Positions 1-64,000 of a stretch of 64,000 nucleotides of DNA are shown here, piece after piece. A program made the position numbers and the translations under genes. Positions within the stretch are counted from its first letter, which is position 1, and each line of letters opens with the position of its first letter. The DNA is from Xylona heveae TC161 (lineage: Eukaryota; Ascomycota; Xylonomycetes; Xylonales; Xylonaceae), in the NCBI RefSeq assembly GCF_001619985.1, contig NW_017264199.1:1054001-1118000 (forward strand), in the 5' to 3' direction. The notes under the pieces are model-generated. The model saw only the letters and a list, made by a program, of their open reading frames with translations. It did no database searches and was not told the DNA's origin.

Positions 1-423
1 AATTTTTTTTTTTCTCTCTAAACCTTTTTGCGATGCCTTCAATGCTAGATGAGGATGCTGAATTTTACATATGCTCTTTTTATTCGTCTGCCCGTACAGG
101 CAGTGACAGTGACGCTGCGGGCGGCAGTGCGAGTGCTGCGAAAGGCGATACATCGGGATCCGGACACACCGCATCACCGCGACGATGCTGATCACGTAAG
201 CAGCGCCGACGCCAAAGCTCCGATGCAGCACAACGTCAATGTCGTCGACGCCAGTCGAGACAGCAAATCAATATCCAACCTTTCATTAAATCAAACCCTC
301 AACTCATCTCCGCCCACCTCGGTCCAGCCAGTCCGGTACATCGAATCCGCTGTTATACCTTGTCCGAAACCACTTGCATCACCCTCTCCACCGACTGTTT
401 CATCAACAACGAAGATCCCTACA
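1..423. other. Upstream region of RPN12
   Basis: No separate gene is recognised here. The frame of RPN12 stays open upstream back to an ATG at 49, but that 125-codon extension is Arg/Ser/Pro-rich and lies beyond the normal start of the family. I read it as promoter and 5' UTR. A pyrimidine-rich tract sits at the very left edge. Confidence 0.5.
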
Positions 424-1365
424 ATGGCCGAACAAGAGCTCTCCTCTCTGCTCAAGCAGATCCATCAGACCGTTGGGTCGCACGACTACGAAAAGTCCCA
501 GACTCTCCTGTCGAAGGCCAAGCTCGCTTTACTCTCCCTCAATGCTCTCGTCCCTTCTCCCACAACATCCGCATCGAGCCTCGCACTGGCCCGCGAAACC
601 CTCGAGCTTGGCGCCATCGTTTCCATCCGTCGCCAGGACCCTGAAAGCTTTACGCGCTACGTTCAGCAGTTGCAGCCCATCTACGATCTTCCTTCGGATG
701 TCCTTTCCCAAGAGGGCAGCAATCAGAGCCGCATCACCGGACTCTACCTCCTGCTGCTGCTGAGCCAGGGCGACTACGCTGGATTCCACACGGTGCTGGA
801 GAGTCTCGAGACAGCTGTCGTCAGCAATGGCGGTAGCCAGCAGAGTCTAGAGCATGACGTTTTCATTCAATATCCGGTTAAGCTGGAGCAATGGTTGATG
901 GAGGGTAGCTACGACCGTGTCTGGGCCGCAACGAAAAGCGAGCGCGTTCCCAGCGAGGAGTATGGTGTCTTCTCAGACGTAAGCTCTCTCCCATCCAATC
1001 AGCAATCCTTTTTTATTTATTTTCTTACGTCTTTCTTGGACAATTATTGCCTTTGGAGTCAATGCTAACGGATTGCGCCAAACCAGGTCCTTGTCGGTAC
1101 TATCCGTTCGGAAATCGCCAGCTGCTCAGAAAAAGCGTACCCTTCTCTTCCCATTTCCAATGCTAAGAACCTTTTCTTCCTCGAGAGCGAAGGTAGCGTC
1201 ATTGACTTTGCCAATGCACGGGGCTGGATCGTCCAAGATGGCCGCATTTTCTTCCCGCTCGCCGCCGAGCAGGGCCCGCGCAACGAAAAGGAAATCCTCG
1301 CAACGAGCGGTACCGTCATCGAGAATACCTTGGGTTACGCCCGCGAGTTGGAGATGATTGTATAG
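424..1365 (+). CDS. RPN12: 26S proteasome regulatory subunit Rpn12 (PSMD8)
   Basis: Subunit of the 19S regulatory particle lid, needed for lid assembly onto the base and for degradation of ubiquitinated proteins. Two exons, 424-978 and 1087-1365, joined in phase 0. The intron has a GTAAGC donor, a TGCTAAC branch point and a CAG acceptor. The product is 277 aa, matching the usual 260-280 aa of the family. An alpha-helical repeat region is followed by a C-terminal PCI-like part containing NAKNLFFLES and VIDFANARGW, typical of Rpn12 C-termini. The start at 424 (MAEQELSSLL) is chosen because it gives the family length. An in-frame ATG at 49 would add 125 atypical residues. The identification rests on overall pattern and is firm; the start is less certain. 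Confidence 0.9.
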
Positions 1366-1785
1366 ATGATGGTTTACGGGCATTTCTTTTTCGTCATTAT
1401 TCTCACGCGCTTCCTCCTCCAGCATCATTTTATCATCACCACTATTTTCAATCTTATCTGCTTCTGCATATCCGGCATAGCCTCAAATTTAAAGTTCTGC
1501 CACGAAACCTTAGACTTGTATTTGTATGGAATCAATGGAGTTTGAGATTTCAATTTTAATTTTCATTATCGTAAATTGTCTCGTAAGTTGTCTCGTAAAT
1601 TTCCTCGTAAATCATCAAAGCAGGCTTGTTTAGTTCGTAGGCAACGCCACGTGCTTAACACAAGCCAGCTATTCTGCATAATGTATGCATAGTATGCAAC
1701 CCTATAGGGTATGCAGCTGCCTCCTCTTCCAACGGTGTGAGGAAATAAATGGATTTGCAATACGCCGGCAGGGAATCCTCATGAC
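1366..1785. other. Convergent 3' intergenic region
   Basis: Gap between the ends of RPN12 (+) and the DUF1917 gene (-). It holds a small 12-bp minisatellite (listed separately) and otherwise AT-rich 3' UTR-like sequence. No gene is seen. Confidence 0.6.
1570..1613. repeat. 12-bp minisatellite
   Basis: About 3.7 direct copies of a 12-bp unit, CGTAARTTGTCT, run head to tail, the third and fourth slightly diverged. It is intergenic and probably neutral slippage sequence. Confidence 0.8.
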
Positions 1786-3246
1786 CTAAACTCCACCCCA
1801 CAGGTTCTCATTCCTCCTCCTCACCTGCGCGGACGCCAGCATGTCCCGTGATGAATACATGCTCGCTTTGAGTCCCCATGGATTTCCAGAAGTGATGCCG
1901 AGATATGTATATGCGTCTGCATACCGAAAGATATATATATTAGCAATCTGCGTGAAGGGAGTAAAAAGAGGGAAGAGGCACCGGATTTATAATAGATTCC
2001 ACCGTCGCCGCGACCGCCACTGTTCCCCACCAGCTCCAACTCCACAAGTCTGAGAAGAACGCGCAGCACGTCCTGGGTATCCGAGAAGTCGTATGTGTAT
2101 ATGCAAATCAGACGGGGCCGAGTCGTGGATGCAATGCCTGTGAAAGGTTAGGGATCCGTTATTTTTGTTTCGTTGAAGCAACTGCGACGCTACATGGAGG
2201 TTTTGGGTTTTAGGTTTTGGAGAGGGGGGGTGGGGGTGGGAGGGGGTTAGGGAAGTACTCCGTAAACAACAACAACAATAATGATGATAATAAAGAAATA
2301 AATAAGAAAGAAGAAGAAGAATGCGAGACTCACCCCCAGTACCACCATCTGCTGTAGCGATTTTTGCATCGATACCCAGCTGACCCGCCGCAGTGGCAGT
2401 CGCAACTATTGCCCAGATGCGATCGATTGAAGTTTCTGGAAAGAGCATCCACTGTTTCCGAGTTCGTATTAGCACAAAAAAGAATTCCCCTCCTTTTTGT
2501 CGACTTACTTTGCCAATGGTAGATTTCTTTTCCTTTGCCAAATTCTGCAACTCCTCTTCGACGCTCTTCTTCTCGATATTAATCGTTCTGGATATGGCCG
2601 CGACCATTTTTCCTTCCTTTTGCAGTTCGTTCTCAATAGTCGCCTTCTTTCCCGCCCACTTTGACAGAATGCTTTCTCCCGCAGACATTAATCCCGCCAA
2701 GTCTTCGGCCACAGGACGATGAGCCGCATATGGGTTCGCAATCCATATCCATGGAGAATGAGTACTGGATTGGGTGCTGCTAGGTGGGAGACGAGCGAGG
2801 AACTCCTCGACTGTTTCGGAGAGCTTTCGGCCTGAAAGCTTCCTTTCGTGGGGATTGTATAAGGGTTGTGTTTGGTTTTGGTTTTGAGAACGATATGTCG
2901 TATTGAATTTGACAGATTCAGAGAATGGAGTTCCTGGATAAGTGCTGGCTTGAGGATAAGGAGGAGCACAGTTCTTTCCCGCCAGCGCACCAAGTGCATT
3001 AAGACGTAATTTCTCACGATTGTCACCTATTGGTTGATTAGTCTGGGTTTGTGTTTTTTGGAAGAGAGATCGAGATTTTCATTTCAATGAGACTCTTGTG
3101 CTGGTGTGAGAAGATATGATTTATTGATAGATTTTGTATATCTGCTTACCATGGAAGCTGACATCGTCTGAAATGTCCATATCATCATCCAAACCTCGTT
3201 GAACAATCACAGTGTCGTCCACATCCGCCATTACGATGTCCTCCAT
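1786..3246 (-). CDS. DUF1917 / BLES03 (C11orf68, UPF0696)-like protein
   Basis: Five exons on the minus strand: 3246-3150, 3026-2509, 2451-2334, 2137-1982 and 1916-1786, giving 339 aa. Family hallmarks in order are a central PWIWIANPY segment, a basic helical region (LSKWAGKKATIENEL), GKWMLFP followed by an IDRIWAIVA helix, the ICIYTYDFSD strand, and a C-terminal IYYKSDAYTYLGI. The human relative C11orf68 has an eIF4E-like fold of unknown function, so the role here is unknown. The last intron uses a non-consensus GTGCCT donor, but it restores the family C-terminus exactly. The N-terminus is acidic. It is divergent from DPH7. Family call fairly sure, function not assigned. Confidence 0.75.
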
Positions 3247-3794
3247 GGTGTCAATGCAATGGCTCAGCGTAAGGAATGAATTCCTGTACATAAAATGAGT
3301 TTAAGACAAGATGTCAATCATGAGGTGAGGTTAGTCGTACAAAGGTGGTGGCGGCTAAGATGTGTTGTCACACCGGACTTTGAAGGCGGTGACCAGGGCG
3401 GTGTACCGGCCCGCTCCGGGTTGGTCAAACCCCACAAAACTTTGGATCAGCTTGGGGTCACTATCCCCAGAATGAATCAATGTGGGCACAAGAGACAAGG
3501 TTCAAGAAATTTAGAAAAAGGTGAATCTCGTTATTTTTGAGAAGACTGCAATGTAAATATCCTGGAAATAAGCCTGTTGTTGTGGGAATGTCAAGTCGTG
3601 GGTTAGCGCAAATCACTGGTGTCGTTTCTAGCGGACCGAGCCGTCAAGGCTTTATTCAGAATCTTACAGGCGCTCAATTAGAGAATCATTCAGAACATAC
3701 CTGATTTGACTTACCTTTTAACAAGTAAATTTCAGTTGATTGCACTTAGGAGGGCACCTGTCAAAAATCTCAAGGTTTCTTGGGTGGGGAAATC
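3247..3794. promoter_or_regulatory. Shared promoter interval, DUF1917 gene / DPH7
   Basis: A 548-bp interval between two divergent starts. An 81-codon open frame at 3295-3540 has no recognisable features and is not called. No motif stands out. Confidence 0.5.
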
Positions 3795-5430
3795 ATGGCG
3801 GAAGACTCTGGAATTAAAGAAATCCAATCGATTCATTCGCGGATTCTAGACCTACCGCCCAGCTGCATCGAATTTTCTCCCATTGCACGAGATTACTTTA
3901 TTGTCGGAACTTATTACCTTGAGAAGAACGAGGATGGAAACGACGCCACTAAGGAGGACGAAGAAAATACGTCAAACTCACCGGAAGAAAAGAAGGCGCA
4001 GAGTCGCCGCGGAAGCCTGATTCTGTTCCGATACGTCAATGATGAACTGTAAGTATTATACTGGTAATCATATGCATTGAGAATTTTACTTTTCATAGCT
4101 TTATGTTTCTCCTTCAAGAATCTCTTTGCAGCTGTTTCTGTCAATTATTTCCGCTGGGAACCGGCCTCTAGTCATTATTCTGCGACTTTGCGAAGCCCGC
4201 GTTAGCTCAATTCGGACTTTATTTTAATTTTTAATTTTTTCCTCCTTTAAGCTCTATTTCCCGCCAAGATATACGGAAAATAGAAGCTCTGTTCCATTCA
4301 TTATTGCGTTCTTTATCCGCACATATAAGTCAGCCAAGGCTCATGCATATTCTAGCACACTCCTCCAAACTCTCCCCACACCATCCGCCTTGCTGGACCT
4401 GCACTTCTCTCCGCATGACCCTTCGATATTCGCAACTGCCACCAGCACGGGTACTCTATCTCTCTACCAACTCTCTCTACCATCTGACACCTCCCCTGCC
4501 GCGCCAGCATCCATTCAGCATCTCTCAACCTACCAGATTCTCGATCCGTCTACCCTCGTCTTAGCCTTCGCTTTCCACCCCGTCTACTCGAACCTTCTTG
4601 GCGTATCGTTATCCAATGGGGACATATCGATATATCAGATTCCCTCTGCCTCCACATCTTCTACTGGCATACGTAAAGTGTGGACGTCTTCGTCCGCCCA
4701 TTCCCTCGAAGCCTGGACACTATCTTTCAGCCCGGACGGTTCGACCTTCTTCTCCGGCGGAGATGATTCGAAACTTCAGGCATATGCCATCTCAGACGTG
4801 ACTCCCCAAAGCGACGAGGTGTTCAAAAGCGAAGCTCAAGCGGAAAATGACGAGGAAGTTGACGAAGAGACCGAGCTCGACGAGCCGGTAACTCTGTGGT
4901 CCGATACGAAGACTCATGGAGCAGGCGTGACTGCGATTTTGCCATTAAGTATTGACGACGATGCATCAGCCATGTCAAAGATTCTCATCACAGGGAGCTA
5001 TGACGATCATATTCGTGTGTATGAGTATCCTGCTCCGGGGTTGCCGGGGCGGAGAAAAGTGCTGGCGGAGACGTATCTCGAAGGTGGCGTCTGGCGGTTA
5101 AAGCTACTGAAAGGCTATGAGACGTCGGATGACGCGCGGGATGAGGGAAATGCTCCAGATGGGACAAAGTCGGTTATCCGAGTCCGCGTTCTTGCGAGTT
5201 GCATGCATGCTGGAGCGAGAGTGGTGGAGATTACTCGCGATGCAGAAGGACAGTGGGATATAGCTGTCCTGGCCAAGTTTGAAGAGCACAAGAGTATGAA
5301 TTACGGAAGTGATGTGCAGCCGTTTACGGAAGGTGAGGACAATGGCAAGGCTGAAGCTCGTAAAGAGTTCACGATAATGTCGACAAGCTTTTATGATAGA
5401 CTGCTCTGCGTTTGGAAGTGTGAGCGGTAG
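3795..5430 (+). CDS. DPH7: Diphthamide biosynthesis protein 7 (WD40, WDR85/Rrt2-like)
   Basis: Methylesterase-type WD40 protein of the diphthamide pathway. In the known family it demethylates the diphthine methyl ester intermediate on elongation factor 2 before final amidation, in the cytosol. Two exons, 3795-4048 and 4356-5430, 442 aa. Family features are CIEFSP near the N-terminus, LDLHFSPHDPS, several WD-type blades (WTLSFSPDGSTFFSGGDD, ILITGSYDDHIRVYE), and the C-terminal HKSMNYGSD and TSFYDRLLCVW motifs. The 307-nt intron is long for this locus. I chose the acceptor at 4354-4355 because it gives the expected DEL-TLLQTLPTPSA junction. An acidic insert lies at about residues 40-65. Confidence 0.88.
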
Positions 5431-6415
5431 AGTATGGTAGCAGCAGAGTATTCGAAATGAAGAACATAATCTTTTGGTAGAGCTAGCTACCTAGGTATAT
5501 CCATGGATGAGATTTTATGCAATACTCCCGACATGATGTCCTACTGATGCTGCGCCTCCCGCTTCTGATGCTTCTGACTCCACATGAAACTCTTCTGAAC
5601 CTGAAAGGAAGATTGCCTGCTCCTGAGCATATTAAGCCCATTGCATTTTTGGGCTCGTTCTGTAGCTCGTCCAGCCCACCTCGTAGCCCTCGCTTGCCCC
5701 TCTCATACCGTTCCTTCCAAAAATATCAAAACCACGGCCACAGTGAATATCAACAACGCCACGGCCGCAATTCGGCCACCCTACCCCGCGAGTTCGAATC
5801 CAGGAGAAAGCTTCATAACAGCCATCGAAGAGGATTATTATCTCTACGACCACGATAGTTTTGATGTTGCAAAAAAATAGAATAGGCGAGGAAAAATGAG
5901 GAGAAAAATGAACCGCCAAAAAATGGGGCCCCTGAGGGTCAGGGTGCTCAGAATCGTTGAGGTATCGAGTAAGCGTACGCCCGCTGCTTTGTTAGTATTG
6001 GGAGGGGGATTTGGGACTAATGTAATCTTAACATCGATTTCTCCGTTCTTTTTTATTTTGCCGCACCACTAACCCGGCCCCGACTTGAAAATAGCTCTGA
6101 AAAACTGAAATATATCCCTTCAAAAGGTACAAAGTACCTCCCACCCAACACTCGGGTCCAACATTGTAGGTCGCGTAGCCCCTCGGATCCATCCTTAACA
6201 TGAAGCTGCATAGCTGCCGGGCACTGCTGTGCTTCTGCGCCTGTCGCCTCAGTAGCTTGGTGGTTTCGACACCCATGAGGCCATCCGCGAACGGGATCAT
6301 AGCCTGGTATGCTCTCCCATCACTCATGATCCCTTTCTGCAACCACGCGCACGTCGCTCTCCGAGATGTTGATAATCAACCATCGTCACTCAAACCCAGT
6401 ATGGTTTACAGATGC
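5431..6415. other. Convergent 3' intergenic region
   Basis: Nearly 1 kb between DPH7 (+) and VPS51 (-) stop codons. Several short open frames overlap each other on both strands (for example 5641-5880 and 6028-6342), but none shows a domain or splice-consistent extension. A tRNA-B-box-like string near 5785 has no pairing stem. No gene is seen. Confidence 0.5.
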
Positions 6416-7734
6416 TCATGAACCTAAGTTACGAGTTTCGGGTTTGGTATTGACCTCGACGGTATTGCGCGAAAGTACAGCTTGCTCGATAGGTCTCATG
6501 TCACGTATGGCATCGTGCAATCGATGAACTCGAATATCGATTCGGACGCGTAAGGGTTCGAGGAAAGGAGAATCGCCGAAAACACTCGACAGGCATGCGA
6601 CACATTTCTCGTATGGGTATCTGGAATAAGAATGGAGGATCATCTCGACCGTCGCGTGTCTCTTACGTTCCAGCATCCTTCCTCAGCACACTCTCACACT
6701 CCTTTCTGACCTTCTCCACACCCGGAGTTCCGTTCCATTTGTCTAACAACTTCCTGACATCCTCCCACTCCCGATCCGCTTCATCTGAGCGTCCCTCGCT
6801 GATCATCTGCTGCAGAAGAAAAGGAGTGTTCAAAACCCAGCGCACCGTCTGTCTTGCCTTCTCCTGATCAGTCCCACCAACGGCATGGGTGTTTTGTTCA
6901 GCCTCCTTGCCGACACCCACGGACTCTGTGGGCGGAGGGGCATGCGCATGCAGTGATGCTGCTAAAGCCTCTGAGACGGCAGCGATGTGAGCGATAGCAG
7001 GAGAAAGTGTGGATGTTGAAGGCGTCAGAGGTTCCATCTCAGATCGCATCTGCAACAAAGGTTAGACTTTTTGAGGCAAAGCACTGACACGCATAACGGT
7101 ATGCAGAAAAGCCAGCATTAATCAACAACATATCAGAATAAGCAATAGAGCATACCTTACGGATGGTATCCGTTGCGGTGATAAGCTTCGAATAGTTGTC
7201 ATAAACAAGTGCTTTTCTTTCACCATCTAGAGATCGGATCTCTACAAAACAAGTATCTCAGTCAGCTGAAATTTCAATCCTTAATGGCACAGCGATAATG
7301 AAATAAGCTTGGACATCATCATGATATCTCCGGCTTGTTAAATTCATTTTGTCAATATAGATTATATACCCACCATTGACGAGTCGGGCCTCAGCTTTGA
7401 GCACGCCCTCAAGGGACTCCTTCCCCAAAAGCTCTCGAACATACTTTTCAGGCTCAAGTCCCTCGCGATCCAGCTCGCTGTCCTTGATCTCTGCGTCTAT
7501 GTGGTGCTGGTCAGTACTAACGTCCGCGGGAGCTGCAGATCTGAGGCCATAATAGTCGCGAAGTGCTGCTCGATTGCGTCGTTGCGCTGCCTGAGATGGT
7601 GGCGGTCCCGATCCACCCCGCACGGGAGATGAAGCCTGAGAGCGAGTAACAGTATCGACTGAGGTTCTTCTTGAGTCACTAGGGTTTCGAGGCATAGGAC
7701 TTGCACCCCTAGACGAAGTAATCATAGTTGCCAT
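6416..7734 (-). CDS. VPS51: GARP complex subunit Vps51
   Basis: Subunit of the Golgi-associated retrograde protein tether, which captures endosome-derived vesicles at the trans-Golgi. Four exons: 7734-7374, 7241-7156, 7049-6667 and 6620-6416, 344 aa. The Vps51/Vps67 domain runs from about residue 55 (NRAALRDYY) through EKYVRELLGKE and GERKALVYDNYSKLI to RKMRSEMEPL at the exon 2/3 junction, all strongly typical. The Ser/Pro-rich N-terminus is normal for fungi. ATG 7734 is used; an in-frame upstream alternative would add about 18 residues without family support. Divergent from RMI1. Confidence 0.88.
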
Positions 7735-8205
7735 TATATATGATTTCGGCTTGCAGACCACCTGAAAAAGGGTTTGCAAATTGGACAAACAGCAAATTAG
7801 AGAACTTTTGGTTTCGACTATTTAAAAATTTCCAATAAAAAAAACGAGATAATGGCCGGTTGGCCCTCTCATTGTTCAAGCTTTCATGGATTTGTCGTTG
7901 ATGTTTGGACAAGTGTCGTTGGTGATCTCGGAACATTAATCGCGGCTAGCTGCAGAGCCGCGCAGTAACTAGTGATCGGATAAACTCACCCCTGAGCTGG
8001 TCCGTGCATGACGCACCACAACTTGCTCTATACCTAGGTCCCTAGACTATCCGCGTCTTAGACTTTCACGTCTTGCCATTATCGAAAAATTCGGATTGAT
8101 TTTTTGAAGTCAAATTTTACATAAATCATATATCCAGAAAAAAAAAAAATACCCCACAAAAATTCTCTCCTTTACCATTAATATCACCTTTCAAAGACCC
8201 CCGCT
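7735..8205. promoter_or_regulatory. Shared promoter interval, VPS51 / RMI1
   Basis: A 471-bp interval between divergent starts, AT-rich near both ends with an A-run around 8140. No specific regulatory motif is recognised. Confidence 0.5.
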
Positions 8206-8994
8206 ATGGCCACAGCTTCACCAATAGCGACCCAGATATCCACACATTTAAGCACAACGAAGCACATGATACCATCAACAAATTGGCTGGCTAGCTTCAT
8301 ATCCTCCCAAAGACCCACTACTCCTCTTGCTGCGCTTAAACAAACCGCCCTTTTCCGCCTCCTGGCGTCAGACATCACTCAATCTCTCTCCAAGGACAAT
8401 TCAGCCACATTATTCCCGCCAGACATTCACAATGCTCAAATACAAGAGCGCAATCTGGCAGGTCCAATCGCAGTGCAGGTTCTAGACATCGAGGACATGG
8501 GGCGTAGTCGCTGGAGTCAGGTTGAAGCCCTAGAAGCAGCAGAACGCGGGGAGTATATGAAAGGCCGAGAAATCATTCGTGTAATTCCAGGCGAAGTCGA
8601 GCTTGAAGGTGGAGATGCTGGAGGTGGACTGGATGAGAATATATCAGCTCGAGAGCCAAGCGATGTCAATGGTTCTGGAGGTAGAGGAGGAGCTTCCGCC
8701 ACGGATGGAGCGGTATTAAAAAGTCGTGGTCCGCATAAATTACTCCTGCAGGATGCGCGGGGAGTAAGAGTTTATGGAATAGAGCTGAAGTCCATAGATG
8801 GAGTCGGAATTGGCATGGGCATCGGGACGAAGATGGTCCTACGCGATGTGGTGGTTGCGAGAGGGACAGTGCTTCTAGGCCCAAAGCAAGTCATGCTCTT
8901 GGGAGGCAAAGTCGACGCGTGGCACAAGGCATGGAAAGAGAAGAGGAAAGAACGCTTACTGGCAGCTATTGCTGCCGAAGAAGAGGGAAGATAA
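8206..8994 (+). CDS. RMI1: RecQ-mediated genome instability protein 1
   Basis: OB-fold partner of the Sgs1(BLM)-Top3 helicase/topoisomerase complex that dissolves double Holliday junctions and stabilises replication forks in the nucleus. Single exon, 262 aa. The N-terminal helical segment (about residues 20-60, WLASFISSQRP and TALFRLLASDI) precedes the OB fold with the motifs VQVLDIEDMGRSRW, LLLQDARGVRVYGIEL, GTKMVLRDVVVARGTVLL and the C-terminal VMLLGGKVDAWHKAW. These are the usual fungal RMI1 signatures. A Gly/Asp-rich loop (about 130-165) interrupts the fold, which is common in this family. Confidence 0.88.
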   Translation: MATASPIATQISTHLSTTKHMIPSTNWLASFISSQRPTTPLAALKQTALFRLLASDITQSLSKDNSATLFPPDIHNAQIQERNLAGPIAVQVLDIEDMGRSRWSQVEALEAAERGEYMKGREIIRVIPGEVELEGGDAGGGLDENISAREPSDVNGSGGRGGASATDGAVLKSRGPHKLLLQDARGVRVYGIELKSIDGVGIGMGIGTKMVLRDVVVARGTVLLGPKQVMLLGGKVDAWHKAWKEKRKERLLAAIAAEEEGR

Positions 8995-9273
8995 GAAACT
9001 TCACTGGTGCTTTTCTTACGAGAGGCGGGATACACAGATGTATGGCTTTGCATACGAATGGCGTCGTTCACCGGTAAGGAATTCAAATTTCAATTTGGTC
9101 ATCAGATGCTGTATATTTCGTTTCATTGAATTTTCCCACTAGACGTGCGACGGGCGTTACGGTTATAACTTTTTCTATCATCATGCAAGTACAATATGTT
9201 CGCAGCCAAAATGCTCATCAAAGTGGAATTTATTTACAGAGCGAAGGGGAGTTAAAGCCTCCTTTGCTTTTGT

Positions 9274-12200
9274 TCAGGCGACACAATCGCCAAGCGCTAC
9301 CCATCCATCTTGTAACCAAGGAGCAGTCATGATGGCACGTTGCGCATCGCCTGCTCTATCCGTTCTTGCGAATGCTTTTGCGAGATTATCTGAACCAAGC
9401 GATCCCGTTGGAGGAACCCCCTGGGCCGTCGTGCTAAGCGCCATCTCGGCAGGGAACGAATTTTGTCCGACCTCAGCCAGCTCGGCCCATCCATGTGGCT
9501 GGGCGGGAGAGAGCATCACCGATGTCATCAATTCGGAGAGTTGCTCAAACTCTTTGTTGTTTTCTTCAGCTGAAACAGCAGCAATCGCCGCTAACACCAT
9601 GTCGATCTTTTGGCCCTGCAGAGTGTCCAAGCCATCTGCCGTTCGCAAAGAGTGCAAATCAGACGATACCGCCGCAATCACATCAGGATCATTGTCCAGA
9701 AGGGCAATGACACCAAGGAGCAGCGTGGCATTGACGTGTCCGGGGTGTTTCTCGACGCAGTCAAAGAGTTGGTCACGCGCAACGCTCCGCTCTTCCTCGC
9801 CGCCTTTGGCCCAAAGTACTTGTGCCAGCAAACAAACCACATCTGGTGCACCTTCACTCTCTTCAAGGGCGGCACGGAATGCGTCGATGGCATCGTCCAT
9901 AGACTTCATGTAGTAGTGCGCTAACCCTAGAGTAAGGTGGGCAGATAATCTGCATTTCCGCCGTCCAGTACCAGTCAGGTCTTTGATGTCTTCTTCAGAA
10001 AGGTCAAGTGCCATTCCTGCATTCTCTGCCGCCGACGCGAAATCGTGTACAGCTAGCTGAACGCGAGCAAGATCTGTCTTTGCTACCGCAAATTGTGCCA
10101 GCGATTTGGTCGATTCTGAAACTTCGTATTCCGCTTCTGCACTCGAACACGTATCTTGTAGGGACTGAATGGCCGCTGAGTGATCACCGATACGCTCGAG
10201 GTAGAGTGCAGCAAGGTGCTGATATGAGGATTCCTTTGGAGATTGTGATTGGAGTTGTCGAAGAGCAAAAAGAGGTTCGATAAAGCTTGTGACGTTGTGG
10301 GATGGCAAAGGTATGGTTAGGAGACGATCGAAGGTTGATAATGCAAAGTGACGCTTAGCAAGGAGGGAAGAGGAGTCAGCAATCTCAAAGGCATGCGTAA
10401 ATAAAAGTTGTGCCTCTTTTGGATCACCCAGGAGGTTAGCCAAGAAACCTTGCCCGATCCAAGCAGGTGCGTAGTCAGGATCAGCCGATTGTGCTCGACT
10501 GAATGCATCGTTTGCCAGCTGGAAATCGTCCTGAAGGATATAAAGAGTTCCGATGTTGGTCCAGACGCGAGCATTTCTGTCATTAAGATGTAAACTCCTG
10601 ACGAGAGAATGCTGCGCAACCTTTGGACTAATTGGAGTAGTCGCGACTCCCAGTGCATTCCAGAAGTCGGCATTGCTAGCCTCTAATTCTATGGCTTGCT
10701 TGAAGCACCGGACTGCTGCCTTGAGGAAGTTGCTTGCTTCCTTGCTTCCATATGGTGCATTGGGACCAAGACAGGCGTAAGCCCTATATTCTGTCCATCC
10801 AAGATTGTACCATGCTACTGCTTGAGCATGCAAATCACCAGCACAGGCATGAATAGCGCGTTTATGTGCCAGAATGGATGCGTATAGAATAGTGGAAATT
10901 GTGACTTCGCCGTCAATGGCCTGAAGAGATTTAATAGAATCTTTGCCAATACCGTCAAAATCTGCGAAAAGCTCAAACTCCTGAGTGTCTATGCTGATCC
11001 GCAAGAGGTGCTTGACCTTCTCGAGACAGAACAATGGAGCTCTGCTCTGCGTCCATGACCAAACAGCGCAAGCATCACCAACCGCTTTCCACAAATTAAA
11101 CGCATCGTAGCGATCCTCAGCTATGTCGGCGGCAAGATCGATGGCTTTCTTTGCGCCATCAGCAGCCCGTCCGAAGAATCCAAGCTCGATATTTCTCCAG
11201 GCACCTTCAATAAGCGTCTGTAGATGGGCCATAGCAACGCCGAACTCTCTCGGACGTTGACGGAGCACATCTAGGTAATCCTGTATTGCTTCATCATACT
11301 CGCCAAGTTCGCGCTTGACGTTCGCGAGCATGTATTTCGCAAACCAGGTTTCTGTCTTTCCTGTCTTATTCACCTCCGCTTGAAGGGCTTGAGCTTGCTC
11401 GAATGCTTTGGTTGCTGCGATATATCGACCGGAGTTGTGGTAGCTCTCTCCAAGGCCCACCCATGAATGATAATCATTCGGTGAAATCCTGAGTGCCGCT
11501 TGAAATGACACGATGCTCTTGGCGTACTCTTGCTTATTCAACTCTGCAACACCTAAAGCAGCAAAAGGCCAGCTCACGCCTTTTTTCTTAGACCCTGGGG
11601 CTGGTCTTACTTTTCCTGAATCGACGACACGCTGGGCAATAAGTTCGACAAGTTCCCAGTCGCTCCTGTCAGCAAATTCGCGAGCCAATCGTTCCGCAGC
11701 CTCAATTTCCGAAGCCGAGAGCTCAAAGGCCTTTTGAAAACATCTGCGAGCCCGGTTTCTATCCTTTGCATAGTCTGCATAATAGACGCCCAAGCTTGTG
11801 TATGCAGGTGCAAAATTAAGGTTCGTTTGTATAGCACCAAGGAAACGCGCATAAGCACCCTTTCTGTCTTTCCGCGCAGCCTTAGAAGGGTCTTGCTGCC
11901 ACCAGCATATGCCGGTCCGATATAGAGTTTTCGCTTTGAGATCCTTTGTACGAGGGTCTGTATCGTGGATCTCGGGCAAACACGCCTCGAGCTCAGGGAG
12001 CGCTGAGGAATAGTTTCCGCCCAGGGCGCTACACCAAGCAGCCTCAGCTCGAACTCGGACATTCTCAGGGTCCCGTGCCAGTGCTTTGCTCAGGAATCCA
12101 TGTGCAGCAGAATATTCTTCCTCTTCTTCAAGAATAAGGCCAATACCTATCAAGGCATCTGCTGAATGGGGCTTGCGTTTAAGGATGTCATTGAATATTG

Positions 12201-13751
12201 ATTTGGCCTCTGGGTGATTTTTGGGAGCCTGATACTGAACAAGCGCAGTGCCCAATATAATATCAACTGCATCGAGATTACTTCCGATGGCGTTAGTTGG
12301 TATGAATTTGGCCTCAAGAGTTACTGTAGCTGCACTCACTGTTGGAAAGCTAGTCCGCATTTTCGTCCCTCTGCCATGTAGAGTTTGCGAGCATTGCGGG
12401 AATTTTCGACAGCACTCTCATACTCCTCCAAAAAGAGATAATAGTCTCCCAGTAAGCGATTGCTCAACGGGGATGCCGGGCTTTCACCCACGCCTTCCTG
12501 CTATGCGTCAATTTCAGAAAAAAATTAGACGTGAGGGTTACAAGAATACCGTCATCAATAAAAGGCGGTCGGCAGATGAGAGCGGTGCGGGCTTTGGGTA
12601 CCCATCTACCGTGTCGTTGCTCTCAGCACTCTTCTCTTCCTCCTCGTCATTGATTTCAAAGTCAGCAAAGGGTGAAATCTCGCTCGTTAGGTAAGCTTTC
12701 AAAGTCTTGCTCAAGCCATGGTCAGGGAAAATGCGGATGAAGTCTGCCAGGACAACAACGTCCCAATTCGCAAGACTCTCGGAATCCTTCCATTCAAGGA
12801 CAGTCTCCCATGCTAATGCAAAGGGATGTTTGAGAATAACGATGCCATTAGCGAGCTTTTCGATCTGTGCCCTTTTCTGTTCCTTTTGGTCTGCTGGGAG
12901 CACCAGCAGCACCTCATATGCGCGCCGAAAGAGCTTCTCCTCATACTCTCGACGAACTTCATCTTCATTTGCCCAGTCAATGATATTCTGATAGGTTTCT
13001 TCCAGATCACTGCCAGTCAGCACTTCGCGCTTCACATCAGCAGTAACCTGGCCGATCCTTGCTCCCAAGCGCGTACGCCGCTCGCCAATTTCTCTGTTGA
13101 TCCTCTCTTTCTCTTCTGCCTCGGTGATTTCAGCTAGTCGTACGTACGTAAGTGATGGATGTTGAATACGGCCTTCGAGATAATCGTATATAGTACTCGA
13201 GGGAAGGAGGACTTGAAGAGCTCTCTTTATTTGCAGCCTGCTACCATACTTTTTTGCAAAGGAAATGAACTTGTCGATCACAGTTTGGCATCTCTCTTTA
13301 TCATCTCTGGATATCACAAGCGTTAGATTGAATACATCCCGTGGCTGTTTCCAGGATTTTCAACGTACGCTTCCATGTATATTTCGGCCAATTTCACGGC
13401 GCATTCCCGGTACTCATCAATTTTCTTTCCCTGCTGGCCTTCATAAACTGTGATAAGACCCTGCCAAGCTAGTGGATCCGTCGGTTTTATTCTCGCCGCT
13501 GTCTCATACGCCGTTATGGCTTTCTCATTCTGGTTTTGTCTGGCAAGGCCGAGGCCTAGAAATACATTCCTAAAACGATAATTTAGTAATAAGATACACC
13601 AAGTAACGGAGAGTCAAGCTTAAAATGCATACCCATGATAGCTTTGCGCATCTATGTCAAGCACTATACGTGCCTGGGTCACGGCCTCTTCGTAGTTTTG
13701 CGCATCCAATGCACTCTTCGCAGCTTTCAATGCTGCTTTCACGCCCGACAT
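9274..13751 (-). CDS. SKI3: Superkiller protein 3 (TPR scaffold of the Ski complex)
   Basis: TPR protein (TTC37 orthologue) that scaffolds the cytosolic Ski2-Ski3-Ski8 complex, which feeds mRNA 3' ends into the exosome. Five exons: 13751-13633, 13569-13369, 13306-12550, 12500-12340 and 12280-9274, 1414 aa, all joins in phase. The N-terminus (MSGVKAALKAAKSALDAQNY) and the second TPR (NVFLGLGLARQNQNEKA) are classic Ski3. A charged EKERINREIGERRTRLGARI stretch follows at about 190. Dozens of 34-residue repeats fill the rest. The C-terminus is short (APWLQDGWVALGD). Length agrees with fungal Ski3 (1400-1430 aa). The exon 4/5 junction gives a slightly unusual QQHNLDAV and is the least certain join. 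Confidence 0.9.
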
Positions 13752-14191
13752 AATGACCTTTGTTATCTGTCCATCAGCTTCAGGGCGTTGAGGCGACGAA
13801 TTATCGGTGGTAAAGCTGTCAAGCTTTTGAGCTCATCCAAACACTGCGTGGACAACGCAAAGTCGCCGTGGAAGTTACCGCTCAATGACGAACGGAAGTG
13901 TTGATCTTTTAGTTATCTGATTGAGAGGGCAGAATCTAATCGATCTAGCCGCCGGAGTTGTTCCTAGTTAGTCGCTATCTGAATGACGACAACCCCAAGC
14001 TATCGGCTATTCCATGGGGTAATCCGTTCCGACGACAAGCTGATCTCAGGCCAATTCACTTATCTTGCTTGTTTTCGAGCTCAACACCCCGATCAGTTGT
14101 TGTTTTCCAACTTCTTAGTTCGAGTGATAAATTGCACCACTTGAGGGCGTCAATAATCGAATTAGAACTCGACGCCGTAAAGGTGGTCGTC
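13752..14191. promoter_or_regulatory. Shared promoter interval, SKI3 / GH5 glucosidase
   Basis: A 440-bp interval between divergent starts. The glucosidase frame is open upstream to 13958 (ATG), but the family start at 14192 is preferred. No specific motif is recognised. Confidence 0.5.
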
Positions 14192-16664
14192 ATGTCCCCT
14201 CTTCGACTGAGAGTGGATGGGGCAACCTTCCGGGATCCTCAGAACCGTGAGGTTACTCTGAGGGGCATAAATGTGGCAGGAGATGCCAAATTTCCAGCTC
14301 AACCTGATATTCCTTCGTATATCTCTGATAAATTTTTCGATGGCGACAATGTCTCCTTTGTCGATCGGCCGTTTCCCGTCCAAGACGCTCATGTCCACTT
14401 CTCCCGACTGAAACGTTGGGGCTACAACACAATTAGATACGTATTTACTTGGGAGGCTATAGAGCACGCTGGACCTGGTAAATATGATGAAGAGTGGATT
14501 GAGCACACCATTTCTTTGTTACGACTGGCAAAAAGCTACGACTTCTATGTGTTCATGGATCCCCATCAGGATGTGGTAAGACACTTTTATCGTGCTACAT
14601 GCTCTCCATCAGGGCATCGAGACTGACAGCAACTGCTACTAGTGGTCGAGATTCACGGGTGGCTCTGGTGCACCGATGTGGACGATCTATGCAATGGGAC
14701 TCAATCCAGAGGGATTTGCTGCCACTGAAGCAGCATTAGTCCATAACACTTATCCCAACCCTGAAGAATACCCGAAGATGATATGGGCGACAAATTACAC
14801 AAGGATGGCGTGTCAGTTAATATTCACACTCTTCTTTGCAGGAAAGGTTTTTGCTCCCAAGGCTATCATTGATGGCGTGAACATACAAGATTACCTCCAA
14901 AATCATTTCTTGGGTGCATGCGAGTATTTGGCTCGACGGATTCACGAGGCAGGAGATCTTGAAAACGAAGTTGTCATCGGGTGGGAAAGTTTAAATGAAC
15001 CGAACCGGGGTCTGGTAGGCTATGAGGATATTTCAGTCATTCCGGGATCGCAGAGGCTACAAAAAGGGACGTCACCAACGGCATGGCAGGCCATATTACT
15101 AGGATCTGGCAGACCCTGTGAGATCGATACATGGGACTTTGGGAATCTTGGTCCATACAGGTCCGGAAGAGCCCTGGTCGACCCAAAAGGCGAGGCTGCG
15201 TGGCTTCCAGCAGACTATGATGATTCAAAATATGGCTGGCATCGAAGTCCGGAATGGAAGCTAGGAGAATGTCTATGGGCTCAACACGGAGTGTGGGACC
15301 CGTCTAATGACGTTCTTCTCCGTAAGGATTATTTCCTATATCACCCTAAAACCGGCGAGAAACTTGATTATGAAGTGTTTACCAACACGTATTGGCTGGA
15401 TTATTATCGAAAACATAGTAAGATGGTGAAACGTTGGCAACCTGACGCCATTATGTTCTGTCAACCTCCTGTACTAGAGATCCCTCCCTCTATCAAGGGA
15501 ACGGAAGACGACGACCCGAACATTGTTTACGCGCCACATTTTTATGATGGAATTACACTGATCATGAAGAAATGGTAAGTTTTCCCTTGCTCAAGATCTC
15601 CGCATTATAACTAATAGAAAAGGAACCGCTTTTGGAATGTGGATGTCTTTGGAGTTCTACGCGGTCGCTATTTAACACCGGCCTTTGCTATCAAGATCGG
15701 AGAAACCAATATTCGAAACTGCTTGCGTGACCAATTGGCAGCGATGCGGAAAGAAGGTCTCGATTACATGGGGAATCATCCCTGCATTTTTACAGAAATC
15801 GGGATTCCCTATGATATGGATGATCGGTATGCCTACAAAACGGGTGATTACAGCAGTCAAATTGCGGCTATGGATGCGAATCACTTTGCGCTTGAAGGGA
15901 GCAAGGTCAACGGTTTCGCTCTATGGGTATACGTGCCTGGTGTGAGTTTTGCTATAAGACATATGACATTTGCAAACCGAAATACTGACTTTTGCGGCAA
16001 TTAGAATAACCACAAGTGGGGCGATAATTGGAACGGGGAGGATCTTTCCATATTCTCGGTGGATGATCGTCTATTGCCTTCAAACTCCCCTGTCGCAGGA
16101 GACAATACCTCAAAGAGTTCCGTAGATCTTGCTTCTCCGACATTTTCGCGCAGCCAATCCACAGATGCATCGACTGTGTTACCTGCCAATGTCAAGGCGA
16201 CCTTGTCCAAACCGTCGCTTAAATCTGAGCCTTCGGCAGTCACCAATGGAGAGCAGCCTCGCGCACCAGGCTATCGAGCAGCTGAAGCTGTCGTTCGGCC
16301 GAGCCCGGTTTTTACGGTCGGCGACGTTAGGGGATACAGCTTTGACCTTCGCAACTGCATTTTCCAAGTTGCTGTAAGTTCAACCGCACCGACTAAACAA
16401 GATGCGCCCACAGTGATGTTTCTACCTGAGTTCCATTTCCCTCGCAACGACACTCAGGTGGAAGTGAGTGGCGGCAAATGGTCCATTACCTTGGAAGAGA
16501 CGCATGGCACGGAGCTGCAGTACCTGAGTTGGTGGCACGGAGAGGGTGAGCAGACGATTACTGTGAAAGGCGCAAAAATGAGACAGGGCCTGTTCCTTGG
16601 ACGAGACGATGAAGATGACGGTTATCTGAACCAGTGTCAACAGAGTTCTTGTTCGATCATGTGA
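14192..16664 (+). CDS. GH5 family steryl-glucoside / endoglycoceramidase-related beta-glucosidase
   Basis: Relative of fungal EGCrP2/ergosteryl-beta-glucosidases, which hydrolyse sterol glucosides and some glucosylceramides. Four exons: 14192-14575, 14643-15574, 15623-15941 and 16005-16664, 764 aa. The TIM-barrel signatures are clear: LRGINVAGDAKFP near residue 25, VFMDPHQDVWSRFTGGSG at the exon 1/2 join, acid/base Glu247 in WESLNEPN, and nucleophile Glu497 in FTEIGIPYDMDD. A Ser-rich linker (about 555-600) and a beta-type C-terminal domain follow. There is no N-terminal signal peptide. The protein ends in CSIM, a good CaaX farnesylation signal. The exact substrate is inferred from family only. 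Confidence 0.85.
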
Positions 16665-17474
16665 TGGTTACATTTAGTGATGTCTGAGATCTATTCGCAA
16701 TTTTTTTGTGCATCTGGTTGGGAGGAGTTTAATTTAAGTTACCTACATTGTACCTGGTTTGCGCTGCATATTCATGTATTCTGGAGGTTTACCAGCAATT
16801 CTCTGAATTTTTTTTTTAAATTTGTTTACAGTGACAGCTTATACTAAGCTAGATATATGAGGACTAATGCCATTACAAATGATCAAGGGATGGACCCAAG
16901 CAGAGAAAATATGTCGAATATCCTGACACAGAGAAATACCAGGAGTGATAGAGTAAGAATGTGATATAGGCCAGGTGACTACCATGACATGGAGTGAAGT
17001 TGCATTGACTGATCGCATATGGCCTAATCGGTTCTAGTTTGGCAGCGGACCGGAGCTTCACCGAGAGAGGGAGGATGATCACACCTAAAAGCTTCCACCG
17101 CCAAACCCCCCCCCGGTCAAATCCAAAAAGTATCATATTCATTGGTTTTTGTTGTTGAGTGAATAAAGGTTTCCTCTAGAGAAGGGCTATTAGCCCTCCG
17201 ATTGTTTTCCTGTTTTCCTTGCGTATATGCACCAGGTGATGGAGAGTCAAATTCACAAAACTCGCAACTCTCTCTCCGTCTGACACCAAATTTAGCTGAT
17301 TGTAGTGTGACCGCTCTGCCACCAACAGCTAATCCAAGCTTTCCAGGAAGCTTTTGATGGCAACCTGAACATTATATCGCGCCTGTATTTAGCAAATCCA
17401 TGACTGAGGTAGCTCCCTGACTTTTCTGTTGTTGCATCACGTCAACTGCCTCAGTCAAAATCCTTGTCACCGCC
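16665..17474. other. Intergenic region, GH5 gene to MSN5
   Basis: An 810-bp gap between two genes on the plus strand. It contains a T-run near 16808 and a short C-homopolymer near 17105. It presumably holds the 3' UTR of the glucosidase and the promoter of MSN5. No gene is seen. Confidence 0.5.
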
Positions 17475-20400
17475 ATGAACGGAACTTCTGTCACCCCAGT
17501 TCCTCTACAGGGTGACGGACTCATGCCAGAAAAACTCAGCAACGATGACTCCGACTCCACAAAATCGCTAGCATCGATTATTGAAGCTCTAGAAGCAATC
17601 CACAGCCCACAATCATCGAACGAAGCTCGGGTGAAAGCGTCGGTGTTCCTCGATCAGGCACGCGCTCAAGATCAAGCGCCCTTCGTTGGTTATACGCTTG
17701 CGTCCGATCTTTCGCAGCCGCCGCCTGTCCGACATTATGCTCTCTCGATGATAGAATATGCGATACAACACCGATGGATCCATTACTCGGGAGAACAGGC
17801 TGTTGCCGTTCGTGAATGGACTCTGAGTCTCGGCTCCAAAGTCAAAGAACAAGATCCGCTCTACGTCCGAACCAAGCAGGCACAATTATGGGTTGACATA
17901 GCCAAAAGGAGCTGGGCATTAGATTGGATGGGCTTGGATGAAGCTCTACTGCAGCTGTGGGCCGGGCCGCAAGTGCAGAGAGAATTCGTGCTCTACGTGC
18001 TAGAAAATCTCTCAGAAGATATCTTCTGCAGCGAGGATTCTATCGCCGCCTTACGAGGTGCTGAGCTGAGCAAAGCCTGTGTCGAGATCTTCACTCCGGC
18101 CGCAATCTTTGCGGAGCAATATCCGACAAGAGAAACCAGCGCCAATGTGCGCCAGGGTGATGAAGGATGGCTTGCGCGTCTTGCAGAATTTCTGGGTCTG
18201 TGTTTGGAAAATAATGTGGAGATCGCTGGTCCATATCAGACTGGGGCAATCAGAGCATTAGCAGTGATGAAGTCAGTGGCTGGATGGGCCATTCCAAAAG
18301 CTATAGTTGCTGCGCATTTGCTTGAGCTTTGCTGTCGAGCTATGGCAACTTCCAGCGTCCCAGTACAGTTCGTAAGTCAAACACTCTATCCCTACGGTGG
18401 GGTTGTATGAACTAATGGAGAATTGTAGGCAGCTGTTGAAGCACTTCACAGCCTTTTTAGCCGAGCATATCTCCAGGACGACGACTTTTTCGCAACCGTT
18501 TGTCCAATGTATAGAACCGAAGTCGTGAATCTGATGAAATCGCTCTATGAAAGATCCATTGTGGACGTTACAGACATAGATGAATCAAAATATATTCTCT
18601 TGCAGAAACTTGTTGAGGTATGTGGCGCGAATCGCATTATCCCGCTGTTTCTTGCTGACTTTTCTCTGACTTAGTTACTCGCAAACTTGGGTCACTACAT
18701 AATAGAAAGGCCACAGCTCGTCCCCGAAGGAAGCGATCTTGCTGGTTTCTTTTTCCTCATGCTCACAGTCGTACGCAACCAGAGTCTTCTTGTTACGATA
18801 CCCGTCTTGCATACCTTTGTCAGACTCCTCAGAATAGAATCCATCGGAGACTCGGAGACTATCTTGCCCCTAATCGGACCGCTACTCCAAATCTGCAGTG
18901 AACGGCTATTCCGCTATGAAGCTTTGCCTGAGGACTCTGACGATCCAACATTCATATTCCTTAACGAAGACATAGAGACTGTGCCGGAACGGCATGTTTT
19001 CCTTGGAAACTATCGAAGATATTGCGTGGAGGTCGTCGAGATAGTTACTCGAAGGAAGCCATTCGATGCGTTGGGTCACATCATAACTCAAGTGGATGAA
19101 ATGCTCCAGAGGCTATACAGCAACCAGCCGCCATTCAAAGGTAGGAGAACGCAGATGAGTAGCCCATGTTGACGTTTGGAGCTGACCAATTTCAAGTGGA
19201 ATTCTACACCCGAAATTCTATTCCTACTCTGATTGCCGACGCTCATTTCACGGTAGTAGAAGCAGCCCTCAGAGGCTACGCGAAATGGTCTACCTCGCAA
19301 AGCCCAAGCCCACCAGCCGATGTACGAAGATCAACACCTTACTGAATGACTATTAGAGTCCCTTTACTGATGGTATGTGCAGGTGCAACAGACCCATGAC
19401 CTCATGGACAATTCGCTGGAAAATTGGTGTGAGCGGATACTGCAAATAAATCATCAGGTAGGCCCATGAATTGAAAGTTGCCCACTGGACGCGATGCTCA
19501 TAGCTATAGGATCCACTTATTCAAAAATGTGTCACACACCTGAGCGTTGACATTGCAGCAAGCACAAGGAAGCCAGCCTTCACCCTAGCCGTTTTGGAGC
19601 GCATTCTGAGCCTTAAATTCGTTGAGGATCCAGACTATCCAGCTTACTCGGAGGCAGTTCAAGAACTACGAAAAGTTTGTTCCCATGAACTGCACCGGCT
19701 AGCCTTGCACTTCTCGGATTATTTTTACGTAAGTCAGCTGAGACTCTCGACCTCGCGGAGACACATTAATCGATTATTAGTCTACATATGAAGACATTGA
19801 ACGTCGTATCAACGTAGTAATTTCTGGCCCTGACGTCGATGACCGATTGCGGCTACAGTACCAGACCTTTTTGTTTACCATCACGTAAGTGCGAGTTCAA
19901 GGCAGAGGTCGTTCGTGCAGAGTTAACAAATTATTCAGTCATCGCTCCGCCTGTGGAGATGACGAAGTCCGCCGACAGCGACTTGCAAGCTTCTTAGAGC
20001 CTGTCAAAGGATTATGGCTACAGCCGCAGATGCTGGAGGCTCTCTCGTCGTTTGAAAATTTCTGCAGATTCCTGGGTCTGGACAAAGTCCAGCAGTATCT
20101 TCTTTCAAAACAAGCCCATCAGGTGGAGAACTGGTCGACGTTTGCATTGGATGATGAGGGAATGGCGATTAAATCACAAACAACCCAGAGCTTCGAGGTA
20201 TGTTTCGGTACGACGTTTCAATAGCAAATACTAATGTTACCGCAGGCCTTGCCCATACGAGCCACAAAATCTTTCCTTGGTGTTTCTGTGGACAAGATGA
20301 AGCGCACCGAGAATTCGTACAGGGTAACCTGCTCACTGTGGAAAGACGTAATCCCACAAATCCTTCCGCATCTTCTCAAATTAATAAGGTAAGATATTCA

Positions 20401-21858
20401 AAAGGTTTTACGTCTATTAAGCAGACCGCTCATTTGCCACAGTTTCTCTCACGCTCTGCATGTGCCCGAGAACTGGACCGGCCTTCCGGGAGAAATGCAC
20501 TCGGTGGTCAAGCACGTATTGACGGATCGCTTCTGGCAAGCTGGAATTTCAAGCGGGAGCAGAGATGACTTTTACGCAAAAGTTACCGGCACGAAAACCT
20601 CTCTCGAGGGCTTTGCATCATCTGTTCGTGGCACGATCCGCGCTGTCAGGGAACAATGTTACGCCGTGCTCGGATTTATGACCCGGCTGGAGGATCACTT
20701 TTATGGTTTCAGCGAACTTCCAGAGCCATTGTCTGAAGCTCTTTTCACAGACGCTCGCTCGCTCTCAACTCATCAGCTTTCTGTTCTGCTTAACGTCTCT
20801 AGAACAGTGATCGACAATTGTCCCGTCCATCAGCGGTCAACTTTTCTTTCACCCTTCCTCTATTCCTTATTTATTCAGCTTGATCAAAAGATACATTTCG
20901 AATGGCAACGTCTGATTCAGCGACGCCAGACTTCCTCTTACGAAGACGATCTCACAAACGAAATGCGCGATGAAAGCATTTTACGCCAACTCACCTTTGC
21001 TGCCGTTACGACCGTAGCTGGAATTCTCCACCCCCAGCGGCCAAGTATGTTAACCTTCTGCTCTTTTTTTTTTTTTTTTCTCTTTCCTTCCCTTTGATGC
21101 TTCAACCTCACTCCTGCAGGCTCTGTCCACTGTGCAAGGCTTATCATTGATGTGTACCAAATCTAGATCCCCCTTTCCAGACTACTTCCGGACCGCTTCC
21201 ATCTCAGTCAGAGGATCAATCCAAATCATCCCCAGCAAAATCCAACGACACATATCCAAGCATGCGCATGTTCATAATCTCCAATCCTCGAATCCTCGAG
21301 GCCATCATTCTATTCATGACGCATGCAATCTATATGCAAGATTCTCGATGCTGTAACATCACCATCAATGTCTTTCGCAGCATTATCCCGGAATTCCGTA
21401 TTTCGGGCGGACTTCCAGCCGCACCCATGATCCGGGACTACATCAGCTCAGAAGTCCTCAAAGCGAGTATAGCCTCCTTACACGAACCCTACTTTGTCGA
21501 TCTCCAGAAAGAACTCGCTCAACTCATTGCGACTATTATCCACTTCTACGGTACTCAGACCGAAGTAGTAGCCCAAGTTTTGCTCTCCATCAACGGTATG
21601 ACTGAGCCTATTGTTGGCCGGGCCATGGGCCGCATCGTGCGTAATCAGTCTGCCCGTCAGCAGCGCGCCCTCGTGCTGGAATTGCTTGAGAGCCTTCGCG
21701 GCGTGCGCGTCAGCGAACAGGGCAAATTTGCGAAGCCCGACCCGAAGAAGGTCAAATCCGCCATCCAGGAGAAGTACATGACCATTGATACCGAACCGAC
21801 ACAGTCCCAGCGCGAGCAAAGCCCTGATTTGGGCGGGATTGCGGATATGTTCGGTTGA
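17475..21858 (+). CDS. MSN5: Karyopherin Msn5 / exportin-5 family
   Basis: Importin-beta superfamily nuclear transport receptor that exports phosphorylated proteins (and RNA in animals). Eleven exons: 17475-18371, 18429-18617, 18675-19140, 19197-19321, 19383-19457, 19510-19728, 19781-19884, 19939-20197, 20246-20388, 20443-21044 and 21167-21858. The product is 1256 aa with every phase matching. The N-terminal HEAT array includes the importin-N region (PPVRHYALSMIEYAI, about residue 75). The centre has FLGVSVDKMKRTENS. The C-terminus (MRMFIISNPRILEAI, then a helical tail ending GGIADMFG) matches fungal exportin-5 homologues. The last acceptor (21166) was picked because the nearer CAG at 21119 runs into a stop. 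Confidence 0.88.
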
Positions 21859-22649
21859 CGAAAAATTGCAAGATGTGGTGCATCAAATTTAGCCGTCTTG
21901 CTTACATATTCGAACTCTTCATCCCACAGTCCTTTCATACTTGGGTGCTCCCGTTACGTTGACTTTGAAAGTTTCCATTCCTCTGGGTCGGCTACTTGTT
22001 TTTTCTTCCTTTCTTTCCATTTTCTTTTGCATTAGGGAAGGCAGGCAAAACATTTTCAAGGATAGGAATCGATCTACACCCTGCATTAAATTTTTTTCTT
22101 TTTACCTGATGTTTTCGATTTCCTTCGTCCTCCCTAGGTTTATCACATACTCGAGGCGTCGGGGTCTCTCATGGATTCTTCTAATCTTGATCCTCGCCGT
22201 CCATACCATAAAGAAGCAATTAACTCCTCTGGAGCGAAACCCGCAGATCGCTCACACACATAGCTAGGCTATTGATAGATTTCACGAAAATAAGAATTTG
22301 AGATGCAGATAGCAAAAATCAATTTTTAAAAAAACACCAAAGTGGGTTGTTGGAAAGGATCATAGGGAAATGATGTTTCACAAACGTGGACAATGTGCAT
22401 GTTCAGATTCATAAATGTCGATCTTGTGTGCTTATGAACAATGCTTATGAAGTATCATAAATTCATACTTCGGTTTGTATTTCATCTCTTGATATAGTCA
22501 GATTTCTGGACGTCCTTGGCCTCTATATTGTCTCATACCCTTTCATCCTATCAATAACCTGTTCGAAATACGATGCCATAACTCATTTCGTCACATTCGC
22601 TGGCGAGATTGCATATGTCGGTCTCACGAACCTAATATTGATCATCGAG
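21859..22649. other. Convergent 3' intergenic region
   Basis: Gap of 791 bp between MSN5 (+) and the GRIM-19 gene (-). A 108-codon open frame at 21941-22267 is T-rich and hydrophobic by composition, with no family features. No gene is called. Confidence 0.5.
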
Positions 22650-23391
22650 TCAGTAAGCTTTCCATTTTCGTTCTTCATCTTTAAGATGCTTGGTTAAATG
22701 GAAAGATAAATCGATATAGTAGCCATCGCGCGGATTATCCTCTTGAGAAACAACATGTGGAGCTTGGACGTACCGATCAGAATGATATACTCTTGTTTCA
22801 CTACCAAGCAGCTCCTTCTCCCGTGCCAAGTCTGCCCAATGCCGCCGCACAAGATCCCGATCTTCTTCAGCTTGTAAAAGCGGAATCAGGTGAATCCTAC
22901 CCCACATCTTTTCTCGGGCGAGTTCACTAGAGAGCAAAAAAAGGGTCAGTTCGTCCATTGCAACAGCTGCAGGTCGAGAAAGCTAAGATAGCGGGAATGC
23001 CTTTTTTCGTAAAACTACAGCTACAACGTACTTTTGTTCTCTGATTCCTTGGCCAAGTTTGTAGAACCCATAGCCTGATATCACGCCCACGGCGAGGAGG
23101 TAGACGGCGGGACGGAAACCTCGGACGGGTAGGTTGCGCTAATATTTACAGACTAGAGGTTAATTATATGCTTCTTCATGAAATTCGATTGCTATGAGAG
23201 AATTGAAACAGATATATTTGCGCGATTGACAGTCAAATGTTCGCAAAAAAAGGTAACAGTAAAGATAATGATAATTATCAACTCCGAGAAGGAGCTGTAT
23301 TGTTCAGGGGAACGATGCCAACTGCGTCATGTAAACATACCTTGTATTGTACCGGCGCGTAACCCCCGACGGGAGGTAAATCCTGAGGCAT
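22650..23391 (-). CDS. NDUFA13: NADH:ubiquinone oxidoreductase subunit GRIM-19 (NDUFA13 / B16.6)
   Basis: Accessory subunit of mitochondrial complex I with one membrane-spanning helix in the inner membrane. Three exons: 23391-23341, 23138-23032 and 22926-22650, 144 aa. The N-terminus MPQDLPPVGGYAPVQYKRNL is the family hallmark. It is followed by the TM segment (AVYLLAVGVISGYGFYKLGQ, about residues 27-46) and the long helix ELAREKMWGRIHLIPLLQAE. Length agrees with fungal orthologues. Divergent from TRM10. Confidence 0.9.
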
Positions 23392-23783
23392 CGTGTCTCT
23401 GGAATAACTGTTTGACTGATTGATATATCTCCGAGTGCAATAACGTCTTGGACGATTGAGAGACAGCGCAATCTGGGGGAGAAAGATGGGGGCTAGTTCG
23501 GCCAGCTACCAGCACTTGGGGCGGGTAAACGTATGGGGTTGGGGAAACGGGAGACCCGCGGGATGCGGAGTGGGAGTTAGCGCTAAGTCTCTATGAGGAC
23601 ATGATCGACTGATTGATTGATCTTGCAAATAATGATAAGATAAAAACCGTTTGGTTGCACGATTTCTCGGGAACTTTTTTCGCTGCACAAAACAAAAATA
23701 ACCACTACGCAAACTGCTGCCCCACTATATCCTCTTCGATCATCACGCTCTTAGAAGCTCTCACCCATAAACGTTGGACAAAA
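23392..23783. promoter_or_regulatory. Shared promoter interval, GRIM-19 / TRM10
   Basis: A 392-bp interval between divergent starts, with a short ATTGATTGATT run near 23612. The TRM10 frame is open through part of it but lacks conserved residues. Confidence 0.5.
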
Positions 23784-25079
23784 ATGACAGAAGACGAGCG
23801 GCCGAGGAAGATGCAGAAGCTCAATGGCAATGATGAGCCTGAAATAAGCGCGGGTACCACATCAAATCACGTCGAGAAACCGACCGAAGAAACGCAGCAA
23901 AATGCGGAAATAGCTACTTCTGCAGCGACAGGTGCTGCTCAGCCTTTGCCAGATGGTGGAGAAAACGGGCAAGCAACTGTGCATGAAGCTTCTTTGGCGC
24001 CTGCTTCAGACAACGCTACACCAGAAGGCGAGCAGAAGCCGTTGTCAAAGAACGCGCGGAAGAGACTGGCCAAAGCACAGAAATGGGAAGAAGGACGTGA
24101 ATGGCGCAAATCCATGAGAAAGCAAAAATCGGTAGAGCGGCGAGAGAAGAAACGAGCTGAGAAGAAGGATGAAGTGGCACGGCTCGCTGCTGAAGGGCTT
24201 GAGCCGCCCAAACCTACGTTCATCAAGCCGGTTCAAGTGCCTATTACAATCATTTTCGATTGCGACTTTGATAATTTGATGCTGGACAAGGAGATTATTT
24301 CTCTAGGATCACAGATTACGCGGGCGTATTCGGACAATAAGAATTCAAAGTTCAGAGCAAATATGGTCTTTAGTTCATTTGGCGGCAAGTTGAAGGAAAG
24401 ATTCGAAGGCCCGCTGGCAGGTCATTACAAGTCGTGGAAGGGGACACATTTTACGGAAGAAGACTTTGTTGCTGCGTCCGAGGAGGCCAAAAACAGGATG
24501 AAGAACAACAAGGTCGTAGGAGCACTGGCAAAGAGTGACGACGCAAGCGAATCCATACAGGATAGTCCTTCAAACGACAAAGAGGGAGAAGTTATCTATT
24601 TGTCTAGTGACAGCGACACTACTTTGACGGAACTAAAGCCGTACAGCACATATATTATTGGTGGATTGGTCGACAAGAACAGACACAAAGGCATTTGCCA
24701 TAAACGTGCAGTCGAACGCGGCATCAAGACTGCCAAGCTTCCGATTGGAGAGTACCTGCAAATGGCGAGCCGTTTCGTCTTGGCTACAAACCACGTGTCG
24801 GAGATCATGGTTCGCTGGCTAGAGCTAGGAGATTGGGGTGAAGCATTTATATCAGTACTGCCCAAACGCAAAGGAGGCGTTCTTAAGGCCAAGGACGAAG
24901 CAGGAGAAGGGAAAGAAGAAGTGAATGTTGAGCCATCCTCGGATGATAATGATAATGAGGAGGAGGAGGAGGAGCAGGAAGCTGCTACTGCGGCGGCGAA
25001 TGATGGGAAACCAACTATCGAATCAGCCGCTGACCAAGAAGTAACGCATGAAAAAGCGGCTGCGGCCACTGAATGTTAA
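23784..25079 (+). CDS. TRM10: tRNA (guanine-9 N1)-methyltransferase
   Basis: SPOUT-class SAM-dependent enzyme that methylates G9 of nuclear-encoded tRNAs. Single exon, 431 aa. A Lys/Arg-rich basic helix (about 95-145, [19 protein letters not shown]) precedes the catalytic domain. That domain starts at about 155 ([19 protein letters not shown]) and carries [14 protein letters not shown] (about 287-300), KLPIGEY and the C-terminal [14 protein letters not shown], all standard Trm10 motifs. An insert of about 60 residues, with an acidic patch, splits the domain (about 235-280). The C-terminal 75 residues are Glu-rich and low-complexity. ATG 23784 is chosen because the upstream frame has no conserved sequence. 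Confidence 0.9.
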
Positions 25080-25869
25080 TAACGCTATGGCACATTCGTG
25101 GCAGCGCGTTTCGGCCTTGGCGGTGCAAATGTGCCTGCCCGAGGCATAACTGTGGACTACGGATTAAAACTGCAATCATCAAGTGTGACCGCCGCCAGTC
25201 CGGGTCCTTGAGCACTGCAATAGTCATCCGATGTTTGAATTGGCGCATAGTGTCGGAGTTCTGTCGATGCGGTTGAATAATAATCATTTCGACGATACCC
25301 GTTGGCCAGAGTTCTTGATGGCCTGTTCGCTGAAAGCAATTGAAATAGAGGTTCCGCAAAATTTTAAAGCAAAGCCAAGACATTTCAGGATTTGGACCCT
25401 TTCTCAGGTCCATGACGACAGAGATCTGTGAAAGGTTGCGAAGGTCAAATCCTCGAAGGCACGTCCAGAACCGAAAGGCCAGTACCACATAGAGGCTGCC
25501 TGGCTCAACCAGAATTCTGAAGGCTATGAGGTATCGTCTATTCGTGTCGCCAATGCGGTCCAAAAATTTCGTTTGCAGTGCGCGAAAGCTTCGAGGGCCG
25601 AAATGGAAAATATTCTCTCCATACAAAATCAGGGCAGCCTCGTAGTATTATTGCTTTTGCGTTCGAAGAATCGCTACATCTGGGGTCTCTTTGAAGGGGA
25701 AAATGTATTCTGCTTGCTCAGAAATGAGGACAGGGCTTCGAATTAAGCAGAGCCGGAATATCGTTAATCGAATCTCTAATGGGAACTTGTCTAGATGGCA
25801 TATGCCTTTGTATATATTCCTGTTTTGTTCATGTCCGGCGAATTCGACTCGCTGTCCCCCCTCCATCAT
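25015..25869 (-). pseudogene. F-box / 2EXR-like protein gene with an in-frame stop
   Basis: The minus strand encodes an F-box/2EXR-type start, HLDKFPLEIRLTIFRLCL. It then reads PDVAILRTQKQ, a TAA at 25650-25648, and in the same frame YYEAALILYGENIFHFG. Fungal relatives read straight through here (…RxCxQIYxEAxxILYGENxF). The frame downstream stays open to 25015, overlapping the 3' end of TRM10 on the other strand by 65 bp. There is no obvious splice pair removing the stop. Such proteins belong to large, fast-turning fungal families of unknown function. I read it as a recently broken copy; a sequencing error or readthrough cannot be excluded. Confidence 0.5.
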
Positions 25870-26822
25870 TGCGTACTATACTACGGTGCGTCCTCAAAGC
25901 CAATGCCTGCAGGAAGATATGGTCTTGACGCCTCTCCTTTTTTATCGCTTCGGTGGACGAGGTAGGCTCTGGCAAGCCCCAAATGAAGCTGTACATAGAA
26001 TATTAAACATTGTTTGATGAAGGAGCGCGGTTATGCTTACTACTTGCTGGAATGGCTTATGGGATCAGACGTGTCTTGAAGTGTACATAATGTGGGATGT
26101 TGTGAAAGCTCTCTATTTAATGATACCTCATTGGAGTCCATCTTCATTGTGGTAAATCACTTCTTTCCAGGCCTCGTATAGCAGAGATTATTGAAGGTGT
26201 GGCTTTATGAGTAGAGCACAGGATGTCTTTTTTCGCAGACGATACAAGATTTTATTTGATCTTAATTTAACGACTTAAAAACCTGCATTTCAAAGAGTCT
26301 TATCTAATAATTGTTGAATATAAAGTATGCTAATAAATTGGAAAGCATAGAAAAGGAAGGGACGAGGGGCAACTTGACACTGCGCCCCATGTTTTCGGAA
26401 GGAGACAGTCTATTCTAGGAGAACTTAATTGAAACTGGAAAAGGTTATAAGTCCACGATAAATTGAACTCAAGGTCAATCTACATTGTGGTATTGACATG
26501 CAATTGAATGGATGACGATGAGCATGTTGTTGTTGTCGGTTTATATTATATTGCTGCCCCTCTTGCGGAAAGGTTCCGCCCCCTCCGACGGTCAGCCGAA
26601 GGAGTGAAAGGACAGAAGAACAATGAAACATCAACACCAACATCACCAACATTCCAGCTCTATTCATATAGCTCCATCATTCTACCCAAATTGCATCTCT
26701 CGCTGCATCTAGACACCACATAAATCAAATTAACTTCTTACTCTTTCATATACGTTTCATCTATACCTTCATATTTTACTGATACCCGTATCTGCCCAAT
26801 TAGTCAATACCTAGCCCTCCGT
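25870..26822. other. Intergenic region upstream of OXR1
   Basis: About 950 bp of AT-rich sequence between the broken F-box-like gene and OXR1. The distal part presumably holds the OXR1 promoter and 5' UTR, with a CT/CA-rich stretch at 26660-26820. No gene is seen. Confidence 0.5.
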
Positions 26823-28234
26823 ATGTCATCGACCACGGATTCCCACGACCCCACATCACCGCAGCAATCACCCTCCCCTCCTTCAGCTACAGATCCACAA
26901 AAGCCCTCTTCACCTTCTGCCTCTTCACCTAAACACAAATCAAAGCCGTCCATTGCCCGATCTCCCACAGCACCTGTTCCCGCTGTGGCTTCAACATCAC
27001 CATCGACGGTCTCACCAGCTCCGTTATCACCTTCCTCACACCCCATTACTTCTTCCTCAGCATCATATCTGACATATCCGGTCACCTATGCGGTTTCAGG
27101 CATTCTACGGCGATTCTCCGCCGACTCCAACGGGCACAATCTGCGCTCGACCAACAACAGCAACAATCATAATAAAACGAAGAAGATGAATAGTAATAAT
27201 AATGGCCTATACACTCCGCCTAATCGCACCGCATCGCCCTTTACACCCCCGCCTTTAACTCCTCTCAGCCTTAAGGGCTACCAACCCAGCACGCCCACGT
27301 CTGCAGCTATCCTGACACGCACATTGGCCGAGGAAATCCGATTACTCGTGCCGCCGCGATTGCAGCTGGTCGAGGATTGGAATCTTGTGTACAGCCTCGA
27401 GCAGCACGGTGTGAGCTTGACGACGTTATATAAGCGCTGTAATGAGTACCGGGGGAAACGATGTGGATTCGTCCTCGTCGTGAGGGACAGTAGTGGCGGG
27501 GTAGGTCATGTCCCAAATTTCGAACTTCCTGCCGTATCCAATTTTCCCCCTATACGCTATACATCAGTTCTTTGAAGATGCATGCCCATACCTACGGAAT
27601 TTAGCTAACTAACATCACTTCTGTCACAGACATTCGGCGCATACCTCACCGAGCCGCCCCGCCCAGCACCGCACTACTTTGGCACCGGCGAATGTTTTCT
27701 CTGGCGCGCGCATACTCTGTCAGCTACTCCAGAATTATCGCATCTCCCGCTTCCTCCCAGCGCAGATACATCAAACATGCAGCGGTCAACGACAATCAGC
27801 AGCGGCCTGCTCGCTCCGCCGTCGCCTGCTCCTGGACAAGCAGGCGGGAGTCGATCCGGCAGCGCGACCCCTGAACGGATTCGATTCAAGGCATTTCCCT
27901 ACAGCGGTGTGAATGATTATATGATGTACTGCGAGGCAGAGTATTTAAGTGTAGGCGGAGGGTAAGTCCGAAACCCAGATTGCTATTGATTCCTCCCCCC
28001 GCCTTTTTTCCCCCCGTTTTTTTAATATCGTATTCAATTGCCCATGATTTCCCACTCGTAACTAAATCACTAATTCTCGAAACAAACAGTGACGGCCGCT
28101 ACGGGCTCTGGCTCGACGACGGTCTCGAAAAGGGAATATCCAGTCCCTGTCCAACGTTTGGCAACGAGGCTCTCAGTGACGAAGGCCAACGATTCGATGT
28201 TCTTGGCGTAGAAGTCTGGGTCGTCGGTGCTTGA
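26823..28234 (+). CDS. OXR1: TLDc-domain oxidation resistance protein
   Basis: TLDc-domain protein. Relatives protect against oxidative stress and interact with the V-ATPase. Three exons: 26823-27500, 27630-27961 and 28090-28234, 384 aa. The first 160 residues are Ser/Pro/Asn-rich and disordered. The TLDc domain runs from about 163 to the end: LAEEIRLLVPPRLQLVEDWNL, SLTTLYKRC, FGAYLTEPPRP, GTGECFLW, then VNDYMMYCEAEYLSVGGGDGRYGLWLDD and FDVLGVEVWVVG. A Ser/Gly-rich insert of about 50 residues separates ECFLW from FPYSGVND, as is usual in fungal Oxr1. Confidence 0.9.
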
Positions 28235-28712
28235 TTTCTGATTCTTCTTCCTCTTCTTTCCTTTCTTCTTTTGATCCACCTTCCTTTTCCATTTCTTTTC
28301 CATTTATTTTCCCCCTTCATTTCCCCTTTAATCTCTCCTCCCATTTCTTTTTATTTTTTTTTCTTTCTTGCTATCTACAACTTTTCTGGCTTAAAGGGAG
28401 GCCGGTACTCTTCTTCCCATCCCCCCTTCTCCCTCGTTTTACCTTAATATCTCTCCTTCCGGCCCTTCTCATGTTCGTTCTTTTAGGTTCTCTAAGAGAA
28501 GGAGAAAAACATCACCATACTTTGTACCGTCCGAAAAGGAACATGGATGAAAAATAGGGGAAAAGGACAAATCGGCGTTGTTTTTTGTCTCTCTTCATTT
28601 CGGAATTCTGTCAATAGTTCCAAGTCTGTATCTCGTTTCGTCTCGTCGTGTCTAGTAAGTTAAGGATGCCGGCCCGTATCTGCGTTTCTGCATTTCGAAG
28701 AGGGCGAGGAGG

Positions 28713-28735
28713 GTATATATATATATATACATATA
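28713..28735. repeat. TA dinucleotide tract
   Basis: About 23 bp of alternating T and A with one C interruption, in the OXR1/VID27 3' gap. Confidence 0.7.
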
Positions 28736-29148
28736 CGAATTGCATCCTCTTCTCTTGATATTTCCTAGGTCACTTTACCAACACTTCAGAGATTTAAACT
28801 TTAAGATGCGAAGGGGCTTAAGGTACCACTCCTTTAACCACACAGAAGACTTCTCTCTGTGTATCTATGTGCCAGCGCTCGTGAAAATACTATATCTGTC
28901 ATGACTGAAAGAACTGTTAATTGGATTTAAGGGAAAAAAAAAGAAAATCGTTGATTGGATTTAAGAGAGAAAAAAAAAAAAAAAGAAAAACGTGGATTGG
29001 AATCAATAGTGTTTGAATTGAGAACATGTCCGATGGTTAAATCTAAAACACTACCTACTACGTGCTACTACAGCGATGCAAAAGGCGGAAAGAAAGTACG
29101 AGGGAGGGCGAGGATGGAAGTTGCAGATGGGGGAGGAGAGAAAAAGAA

Positions 29149-29151
29149 GGA

Positions 29152-29199
<48 letters not shown>

Positions 29200-29205
29200 A
29201 AAAAA
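29149..29205. repeat. GAAA tetranucleotide microsatellite
   Basis: About 13-14 uninterrupted AAAG units on the plus strand, flanked by more purine-rich sequence on both sides. It is likely to be length-polymorphic. Confidence 0.9.
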
Positions 29206-29578
29206 GTATTAGACGGGTCCAATAGTAGTACCCAAATCGAGCTTGGGAGTTAAAAACAAAGCAACAAATAAACAAGTGAAAGGAGAAACATAAAAAGATG
29301 TTGTGGTATCAGAATCAGGCAAGAGAAACAATAAAAATCAAGGTGATCTGGGTAGGGGGGTGGAAGGGAGGAATGTGTAGGTGCCAAGGCGAGTAAGATG
29401 GGAAGTATGACGAAGGAAAGGGCAAATAATGGAGGATTGGATCATACACAAATACGCGAATGGAGAAGAAGAAGATGATGAAGGAGAAAAAGATGAAGAG
29501 CACCTTGAAAGGAAAAAGAGATCGTAAGAGACAGATGACGCGAAACGCCATCAGACTGTGTCATCACAGGACCATAGT

Positions 29579-32188
29579 CTAGTAAGGACTATTTACGATA
29601 TCGTTTCTCCTCAGGGCACCAATGCGACCACTGCTGCGACGGGGCGTTCCACGAGACTTGACCGGCGTAGCGATACTCTCACGAGTTGGTCTGCGGAGTG
29701 CGGTCTTGGCAACCATATTGACCTCATTCGGGAGGGCGACAATGACATTTTTGTCGGTGCCAAACTTGAAATTGTCTGCCTTGACTTCCTCTGCGTAGCG
29801 CTTGATCGTGTAGGGGTCCTTGCGGCCCGCGAGGACCTTCTTCATGTTCCAGGTGACGATGAACGGGCCAGTGGCGGTAATGATGGACGTTTCATTGCTA
29901 TCGACACCAGTGTTGAAATGGGCAGGGGTGAACGAGAGCGGTGCGCCGGTTTCGTGTTGGAATTGCGCAACGTGCGCAGGTTGCAGACCGAGACGGCGGG
30001 GCTGTGGCTTGGAGTCTTTGCCAAAGGACTTTTCAAACCCGAGCTTGCCCTCGTTCTTGCCTTCCTTTTGAAGAGCATCGATGAGGAGCAAGTATGTGCG
30101 GCACGTGGCCAGGACCCAGCGGCCATCGGCGGAGACGTCGAGACCAATAATGGGCTCACCAAGCGCGGGGATATGAGTCTTGGCGTTGATGCCTAGACGG
30201 TCAAACATGCGAATGTCACCCTTATTGGAGGCAACCGCAATGTAGCCCTTTTCTGTAGTCGCCGCAGTGGAAAAGTCATTCTTCGAGGCGTATTGCTTGA
30301 GCTGCGAGTCGACGAGCTTGTTGCCGGCAAGACGGGGATCGATACGGTACAAGGCATTGTGAGAGTGGCCGAGGAAGGTCTGTTCGCCGGTCATCTGGGC
30401 AAATTTCTGTGGGAAAATCAAAGAGTTAGTGGCGCACTAGAAAATGCTAAATTAGAAAATCGGAGTCCATACCTTGTCTGGCGCAAAATTCATGACGGGA
30501 ATGTCATCGTGCACCTTCCATTCGTCCACGACTTTGCCGTACTCCAGATCCATTCGGTACAGGGAGTTAGGGTTGTCGGAGTTTTGTAAAATCATATTCT
30601 GGTCTTCGGCATGAAGCATGACCTTCTTGGGGCTGAACAGCTTGCCTTTGGGAGTTTCGACCTTGGAGATATTGGTGGAAAACTCCAAGTTGTTGTTCGG
30701 GGTGTGCTTGAAGACGCCAATCTTGGAGCCACGCACGACGAATGATCGGTCATGCTTATAGCCCACGGCCAGCTGAGAGTTGACATTGTCGTCATCAGGA
30801 TGAGCATTAACATCATCTTCAGATTCATCGGAATCATAATGTTCGCTGCGCTGACCGTCGTCCTCGATATCTTCTTCCTCTTCCTCGTGCTCTTCCTCTT
30901 CAGCTTCGGCCGCCGGTGCGTCCTCCATGGTAAGATCCTGAAAGGCCTCTAGCACGTATTCTCTGTCATCATCCTTGGCCTTGATCCACCTGGTCTCGTT
31001 GAGTTTCTCCCACAAGGCCCGCAAAAGTCCTTCTTGGAATCTCTCTTCGGTCTCCTGGTCCTTGAAACGAAGCAACCATGAATAGGCAGAACCATCACTG
31101 GTATAGTGATTAAAGATGAAAGAGAGATACTCAAAATTGAAGACAGGATTGATATCTGGCACCACATCCTGACCCAACCAGTCCCGATCAGCGCCAGTGA
31201 TCGAGAGCCAATATTGCCACGTCCCATATTCCGAGACAGTCGCAACGATAGAGGGATCCTGCAAAACAAAGGTACCTGACTCAAAGTCGAACAGATGCAA
31301 TTCGGCTCTCTCCTTGGTCAGAATGTCGGTACCAACCGGGTGTGTCACTGCCGGAGGCGGAGCGGTGACAGTGTCCTCAGGTGATGCCGGGATAATTTGC
31401 TTCTGTGGAGTCCTCGGCATGATGGGCTCTTCCGTTATTTCAGGGGCTGTGCCGACGCGAGGGGAAGAGGGTGATCCAGGAACAGCAAGCCGCGAGTTTC
31501 GGCGGGAGGTAGCACTTGGAATAGGCTGTTCCTCGGTGAAAGAAAATTGCTCAAGATCTTGCTCCGTAGCAGTTTGGTGGCTCTTGCGGAACTTTCGCTC
31601 GTATTGACACTGAACCGCGACAATCTCAAAAGTGCTGACGGTACTGGTCGGAGTCGACGTATCGCAGACGAACTCGTAGAGATCGCCAGGGTCCCCACTG
31701 AGATCTCTCCAAGCAAAGACCTTCTCTCCTCCCTCGCGGACTTCGCAGCGGAAATGCAAGCTCTCGTCGAGCAAAAATGTTTTTTCGTCTTTCTCGAGTC
31801 CAAGGCTATCGGCCAAAGTGTCCTCGCCGTTCTCCTCGGCCAGCAGCTCCTCCTCGCCTTCCTCGTACGCGCGCAGGACCACAAGTTGATAGTGATATTC
31901 TTGTCCGGTTCGACGGATGCTAGCAGCAGCGTCTTTGAAGATTAGTTCCGAGTAGCCTTTGGGCGAAAGTGGGCGGACCAAGTAAAGCTGGCCCTGCGGG
32001 ATCTCGACAAGCGATTCCTTGGATGTATCGCCGAAGAGGTATTTGCTCACTGCGATTCCATGAAATGAGAAATTAGTAAACTCCAAAAAGGAGAGAACAA
32101 AATGATTAACTATCTGTGCGTGTTGTGGGGGCGTGGCAGTGTGTAAATTGCAAAGCGGGGGATACGCACCGTTCCTGAGCATAAACAT
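29579..32188 (-). CDS. VID27: Vacuolar import and degradation protein 27 (Vid27)
   Basis: Cytoplasmic protein implicated in yeast in vacuolar import and degradation of fructose-1,6-bisphosphatase; the molecular role is unclear. Three exons: 32188-32170, 32049-30473 and 30406-29579, 807 aa. Exon 1 codes only MFMLRN plus one base, continuing as VSKYLFGDTSKESL, the standard Vid27 N-terminus. A PH-like N-terminal part, a Ser/Pro linker and a strongly acidic block (about 410-460) precede the beta-propeller-like Vid27 domain: SFVVRGSKIGVFKH, NPNSLYRMDLEYGKVVDEW, TFLGHSHNALYRIDPR, GYIAVASNKGDIRMFDRLG. The tail is basic. Length fits the family (about 780-810). Confidence 0.92.
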
Positions 32189-33386
32189 GGTGGGGAACCT
32201 TGACAACAAAAGATAAGTGGTTGGAGGACTTTGGAAAGCTTATGTCACGTTCATTTAGATTAAACTTTGGATAGTGAAAAGGGACACGAGACTGATCAAA
32301 AGTCCACGAGCCAAGCGAAGAGAGTGTGAGCGAAGCAGTGAAAAGAATCAGGATGAAGAGGGAAGGAGTAAGTGGAGCAAGAAAAACAAAAGATTCTCTC
32401 TTCTCCATCTGTTGGTCATTTCAACTCTCGATGACGCCCCATCTTCACTTACCTCTCTGTTTTAGGATTAGCGGTGGCGAGTGTTCATGTGGCTGTGCCG
32501 CCTCAGGCAGCATCCATTACGTAAGCAACCCCGTCTGTCACGTTGTTTACTCCGTACAGAATACGCTCAAATTCCCACCTGTCACGGAAATATTCGAAAT
32601 AATGATATAAAAAGTAAAATGTTCAAACAGATCCTTCTAGTTGGATTTTTAGTTTATTGATTTTATGTTCAATGTTCCTTTCAACACGCTTCTCCTTCTT
32701 CGAAGAAGGCGGACCAGTAACTCATCAGCTACTAGACAACAATCACATTGTAATGCACCTTGTTACTATGCCAATTATTGAATCCTTTTGAGAAAAAGTC
32801 TAGTCATCAGTGTTTGAAGTAAGCTATCTACATTATCCCATGATCCGTATCAAATGTCCCATCATTTCGTGCCGTCGGTCGTTTGCACATATCCCTTCAA
32901 AATATATCCATCAATCTGTTCGTAACATACGCATGCTGTCTCGTAATGAGAAACTATTCCCAACAGAAAAAAACGCCAATGCGCCGCAATATTAGGGAGA
33001 CGACAATATCTCCCAAAATGCCAAAGTGTGTCTCTGAACCCAATTTATATCTCAAATATCAATAAACGACTCGGAAAAAGGCGCTTCCGAGTACTCAATC
33101 TCCATGATTGATGTTGAAAGCCTTTGACAAAAGAAGAGTGCGGGTAAAAATAACAAGGCGTAAGCAATCTGGTATCTATCGAGTATTGCGATCAAATCTC
33201 GAGACATGAAAAGTAAAAGGATTTGCTGAAACGTTTTTGGCGACAATCATTCCCAAACTTGGAAGATCCTCAAGAGAATATCAACATCCCGTCGTGCTTC
33301 AAAGCGTGCATTAAGCGGCTGGCTTTTTGCGCTTCTCCGCAAATCGGGCAAACATGAACAAATATCGTGTCTTCGATCGTTTATCA
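32189..33386. other. Intergenic region between VID27 start and FIG1 stop
   Basis: A 1.2-kb AT-rich gap between two minus-strand genes. It should contain the VID27 promoter and the FIG1 3' UTR. Short frames at 32810-33065 show no features. No gene is seen. Confidence 0.5.
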
Positions 33387-34530
33387 TCATTCATCTGTAA
33401 TCTGCTCCACAATATGGATGCTCAAGATCATAACCAGCAGTCCGACCGTTGTTATTATGAACAACGCGAAGCCGAACCAACCGAGAATCATGGCTGACGT
33501 GCCGACTCCGGACTTGACGCTTCCATTTCCTAGATCCTGGGCTATCGTTGCGGCGGCTACTGAGGCTGTGTGTTGCCACAGGACAGATACAAGAACGAAG
33601 ATGGATGCAATGAAAATCAGTGCAAGGGCGATTTGTGAGACAGCCCGCGAAGGGAATGGCTTGACCTCGACTTCACCTTCAGCACGCTCTTCTTGATGCC
33701 AGCCAGGGAACGTAGCAAGAAGCAGGAAGGACACAAATGCGAGAATTATAGCAACGATACTGTTGACAAGAGTTAGTGGATTTTCCAGAAAGGACATACA
33801 ACAACAATACTCAAAGTCCACGCCATCCGATATACAAGGGTATCTTTGGCATGAACCTCGACCAGGAGAGGAATACTTACATTAGGTAAGGAAAGACAAT
33901 TGCATCTTTGAATGTGCTTGCTACCCAAATTAAATTTAGTGGATCTTGATCGACAGTCACTTGTCCTGCCAGGCTCGTCGCATTGTTGGAGCACAGGAAG
34001 GAGCCACCATCTGGATTGACACAGATTCCAAAATATCCCACGCGAACTTCGAGTTGCGCTCGGCCGACAATGTTCGCAATGGCGGATGTAACACCGGGGT
34101 CAACTTGTGAGGCGTCAAACGTTGGCGTGTACGATTTGTAGTACATTGAGATTAAGAAGATATTTGGAATGGTGGGCGATGAGGACGAGCATCCTGCTAG
34201 CAGAAGAGCTGAGAACCCAAGACATGTTAGTTTTCTGGCAGTAACAATGTTTTGTTTATTTTCTTTGATAAAGTCTTGGAGATAAGGCGAGGTTCAGCTA
34301 ATCGGAACGGCTAACTTACACAATAATATAATTGCCAGCGCAATAAAAATCATCAAAACATGGTGGTAGCCCAAGAAGGGAATAGCCCCTTTAATTCAGA
34401 ACGTTAGCTAATTATCCTATGATTTCTTCCTGGACGTATTGTTGCCCAATAAATGTCCAAAAAATTGGGAATTAGATTGAATGCTTGATAAGGGCGATGA
34501 CTTACTTCCGACACCAATGGAGAATCTCAT
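33387..34530 (-). CDS. FIG1: Fig1-family four-TM membrane protein
   Basis: Claudin-like membrane protein. In yeasts and filamentous fungi Fig1 supports low-affinity calcium influx, cell fusion and mating. Four exons: 34530-34506, 34388-34320, 34208-33881 and 33759-33387, 264 aa. TM1 lies near the N-terminus (about residues 16-38, LMIFIALAIILLSLLLAG). An extracellular loop carries the diagnostic GYFGIC motif (about 88-93) and a second Cys in FLCSNN. TM2 (IVAIILAFVSFLLLATF), TM3 (IALALIFIASIFVLVSVLW) and TM4 (GWFGFALFIITTVGLLVMI) follow. The topology and the motif identify the family. Confidence 0.85.
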
Positions 34531-34864
34531 AATGAAGAGTCTCCGGAATTTTCTCCGTCACCAATAAATTCAACCCTATCAATGCTCTAGGATATCTGCC
34601 CGAAATTGCCTCTCAACTTGCAATGGTCTCGCACGACACGTGGGTCGCACGCCTAGCTGTGGAGCGAGACAAAACGTGGATTGTACGAAGCTCGCTATCC
34701 GAACACGTGAAAGTTTAGGAATGCACCTATTGGGGTGGGAAGTGCAGAGAAGATGTTATTGAACGATGCCTTCCAGCCTTGCTCAGAAAGTGTTAATCTC
34801 CTGGGATTCCTCGCTTCGATTGAGACTCTGTGAGGGGTTCTGCGAAAACCACCCAGCGTAAGCG
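34531..34864. other. Short intergenic region upstream of FIG1
   Basis: About 330 bp between the FIG1 start and the stop of the unassigned ORF at 34865. It presumably contains the FIG1 promoter; a CACGTG palindrome-like site (CGACACGTGGGTCG) lies at about 34634. Nothing else is seen. Confidence 0.45.
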
Positions 34865-35326
34865 TTAACTGTAAGCCGTATCGTTCGTCTCGACGTGATG
34901 ATCAAGGAATGCGTAAGGGCGCAAAACGATCTTTGTTCCGGTGCGAGGAATGCGCTGAAGAATTGCAAAGCGGAGCCGGAATAGTGCTGCGTAGCGATAG
35001 GGATACAAAACGAAAGTTGTTTGCTCGTTCGGCGAAGAAGCTTCGAGCCTGCGAATTATTCCCAATGTGATCGTTAGACAGCCAACCTTCCCAGCGCGGG
35101 CAAATTGTAGAACTGCGAGATGATGAGAATTGGGAAAGGTGTTGGTCGTAAGGCAGGGGAAGATGTGGTAGTATGGAGGAATGAAGAAGGGGAGAAGAGA
35201 AAGTGAATAGTTAGTCTTTGGCTCCCTAGTCAAAATCCCAGCCTCCTCAAAACGAGTAAAGAGTTTCCGAGCACGCCTTGCAAAAATGCGTTTAGTAGGG
35301 TATTCGTCAGGTTGTTTCTTGGGCAT
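34865..35326 (-). CDS. Unassigned 153-aa open reading frame
   Basis: Single open frame starting MPKKQPDEYPTKRIF, 153 aa. The N-terminus is basic and helical (about residues 1-35). The rest has short hydrophobic stretches (YSLSLLPFFIPPYYHIF) and a basic second half (LRFAILQRIPRTGTKIVLRPY). No domain or family is recognised, and no signal peptide or clear TM helix is seen. It fills the space between FIG1 and EXO1 and has no overlapping longer frame, so it may be a small real gene, perhaps organelle-targeted. Chance is also possible. Confidence 0.35.
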   Translation of the reverse strand: MPKKQPDEYPTKRIFARRARKLFTRFEEAGILTREPKTNYSLSLLPFFIPPYYHIFPCLTTNTFPNSHHLAVLQFARAGKVGCLTITLGIIRRLEASSPNEQTTFVLYPYRYAALFRLRFAILQRIPRTGTKIVLRPYAFLDHHVETNDTAYS

Positions 35327-36106
35327 AGAAATCAATCAGTCCCGAGGTGGGTTCATCTCATTCAGCAATGGTCAAAAATGGGGAGGTCGGTGAATTCTGC
35401 CGTGGACCGGACCACAAATCCATGGCAACGAGGCTGGGAAAGGTGCGTCACTAACCAGGGTCCTAAACAAATTCGTCTCCACGACAACCCCGCGTCAAGC
35501 GGGTACCTAGCCAATTAGCGAGCAAAATATCCGACAAGCTTTTGGCGGATAAGACCAAACTGCCTATCAAAGTTAGTTTGACGGGCAGATCAAGGGAGAT
35601 AAGCTAGCTTTTTGAGGATTAGCTCGCTTACTTGTCACCCCAACCTCTTCATTTTCTTCTTACGATTCCTCATCTCATCCTGTCCAGATATAAAAGCTGT
35701 CCGTGCAGAAGGAAGATCCAGGTAGCATTTCCATTTACGTTTATTATCAACCTCTGCTACGTGTCACGCACCACGGGTTCACCTTTCAAATCTGTCAAAT
35801 GAACTTAGAAACGATTGATAAAATCTGTCGTGGTTTTGGGGTAAGGATGCTACTCCACGATAACTGCTCTTCAGTGCTTTAAAGCTGAAGAAAACGCCTC
35901 AAATAAAAAGATGCGAGATACAAAATGAAAAGAAGCCCGATTCTGATAACCATTTGAAAGCCTTGACGGGAAACAATAATCCGCTCCTTTGATAATCGTA
36001 ATCGCTAAACGCCGCTCATCTTGCTGCTTTTCCCTGTAGTATGTCCTCCGCTATGGTGAAGCAGACCAAATATCAAACGCCGAGCCTTGTGGTATCAATA
36101 TAAAAA
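35327..36106. other. Intergenic region downstream of EXO1
   Basis: About 780 bp between the unassigned ORF and the EXO1 stop codon, both on the minus strand. AT-rich 3' UTR-type sequence; no gene is seen. Confidence 0.5.
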
Positions 36107-38520
36107 TCATTTTGGTGCAAAAACAAACTTCCCAAGGTCAAGTACGGGTTTATGCTCTTCCGTCTCTGTGTTATTGACACCACTACTTTCATAATCTTCC
36201 TCGCCGTCACTGTCAGGAACCATCATGTCCTCGCTACCTTTGAGCGGAAGTGATACAGGATGTGCGACCTTATCTTCATTGTGGTTTTTCTTGTGGGCAC
36301 TCATTGATGGGGCCTTGTGATCACCTTCGTTGCCAGCTAGCCCTTTCAAAACATCCTCAAGCGAAGTTTGGGCACGGCGTAGTACTCCCTTTTGACCCGA
36401 AAATGACAACATCTCGCTTTTTCTCGGACTGATCATCTTAGAATAATCACTGGATTCTTTTTTCAATGGGGTCCGTGTCTGCAGAGGAGTTCGAGCACTT
36501 TGGCCTGGAACGGTGTTCTTGAGTCCCTTCTTGCCTCCTAGACTGAAGACATTGGTGTTCTCTGAAGGCCGAAAAGCAAATCGGTCCTTCAGCTCCTGCA
36601 ATTCCGCGCGAACATTTTTATCGAGGATGCTGGCAACGTCCTTTGAAGGAACATTGCTTTCAAGGGACGAAGGCGGAGTGTTGTTCTTCGAGCCGTTGGT
36701 AAACTGAGAGGACTCTGAAAATGTAGCTTGGCTTTCCTCAGAAACCGACTTGGCCGAAATTGGTTCAGGTGACTCTGGCACAAAGTCTTCATGCTTGCCT
36801 TCCTGGAAGACGTCCATCTTCCCCTTCTTGGACGGACTCGGGCAGTCAGATACGTCTGGCAAATCAGCCATGATACCTTCGACTGAATCATCAGACCAGA
36901 TATTGACGTCAATGCCCTTTCTCTTTCGCGCACGCGCTTCATGGGCTGAGGGTGTAGGATCATCGACAGCATCCGCGAAGAACCGACTGCGGGTTGACTG
37001 GGACGTGATCGGCGTCTCACTGTCAGTACAAAGTCTAGAACCACCAAGAGAGCCGGATGTCGCACGTCTAGCGGACAAGCGCAAGCGGGCTCTGTCAATG
37101 GTCGAAGGTGCAGAGGCTGGCGCAATGGCGGGAGATGGGGCCAAATCTTCAATCGTGGTGGCCGAAGTCGAACGTGCCGGGGCGGAGCGACTGGTCCAGG
37201 ATTGATGGCTGTTGGTTTCCAAGACACGCTGTTGAGTTGGGGATGGGGTGAATAAATTCGGGTCAAGCTCTTGAAGAGGCATTCTCCGGGGCCGAAAGTA
37301 GCCATCTATTGGCTTATTGCCTTTGAGATCAGAAAAGCTACTGGCCATTGTTCCCTGAGCAAGCGCAACCGGAGTTCGAGGAATCGGGTCAAGCGCCTGC
37401 GGGATGACAATATTTTCCTTCGTCATAGGATGTAAATCGCCACGAGCAACGCCTTGAGCAATCTCGGGGCTGTAGTCGACACCCAGAAAGTCGAATTTGG
37501 CGCCAACTAATTGTTCCTCGGAGGGATTGCACATGACCAAAGCCTTTGCTTCGGGACAAAACACCCGCTGGTGACAAAAGGTTAACTCAGCCTTTCGAAA
37601 ATCTTCCAAATAGCCTTGCGGGACGCGAAATTGACCGTCGAATTGAATGATGCGCAAAAGTCTTTCAACAAACTTGTACTTTCGAATTAGTCGATACGAT
37701 GTCTTCAAACCCATCTTGTTTATGGAAGCTAGGTAATCGCAGCCGCTCAGTATGGCCATGCGGCGAAAATCAGCATCGGTCCATCCCACGAGGCTTATTT
37801 CGCGGCAGGCCGTGAAGCGGCTACGGTTGATTTCGATGCACTCGCCATATTGATCGAGCTTAGTTAGTAGGCATTTGGCGCCAAACACCAAGAGATCAGA
37901 ATCCTCAGAAATGATACCCTGGATAAAGCCCTTGCGCTCCAAATAGGCCATTTGCGCGTCAGCTTCGTAAGGAGCGACGACGTATTTAACCTTCATACGC
38001 TTAAGGGCATCGATAAGAACACGGGCCATTTCTGGAGTGACATCAATGGCCTTTTGGAGCTCAATTTGGGCTTGCTGGATCTTGCCAGTCTTGAGAAGCT
38101 CGAGGCCAGCCTTACGGCTTTCTTCACGCCGTGCAGCCCGTCCTGACTCGGTTGCAGCCTTGCTCGGGAGATAGTCTCCATCAAAAACCAAGTATGGAGT
38201 TACTCCAAAGTGGATCAGCATACGAACTCGATTCAAGGCAAAATCAATATATCTGGGCTAGTCAGCAATTTCGATCTAAGCAACGAGTGATATCAGAGGT
38301 TCGGACCTAGTTGTGGGCTTTCCAAGTGCTAAATCGATAGCGCACGCAATGGTACCCCGATGCAGCCAGCCATATGCATCGACTCCCAATGTCTGTCCTG
38401 CAAATCTCTTCAGGTGTGATGGACGCTGAATAGACTTGAGTAGAGGCAATAATCCTGAGGAGGGGTTTAGCTACACAACCCTTTCTCGAGGACGCATATT
38501 TGCCCACCTTGGATACCCAT
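36107..38520 (-). CDS. EXO1: Exonuclease 1 (Rad2/XPG family)
   Basis: 5'-3' double-strand exonuclease and flap endonuclease acting in mismatch repair, DNA end resection and recombination. Three exons: 38520-38508, 38454-38307 and 38252-36107, 768 aa. The XPG-N domain begins MGIQGLLPLLKSI and has the metal-binding Asp in LGVDAYGWLHRG and FDGDYLPSK. The XPG-I domain has APYEADAQMAYL and SEDSDLLVFG, followed by SGCDYL and the H2TH region (MGLKTSYRLIRKY). Beyond about residue 350 the protein is Ser/Pro-rich, as in other Exo1 tails. A KFVFAPK terminus closes it. The tiny 13-nt first exon is typical of the family. Divergent from TMA16, with MCB-type sites in the shared promoter. Confidence 0.93.
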
Positions 38521-38965
38521 TGTGACCTGGCAAGCAGCGGGGATGCTGCTGGACCCTTTGTTTATGTGCAGTGAGCGCCAACGCGCATGATCCTTTCTAA
38601 ATGGTCGATATTCGACACGGATAACAGTTGTAATGAGTTTTCGAGAAAATATGAAATGAGAAGGCTAGGTAGCTCCTTGGATCAAAAGGATCAAAATAAA
38701 GGTACAGACGAGAGCAGTGGAGCAGAAGTGCGACGAGATTTGATCAGGTAATTCGAAGAGTGATATTGAGTATTTGGATTGAATTGGACGCGTGAAACGC
38801 GAAAGGGGAAAGAGCGAAGTCGACGACTCTCCCATGGGCCATTGCTCGGCCACTATCCCTCTTTCGGCCCAAGCGAGGCGGTCGGTGAATTCTGCCGCTC
38901 AAAAGTCTCTAAATCCGTTTGCACCGACTGATCATTGCACCTGTCGATCATTCATCACTTTCAAT
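38521..38965. promoter_or_regulatory. Shared promoter interval EXO1 / TMA16 with MCB/SCB-like boxes
   Basis: A 445-bp interval between divergent starts. It contains a perfect MluI cell-cycle box ACGCGT at 38788-38793, an adjacent ACGCGAAA (SCB-like) at 38797-38804 and ACGCGC at 38581-38586. These are the binding motifs of the fungal G1/S regulators MBF/SBF and would fit S-phase expression of a DNA-repair nuclease. Function is inferred. Confidence 0.55.
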
Positions 38966-39613
38966 ATGCCTCGATCATTGAATAAAGTACAGAAGAAAAT
39001 TAGCAAGAAGCGTGGCAAGGTCGACTCTCTCCATGAGAACAGTCGAGACACGCAGCGCCTCCTCCGCGCCGGTATGCGTGAGGAGAAAATTGCCCGGCTT
39101 CACGCGGCTCGGAACAAGAATCATCAGCCTCATCGTATGTAGACGCAGACATCACTTGCGTTGAATCAAGAGGTTCTAATTGATATTCATAGTGTATCGA
39201 GTAGCATTCTTTCAGGAGATAGCCAATCAGACCGACAAATTGTTGGACGTTCCTGGGATGCAAAAGCTCATCGAGAGGTACGCCTTGCAAACTCTTCATC
39301 CATAGTGAAGTTGTCTCTAACACTTTGAAGATTTATTCACCGCGATGACGAGGAACTGTCGAGACTAAAGAAGGAGCGACGGCCGGGTCGTCCTTCTAGC
39401 ACCCGCGAGGATATGCTTAAGCAAAGAATGGCCCAGGAAGAGAAGGAGTGGGAGTCTGGATTCTGGATGCCAGACATGGCAGATGCAATCAACATGGAGA
39501 AATTGAGAAACTGGAATCAAGAATGGGCATCGCTCAGCCCAATGCTTTTCGTGCGAATCAATCGGGCGGGTGTCAGACATGAGTCGAGCTTCCCGCCTCG
39601 AGGTGCTGCATAA
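38966..39613 (+). CDS. TMA16: Translation machinery-associated protein 16
   Basis: Small nucleolar/pre-60S associated protein. Three exons: 38966-39134, 39193-39277 and 39331-39613, 178 aa. The N-terminus MPRSLNKVQKKISKKRGK is strongly basic. It is followed by LHENSRDTQRLLRA, YRVAFFQEIANQ, the charged RDDEELSRLKKERRPGRPSS and the C-terminal WMPDMADAINMEKLRNWNQEW, all characteristic of Tma16. Length agrees with the family (about 175-200). Confidence 0.9.
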
Positions 39614-39994
39614 TGCTTGGGTCTTGGACTCTTTTTCAAGCATTTTATTGATTAACAAGCGAGGAGTTGGGTGTTAGAGGAAACATAAATCTTCCCTTCA
39701 TCGCAAAAAGTTCTACTAGATTTGGCTGGGTGCTGTAGGATTTTCTAGAATTGATTTTATTTCTTCCTCTGATACTCCGTAGTAAGCACATGCAATTTGA
39801 TGGCGAATGGGGTTGGTCGCTTGAAGTCATGGGTACGTAGCGTCTTGGCGAGATGGGAATTCCCATGCGGAAATCATCCCAATTCGGCTGTTCGTGAAGA
39901 AGCTCTAGCTCATCCTCCTCGAATAATCACTTTCTCTCCATCACCACCGAAAACTGAAATCTTTTTCCAATTCTCTCCATATTACATATTCACG
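39614..39994. promoter_or_regulatory. Intergenic region / MAM33 promoter
   Basis: A 381-bp gap between two plus-strand genes with CT-rich sequence just upstream of the MAM33 start. No other feature is seen. Confidence 0.45.
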
Positions 39995-41221
39995 ATGATG
40001 TCTCTTCGATCCTTTGCTCGCTCCGTCCCCCGGACGTGTGCTCGCCTGTCTGCTCCGGCCGTTCGCCGTCCCATCTCCGCTCTCCGAACTTCTTCGCCGC
40101 TCAAGGCTGCATCAACGCAGATTGTTCGTCCCACCTTCGCCGCTGCTTTCTCGACCTCCAGAACACGATGGGACAAGGAGGGTCAAGGTATGACTCAATT
40201 TCAAATCTTCAATGCTCCTTACTACGGCCAAAATCTCACACATTGTACAGTCGACCAGGAGCTGGTCGCAAAGTTCGAATCCGAGCTCGACCTCGAAAAT
40301 GAGATGAGAGACCCCGAGGAGATTCCTTTTGACATTCAGAACTTCCTGAAAGAGTCTCCTTTTGAGGTAGGTTTCCACTGCCATCAAAAGATTGCACCAG
40401 ATATTAACCGAGACTTTCTAGGTCACCGACACTCCCGGCCAAGAGGAGGTTATTCTGACCCGCAAATTCGGCGACGAGACGTGAGCTACTTTCCCCCAAA
40501 CTCCTGGCTCAAAAAGAACACCAAATCTAATTTGGAAAAAATAATCTAGCATCCGCGTGACCTTCTCCATTGCCGACCTCAACGCCATGGAGAACGACGC
40601 CGACAACTTTGAGCCGGCGCAATACGACGAGGACCTGGACCTGGACGCCCAGTCTGGCGGCGCCCAGAGCAAGGGCACCGTCAACCAGGGCCGCACGCAG
40701 GGCGGCAACGTCAACGTTGCTCCCGAGGACAGCGTGTCGCCCGCTGACCGGCCCGAGCTGGACGAGGAGGGCGCCGGCGATGTTGCGTTCCCCGCACGCG
40801 TCAACATCTCCATTGAGAAGGGAGGCAAGGGCGCTCTGCAGGTCGAGACGGTGATGCAGGACGGCGTCATTGCCATTGAGAACGTGTACTACTTCAACGA
40901 GGCCGAGCTGGCCGACCCCAAGACCGCCGAGAAGGACTGGGCTCGTCGCGGCCTGTACAGCGGCCCGCCCTTTGGCAACCTCGACGAGGACCTCCAGGTC
41001 TTGCTCGAGCGCTACCTCGGCGAGCGCGGCATCGACACCAACCTTGCCGTCTTTGTCCCCGACTACATTGACTACAAGGAGCAGAAGGAGTACATCAACT
41101 GGCTGTCTAGTATGTCTATTAACTCCTTCTCTTTACCACCTTATTCGTTTCCTCGAATTGCAAGTTACTGACCACCCATTTTTTCAATTCAACAGATGTC
41201 AAGAAGTTCGTCGAGGCTTAA
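39995..41221 (+). CDS. MAM33: Mitochondrial acidic matrix protein Mam33 (p32/gC1qR family)
   Basis: Trimeric acidic mitochondrial matrix protein; orthologues help mitochondrial translation and oxidative phosphorylation. Five exons: 39995-40187, 40251-40366, 40422-40480, 40550-41109 and 41196-41221, 317 aa. An Arg/Ser-rich presequence with no acidic residues covers about 1-55 (RSFARSVPRTCARLSAPAVR). The p32 fold follows: ELDLENEMRD, FEVTDTPGQEEVILTRKFGDETIRVTFSIADLN, an acidic Asp/Gly loop, YSGPPFGNLDEDLQVLLERYLGERGI and the last helix EYINWLSNVKKFVEA. Exon 4 is visibly GC-rich with strongly biased codons, suggesting high expression. Confidence 0.92.
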
Positions 41222-41951
41222 GCGCGCCTATATCCCCCACTTCTAGAGAGAGAAAAACCACAACAAGATTCTCAACCCATTTTCATTCAAGACGCAAATA
41301 TTAATCCAATGAGCGTTTAAAACACCTCCTTTACTCTTTCCCCGCTTCTCTCTTCCGATGCCCACCTCCCCTCTCCCCGAACTTTGTGCATCTCCGAACA
41401 CTGCGTCTGAGATTTCCTTTTTTTTATCTTTGAACTATTGTTTGCCACACTATCCGCAAGCAAGAAGCTGGTCAATTCAGCCAGCTAGCTGTTCACTTTC
41501 TTCTTTTTCTTTAAATGTAATGTATTTTTAGTGAAAACGTATCTAAAACGAAGCAAATAAGAACCACGATTCAAGAATACCTAATTTGTGTCTCTGTTTT
41601 ACGTTCATGTTGCATCAAGGACTTGTATTATGTCCGCAACGCAGATTTATGAGTTTATTACATCAAGGAACTCCAAAGAAACCCAGCATATATCCTCATG
41701 CTTCTTGTACTGTAGTGTGATTTGTTTTGTCCGTACCCAACCTGGAAAATAAAGAAACTGAAAAGGGGAAACAAATAAATTCATGATATGCATAACTGCC
41801 GTTAATTATCCGTGTTGGTTTAAGGAATAGTGTGATACCTAGAGCCACATCCGATTGCGATAATGGTTCGCTGAAATGTAACATAAATGAGAATGATGAG
41901 GAATGGCGAAGAAGAATATATATAATTCCCATAGATCTTTGGTATTGCCGG
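41222..41951. other. Convergent 3' intergenic region
   Basis: A 730-bp gap between MAM33 (+) and the HAD-SAK gene (-), with C/T-rich sequence just after MAM33 followed by AT-rich DNA. No gene is seen. Confidence 0.55.
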
Positions 41952-43936
41952 TCAATATCCCATTCCCCCGTCTTCGTAGTTCGGAGGATTACCCGACCCG
42001 CCGTATGGTCTTTCATGAACGTCGTCAAGGGATCGATAGCCGCCGCCGCCGCCATGTCCATGTCCATGGCCGTGGCTATGGCCTGGTCCGCCACCTCCTC
42101 CGCCGCGACCTCCTCTGCCTGATGATCGGCCGCCGTGGCCACGGTGACCTCCCCCGCCTCCACGACCTCCGCCACCACTGCGTCCGCCTCCTTGTGAGGA
42201 GTGGTGATGTTGTTGCTGTTGCTGTCGGTATCCGCCCCGACCAGCCCCACCACCTCCTCCGCTGCCGCCCCGAAACGAGCCGCCGCGGTTTGAATGCCCT
42301 GATGCGCCACCGCCCCGGGTATGCTGCGTGTGATGTCTCGGGTGCTGGTTACCATAATGCGGCGGCAGGGGCACGCCACCATTACTCGTGTCTGATTCTT
42401 CTTGGGGATGTCTCCGCTTGAAATTCTTTGTCGGAAACAGACTTTCCCATTCGCCTTCAGCGGGATTGGCTTCTTCGACGCGCAAAAGAACCTTTTCGCC
42501 GACAACCGAGTCGAACATGAATTGTTTCTCTGGCGCAACTGGTTGCCAGTTCTGGATACGTCCGGCATCTATCGGGCGTGCACCACGTCGATGAGCAAGA
42601 ACGACCATTGGCACCGGATTTTCGGTATAAATCTTCTCATTCTCAGGTACGGGCTGGACCCGCGCGGCCCAAATCTTGTTCTCAAAAACTGCTGTTCCAG
42701 TAACTTGCCACCGGAGCTTTTTACCTAGCCCACCCACTTTGTCGAGGATGCTGCGTGGGCAAGGACGTGGCGTGATGAGAATATTGTTGGCGAGATATTT
42801 GATGTCGGAGTCGGGGGCGTGGAGCGGGAGGTTGACGAGGGTAAGGAGGTCTTCTGACGTGTCTGTTGAGACAAGATAGCCTGTGTAGAAGACGGTGCGT
42901 TTTATCTTGAGGAATCCATTGACGTTGTCGACGCCATTTCGGCGAGCCCGGTTGTGTGCGTTGATCATGCGTTGCACTTCGGCGGCTTCGACGACTGGGC
43001 TGAGCGTTGCGGCGGCTTCAGCGACGTGGATAACTTCTGCGGTAATGGGTTTGCGGTTGATTGGGCGATTCATGGAAAGAAGTGCTGTGTTGAAATTGGT
43101 GAAAAAGTCGCGGAAGCCTTTGACGCTGTGCGGGGAGTTAGATAGTCTCATAATGGAGGAGATGCGGACTGGTGTAGGTGCATACTGTTTGGGCCGATCC
43201 TCGTAGACCCGGATCTCTTCTGCGTCGCTGTATGTGTAGATCAGATCTGAGATGAATTCCTTTTTATACTCGGCCGTACTGGCGAACTTCTGGTTTGACG
43301 GCCCAACCTCTGGTTTGAGACAAATCATATCGAACTCAAGCCCCCTGCTGGCCACTATCCGCTTGATAAGTTCTGCAAAGGGGCCTTCGGAGCGGCCGGT
43401 GAGAAGGACTGTCAACGCATCCTTTTGTTCCATGCTTAGCTGTACGAGATCGACCTACGGCGAACACTCTCTTGTTAGTTGCATGTTGAAGAGAACTGAA
43501 ATAAACGTTTATTGAGGTGAACGCACAATCTGTTCGTTCCACCAGCCTGCCCATGCTCTGAGCTCCTCCTTCTCCACGCCTTCTCCGGTTGCAGCTAGAA
43601 TGGCTGCATCGTGCCACCACCCGCCATTGACGAAACTGTCTGAGTGCTGGAGATACCCTAATGTAGGCCCATTCCAAAGCTTCGCGTTTGGAAGTGGACT
43701 TGTGAATACTGCGACAACGGTCAGATCAGGAGAAACCAAGGGCCTTGCGGAGGCAGGACGCACATGTATTATCAAAGTCGTAGACATGGATTGCTTTTAT
43801 CTGCGAAACAGCTGTCGTGGCAGCGTCAGCTTAAGATACTTCCAAATTTACCAATTCTATGGAAACAATCCTTACCAGGAAGGTCCTTTGACTGGCAAGA
43901 CCACCGCTTCAGGCCGGTTATTGTATGTGAACTCAT
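41952..43936 (-). CDS. HAD-superfamily 'Swiss army knife' RNA repair-type protein with RGG tail
   Basis: Four exons: 43936-43876, 43811-43764, 43708-43527 and 43454-41952, 597 aa. The N-terminal HAD_SAK domain is defined by IKAIHVYDFDNTLF (about residues 24-37, with the HAD DxDxT signature), TSPLPNAKLWNG, NGGWWHD and LTGRSEGPFAELI. The middle part carries IYTYSDAEEIRVYEDRPKQ. From about 445 the protein turns into RGG/GGG repeats mixed with poly-Gln and His-Gly runs (to about 580), a typical RNA-binding or condensate-prone tail. The family is named after domain fusions in RNA repair proteins; the activity is untested. Start chosen at MSSHTITGLKRWSC, the family N-terminus. Divergent from the RING gene. 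Confidence 0.82.
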
Positions 43937-44304
43937 TCTGCGAATGAAAGCGCCAACTGTACGTTGGGGCGGCTGTATGTGGGATGGGATTCTCGTGGAA
44001 GGTACGGGAAATGCGCGCAGTAGCGGAAGAACATGCATGCAAAGAAAAAAGGGACAAATATCCAAATCTAAATCTTTGACAATAGATTATAATAATAGAG
44101 CAAGTGAATGCAACTGTCCTAGTAATGCCCCCTCGGTCCGTCAACTCGAATCTCGAATTCCCCGAAAGTTACGATAAATTACGGCCAGTCACAAATACCA
44201 ATGGTGCACAACATTTCGTCAGTCTGCAGCTGTACAGTCCCACCAGAGGAACAGTCACATTCATTCATTTCCACGCACAGCTTTCGCAAGTACAACAGAG
44301 TTGT
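43937..44304. promoter_or_regulatory. Shared promoter interval, HAD-SAK / RING gene
   Basis: A 368-bp interval between divergent starts, with no recognised motif. Frames of both neighbours extend into it but lack conserved sequence. Confidence 0.45.
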
Positions 44305-45545
44305 ATGGACAGCGACACGACGATTCGACAGCAAGTCTTGCAAAACACACTGAAGGAAGTCCACTTCCGACATGAGGATGGCAAAACCGAGGACAGTCAC
44401 GCCGTTTCTCACGAAGAGCCCTGCGTCATCTGCCTCGAACGGATTTCTGAGCTCGCGATAGCCGTTCCATGCCAGCACCATAACTTTGATTTTCTTTGCC
44501 TCGTGAGCTGGCTTCAGCAGCAGTCATCCTGTCCATTATGTACGTCTTCACTGTTCTCCTCTTTCACAATACACTGTTCTCCCCCTTCACGATACATCGC
44601 TCTGTACCAGGACTAACATCCGTTCCAGGTAAATCCGAAGTTACGGCGGTCAAATATGGCCCATCACCACAAGGTTACAAGACCTACACAGTCACATCTA
44701 CGACTCCCACTCCAACTCCCACTCCCACGCCGAGCTCGGGTCCATCTCAAGCCTCCTCGCGTTTCCGCGGCTCCGGTGCTCCGCTGCAGCACCGCCCATT
44801 CGGACCCCGCAGACCCCGTCGGCCTCTCTCCCCTCCTAGTCCCAACGAAGCACTTGTTCGGCGGAGACGCGTCTACCGGCACCAGCTATACTCGCGACAC
44901 GTTGGGTCTAATCGTTTATCTCGATTTCGGGACTTGACTCCGCAAATGTTCTGTCGCGACGCTGAGCTGGTTTCGCGCGCGCGAAAATGGATTCGGCGGG
45001 AGTTGCAAGTCTTTGCTTTTCTGAACCCAGAAACTACAAATGGAGACGGAAGCGGCGGAGGTGACGAAGCAGTCTCTCGAAGGGCCAACAATGCCGAGTT
45101 CTTGCTGGAATATATCATTGCTATTCTCAAAACTGTGGATATCAAAGACAGCGGCGGACAAGCGGAGGATATGCTGCAGGAGTTTCTCGGTAGAGACAAT
45201 GCGAAGTTATTCTTGCACGAGCTCCGAGCCTGGCTTCGAAGCCCGTATGTCTCGCTGCAAGATTGGGATCGCGCGGTACAGTATGATGAATCCGCAATCA
45301 AGAATCCCGAGTCTTCTGGTCTCGGAGAAGTTGCGGAGTCTGAACCGAGTCGCCCTCGAGCCAGAGACCGTACTGAAGCACCGCCTGAAACTTCGTCGCA
45401 AATTCCAGCTGGGGCTGAGCCTGGGCCGGTCCGCAGAGCAAGGACCGATCATTATTCGCCCAGAAGAAGAAGCCCTTACAACGATAGTCGTGAACGCCGA
45501 GGCCGACGGGGATTTCGGCCAACAGATCGGTACATTCCTGACTGA
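44305..45545 (+). CDS. RING-finger protein (Topors-like E3 ligase candidate)
   Basis: Two exons, 44305-44539 and 44629-45545, 383 aa. The C3HC4 RING (about residues 40-80) reads CVICLERI, then [17 protein letters not shown], then SCPLCK, with the last Cys split by the intron. After a TPTPTP repeat and a basic Arg/Pro segment comes a conserved-looking helical region (about 170-290: [30 protein letters not shown] and a [33 protein letters not shown] part), an arrangement seen in fungal Topors-like proteins. The C-terminus is rich in Arg and Ser/Pro. A ubiquitin-ligase role is inferred from the RING; the substrate is unknown. Confidence 0.78.
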
Positions 45546-46789
45546 AGCCTGCAAAGCCGTTCTGCTTGGTTCGGACGAATCGGCCTTTTCCTTTTTTTCG
45601 CCTTTTACTCTGGTCCACTTGGTTCCAATGGTTGCTTTTTCACCTTTTACTGGTCCCCATGGTCCCAATGATTCCTTTTTTCACCTTTCCCTGGTCCCCT
45701 GGTGCCAACGAGTCACTGTCCAATTCAGCATCGTACTATACCCATTTCTCCTTTTTTCCCTCTTACAACTGTTCAATAGCATCCAGTTTCGGCACCTCAT
45801 ATGTACCATAACTCTTTTTTCTGAAATGACTCGAAATTTTGAACAAAAAAGTATATTAGATTTATCGAAAGCAATTTAGACTTGGCCAAGTAAACAGAAA
45901 TCACGTGGAAAGTAAAGACAACAAATGATGTGAAATAGGTGCATATGTTATAGATATCAAGCCCAAGAGGCTTACATATCGAGCAGGCACCCACACAAAA
46001 GACGCAGTGAAAGAAGCAATTGATACATGTATTTATCTACAGAAACTTAGACTATGAACAGGGAAGGAAAAATATCAACCATCGTAGATACAATCGCTTC
46101 CTTGGACGACTGGGGAAAAGCAAAACACTATTCAGTAGCAGACGGGAAAAAAGACACCGCCGAGCAAGTAAATCGCAAGTACACCAATCAAGAGGAATAT
46201 TAATGCGGATACATATAAAAAAGCCTCGCAAGCGAATTGCTGAAGACATTCAAAGCAAAGCGTAAAAACGAAAATGCCATGAGCCACTCTGCCATACCCG
46301 CCAAGTACACCGTCCTTTCCATGCGGTCATTGCTGAGTAAAACAACGTAGATGACATCAACCGAATCACAGGTATATTACTTCCCGAGAAGGCAATCCGA
46401 TGTTGAAAACTATACCTCCCCGCTGCAGCCGGCCACGCCGGTGTTAATATGAAATATTTGTCCACGTCTGAAAACATAGACAAGTAGCATCCTTGTTGAA
46501 TAATAATAATAATTTGGATGCGGCATGTGCCAGAAACTAGGGTCTGATAATCTCAAAGGGGACCTGATGCCTTATGGTCCCTCTGCGCGTTTTTGGTGTA
46601 ATAAAATGTGTGGATATCGGGCCTTCCTGCCGCCAATATCTTCCAGTGATCAGTTTCATGTCAAATCGGCAGAAACTGAACAGAGACATTCCCTTTGAAA
46701 CATAGGGACGTCACCGCACCGCAAAATCGGTGGTATGTGTGAGGGGTTGGAAAAAAAAAAAGAGAGGTTGCAGATAATAAACGCTTCAT
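45546..46789. other. Convergent 3' intergenic region
   Basis: A 1.24-kb gap between the RING gene (+) and the NYN gene (-). It starts with the degenerate tandem repeat listed below; the rest is AT-rich, with an A-run near 46750. No gene is seen. Confidence 0.5.
45589..45710. repeat. Three degenerate ~40-bp tandem repeats
   Basis: Three head-to-tail units, about 45589-45630, 45631-45670 and 45671-45710. Each has a T-run, then (T)CACCTTTTAC-like sequence, then CTGGTCC…TGGTNCCAA(T/C)G. Units two and three are 40 bp and unit one is 42 bp. They start 44 bp after the RING gene stop, so they probably lie in its 3' UTR. Confidence 0.75.
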
Positions 46790-48387
46790 TCACATGGCAA
46801 GCAATTCTTCGGCGTAATCATCGAGCTCGACCACCTTGAACAACGTTCCCCACTTTTGCCGAAACTCTCGTTTACGGTAAAGATAACTCATGTTCTTGCT
46901 CCAGGTGACGAGCTCGACTTTCCAGCCTTTCTCAAGCGCTCGCTCAACCATTCGCATGAATCCAGATGAGTACTCTGCCACAGCGGCATCGCCAGTCGCG
47001 AGGACAATGGTAGAAGGCCTTTCGGCGTCAACCAGACTTTCGAGTATCTTCAGGTGCAGAATTTCGTCCACAGCCTGCTCGGTCCATTTTTCCGGACCGT
47101 ACAAGGTGCCCGCACCACCTGCGCCATTTCCGTTCGTTTCAGAGCCGGAACCGCTTGAGTGGCCAGACGCACCTCCATTGTACTTTCTCTGCCGTTCAGT
47201 AAGCTCCTTTGCTTTGTGAACTTTGTCGAGAATGCATGTTTCGTAGCCAATCTGCTTGGCTTCTTCGTAAGGCGGGATGATGGGCGTAGACCCAACCAAG
47301 ACCCGCTTGGCCGTAAGTCGTCCTCGCTCCATGATAAGAGCGAGGGAGTGGAAGGAGAAAGGGACCCGCCTGATGCGGTTTGTGACTGGGATATTGCGCG
47401 CCCGTTTGAGCTCGTCGTGGAATCCAATCATGATCTGATATCTGTTAGTCAAGCGAACTAGGGCCGTGGTTAAGCATGGAAAAAACGAACATTAGACGCA
47501 TCAACGAAAACGTGGATTCCGCCTGATCCATGGGTGAATCCGCTTGAGGAAGAAGGCTTGAGGAGATATTTTCGCTCGGTGGGATACTTGTTAATGAGCG
47601 CCAACGTCAGATCAACCTTTCTCTGTGCTGCTGATCTCGGCAAAAACGGCTCGATTTGCAGCACATCGAAAAGAGATCGTCGGACAAACGGGTTGTCAAT
47701 AAACCATGATTTTGGGGGTGAGCCATTGATTCCTGGCTTGGGAGGGGAGAAGGATGAGGGCGGAGAAGACGCGTAGTGAAGGCTTGCAGACGCGAAATGA
47801 TTACGCTTGGGTATTGTAATGGCGTGTTGACTGGCCTTGCGAGCCGGGTTATGTTTCACGTCCGTTTCCGATTCAATCTCACTGGCCGAATGAGGATGGG
47901 TGGAATTTTCAAGTTGGGCAGCTCGGAGCTCCCTCCTCTTCAGTTTGGCCAGTGCCTTTCTTTGCTTTTTCGTGAGGACCTCGAGGGTAGCTCTTGCTCC
48001 CTTTACGTTGTCTTCAAATTCTGCACCATCCACTTCATCTCGCCGGCGTACACCTTTGTCAAGCCGTGCGTCGGAAGGGTCATCTGATGATGACAGTCCA
48101 ACGCCTTCATCGTCAATCTCCTCCGGAGGAGAAAGGTCAGCCTGGGGGACCGGCGCCGGCGCCTCAAGTGGTTGTCCCAAAAACTGCCATATCTTATCGA
48201 AATTGCCGAGCTTCGTAGAAGACTCGGCCTCGTGGCAATTTACAGGCGAAGGCGGACCTTCTACGCTGCTCAAGACTTCGACCGGGCCATTACACGGACT
48301 GTAATCGGCATTCCGGTTATAGAGCGAATCGATTAGATTTATGACCGGGGTGAAATCCCACCCACTCCCTTCGCAGCTTGAACGCAT
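46790..48387 (-). CDS. NYN-domain (YacP/N4BP1-like ribonuclease fold) protein
   Basis: Two exons, 48387-47491 and 47434-46790, 513 aa. The N-terminal half is disordered and Ser/Pro-rich, with a Lys/Arg helix KKQRKALAKLKRREL at about 140-155. The NYN/PIN-like domain begins at about residue 290: GIHVFVDASN (exon end) joined to IMIGFHDELKRAR, then VLVGSTPI and, after a Ser/Gly-rich insert, WTEQAVDEILHLKI, STIVLATGDAAVAEYS and GWKVELVTWSKNMS. The two conserved Asp clusters (VDASN, TGDA) suggest a metal-dependent RNase fold. The donor is GTTCGT rather than GTRAGT, but phase and domain continuity support it. Target RNA unknown. Confidence 0.8.
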
Positions 48388-49767
48388 GTAAGATTAAATT
48401 TTGAGAGTAAAAGAGATGGATTCGGGTCGTAATGTGAAGCGTTAAAGAGCGGGGCAATGCCCGAGAGGAGGTATATCGTGAGTAATATGAAACCGCGCTA
48501 TTAAATTGTCAGAGCTGAAGGACAATACGATCTTCTGTCATACTAATACTCACCAAAACAAGTCTGAAGAGATTCTACATTCATGAGCATTTCGTGCAAT
48601 GCCCAGCAAAGCAAGAGGAGTTTGGAGGTTTAAGGCTGAGGTGGAGGGGAGTCGATAAGGGAGTCAAAGCCCCCTTGGGCGAGTCATTTGCCGCAAGCTA
48701 TATACCACATCTAGTTTAGCGTGAAAATGATTGAAGCGTCTAGATCTCTTTCGCGCCACATCTTGTCGCCACCGGAGATCCGAGACGATCCCAAGTGTCC
48801 TTCATGTTTCTGTTGCTTTAGAATTTATTTCTTTCATTTTTAGTTATATGTAGGAAAGATCTGGTAGTATTATGGTTCAGACTTTAGAAAAAGTAATTTT
48901 ATTGTATATTTTATCCTATTTGAATATTTAAAATCAGTGTTGATAACAAATAATAATATAAGCCAAAAATAGCCTTTGAGTCATCACTATACTTACAAGT
49001 ATTTTATAGCTATACACTTCTAGCTAATGGAGCAAATTACATGTATAAGATATCCAACATAAATAAAGCTCTTTTCTAATTATAACCAAGTTACAGACTT
49101 GGCATCTTAGAGGCCGAGATTGACTTGGACATACAAAGTACAAATCTACAACATCTTTCGTCACACCCCCGGGAATGGCTTCTACTACTTAATACAAATG
49201 CTAAGACCGACCTGATAATTCTACAAAGAGTAGATGGTACACCTTGATTCTGGCGGTACCTGAAATGGAGGTAGTAAAAGAATTAGATTGTTAACGCAAC
49301 GAGTACACAGGACTCGCCGACTCGGAAAGTACGGCATAGCGGAAAGCACGCAGGCCGCGTAGTGGTATATTCTTCTGCCCGGCTGATCCGATGAGAATTA
49401 TATCCACAGGACCACAGCTCCCATACTTGCCATGGCAAACATTCTACGGTCTACACTAAATCATAGGATCCCTAGCTAACTTATCACTTGTACATTCGCT
49501 ATATACTAGCAGGCGCACGCCATAGTAGTCGGACTCGCTACCCGCTTAGGCCCGAGACGCCTCGGACCTTACCATAGATGATGTATAGACCACTGAACCT
49601 TCATTCCACCTACCATGTCCTGCTCGAGCACAGTGGAGTATTACACTAAACAGCATAGGTTACTATGAAACTCAATCCTGAACAAAACAATAAAGTCTTT
49701 TAGACTGCATTTCATCATCGTTATAGACTGTCAGCAAGCCACAGCAATATCGTAGAGTCTTATAAGC
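48388..49767. other. Gene-poor AT-rich gap between housekeeping block and cluster
   Basis: About 1.4 kb with no convincing ORF. The part at 48800-49100 is strongly AT-rich. The part at 49260-49640 is more GC-balanced and looks like an inserted element remnant. It includes the promoter side of the NYN gene and the 3' flank of the PKS, and marks the left edge of the biosynthetic cluster. Confidence 0.6.
49289..49578. mobile_element. Possible solo LTR remnant
   Basis: A segment of about 290 bp begins TGTTAACGCAACGAG. On its other side it ends in CGGACCTTACCATAGA, which in reverse resembles the start of fungal Ty3/gypsy-type LTRs. Its base composition differs from the AT-rich flank and it has no coding capacity. 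No internal genes, second LTR or clear target-site duplication are seen, so at most it is an old, decayed solo repeat. The family assignment is from memory of sequence style and is weak. Confidence 0.28.
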
Positions 49768-52700
49768 TTATTCGAAGCTCCGCCTTATGCCATCAGCTGC
49801 ATGTTTGGCGAGCACCTCCAGTGTCCCCTTGCCCATCATCTCCAAAACACTTATATCAAAACGGAAGGTTTGCTTCCACCACATACGCATCTCGATAGCT
49901 ACCAGGGAGTCCATGCCGAGGTCTGCCAGGCCTAGACTAGTATTGAGCTCATCGTCGGCCTTAGAGAGCAATCTCAACACCTTCAACCCGATCTCCCGCG
50001 CCAAAATTTCCAATGCCTCGAGTGAATCCAGAATGCTAGGGTCAGTACGTGCACGATTTAGAAGCCCCTTCAACCCATCACTGCCAGAAGCCTCACTGCC
50101 GGATGCCACGCCACCTTTGCGGTTGTGATAGGCGGCCATACGCGGGTCATTTCGCCAGGGAAGGCGGTTCTTGTCACTGTCAAGGGGAATTGTCGAGTCG
50201 AAGCCCAGAAGGAAGCTGGTCCGGCTGCCTGTAGATGGAGTAGTGGCCACCAATACCCCATCGAGGACCTCTTTGCCGCCAATACAATAGAAGCCAGTAG
50301 CCTTCATCTGGCGCAGGAGGTCGTCCTTTTGAGACAAAACACCAACACCGTCTATTGGCCCGAAATTAATGACTGAAGCGGCTAGACCCTGCTGCTGACG
50401 GTAGTTACAGAAGGCATCGAGGAAGGTATTGGCTCCGGCGTAGTTGGCTTGACCCGGTTGGCCAATGATACCTGAGATGGAACTGAACATGACAAAGAAA
50501 TCCAAGGTGATTCCTGCAGCGAGAGTCGCATTGTGGAGGTTCCAGGTGCCCTCGGTCTTAGGAGCGGTAGCCGCGTCCCAATCGTTCCAGCTCATCTTGG
50601 AAAACGACTCATCGCGCAGGACCATGGACATCTGTAAGATACCCTTGATAGGAGCAGATGCCGTCTGAATAGCACGCGCCACAACATTCGGATCAGATAC
50701 ACTTCCCTGCACCAACTGAACGGCGCAGCCCATTGTGACGAGCTCATTCACAAAGGCCTTGTCCTCGGGTCCCTTGCCTGCATTACGCGACAAAAATATC
50801 ATGTTCTTTGCACCATTTTCAACCATCCAAGTGGAGACAGACCGTCCCAGGCCACCGAGGCCTCCCACCAAAAGGTAAGATGCTGAAGGATCAAATTGAG
50901 GAGTAATCTTCCTCTTGGTTGCGTTGATGGCAAATGCAACGGAACCATCCGTGTTGGATTCACGTACTTCGACAGCAATGTCACCTGTTGAGGTATCCTT
51001 GAGCTCGGCAAAGGCATCTTGAATTTGGGAGGCGTTAAAGATTTTTCTGGGCCGAATGGGACGAATCAACCCTTCGGAGTACAGTTGACAAATACCAGCG
51101 AGCAGTCTTCCAAACGTTAGCATTGCAATTATATTCCTTTAAGATATATAAGAAACTCACTGTTTCATAATCGCTGGCTTGTTCGCCTGAATGTGGCCAA
51201 TATCCACAAGACAGTAGCTGCGGTTGGCCTGAAGAGCAGGGACCTGACTTTCACTGATTTCGGCCTTTTCAGTCTCAATTACCATGCCAAACTCGGCAAC
51301 GCAAAGCCAGGATGCACGCCCCAGCTCCCCGGTGAGGGAATTTAGAACAAAATCCACGCCTTGACCGCTTGTAACTTCCAACAACGCTTCTGGAAATTTA
51401 GAATCAGAAGTCAGGAATATATGGCAGCGCGGGACATCAAAATTCTCGATCAAATGTGAAGCTTGCTGTTCGTCAGCGACGGTTGCAAAGATCTTGGCCT
51501 TGAGAGAGCAGGCAATCTGAATGGCAGCAAGGCCTATGGCACTGCCTCCAGAATGTATCAAAATTGACTGTGATTGCTTATCAGCTTAAAACTGCAAAAT
51601 GGAGCATCTGAAACAGACCTGTTCTTTGGCGAGACGCGCAAGATTGACCAAGGCGTGGAATGCAGTGGAGTAGACGATGGGCAGGATGGCACCTTCATTG
51701 AAGGTCAAGCTGTCGGGAAGCTTGATGCAAAGTGCCTCTGATTGCACAATCACAGATGCACAAGTACAGTGACCCACAACCATGACACGGTCACCAATCT
51801 GGAAATCTTGCACCTCGGGGCCTGCTCGGCGGATGATACCTGCTGCTTCTTGTCCAAAGACCAGCTCAGGAACCTCTAGGGACCCAGTAGCAATGGCGAC
51901 ATCCTGAGGTATCATATTAGCAGGTACATTAACATGCACAACAAAACTTACTCGAGAATTCAGCCCAACTGAATATACTTCGATTTCGACCTCATCACCG
52001 ACCAACGACTTAGTTGGCTTATAAGCCCAATGTAGATCTGACAATCGACCAGGCTTGTTTGTAGTCAAGATAACATGGTCATCTTCAGAAGACGTGACCA
52101 AGGCTTCTCCGAGAGAGAACGGATGGATACGAGGAACCTTGACCTCTCCTTCATGAATTATATATTCCATGTCTTTGTGTAACCTTGTGATATCATCTCT
52201 AAGCTGAAAATGCTCAAATACTTCGAGAACATGGTGATCACCAAAATTAGTATCCGTTTCGCATACAGCGAAGTCGATTCCAAGCTCGGAGCGCATTGTT
52301 CGAGCAAACCCCAATGTCTGAGCATACTGTGGGTTTTGGCAGTGAAGAGAGGTAAGAGGGGTAATCCAAAAGATACCTGCGTTGGTCACAGAGCCAAGGA
52401 AAATCTTGAGACGGGCGAAAACTTCTGCTGATAAGGTTGCAAAGAACGAACTTTCTTGATCCAGAAGAGAGATTATGTCTTTGTCAGTGGGAGGAGAGTC
52501 GTCAAGTGTACAGAAGGTGACTTCGAAGTTTCGCCTCTGAAGTTCCTCCGCCACTGATTCAGAGTTGCTTGTCGGTTCTGTGCATAGTAGGGCAACTTTC
52601 TTGACCGGCCTCTTTGATGAATCGGGTTTAGCCACAAAAGTCGCGCTGAGTTGAAATGGCTCGTCTGCATCAGGCACGGCCATAATATTGCAGAATCCAG

Positions 52701-55700
52701 ACCGATGCAGTTCCTCTTCCCACCCTTTAATGTCCAGGTAAGGCTCACAGGGCCCTCCATCGCGACCTGTAGACCACCACTTGGGCAGCAGTCCAAGAAC
52801 ATAATTGATCCATTGGGACGAAGGGCACAACTCCTGAAGTATGAGTCTGCCATCGGGGACAAGAAGGGCACGGAGGTTGTCAAAGCTCCGTGACAGGCTT
52901 TCAGTTTGGTGAACTATGTTTGTAGCAATAACAAGATCATATTGGCTTTCTGCAAACCCTTGCTGCTCCAAGTCTTTGCCGATGTCCAGAACAGAAAATT
53001 CGATGTTGGGTACACCCTTGAACTGTTCTTTGGCTGTTTGAAATGAGCTTGAGGACACATCGGAAAATGTGTATTTGGAAAAGGAGGATCCCAACGATTT
53101 CAATATTCTCGTGGTTGATACGCCCTTACCGGCTCCCAACTCAAGGACACGAAGGGTTGGACGAGTATGAGCAAGCGCAGCGAGGAGGGAAGAGTTGTTG
53201 AAATTGTCAATGAAAGCATATAACTGGCTGTGGACATCACTTTCATGCATGATATCCCATGCATCTTTCTTGCCAGAAAATACGCTGTCCACCTCAAGGT
53301 TCACGGCGAGAAGGGCGCGAGCTACAGGATCGGCTGGGGTCCCCGACAAATGTTCCACTCGCCGCTCGATTCTCTCACGAAGACTCTGGTCATCTAGAGC
53401 TCTCCAAGCCTGCGATGAAGGCTTCATCGAGCTAATTTGTAATTCCAACCAGGCCTTATATTTCTCCAAGTGAGGCACTGTGGGCTTGAAAGATGAGATG
53501 GATATCCACGAGCGCAACATGCACAGCTGAGCCAGCTCGTTCAGCGTTGACATGTACACAGCCTTATCAAAAGAGAGTTTGATCAGCTTCTGAGTATCAA
53601 TAAAGTCGATGTGAGGCTTCCACTTTAGATAAGCTGCAGCATGCAAATCCTCGCCCTGAGGAGCCTCCAGAATGTTGTGTTTTACTCCGGACATGCGCAT
53701 AACCACTTTGCTTTCTGCCAGGCAGTATCCACTGCCACGTACCGAGCCATTCCTTGTGAAGGATCCTGATCCAGTGGCAACGAGGACATTTTCCGAACTG
53801 CGCAAGATGCTCATCTGTCCCACACCCGTTGCGACATTGTTGCGATGCTTTAGGCCGATACCGTATGCGGCAGCACACACCGTCAGGTGCAAAGCAGCAT
53901 CGATAGCCACGGGATGCTGATGATACATGCCTTCGTCGCCTTGCATCTTGTTGTAGATGGTCGCAGTTGAACGGCCTGGAATCCCGGTGGTTGACGCTCG
54001 CATATCATCGAGACACTGAAAGCGCGGCCCAAAATCAAGCCCAGCGCGACGCAGAACATCATACCAGCTCGAGGCGGCAATTTTTCGAGGGAGCTCTTCA
54101 ATGACTGCACTGGATCCCAAAGACTGTTGCAAAGAGGTGACATCGCCAGCGCAATGTCTTGTCCAAACATGCCCATTGTGGGAACCGATGGTGAATTTCC
54201 ACCAATCTTTATCAACCTCATGACGCTGGAATGCTGTCACGAGCTCCACGGGAGTTCCCTCAGCAATTACGAGGGCGGTGATAGCTTCAACGTTCCGAAC
54301 AGTGAAACCCTCTTGAACACCGCTGACCTGGCGCACTGCCTCTCCAGCCATTGCTACATAGGCGGCAAAAGGGAAAACAATATCACCGCCGACCTTATGA
54401 TCCCGTACCCATGGCGCATTGTCGATGTGAAATACATTGCGCCAAACTGGTGTAAACTCAGCGCTTTCTAGGGCCCGCACGCCGAGAAGATCATGGTAGG
54501 GGTGCTGGCGATGCCGCCACTCTCGAGTGACGCGGTTTTCATGCCAATGGCTTTTCTGATGATTCCAAGGGTACTGCGGTAAACCTGGAAGAGAAACCCC
54601 TTCTGGCATCATTTTCTTGAAGTCAATTTGAATGTGTAGCGTGTATAATTTGCCAACGGCGGACAAGAACGCCTCGGTGCAGTTCTCTCCACGCACCATT
54701 GCCGCCACGTATGCTCCTGAGCTTGCATTTGCGGCCAGAATCTGGCGAAGGGGACCGGCCAGAGCTGAATGTGGGCCAACCTCTAGGAAGACAGCATTCT
54801 TTCCAACGGGATGTTCTGCAATGCGGGATACAGCACTAGAGAATAGCACTGGAGACTCTAGGTTCTTCTGCCAGTACTTGGCTCCCAATGCCTCACCCTC
54901 TCCCAGAAGCTTTCCTGTGACACTAGAGAAAAACAGCTTGGAGGGAGAGCGCCCGATCATCTTTGGTCCCACGAGGCGGTAATAATCCTCTCCAACCTCC
55001 GCCATGTGGTACGAATGATAGGCCTTCTCGACCTTGAGCAGACGTGCCAGCACTTCTGGGCGTGCTTTCTGGATTGCGGCAACAACGTCCTTGACTTTTT
55101 CAGCATCTCCAGAGAGGGTCACGCTTTTAGGTGAATTCTCGCAGGCCACATCTACTGTTGGGATCAAAAAAGGTTTCACCTCTGCCCAGCCCATTCCGAT
55201 AGCTGCCATTGCTCCTGGTCGAGATTGTTTCTTAGCAACCAGGCCGCGGTGGAAGGCAGCCGTGATGGCCTCTTGTGCTGTTAGAGCACCAGATGCATAT
55301 GCCGCTGCGATTTCACCACTCGAGTGACCGACTACTGCATTCGGCACGATTCCAATCGCTGCTAGACTATCCACGAGACCAATTTGAAGGGCCGTACAGA
55401 GAGGCTGTGACAGTTCTGCGGTGCCCAGTCGACTGGTTTTTGCGGGCTTGCGCAACTCAGCTTCGATTGTCCAATCAGGCCCTTCCTCCCCAAGCCCTTT
55501 CAAGTGCTTGTCCGATTCCTGGATGCTGGCTTTAAAAACAGGATTGGACCGCAAGAGAGCTCGTCCCATCTGTGGCCATTGAGCGCCCTGCCCAGTGAAG
55601 ACCATGATCAAGTTGGAGGGCTGAGTAGGCTTAGCTAGCGGGGCAGGTGTACCGGGCTTTTCCCGACTGGCCACCGCAAAGGATCGATGTGACAAATGCT

Positions 55701-57339
55701 GACGTCGATTGGCCAGGGTGAAGGCGAGATCCTCAATACGCTCAGGATAGCGGCTGAGGTAGGTAGTATAGTTCTCTATCACTTTTTGCAATGACTCTGG
55801 AGAGTTGGCAGAGTATAAGAGCAACTGTGGGGTGTCAGATGCTTCTTTGAGTTCAGTAGATGCATGATGGCTTGCTGCAGAGTCCAAAATTACATGGGCA
55901 TTGTTACCGCCAATGCCAAAGGAATTAACAGAAACTCTCTCCGCAGATGACTTTGGCCATGGAGTTGGCTCCACAGGAACAGTCAATTTTGCCGACTCGA
56001 AAGGGATATTTGGATTCGGCAGACCAAGCTTGATGTTCGGTGGAATGGTTCGATTCTCAAGGGCGAGAACTGCCTTGATGACGGAGGTGAGGCCGGATGC
56101 GCCCTCAGAGTGACCCAGATTAGGCTTGACGGAGCCAATGTATATTCCATTATGGCCGAACACTTTGGTAACGGCTTTGGTTTCAATCGGATCTCCAACG
56201 TAAGTTCCGGTTCCATGGCACTCCACGAATGTAGTGTCAGAGAAATCAGCAATACCTGCGATTCCGTATGCATGCCTGATCAAGGCTTCCTGGGCTTCGG
56301 CACTTGGGTATGTCATTCCAGGCGTTTTACCATCGTGATTTGTGGCTGTAGCCCTGATTACAGCCCTAACAGGATTTCCATCTCTTAGAGCATCGGCCAA
56401 AGGCTTGATGTATAAACCATTGATGGCCTCCCCACGACCATAGCCATTGGCACTGGCCGAGAAGGTTTTACAAGATCCATCCGCCGATAGGACACCCTGC
56501 TCTGACAACTTAATCGTCATACTGGGTGTCAAAATCAAACTTGTTCCACCAACAATAGCAGATGAGCAGTCACCTCGTGCAATGGCAAGACAAGCCTCAT
56601 TTAAGCTCACCAATGAGGATGAGCATGCAGTTCGGATGGTCATACTAAAACCATTAGCCTATGATACAACTCCCTAATCTTGAAATATACTCAAAGCATA
56701 CCTCGGTCCTCTTAAATCCATTTCATAGGAGACACGATTTGCAAGCGCAAAGTCACCTGAGCCTGCAACGCGATATACTCCATATTGCTGAATATCGCGA
56801 TCTAGCATTTCATTCCAATCGTCTCCAAAATTGCCCACGTACACCCCGATGCGACGCCCCTTCCACTCGGTCTCGCCGGCATCTTCAATGCATTCGCGAG
56901 CGACTTCAAGCATTAGGCGCTGCTGCGGGTCGCACCGGGCGAGTTCCATTGGTGACATAGTGAAAGAAGAGCTGTCAAACAGGCTGAGGTCATTATCAAG
57001 AAAGTACCCGTGCTGCGTCTTGGTGGAGCCTGGCTTGTCCATCGAAGAATAATAGGCGTCGACATTATAACGTGACTCTGGAATTCGCGAACGAGCATCA
57101 CCTTTGCTCAGAAGGAATTCCCACAATTGTTCAGGTGATTGAATGCTGCCAGGGAGTCGGCAGGCCATGCCACAGATTGCAATGGGCTTGAAGCTATTGT
57201 TCGTTTGGTTTTCGGAATGACCGTGGGTGATGTGGCCATTGTTACCATTAACATGCACCCCATTTTCGTAGGAACCATGGCCATTTTTGGTGTTTCCGTT
57301 GGGCTGGTTGGGGATTTTGTTTGAAGGCTGAACTGTCAT
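49768..57339 (-). CDS. Highly reducing polyketide synthase (KS-AT-DH-MT-ER-KR-ACP)
   Basis: Iterative type I HR-PKS. Five exons: 57339-56702, 56644-51952, 51903-51619, 51567-51161 and 51106-49768, 2453 aa. KS from about 51: Cys220 in TACSSS, His356 in HGTGT, His391 in PNLGHSEG. AT: Ser654 in GHSSG, later YHSYHM. DH: His962 in DHKVGGDIVFP and Asp1128 in HPVAIDAAL. MT: VLELGAGKG at about 1379-1387, likely a functional C-methyltransferase. ER: about 1660-1960, with HSGGSAIGLAA at 1877-1887. KR: GGLGGLG at 2089-2095, Ser2217 and Tyr2230. ACP: Ser2408 in GMDSL. There is no TE, so release must come from another enzyme; the divergent oxoamine synthase is the obvious candidate. The residue before TACSSS is Arg rather than the usual Asp. 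Residues 1-50 are Asn/Gly/His-rich. Confidence 0.95.
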
Positions 57340-57464
57340 AATTATCTTGAAACGAACGGCCCAAAAATTTAAAAAGACAAGACGTAAATCAAATAAAGAA
57401 TAAGAAAATTCTTTTTACAGGAAGGTCTTGGCCCATTGCCCTTTGAGTGCTGTATGTTGAAGCC

Positions 57465-57473
57465 ATATATATA
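57465..57473 (-). promoter_or_regulatory. TATA-like box of the PKS gene
   Basis: CTATATATATGG on the minus strand, about 126-134 bp upstream of the PKS start codon; correct distance and orientation for a fungal TATA element. Confidence 0.45.
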
Positions 57474-57665
57474 GTGGACCTCAAAATCTGTAAATCATGC
57501 CGATATCGCGCAATTCTTTTATGCAAGGCAATTCATTGTACGAAGGCCATCTTTGCAAGCAAGCTTCATCCCAGTACCTGTAAATGAGTATTGAAGGCAC
57601 ACAAATTCTCTGAAATCTTGCATTCATCAAGCAATGTTCCATGAGGGGCCCACCTGCAAGACCAT

Positions 57666-57736
57666 GCAGGGTTCTGATGCAGGCGTGGGTTCCGACGCCC
57701 GTGCGGGTTCCGATGTCCGTGTAGGGTTTCCGATAC
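57666..57736. repeat. Four direct repeats of a GGGTTCCGA motif, 18-19 bp apart
   Basis: The core GGGTTCCGA occurs at 57687-57695 and 57705-57713, with variants GGGTTCTGA at 57669-57677 and GGGTTTCCGA at 57724-57733. The periods are 18, 18 and 19 bp. The units also share a GTG/GCG prefix and a following YRYCC. Such spaced arrays are typical of operator sites for Zn2Cys6 regulators, but binding is inferred. Confidence 0.7.
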
Positions 57737-58252
57737 CTATCAAAGCCTTGACACTAAACGTTTGAGAAACAAAACACAGCAATGTACCAGTTTTTGTTAG
57801 CAAAGCGAATTGCTAAGCTCTTATCTTATTGTTCTGTGACCTTACAATCACAGATTCTGAGAAGATCTATGCATGAATGTAACCGTGTATAATCTGATGA
57901 AGCACTAGAATACGCATGATACCCCTTGCCTAGATCCTGAGAATTCAATGATGGCGTGACATCCGTTATTGGATGTCAAATATTGATATCAATGGTAGCC
58001 AATTTGGCTCCATCACGGAGAAGCCGAAGAGAACCCCCCTGTATTATATGTTAAATGTGTGCAAGTTGCAACGTAATCAGCGATTGCGTCTCGAGCCAAA
58101 GCCCTCTAAAAGGAGTAGGAAAGAAGAATTTAGAGGTTTTCTTTCAGAGGCAAAAGTTCAAAGAATTTTGAGATTGAAGCTCTTTCTTCGCTCTGCGCCT
58201 AAATTCTCGCAGCAATTTTACCACCTTTCTCTTTTGAATTCAAACGGCAAAC

Positions 58253-59793
58253 ATGGCAACTCCTGCACTTCTAGCCTCTTGGTTTCCTAATCACAGTGCA
58301 AAGGCTCCTAGTATGCGCAATGCTCCAGCATTCTACCGCAACCTGGAAGAAGCTCTTGATCTGCGGCGCGCCGAGCGCAGCGTCTTCATGGTGCGCAGCA
58401 ATGAGCCAGCCCCCGGGAGCATTGACTTCAGCACCTTGGACTTTCTTCATCTCTCTGCTAGTGGTGCCATTCGTGCAGCGTTCCTTGAAGAGCTAGCGAA
58501 TAATCCAAAATTCGAGCTGGGTGCAGGTGGCTCCCGTTTGCTGAACGGCAACAGTGCATACGTCGAAGCTGCAGAAGCCACAATTGCTGACTTCCACAGT
58601 GGCGAGAGCGCGCTGCTTTTCCACTCGGGATTCGAGGCCAACACAGCCATCATGGCTGCAATTCCACGCCCAGGAGATGCAATTGTTTTTGATGCATTGT
58701 GTCATGCCAGTATGCACGAGGGTATGCTTGCAAGCAAGGCACTATGCAAGCAATCTTTCAAACACAATGACGTCGAGAACTTTCGTGAAGTTTTGCTGCA
58801 GGCTCTTGAAACAGAGCCACTGATCAAACAGGGCAAACGGTCGGTACTGGTCTGTCTCGAATCGATGTATAGTATGGATGGGGACGTGGCTCCCCTACGG
58901 GAGCTCATCGAGGTCGCCAAAGAACTCTTCCCTGATGGCAATGCCCAGTTCTTAGTTGACGAGGCACATACTACAGGTGTTCTTGGACACCAGGGTCGAG
59001 GTTTCGTGAATGAGCTAGGCCTCGAGAACGAAGTTGCAATTCGCATGCATACTTACGGGAAGGCATTGGCCACAACAGGAGGTTTGTTCCTCTCTTCTGG
59101 GAATATCTGTTTCTGTTTTGCGCTGTCAGCTAAGATATTTTGGCAGCCGTTGTGGTCTCTAATCAAACCATTCGTCAAGTACTCATTAATCATGCTCGCT
59201 GCTTTATCTATTCAACCGCACCCTCTTTCCCTATGGTTGCAGCCATCAAAGCCGGATACAAACTTATGAAGACTGGCCAGACAGAAGCGGTATGATTACG
59301 TTCCCCATATAGCAGAGGCGTATGCTCACAATAAAAAAAGTTGCAAGAAAACATCCAGCGCCTGGTGAAACATTTCTTCCAAGTCATTACCGAGAATCCA
59401 GTCTGGGACGAGGCAAATGAAGAAGGTATCCTGTCTATTCCCCTTGCTGAAGACTGGGAGTCGCGTCCTTTCTTAACCCAAGTGGTGCCCGTAATGACGC
59501 GCCAGCGGTATACACTCTGGCTCTGCTATCATTTGCAACTGGCCAAGATTTCAGCTTTCCCGATCGATTATCCCGTGGTACCCAAGGGACAGGGGCGCCT
59601 ACGTGTAGTCTTCCATGCAACTAACACGGAGGCTGAAGTGGAGAAGCTTGCAGAAGCGATCTGCGAATGGGCACAGGAGATGCTTGATATTGAAGAAAGT
59701 GGGAAAGGGAGCAGTAAAATACCTAGTGCTGCCCGGCGAGTGCAGGCTCAGCAGGCGGCAGTGGAGGGAAATGGGAATGGCGTGCACGCATGA
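58253..59793 (+). CDS. Alpha-oxoamine synthase (BioF/KBL-type, PLP-dependent)
   Basis: Fold-type I PLP enzyme of the AONS/2-amino-3-ketobutyrate-CoA-ligase/serine-palmitoyltransferase family. It couples an amino acid carbanion to an acyl thioester with loss of CO2. Three exons: 58253-59081, 59147-59289 and 59341-59793, 474 aa. Visible sites are GAGGSRLLNGN (substrate loop), FHSGFEANTA, CHASMHEGM, Asp236/His239 in VDEAHTTG (cofactor ring contacts) and Schiff-base Lys270 in HTYGKA. The small domain ends RLRVVFHATNT. It lacks the N-terminal TM segments of eukaryotic SPT, so it should be soluble. It has no PTS1 tail, unlike the peroxisomal fungal BioF, and it sits beside a PKS with no TE. I therefore infer polyketide off-loading rather than biotin synthesis. 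Confidence 0.88.
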
Positions 59794-60208
59794 AAAAGCC
59801 TTTGGATCATTTAGCCAAAATGATTATTCCAAGGAAACCATTCGTTATTGGGACCTCGCTGTTAAGCATACAGGTGCTCATTCTTGATATGTAACTCTGG
59901 ATGCTGATTCACCGAGTTATTTCTTTTTTCTTCGTTGAAAAAAAAAAAAAGAAAAAACCAATAATAGAGAATGCATTACATTCATCCACTCGTTCGCAAG
60001 AATTTTCCTAGTGAAAAGGCATCCCCTCTTGTCAAGTCTCTCACTGAATCTACTCAGCCATCTCTAGTCCCAAACTATTGCGTTAGTAAGTAAAGTTGGA
60101 AGACATGTAGAAAAGAAAGGAAAGAGTCAAGCAAGTTAGTCTTTTAATTTGCTTACCACTTACTGCGACCGTAAAGCATATTCTCGATTTGTGCCGACAA
60201 AACTTCTA
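59794..60208. other. Convergent 3' gap between oxoamine synthase and regulator
   Basis: A 415-bp gap between two convergent genes with an A-run at about 59940. The regulator's 3' end could reach into it if an unrecognised exon exists. No separate gene is seen. Confidence 0.5.
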
Positions 60209-60983
60209 TTACATTTTCCTAGAAGAAGCTCCGCTATGAGAATAGTAGGCTTGTTCTTCTGGAAAAAGTACACATTGATTGGTGTCTATAGCCACTGGCT
60301 GTACCTTTGCCAGTTCAGGCAGGAGAAACTGTGTCTCATTAGGGCGAGAATAGAATGCTTGGTGCTCAATGCTCGGGCTGAAATCACCCCAAGTGCAGCC
60401 TGGCAAAGTAGACCAATATCCAGATTCTGCTCTGCTCCGTTCTAGTGGGGCTGCTTCAATATTCCACTTCATGTGTTTCTCCGCAAGTATATCGTTATCA
60501 TATCCGTTCGCCTTCGCACTTTGAGAGATGGAGGGCGTAGGGAAATTATCGCTACCAGGGAGGGCCTGTTTTTCAACGGGCAGAGAAGACTGCTGCAAGG
60601 AGCCATGTATTGTCGCTACCAGACTTTCCAGTGTTTCAATTCGATTGCGTAGGTCGGTAATCTGCTTTGACCTAGAAACCATTGAGGAGTCTGCCCGGTA
60701 ACAGGCCTTGATACCACCACTATCGTATGCGGCTCTTGAGCGAATGGCTTACAGTAGCTTTGTCTGATTGGGTTTTTTCCCCTTTCCAGACCATTCACAT
60801 TGATATCCTTGTCGGGCACAATTGAGACACTGTGGGCGCTCCCGGCTGCAGCGGATTTTTCTGTCTCTGCACTGCCGGCAGACTAGGAAGATTATGTGAA
60901 TTTGAATTGCCTACACAGGTTATATTGGATAGAGTACGGCAAGCCTTACCAGCATGGTCATAGAGATTCATTTGATAAACCAT
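60209..60983 (-). CDS. Short Zn2Cys6 binuclear-cluster transcription factor
   Basis: Three exons: 60983-60950, 60882-60753 and 60671-60209, 208 aa. The DNA-binding domain starts almost at the N-terminus: CRQCRDRKIRCSRERPQC then LNCARQGYQC gives C-x2-C-x6-C-x6-C-x2-C-x6-C (about residues 13-40). A basic linker follows, then a coiled coil (SKQITDLRNRIETLESLVATI, about 55-75) for dimerisation. The remaining 130 residues have no recognisable MHR domain, so the protein is far shorter than the usual 500-900 aa. A missed 3' exon is possible. It is the probable pathway regulator, given its place between the oxoamine synthase and the MFS gene. An alternative start is ATG 60971. Confidence 0.75.
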
Positions 60984-62122
60984 TGAGAGGATTTTGAATT
61001 GCAAAGTGTGTAAGTTGGCTATAGCAACTCTGAAGCAAAAGGATAAAGATGCGGCAGAGAAACATTACAATCGTGTGGTATCGATATTCTTCGATGAAAC
61101 CACGCAGGAGATCCTGGGTAGAAGTTTGGGAGCCGGGGCGGGTGGACGGGAGGGGAAGGAGAGAATCAAAGCCCAGTAATGTTGTTTTTTCTTCAACATT
61201 GCCCCTGTAGCATGCAGGAGTTGGTGATGATCTTCCTCTCATCTCACGCCATCAGACTCCATGATGCCTCATGCAATGAGGGACCGTGAAAGATACAGTT
61301 GGATGATAATTGGACGGGGATATGGCAAGATGGACCCTTTGCTGGTGGCTAGCCCTTCCAACCAAAGAATGAGGTGGTCCGAAAAGAAAGGATTGGGATG
61401 TAACAAAGTCGCAGGTTGGGAACTGCAACACGCGGCCATTACCGGTTGTGGCACCCTCTCAGAAGTTATTGGCCCTATTTCTTGCTCCCATGAACATTCT
61501 ACCCTTGGACTTCAGCTGCCGCCCATCGCAGGTTCGGGCGATAAGGAAAGACGGGTGATTCCCGGCAATTTTCCGACCATCGGCCCTCGCTGCTTAGTTA
61601 GCGCCGGGTATGAACTCCATATTTTAGTTAGTATCTATCGCCTCATACCAGAACCCCTGTTTCTTTGCTCTGCTCTCCAATCAGCAGCTTTGGTGTTCTG
61701 AACAAGCTGGGGTTTAACCCCCTAGTCTTGCCTAATCAAAAAGCTTATAGCCAAGCCTTAGGAGGAAGGTCCTTCAGGGGAATTGTCTTTCAGATAAGGG
61801 TTTTAGTCGTTAATATGTGTTTAGTGTTCTGTAAAAAAGACCAAGTCCCGCAGATGGGCCCCTCCCTTCTTATGTGCCTACTCTTGTCCATCCACCTCCA
61901 GCAGCAAGGTTATGCTCAATGACCAGGGTAAGAGTATCATATAGTTTCCCACACCAATTAATGCAACGTCACGCACAATCGTTGATTACCAATCCACAAC
62001 ATGACTAATTGAGAGCCTCTCACTCTGAAATAATAAAGCTACGGACATATCTGTAGGTGTTTCTTCCTTGATGGCGAGAGAACTAAGTGTCCATCGTTCA
62101 CCCATTCCAAAATATCTAAGAA
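60984..62122. promoter_or_regulatory. Shared upstream region of regulator and MFS gene
   Basis: A 1.14-kb interval between divergent starts. It contains TTCCGACCATCGG (CCG-N5-CGG at 61573-61583), which shares its TTCCGAC half with the repeats in the PKS promoter, and a near-perfect palindrome GGGGTTTAACCCC at 61709-61721. A 146-codon open frame at 61261-61701 shows no family features or splice sites and is not called. Confidence 0.5.
61571..61583. promoter_or_regulatory. Candidate Zn2Cys6 binding site (CCG-N5-CGG)
   Basis: TTCCGACCATCGG: an everted CCG/CGG pair with a 5-bp spacer. The TTCCGAC half matches the core of the four repeats in the PKS/oxoamine-synthase promoter. It lies about 590 bp upstream of the regulator start and 540 bp upstream of the MFS start. 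Confidence 0.4.
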
Positions 62123-63928
62123 ATGTCTACAACAACAGAAGTCTTGCCGGGATCAACCCAAAAATGTTCAAATGACTTCTCTTCGGCTGAGCCAAAAACT
62201 CAGTCCCAATCTCGAACTCAAACTCAATCGGAATGTGACTGTACGGAGAAAAACGATGCGTCAAATGTTTCACCACCAAGAGATCCTGAAGCAGGACAGC
62301 AAAGACGCAAGAGAAAGCCACTCTCCTTCTTTCTTGCATTTATTGCCCTGCTGCTCATGGTCTTTCTGGTATCATTGGACGCCACTACTTTGGCCGTTGC
62401 AATTCCTGTATATCTATACACAACCCCTGAGCATTTATCATAACGTTTCCGCTTACTTTTCTCTATTTTATAGGCCATCACCAGTGATCTCTCAGGAACC
62501 ACTTTAACCGCTTTCTGGGCCAATATCTCTTTCACCCTAGCAGTCGTGGTGATTCAGCCCATCTATACCAGCTTCTCGGACATCATTGGCCGCAAGATCC
62601 CCCTTTATGCAGCATTTGCTCTCTTTGGTATTGGATCCATTGTCTTTTCTGTCGCACGAAGTATGGCAGTCCTGATCCTGGGTCGTGTGCTACAAGGGCT
62701 GGGCGGAGGCGGACTGGATGTCCTAAGTGAGGTTATTGTCGCCGACATCACCACACTGCAGGAGCGTGCCGTGTACATTGGCCTTTTGTCTCTTCCAATG
62801 GCAGCAGGATGTATCGCAGGGCCCATCCTCGGTGCAGTCTTCAGCGAGTATGTCGACTGGCGATGGATTGGCTGGATCAATCTACCTGTGATTGGAGTTG
62901 CCCTCGTGCTGGCCATCTTTTTCATGCGCCTGAGGCCCATACACCAGTCTCTCCGCGAGCAGCTCTTCCGCATCGATTGGCTGGGCATGCTGATTTTCAT
63001 GACTGGTTGTATCCTTTTTGCCTTGCCGCTAAGTTGGGCAGGAAATATGTACCCATGGGGCTCATGGCGTACCATCGTACCACTAGTGATTGGCATTCTG
63101 GTGTTAGTGGCATTTGCCCTGTACGAGTCACGACCAACGGACCCTGTCTTTCCCTATCGTATCTTTCGCTCTCGGACGGCCCAGATGACACTCCTTGGTA
63201 GCTTCATACATGGCATGGTTCTCTATACCCTGTTACAGTACCTTCCCTTGTTTTTCCAGGCTGTCTATCTCGAGACGGCACTCAAGTCCTCCATTTCAAT
63301 CCTACCATTCTGCTGTGTTGTCTTTGTCTTTACGGGTATTGCTGCCTGGGCCGTTGATTTCTTCCGGAAATACCGCTGGGAAATATGGGCAGGATGGGTT
63401 TTTCTAGCGGTGGGTGTTGGCATTTTCTCACTGTGGAATCAAAGTTCCTCTCTAGCCATGACTGCAAGCTTCCAAGTGATAGCTGGAATAGGAATTGGCA
63501 CGATCTTCAGTGTTCCTCCAATCCCGATGCAGGCCAGCGCACCAACGGCCGAAGATCAGGGTCTTGCGATGGGCATCATGGTTGCATTCCGGCTCTTCGG
63601 TGCTCTTATTGGCCTTGCAATTGGTGCTACTACATTCAGCGGCGTTTTTGCAAGCAAGATTAACTCGATCCCCTCGCTGCCCGCCTCCGTGGCATTGTTA
63701 AAAAACCCCAGCGAGGCGGTCGGTTTTATTCCACACCTACGAACAGTTGACATTTCCCCTGCCCTAAAGGACCTCATCCAAGGGGCTTACAAAGATGCTA
63801 TGCAGACAATTTGGTATGAATTAGCAGCATTTGGGGCTGTAGGATTTCTGAGTTCATTGTTGATAAAAGAACTGACTATGGAGACGGAGGAGCTCAGTCG
63901 GCAACACTTTGAGCCGGAATCGGACTGA
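62123..63928 (+). CDS. MFS drug:H+ antiporter (DHA2/14-TM type), cluster exporter
   Basis: Two exons, 62123-62407 and 62474-63928, 579 aa. The N-terminal 70 residues are hydrophilic and cytosolic. Then come TM1 (FFLAFIALLLMVFLVSLDATTLAVAIP, with the DHA2 LDxTxxxxAIP signature), TSDLSGTTLTAFW, motif A-like FSDIIGRKIPLYAA, GRVLQGLGGGGLDVLSEVI (motif B/C region) and DWRWIGWINLP, plus further hydrophobic segments consistent with 14 TMs. This is the usual self-protection or export pump of fungal metabolite clusters. The substrate is inferred to be the cluster product. The gene ends 72 bp before the window edge. Confidence 0.9.
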
Positions 63929-64000
63929 ACGAAGTTAGAAGATGAATGAAGTATTTTGTATAATTTATAGAATATACGAAGCTATTTTGATCTATAAAGG

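What the first reader, a model, noticed from the sequence alone, without database searches (positions are those of the whole stretch)
49768..59793. Compact HR-PKS plus stand-alone alpha-oxoamine synthase cluster, a likely producer of sphinganine-like amino-ketones or amino-alcohols
Seen: a complete HR-PKS with no thioesterase, divergent from a PLP-dependent oxoamine synthase with catalytic Lys270 and Asp236 intact. Known: in the fumonisin (FUM1/FUM8) and sphingofungin pathways, an oxoamine synthase releases the PKS chain by condensing it with an amino acid. Inference: this locus makes a methyl-branched, largely reduced 2-amino-3-ketone. It differs from those models in using a soluble BioF/KBL-type enzyme of only 474 aa and a very small gene set. 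I do not recognise it as a described cluster.
Basis: partly seen in the sequence, partly recalled or inferred. Interest (0 to 1): 0.85.

Follow-up and report, generated by a model that had tools for sequence, protein, structure and literature searches.

The report
Fungal amino-ketone cluster with decayed reductase
The fungus Xylona heveae carries a four-gene cluster, three of whose genes have their closest copies in Aspergillus and Penicillium; it likely joins a polyketide chain to an amino acid, and because one chain-reducing part of its polyketide enzyme has lost conserved residues, the product is predicted to be an unsaturated amino-ketone rather than the largely reduced sphinganine mimic first proposed.

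The parts
49768..57339 (-). Highly reducing PKS, 2453 aa, KS-AT-DH-MT-ER-KR-ACP, 5 exons, no thioesterase
   Evidence: spliced model; Pfam; homologs
51532..51543 (-). Codons of the altered ER nucleotide-binding motif, SAIG in place of GGVG
   Evidence: position read with the splice: 98 of 119 PKS homologs have GGVG here
57340..58252 (.). Shared divergent promoter of PKS and AOS (913 bp)
   Evidence: gene models
57669..57734 (-). Four copies of a TCGGAACCC-like repeat spaced 18, 18 and 20 bp, candidate regulator sites
   Evidence: the only two exact copies in the 64-kb window lie here; with one mismatch allowed the window as a whole holds no excess (10 found, 12.8 expected)
58253..59793 (+). 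PLP-dependent alpha-oxoamine synthase, 474 aa, 3 exons (58253-59081, 59147-59289, 59341-59793)
60209..60971 (-). Zn2Cys6 regulator, exons 60950-60971, 60753-60882, 60209-60671
   Evidence: model; Zn_clus PF00172 35.9 bits (cut-off 21), (run on the first 184 residues)
62123..63928 (+). MFS exporter (SphD-like), 579 aa, intron 62408-62473
   Evidence: Pfam of the second exon; model; homologs on contigs of the same length as AOS and/or PKS hits

Best explanation
The locus is a four-gene cluster (HR-PKS, AOS, Zn2Cys6 regulator, MFS exporter) in which the AOS likely releases the PKS chain by condensing it, with loss of CO2, with a small amino acid, giving a 2-amino-3-ketone whose chain is predicted to keep double bonds because the PKS's enoylreductase has lost conserved residues. 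Shown here: gene structures, intact catalytic motifs of the AOS and of KS, AT, DH, KR and ACP, the degenerate ER, the AOS clade with its Leu/Met signature, recurrent pairing of the genes in other fungi, and nesting among Eurotiales sequences. Inferred: the chain-release reaction (from SphA), the inactivity of the ER, the unsaturated product, the regulator's and exporter's roles, and horizontal acquisition. Unknown: the amino acid, chain length and any cyclisation.
Against: No expression, enzyme or metabolite data. The ER domain is still full length and still passes two Pfam cut-offs (PF08240, 46.7 against 23.5 bits; PF13602, 36.9 against 27; PF00107 falls short, 26.9 against 31.8), and the last Gly of the motif is kept, so residual or altered activity is possible. 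One linked clade member (Cucurbitaria) keeps GGVG although 28 of 83 other positions are broken. Conserved positions were defined on the 26 outside PKSs, so the clade's divergence raises most domains (medians KS 11%, DH 12%, MT 13%, KR 16%, ER 36%). Not every pair of motif-less PKSs shows a fast ER: 13 such pairs at 80-90% core identity have a median ER identity of 69%, against 84% for 191 intact pairs. ER decay also occurs in 6 of 82 PKS hits without a linked AOS in my lists. A reductase acting in trans cannot be excluded. Linkage rests on equal contig lengths, some of several Mb, not on gene maps.
Confidence: 0.62

Rival explanations
1. One reading: a sphinganine-like, largely reduced (perhaps methyl-branched) amino-ketone or amino-alcohol, as in sphingofungin and AOD pathways, with the ER still working.
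For: Same gene pair, and the closest solved AOS is SphA; ER domain still full length without stops and passing two Pfam cut-offs; MFS relatives include one named sphD (P0243).
Against: ER motif and 30 of 83 conserved ER positions broken, and ER decay in all 12 linked PKSs of the clade; the A. fumigatus and P. variotii PKSs P0190 and P0169, presumed SphB, share 86% in the ER where Xylona's nearest pair shares 55%; the AOS lies outside the SphA group.
Confidence: 0.18
2. The ER domain is dead but a reductase encoded elsewhere in the genome acts in trans, so the chain is partly reduced (LovB/LovC logic, recalled).
For: ER domain kept full length over the clade although decayed, as expected if it still has a structural or docking role.
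Against: No reductase gene seen beside the PKS in the ORF lists and sequence of 47-64 kb and of the 20 kb beyond the window; that reading was by eye, and the third 10-kb stretch (L011) was not examined.
Confidence: 0.15
3. The AOS is the fungus's biotin enzyme (BioF) and its place beside a PKS is chance.
For: Public names call it 8-amino-7-oxononanoate synthase.
Against: A second AONS-like gene (C1:2918259, 47% identity over its first exon) lies next to a BioD-BioA fusion gene (C1:2916082-2916998), and a BioB match is present; the pairing with a PKS recurs in many fungi.
Confidence: 0.02
4. The polyenyl amino-ketone is only an intermediate and cyclises to a pyrroline, pyrrole or indolizidine, as with CuaA/CuaB in curvulamine biosynthesis.
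For: CuaB is described as condensing an acyl chain with alanine, leading to a dienyl pyrrolinone (PMC13113314 passages).
Against: No oxidase gene was seen in the cluster by eye; none of 32 P450 matches lies on the contig. CuaB was not compared by sequence (original paper not held).
Confidence: 0.2

Closest known systems
Sphingofungin SphB/SphA (Aspergillus fumigatus, Paecilomyces variotii)
   Different: Xylona AOS is in another clade, with Leu62 for Asn. Its PKS has a decayed ER and keeps the MT motif and His; the presumed SphBs P0190 and P0169 have GGVG in the ER and lack that MT His. No ketoreductase or P450 seen here.
Fungal SAM clusters SAM1-SAM5 and AOD (Kim et al. 2020, PMC7376913)
   Same: PKS + aminotransferase gene pair; 43 non-Fusarium species reported, only 26 with an SDR gene (four sections read).
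   Different: Those PKSs are placed in a clade of linear, fully reduced chains; the 20-row Xylona clade, drawn from my 106 hits, holds no Fusarium sequence. Their supplementary lists were not readable here.
Curvulamine CuaA/CuaB (Curvularia)
   Same: PKS chain joined to alanine by a PLP enzyme, giving a dienyl pyrrolinone (PMC13113314 passages).
   Different: Further redox genes in that pathway; sequence relation not tested.
Bacterial SgaA/SgaB (Pseudomonas fluorescens MYb115)
   Same: Two-gene PKS + AOS system making sphinganines (PMC12134224 passages).
   Different: Bacterial; SgaB described as having predicted structural homology to SPTs.
Biotin AONS (BioF)
   Same: Same PLP fold and catalytic residues.
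   Different: Separate BioF gene beside BioDA in this genome; E. coli Asn47 replaced by Leu.

Membership tests
Alpha-oxoamine synthases (PLP fold type I) | Schiff-base Lys, PLP Asp, stacking His, carboxylate-binding Arg | tested here: met
   K270, D236, H151, R412 align with E. coli BioF K236, D204, H133, R361; a carboxylate-binding Arg in ThAOS from PMC11906848 passages, its equivalence and the other roles recalled
Alpha-oxoamine synthases (PLP fold type I) | Decarboxylative Claisen condensation of amino acid with acyl thioester | not testable with these tools
   no enzyme data
SphA-type AOS | Homologue of about 470 aa with the SphA fold | tested here: met
SphA-type AOS | Falls in the SphA clade | tested here: not met
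   P0076 and P0104 lie in another group (support 100 for their four rows); Xylona in a 20-row clade, SH-aLRT 99,
SAM cluster (Kim et al. 2020) | PKS gene next to aminotransferase gene | tested here: met
SAM cluster (Kim et al. 2020) | SDR gene for the 3-ketone | tested here: inconclusive
   none seen by eye in ORF lists and sequence; PF00106 search scored 19 of 107 candidates, none of 23 matches on C7
SAM cluster (Kim et al. 2020) | PKS able to make a fully reduced chain (working ER) | tested here: inconclusive
   sequence speaks against it: ER motif SAIG, 30 of 83 conserved positions broken; activity not measured
Fumonisin FUM8 type | Groups with FUM8 | not tested
   no FUM8 sequence fetched; AOS does not group with own LCB2
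Biotin BioF | The genome's biotin-pathway AONS | tested here: not met
   other AONS gene adjoins BioDA
Curvulamine CuaA/CuaB | Sequence relation to CuaA/CuaB | not tested
   sequences not at hand; paper not held

The most novel reading that the evidence does not exclude
The Xylona gene pair marks an unrecognised fungal lineage of PKS-AOS systems in which loss of the PKS enoylreductase and replacement of the AOS's Asn by Leu/Met evolved together, so that the AOS offloads polyenyl chains onto amino acids and makes unsaturated amino-ketones (or heterocycles formed from them) instead of sphinganine mimics; the lineage spreads between fungal classes as a mobile three- to four-gene unit.
Probability: 0.4. 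Interest if true: 0.68.

Novelty: new variant of a known kind. Interest (0 to 1): 0.52.

Why it matters
Fungal PKS-AOS clusters have been read as makers of sphinganine-like, sphingolipid-blocking compounds. If a whole clade has lost the ER, that default prediction is wrong for it, and the state of the ER together with one AOS residue becomes a simple genome-mining rule that separates sphingofungin-like from unsaturated products. The Xylona cluster is small (four genes), so it should be easy to express and test.

Tried and rejected
Biotin BioF reading: rejected (separate BioF beside BioDA). 'Soluble AOS sets it apart from sphingofungin': rejected. Mis-splicing as the cause of the odd ER motif: rejected, the motif lies inside one exon and the public model agrees. 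Amino-acid prediction from the residue-83 rule (PMC7376913; Ser94 here, which would predict alanine): not used, because SphA relatives also have Ser there and SphA uses aminomalonate with its own chain. MT status: glycine motif kept in 9 of 12 clade PKSs and 10 of 26 outside, Fisher p 0.08 (counted by eye), so methylation is left open. In my notebook I called the SphB MT motif degenerate; one search shows that its glycines are kept and only the His is lost. Literature on the Asn47-equivalent position: two searches, no paper. No curvulamine primary paper held. LovB was the best solved PKS match, but its ER was not among the matched stretches. VIA-align: a family not in its list is not excluded. 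MIBiG was not available.

The organisms of the 38 AOS-PKS pairs were compared by eye and agree. The AOS tree has 106 hits plus XhAOS and 4 references; P0011 was left out as an apparently faulty gene model. The groups in the AU tests were named after the hits were seen.

Full report
What is there. The window is Xylona heveae TC161, contig C7 of 1.44 Mb (P0001 is 100% identical to the AOS and on a contig of that length), class Xylonomycetes. The AOS (58253-59793, +, 474 aa) and the PKS (57339-49768, -, 2453 aa) are intact, divergent and separated by 913 bp. The PKS has KS, AT, DH, MT, ER, KR and ACP domains and no thioesterase is listed. Next to them lie a Zn2Cys6 regulator (60209-60971, -; Zn_clus) and an MFS exporter (62123-63928, +). 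The flanks look ordinary: a HAD-type RNA repair protein by Pfam, and, by eye, mitochondrial carrier and SNF2-like ORFs.

Is it a cluster? By equal contig length, 38 of 108 AOS hits (Xylona included) share a contig with a PKS hit, 17 of 108 with an MFS hit and 10 with both. The lists are the top 120 of each search, so these are lower bounds for co-occurrence; but some contigs are several Mb long, so equal length alone does not show that the genes are neighbours. Locus tags are consecutive or nearly so in some (QQS21_006162-006164; Q9187_002067-002069; Q9217_000116-000118; GJ744_009714, 009716, 009717). The regulator was not searched. Kim et al. 2020 (PMC7376913; outline, passages and four sections read) already described PKS + aminotransferase clusters in 43 non-Fusarium species, 26 with an SDR gene.

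The ER. The four-residue nucleotide-binding motif is GGVG in 98 of 119 PKS homologs and SAIG in Xylona. On 83 positions conserved in 26 AOS-linked PKSs outside the clade, Xylona differs at 30; in KS at 6 of 165, AT 1 of 102, DH 5 of 44, MT 2 of 19, KR 4 of 63 (Fisher ER against KS, AT, DH and KR p 5e-14). Xylona and its nearest PKS (P. glandicola) share 85% in KS/AT/KR, 79% in DH, 62% in MT but 55% in ER; of 384 ER-intact pairs at 75-90% core identity none has ER identity of 58% or less. Against this, 13 pairs of motif-less PKSs at 80-90% core identity still have a median ER identity of 69% (intact pairs 84%), and Pfam still recognises the ER by two of three models. A PKS with an inactive ER that makes a polyene has precedent in the budgerigar enzyme; in that protein group inactivity was suggested for some members from loss of the NADPH-binding motif (PMC6334511 passages).

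A clade trait. In the tree of 111 AOS (quick method) Xylona lies in a 20-row clade (SH-aLRT 99) that excludes the SphA rows, own BioF, ALAS, LCB2 and E. coli BioF. All 20 rows have Leu (16) or Met (4) at the position of E. coli Asn47; no other row has either there, and 68 of the 87 fungal hits outside have Asn (T 8, S 8, C 3 make up the rest). Of 12 clade members with a linked PKS, 11 lack GGxG in the ER and the twelfth (Cucurbitaria) has 28 of 83 conserved positions broken; all 26 linked PKSs outside keep GGVG. Broken fractions do not overlap (23-49% against 0-9%). The clade's PKSs are more divergent in most domains (KS median 11%, KR 16%, against 2%), so only the excess in the ER counts. Of 82 PKS hits without a linked AOS in my lists, 6 also have more than 20% of these ER positions broken, P. 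glandicola among them. A 2 x 2 test on Leu alone gives p 0.0002 (7 of 8 against 4 of 30), but relatedness makes p-values here optimistic. Hypoxylon sp. FL1284 has one pair of each type (P0010/P0144 and P0020/P0135). From memory, Asn47 of BioF and its ALAS/KBL counterparts help hold the amino acid's carboxylate; two paper searches found no text on it, so its meaning here is a lead only.

Origin. Xylona is nested among Aspergillus and Penicillium in the AOS tree (fork supports 98/98 and 100/99; grouping the three Eurotiales without Xylona rejected, AU p 0.0007), the MFS tree (AU p 0.0005) and the PKS tree (SH-aLRT 100, quick method). With AOS identity of 88% to P. hordei and 91% over 86% of the MFS to a Penicillium, horizontal acquisition from Eurotiales is the simplest reading. 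It was not calibrated against housekeeping genes, and different species represent the three genes.

Mechanism. Likely steps: the PKS extends with ketoreduction and dehydration (motifs intact), perhaps C-methylation (MT motif ELGAGKG and His kept), without enoyl reduction; the AOS forms an external aldimine with a small amino acid and takes the chain off the ACP with loss of CO2; the MFS exports the product. Amino acid: open. Any later reduction or oxidation would need genes from elsewhere: no P450 match of 32 scored lies on this contig, and no SDR match of 23 does, though only 19 of 107 SDR candidates were scored.

Verdict. A real, small PKS-AOS cluster of a described kind, but in a clade with a decayed ER and a changed AOS residue that I did not find described in 10 paper searches (open-licence papers only, and of most listed papers only the listing was seen).

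Noticed in passing
window 57669-57734: Four TCGGAACCC-like repeats (two exact) spaced 18, 18 and 20 bp in the shared PKS/AOS promoter; no copy with at most one mismatch near the regulator or MFS promoters.
   Followed up: partly
G000 C1:2916082-2919246 (L014, L023, L024): Biotin genes: a BioD-BioA fusion (-) lies divergently beside a 430-aa BioF (+).
   Followed up: yes
window 62123-63928: The MFS gene has an intact 579-aa spliced frame, yet no identical Xylona protein appeared among the 120 hits listed; the public annotation may lack or mis-model it.
   Followed up: no
window 57339-57169: The public PKS model P0121 starts 57 aa downstream of the start chosen here, within the first residues of the KS domain.
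   Followed up: yes
P0129, P0139, P0156, P0172, P0184: PKS homologs without a linked AOS in my lists also have a decayed ER (more than 20% of conserved positions broken); three of them (P0139, P0172, P0184) share a contig length with an MFS hit.
   Followed up: no
P0169, P0190, P0207: Presumed SphB-type PKSs keep the ER motif but have lost the MT histidine, in line with an unbranched sphingofungin chain (recalled): a mirror image of the Xylona type.
   Followed up: partly
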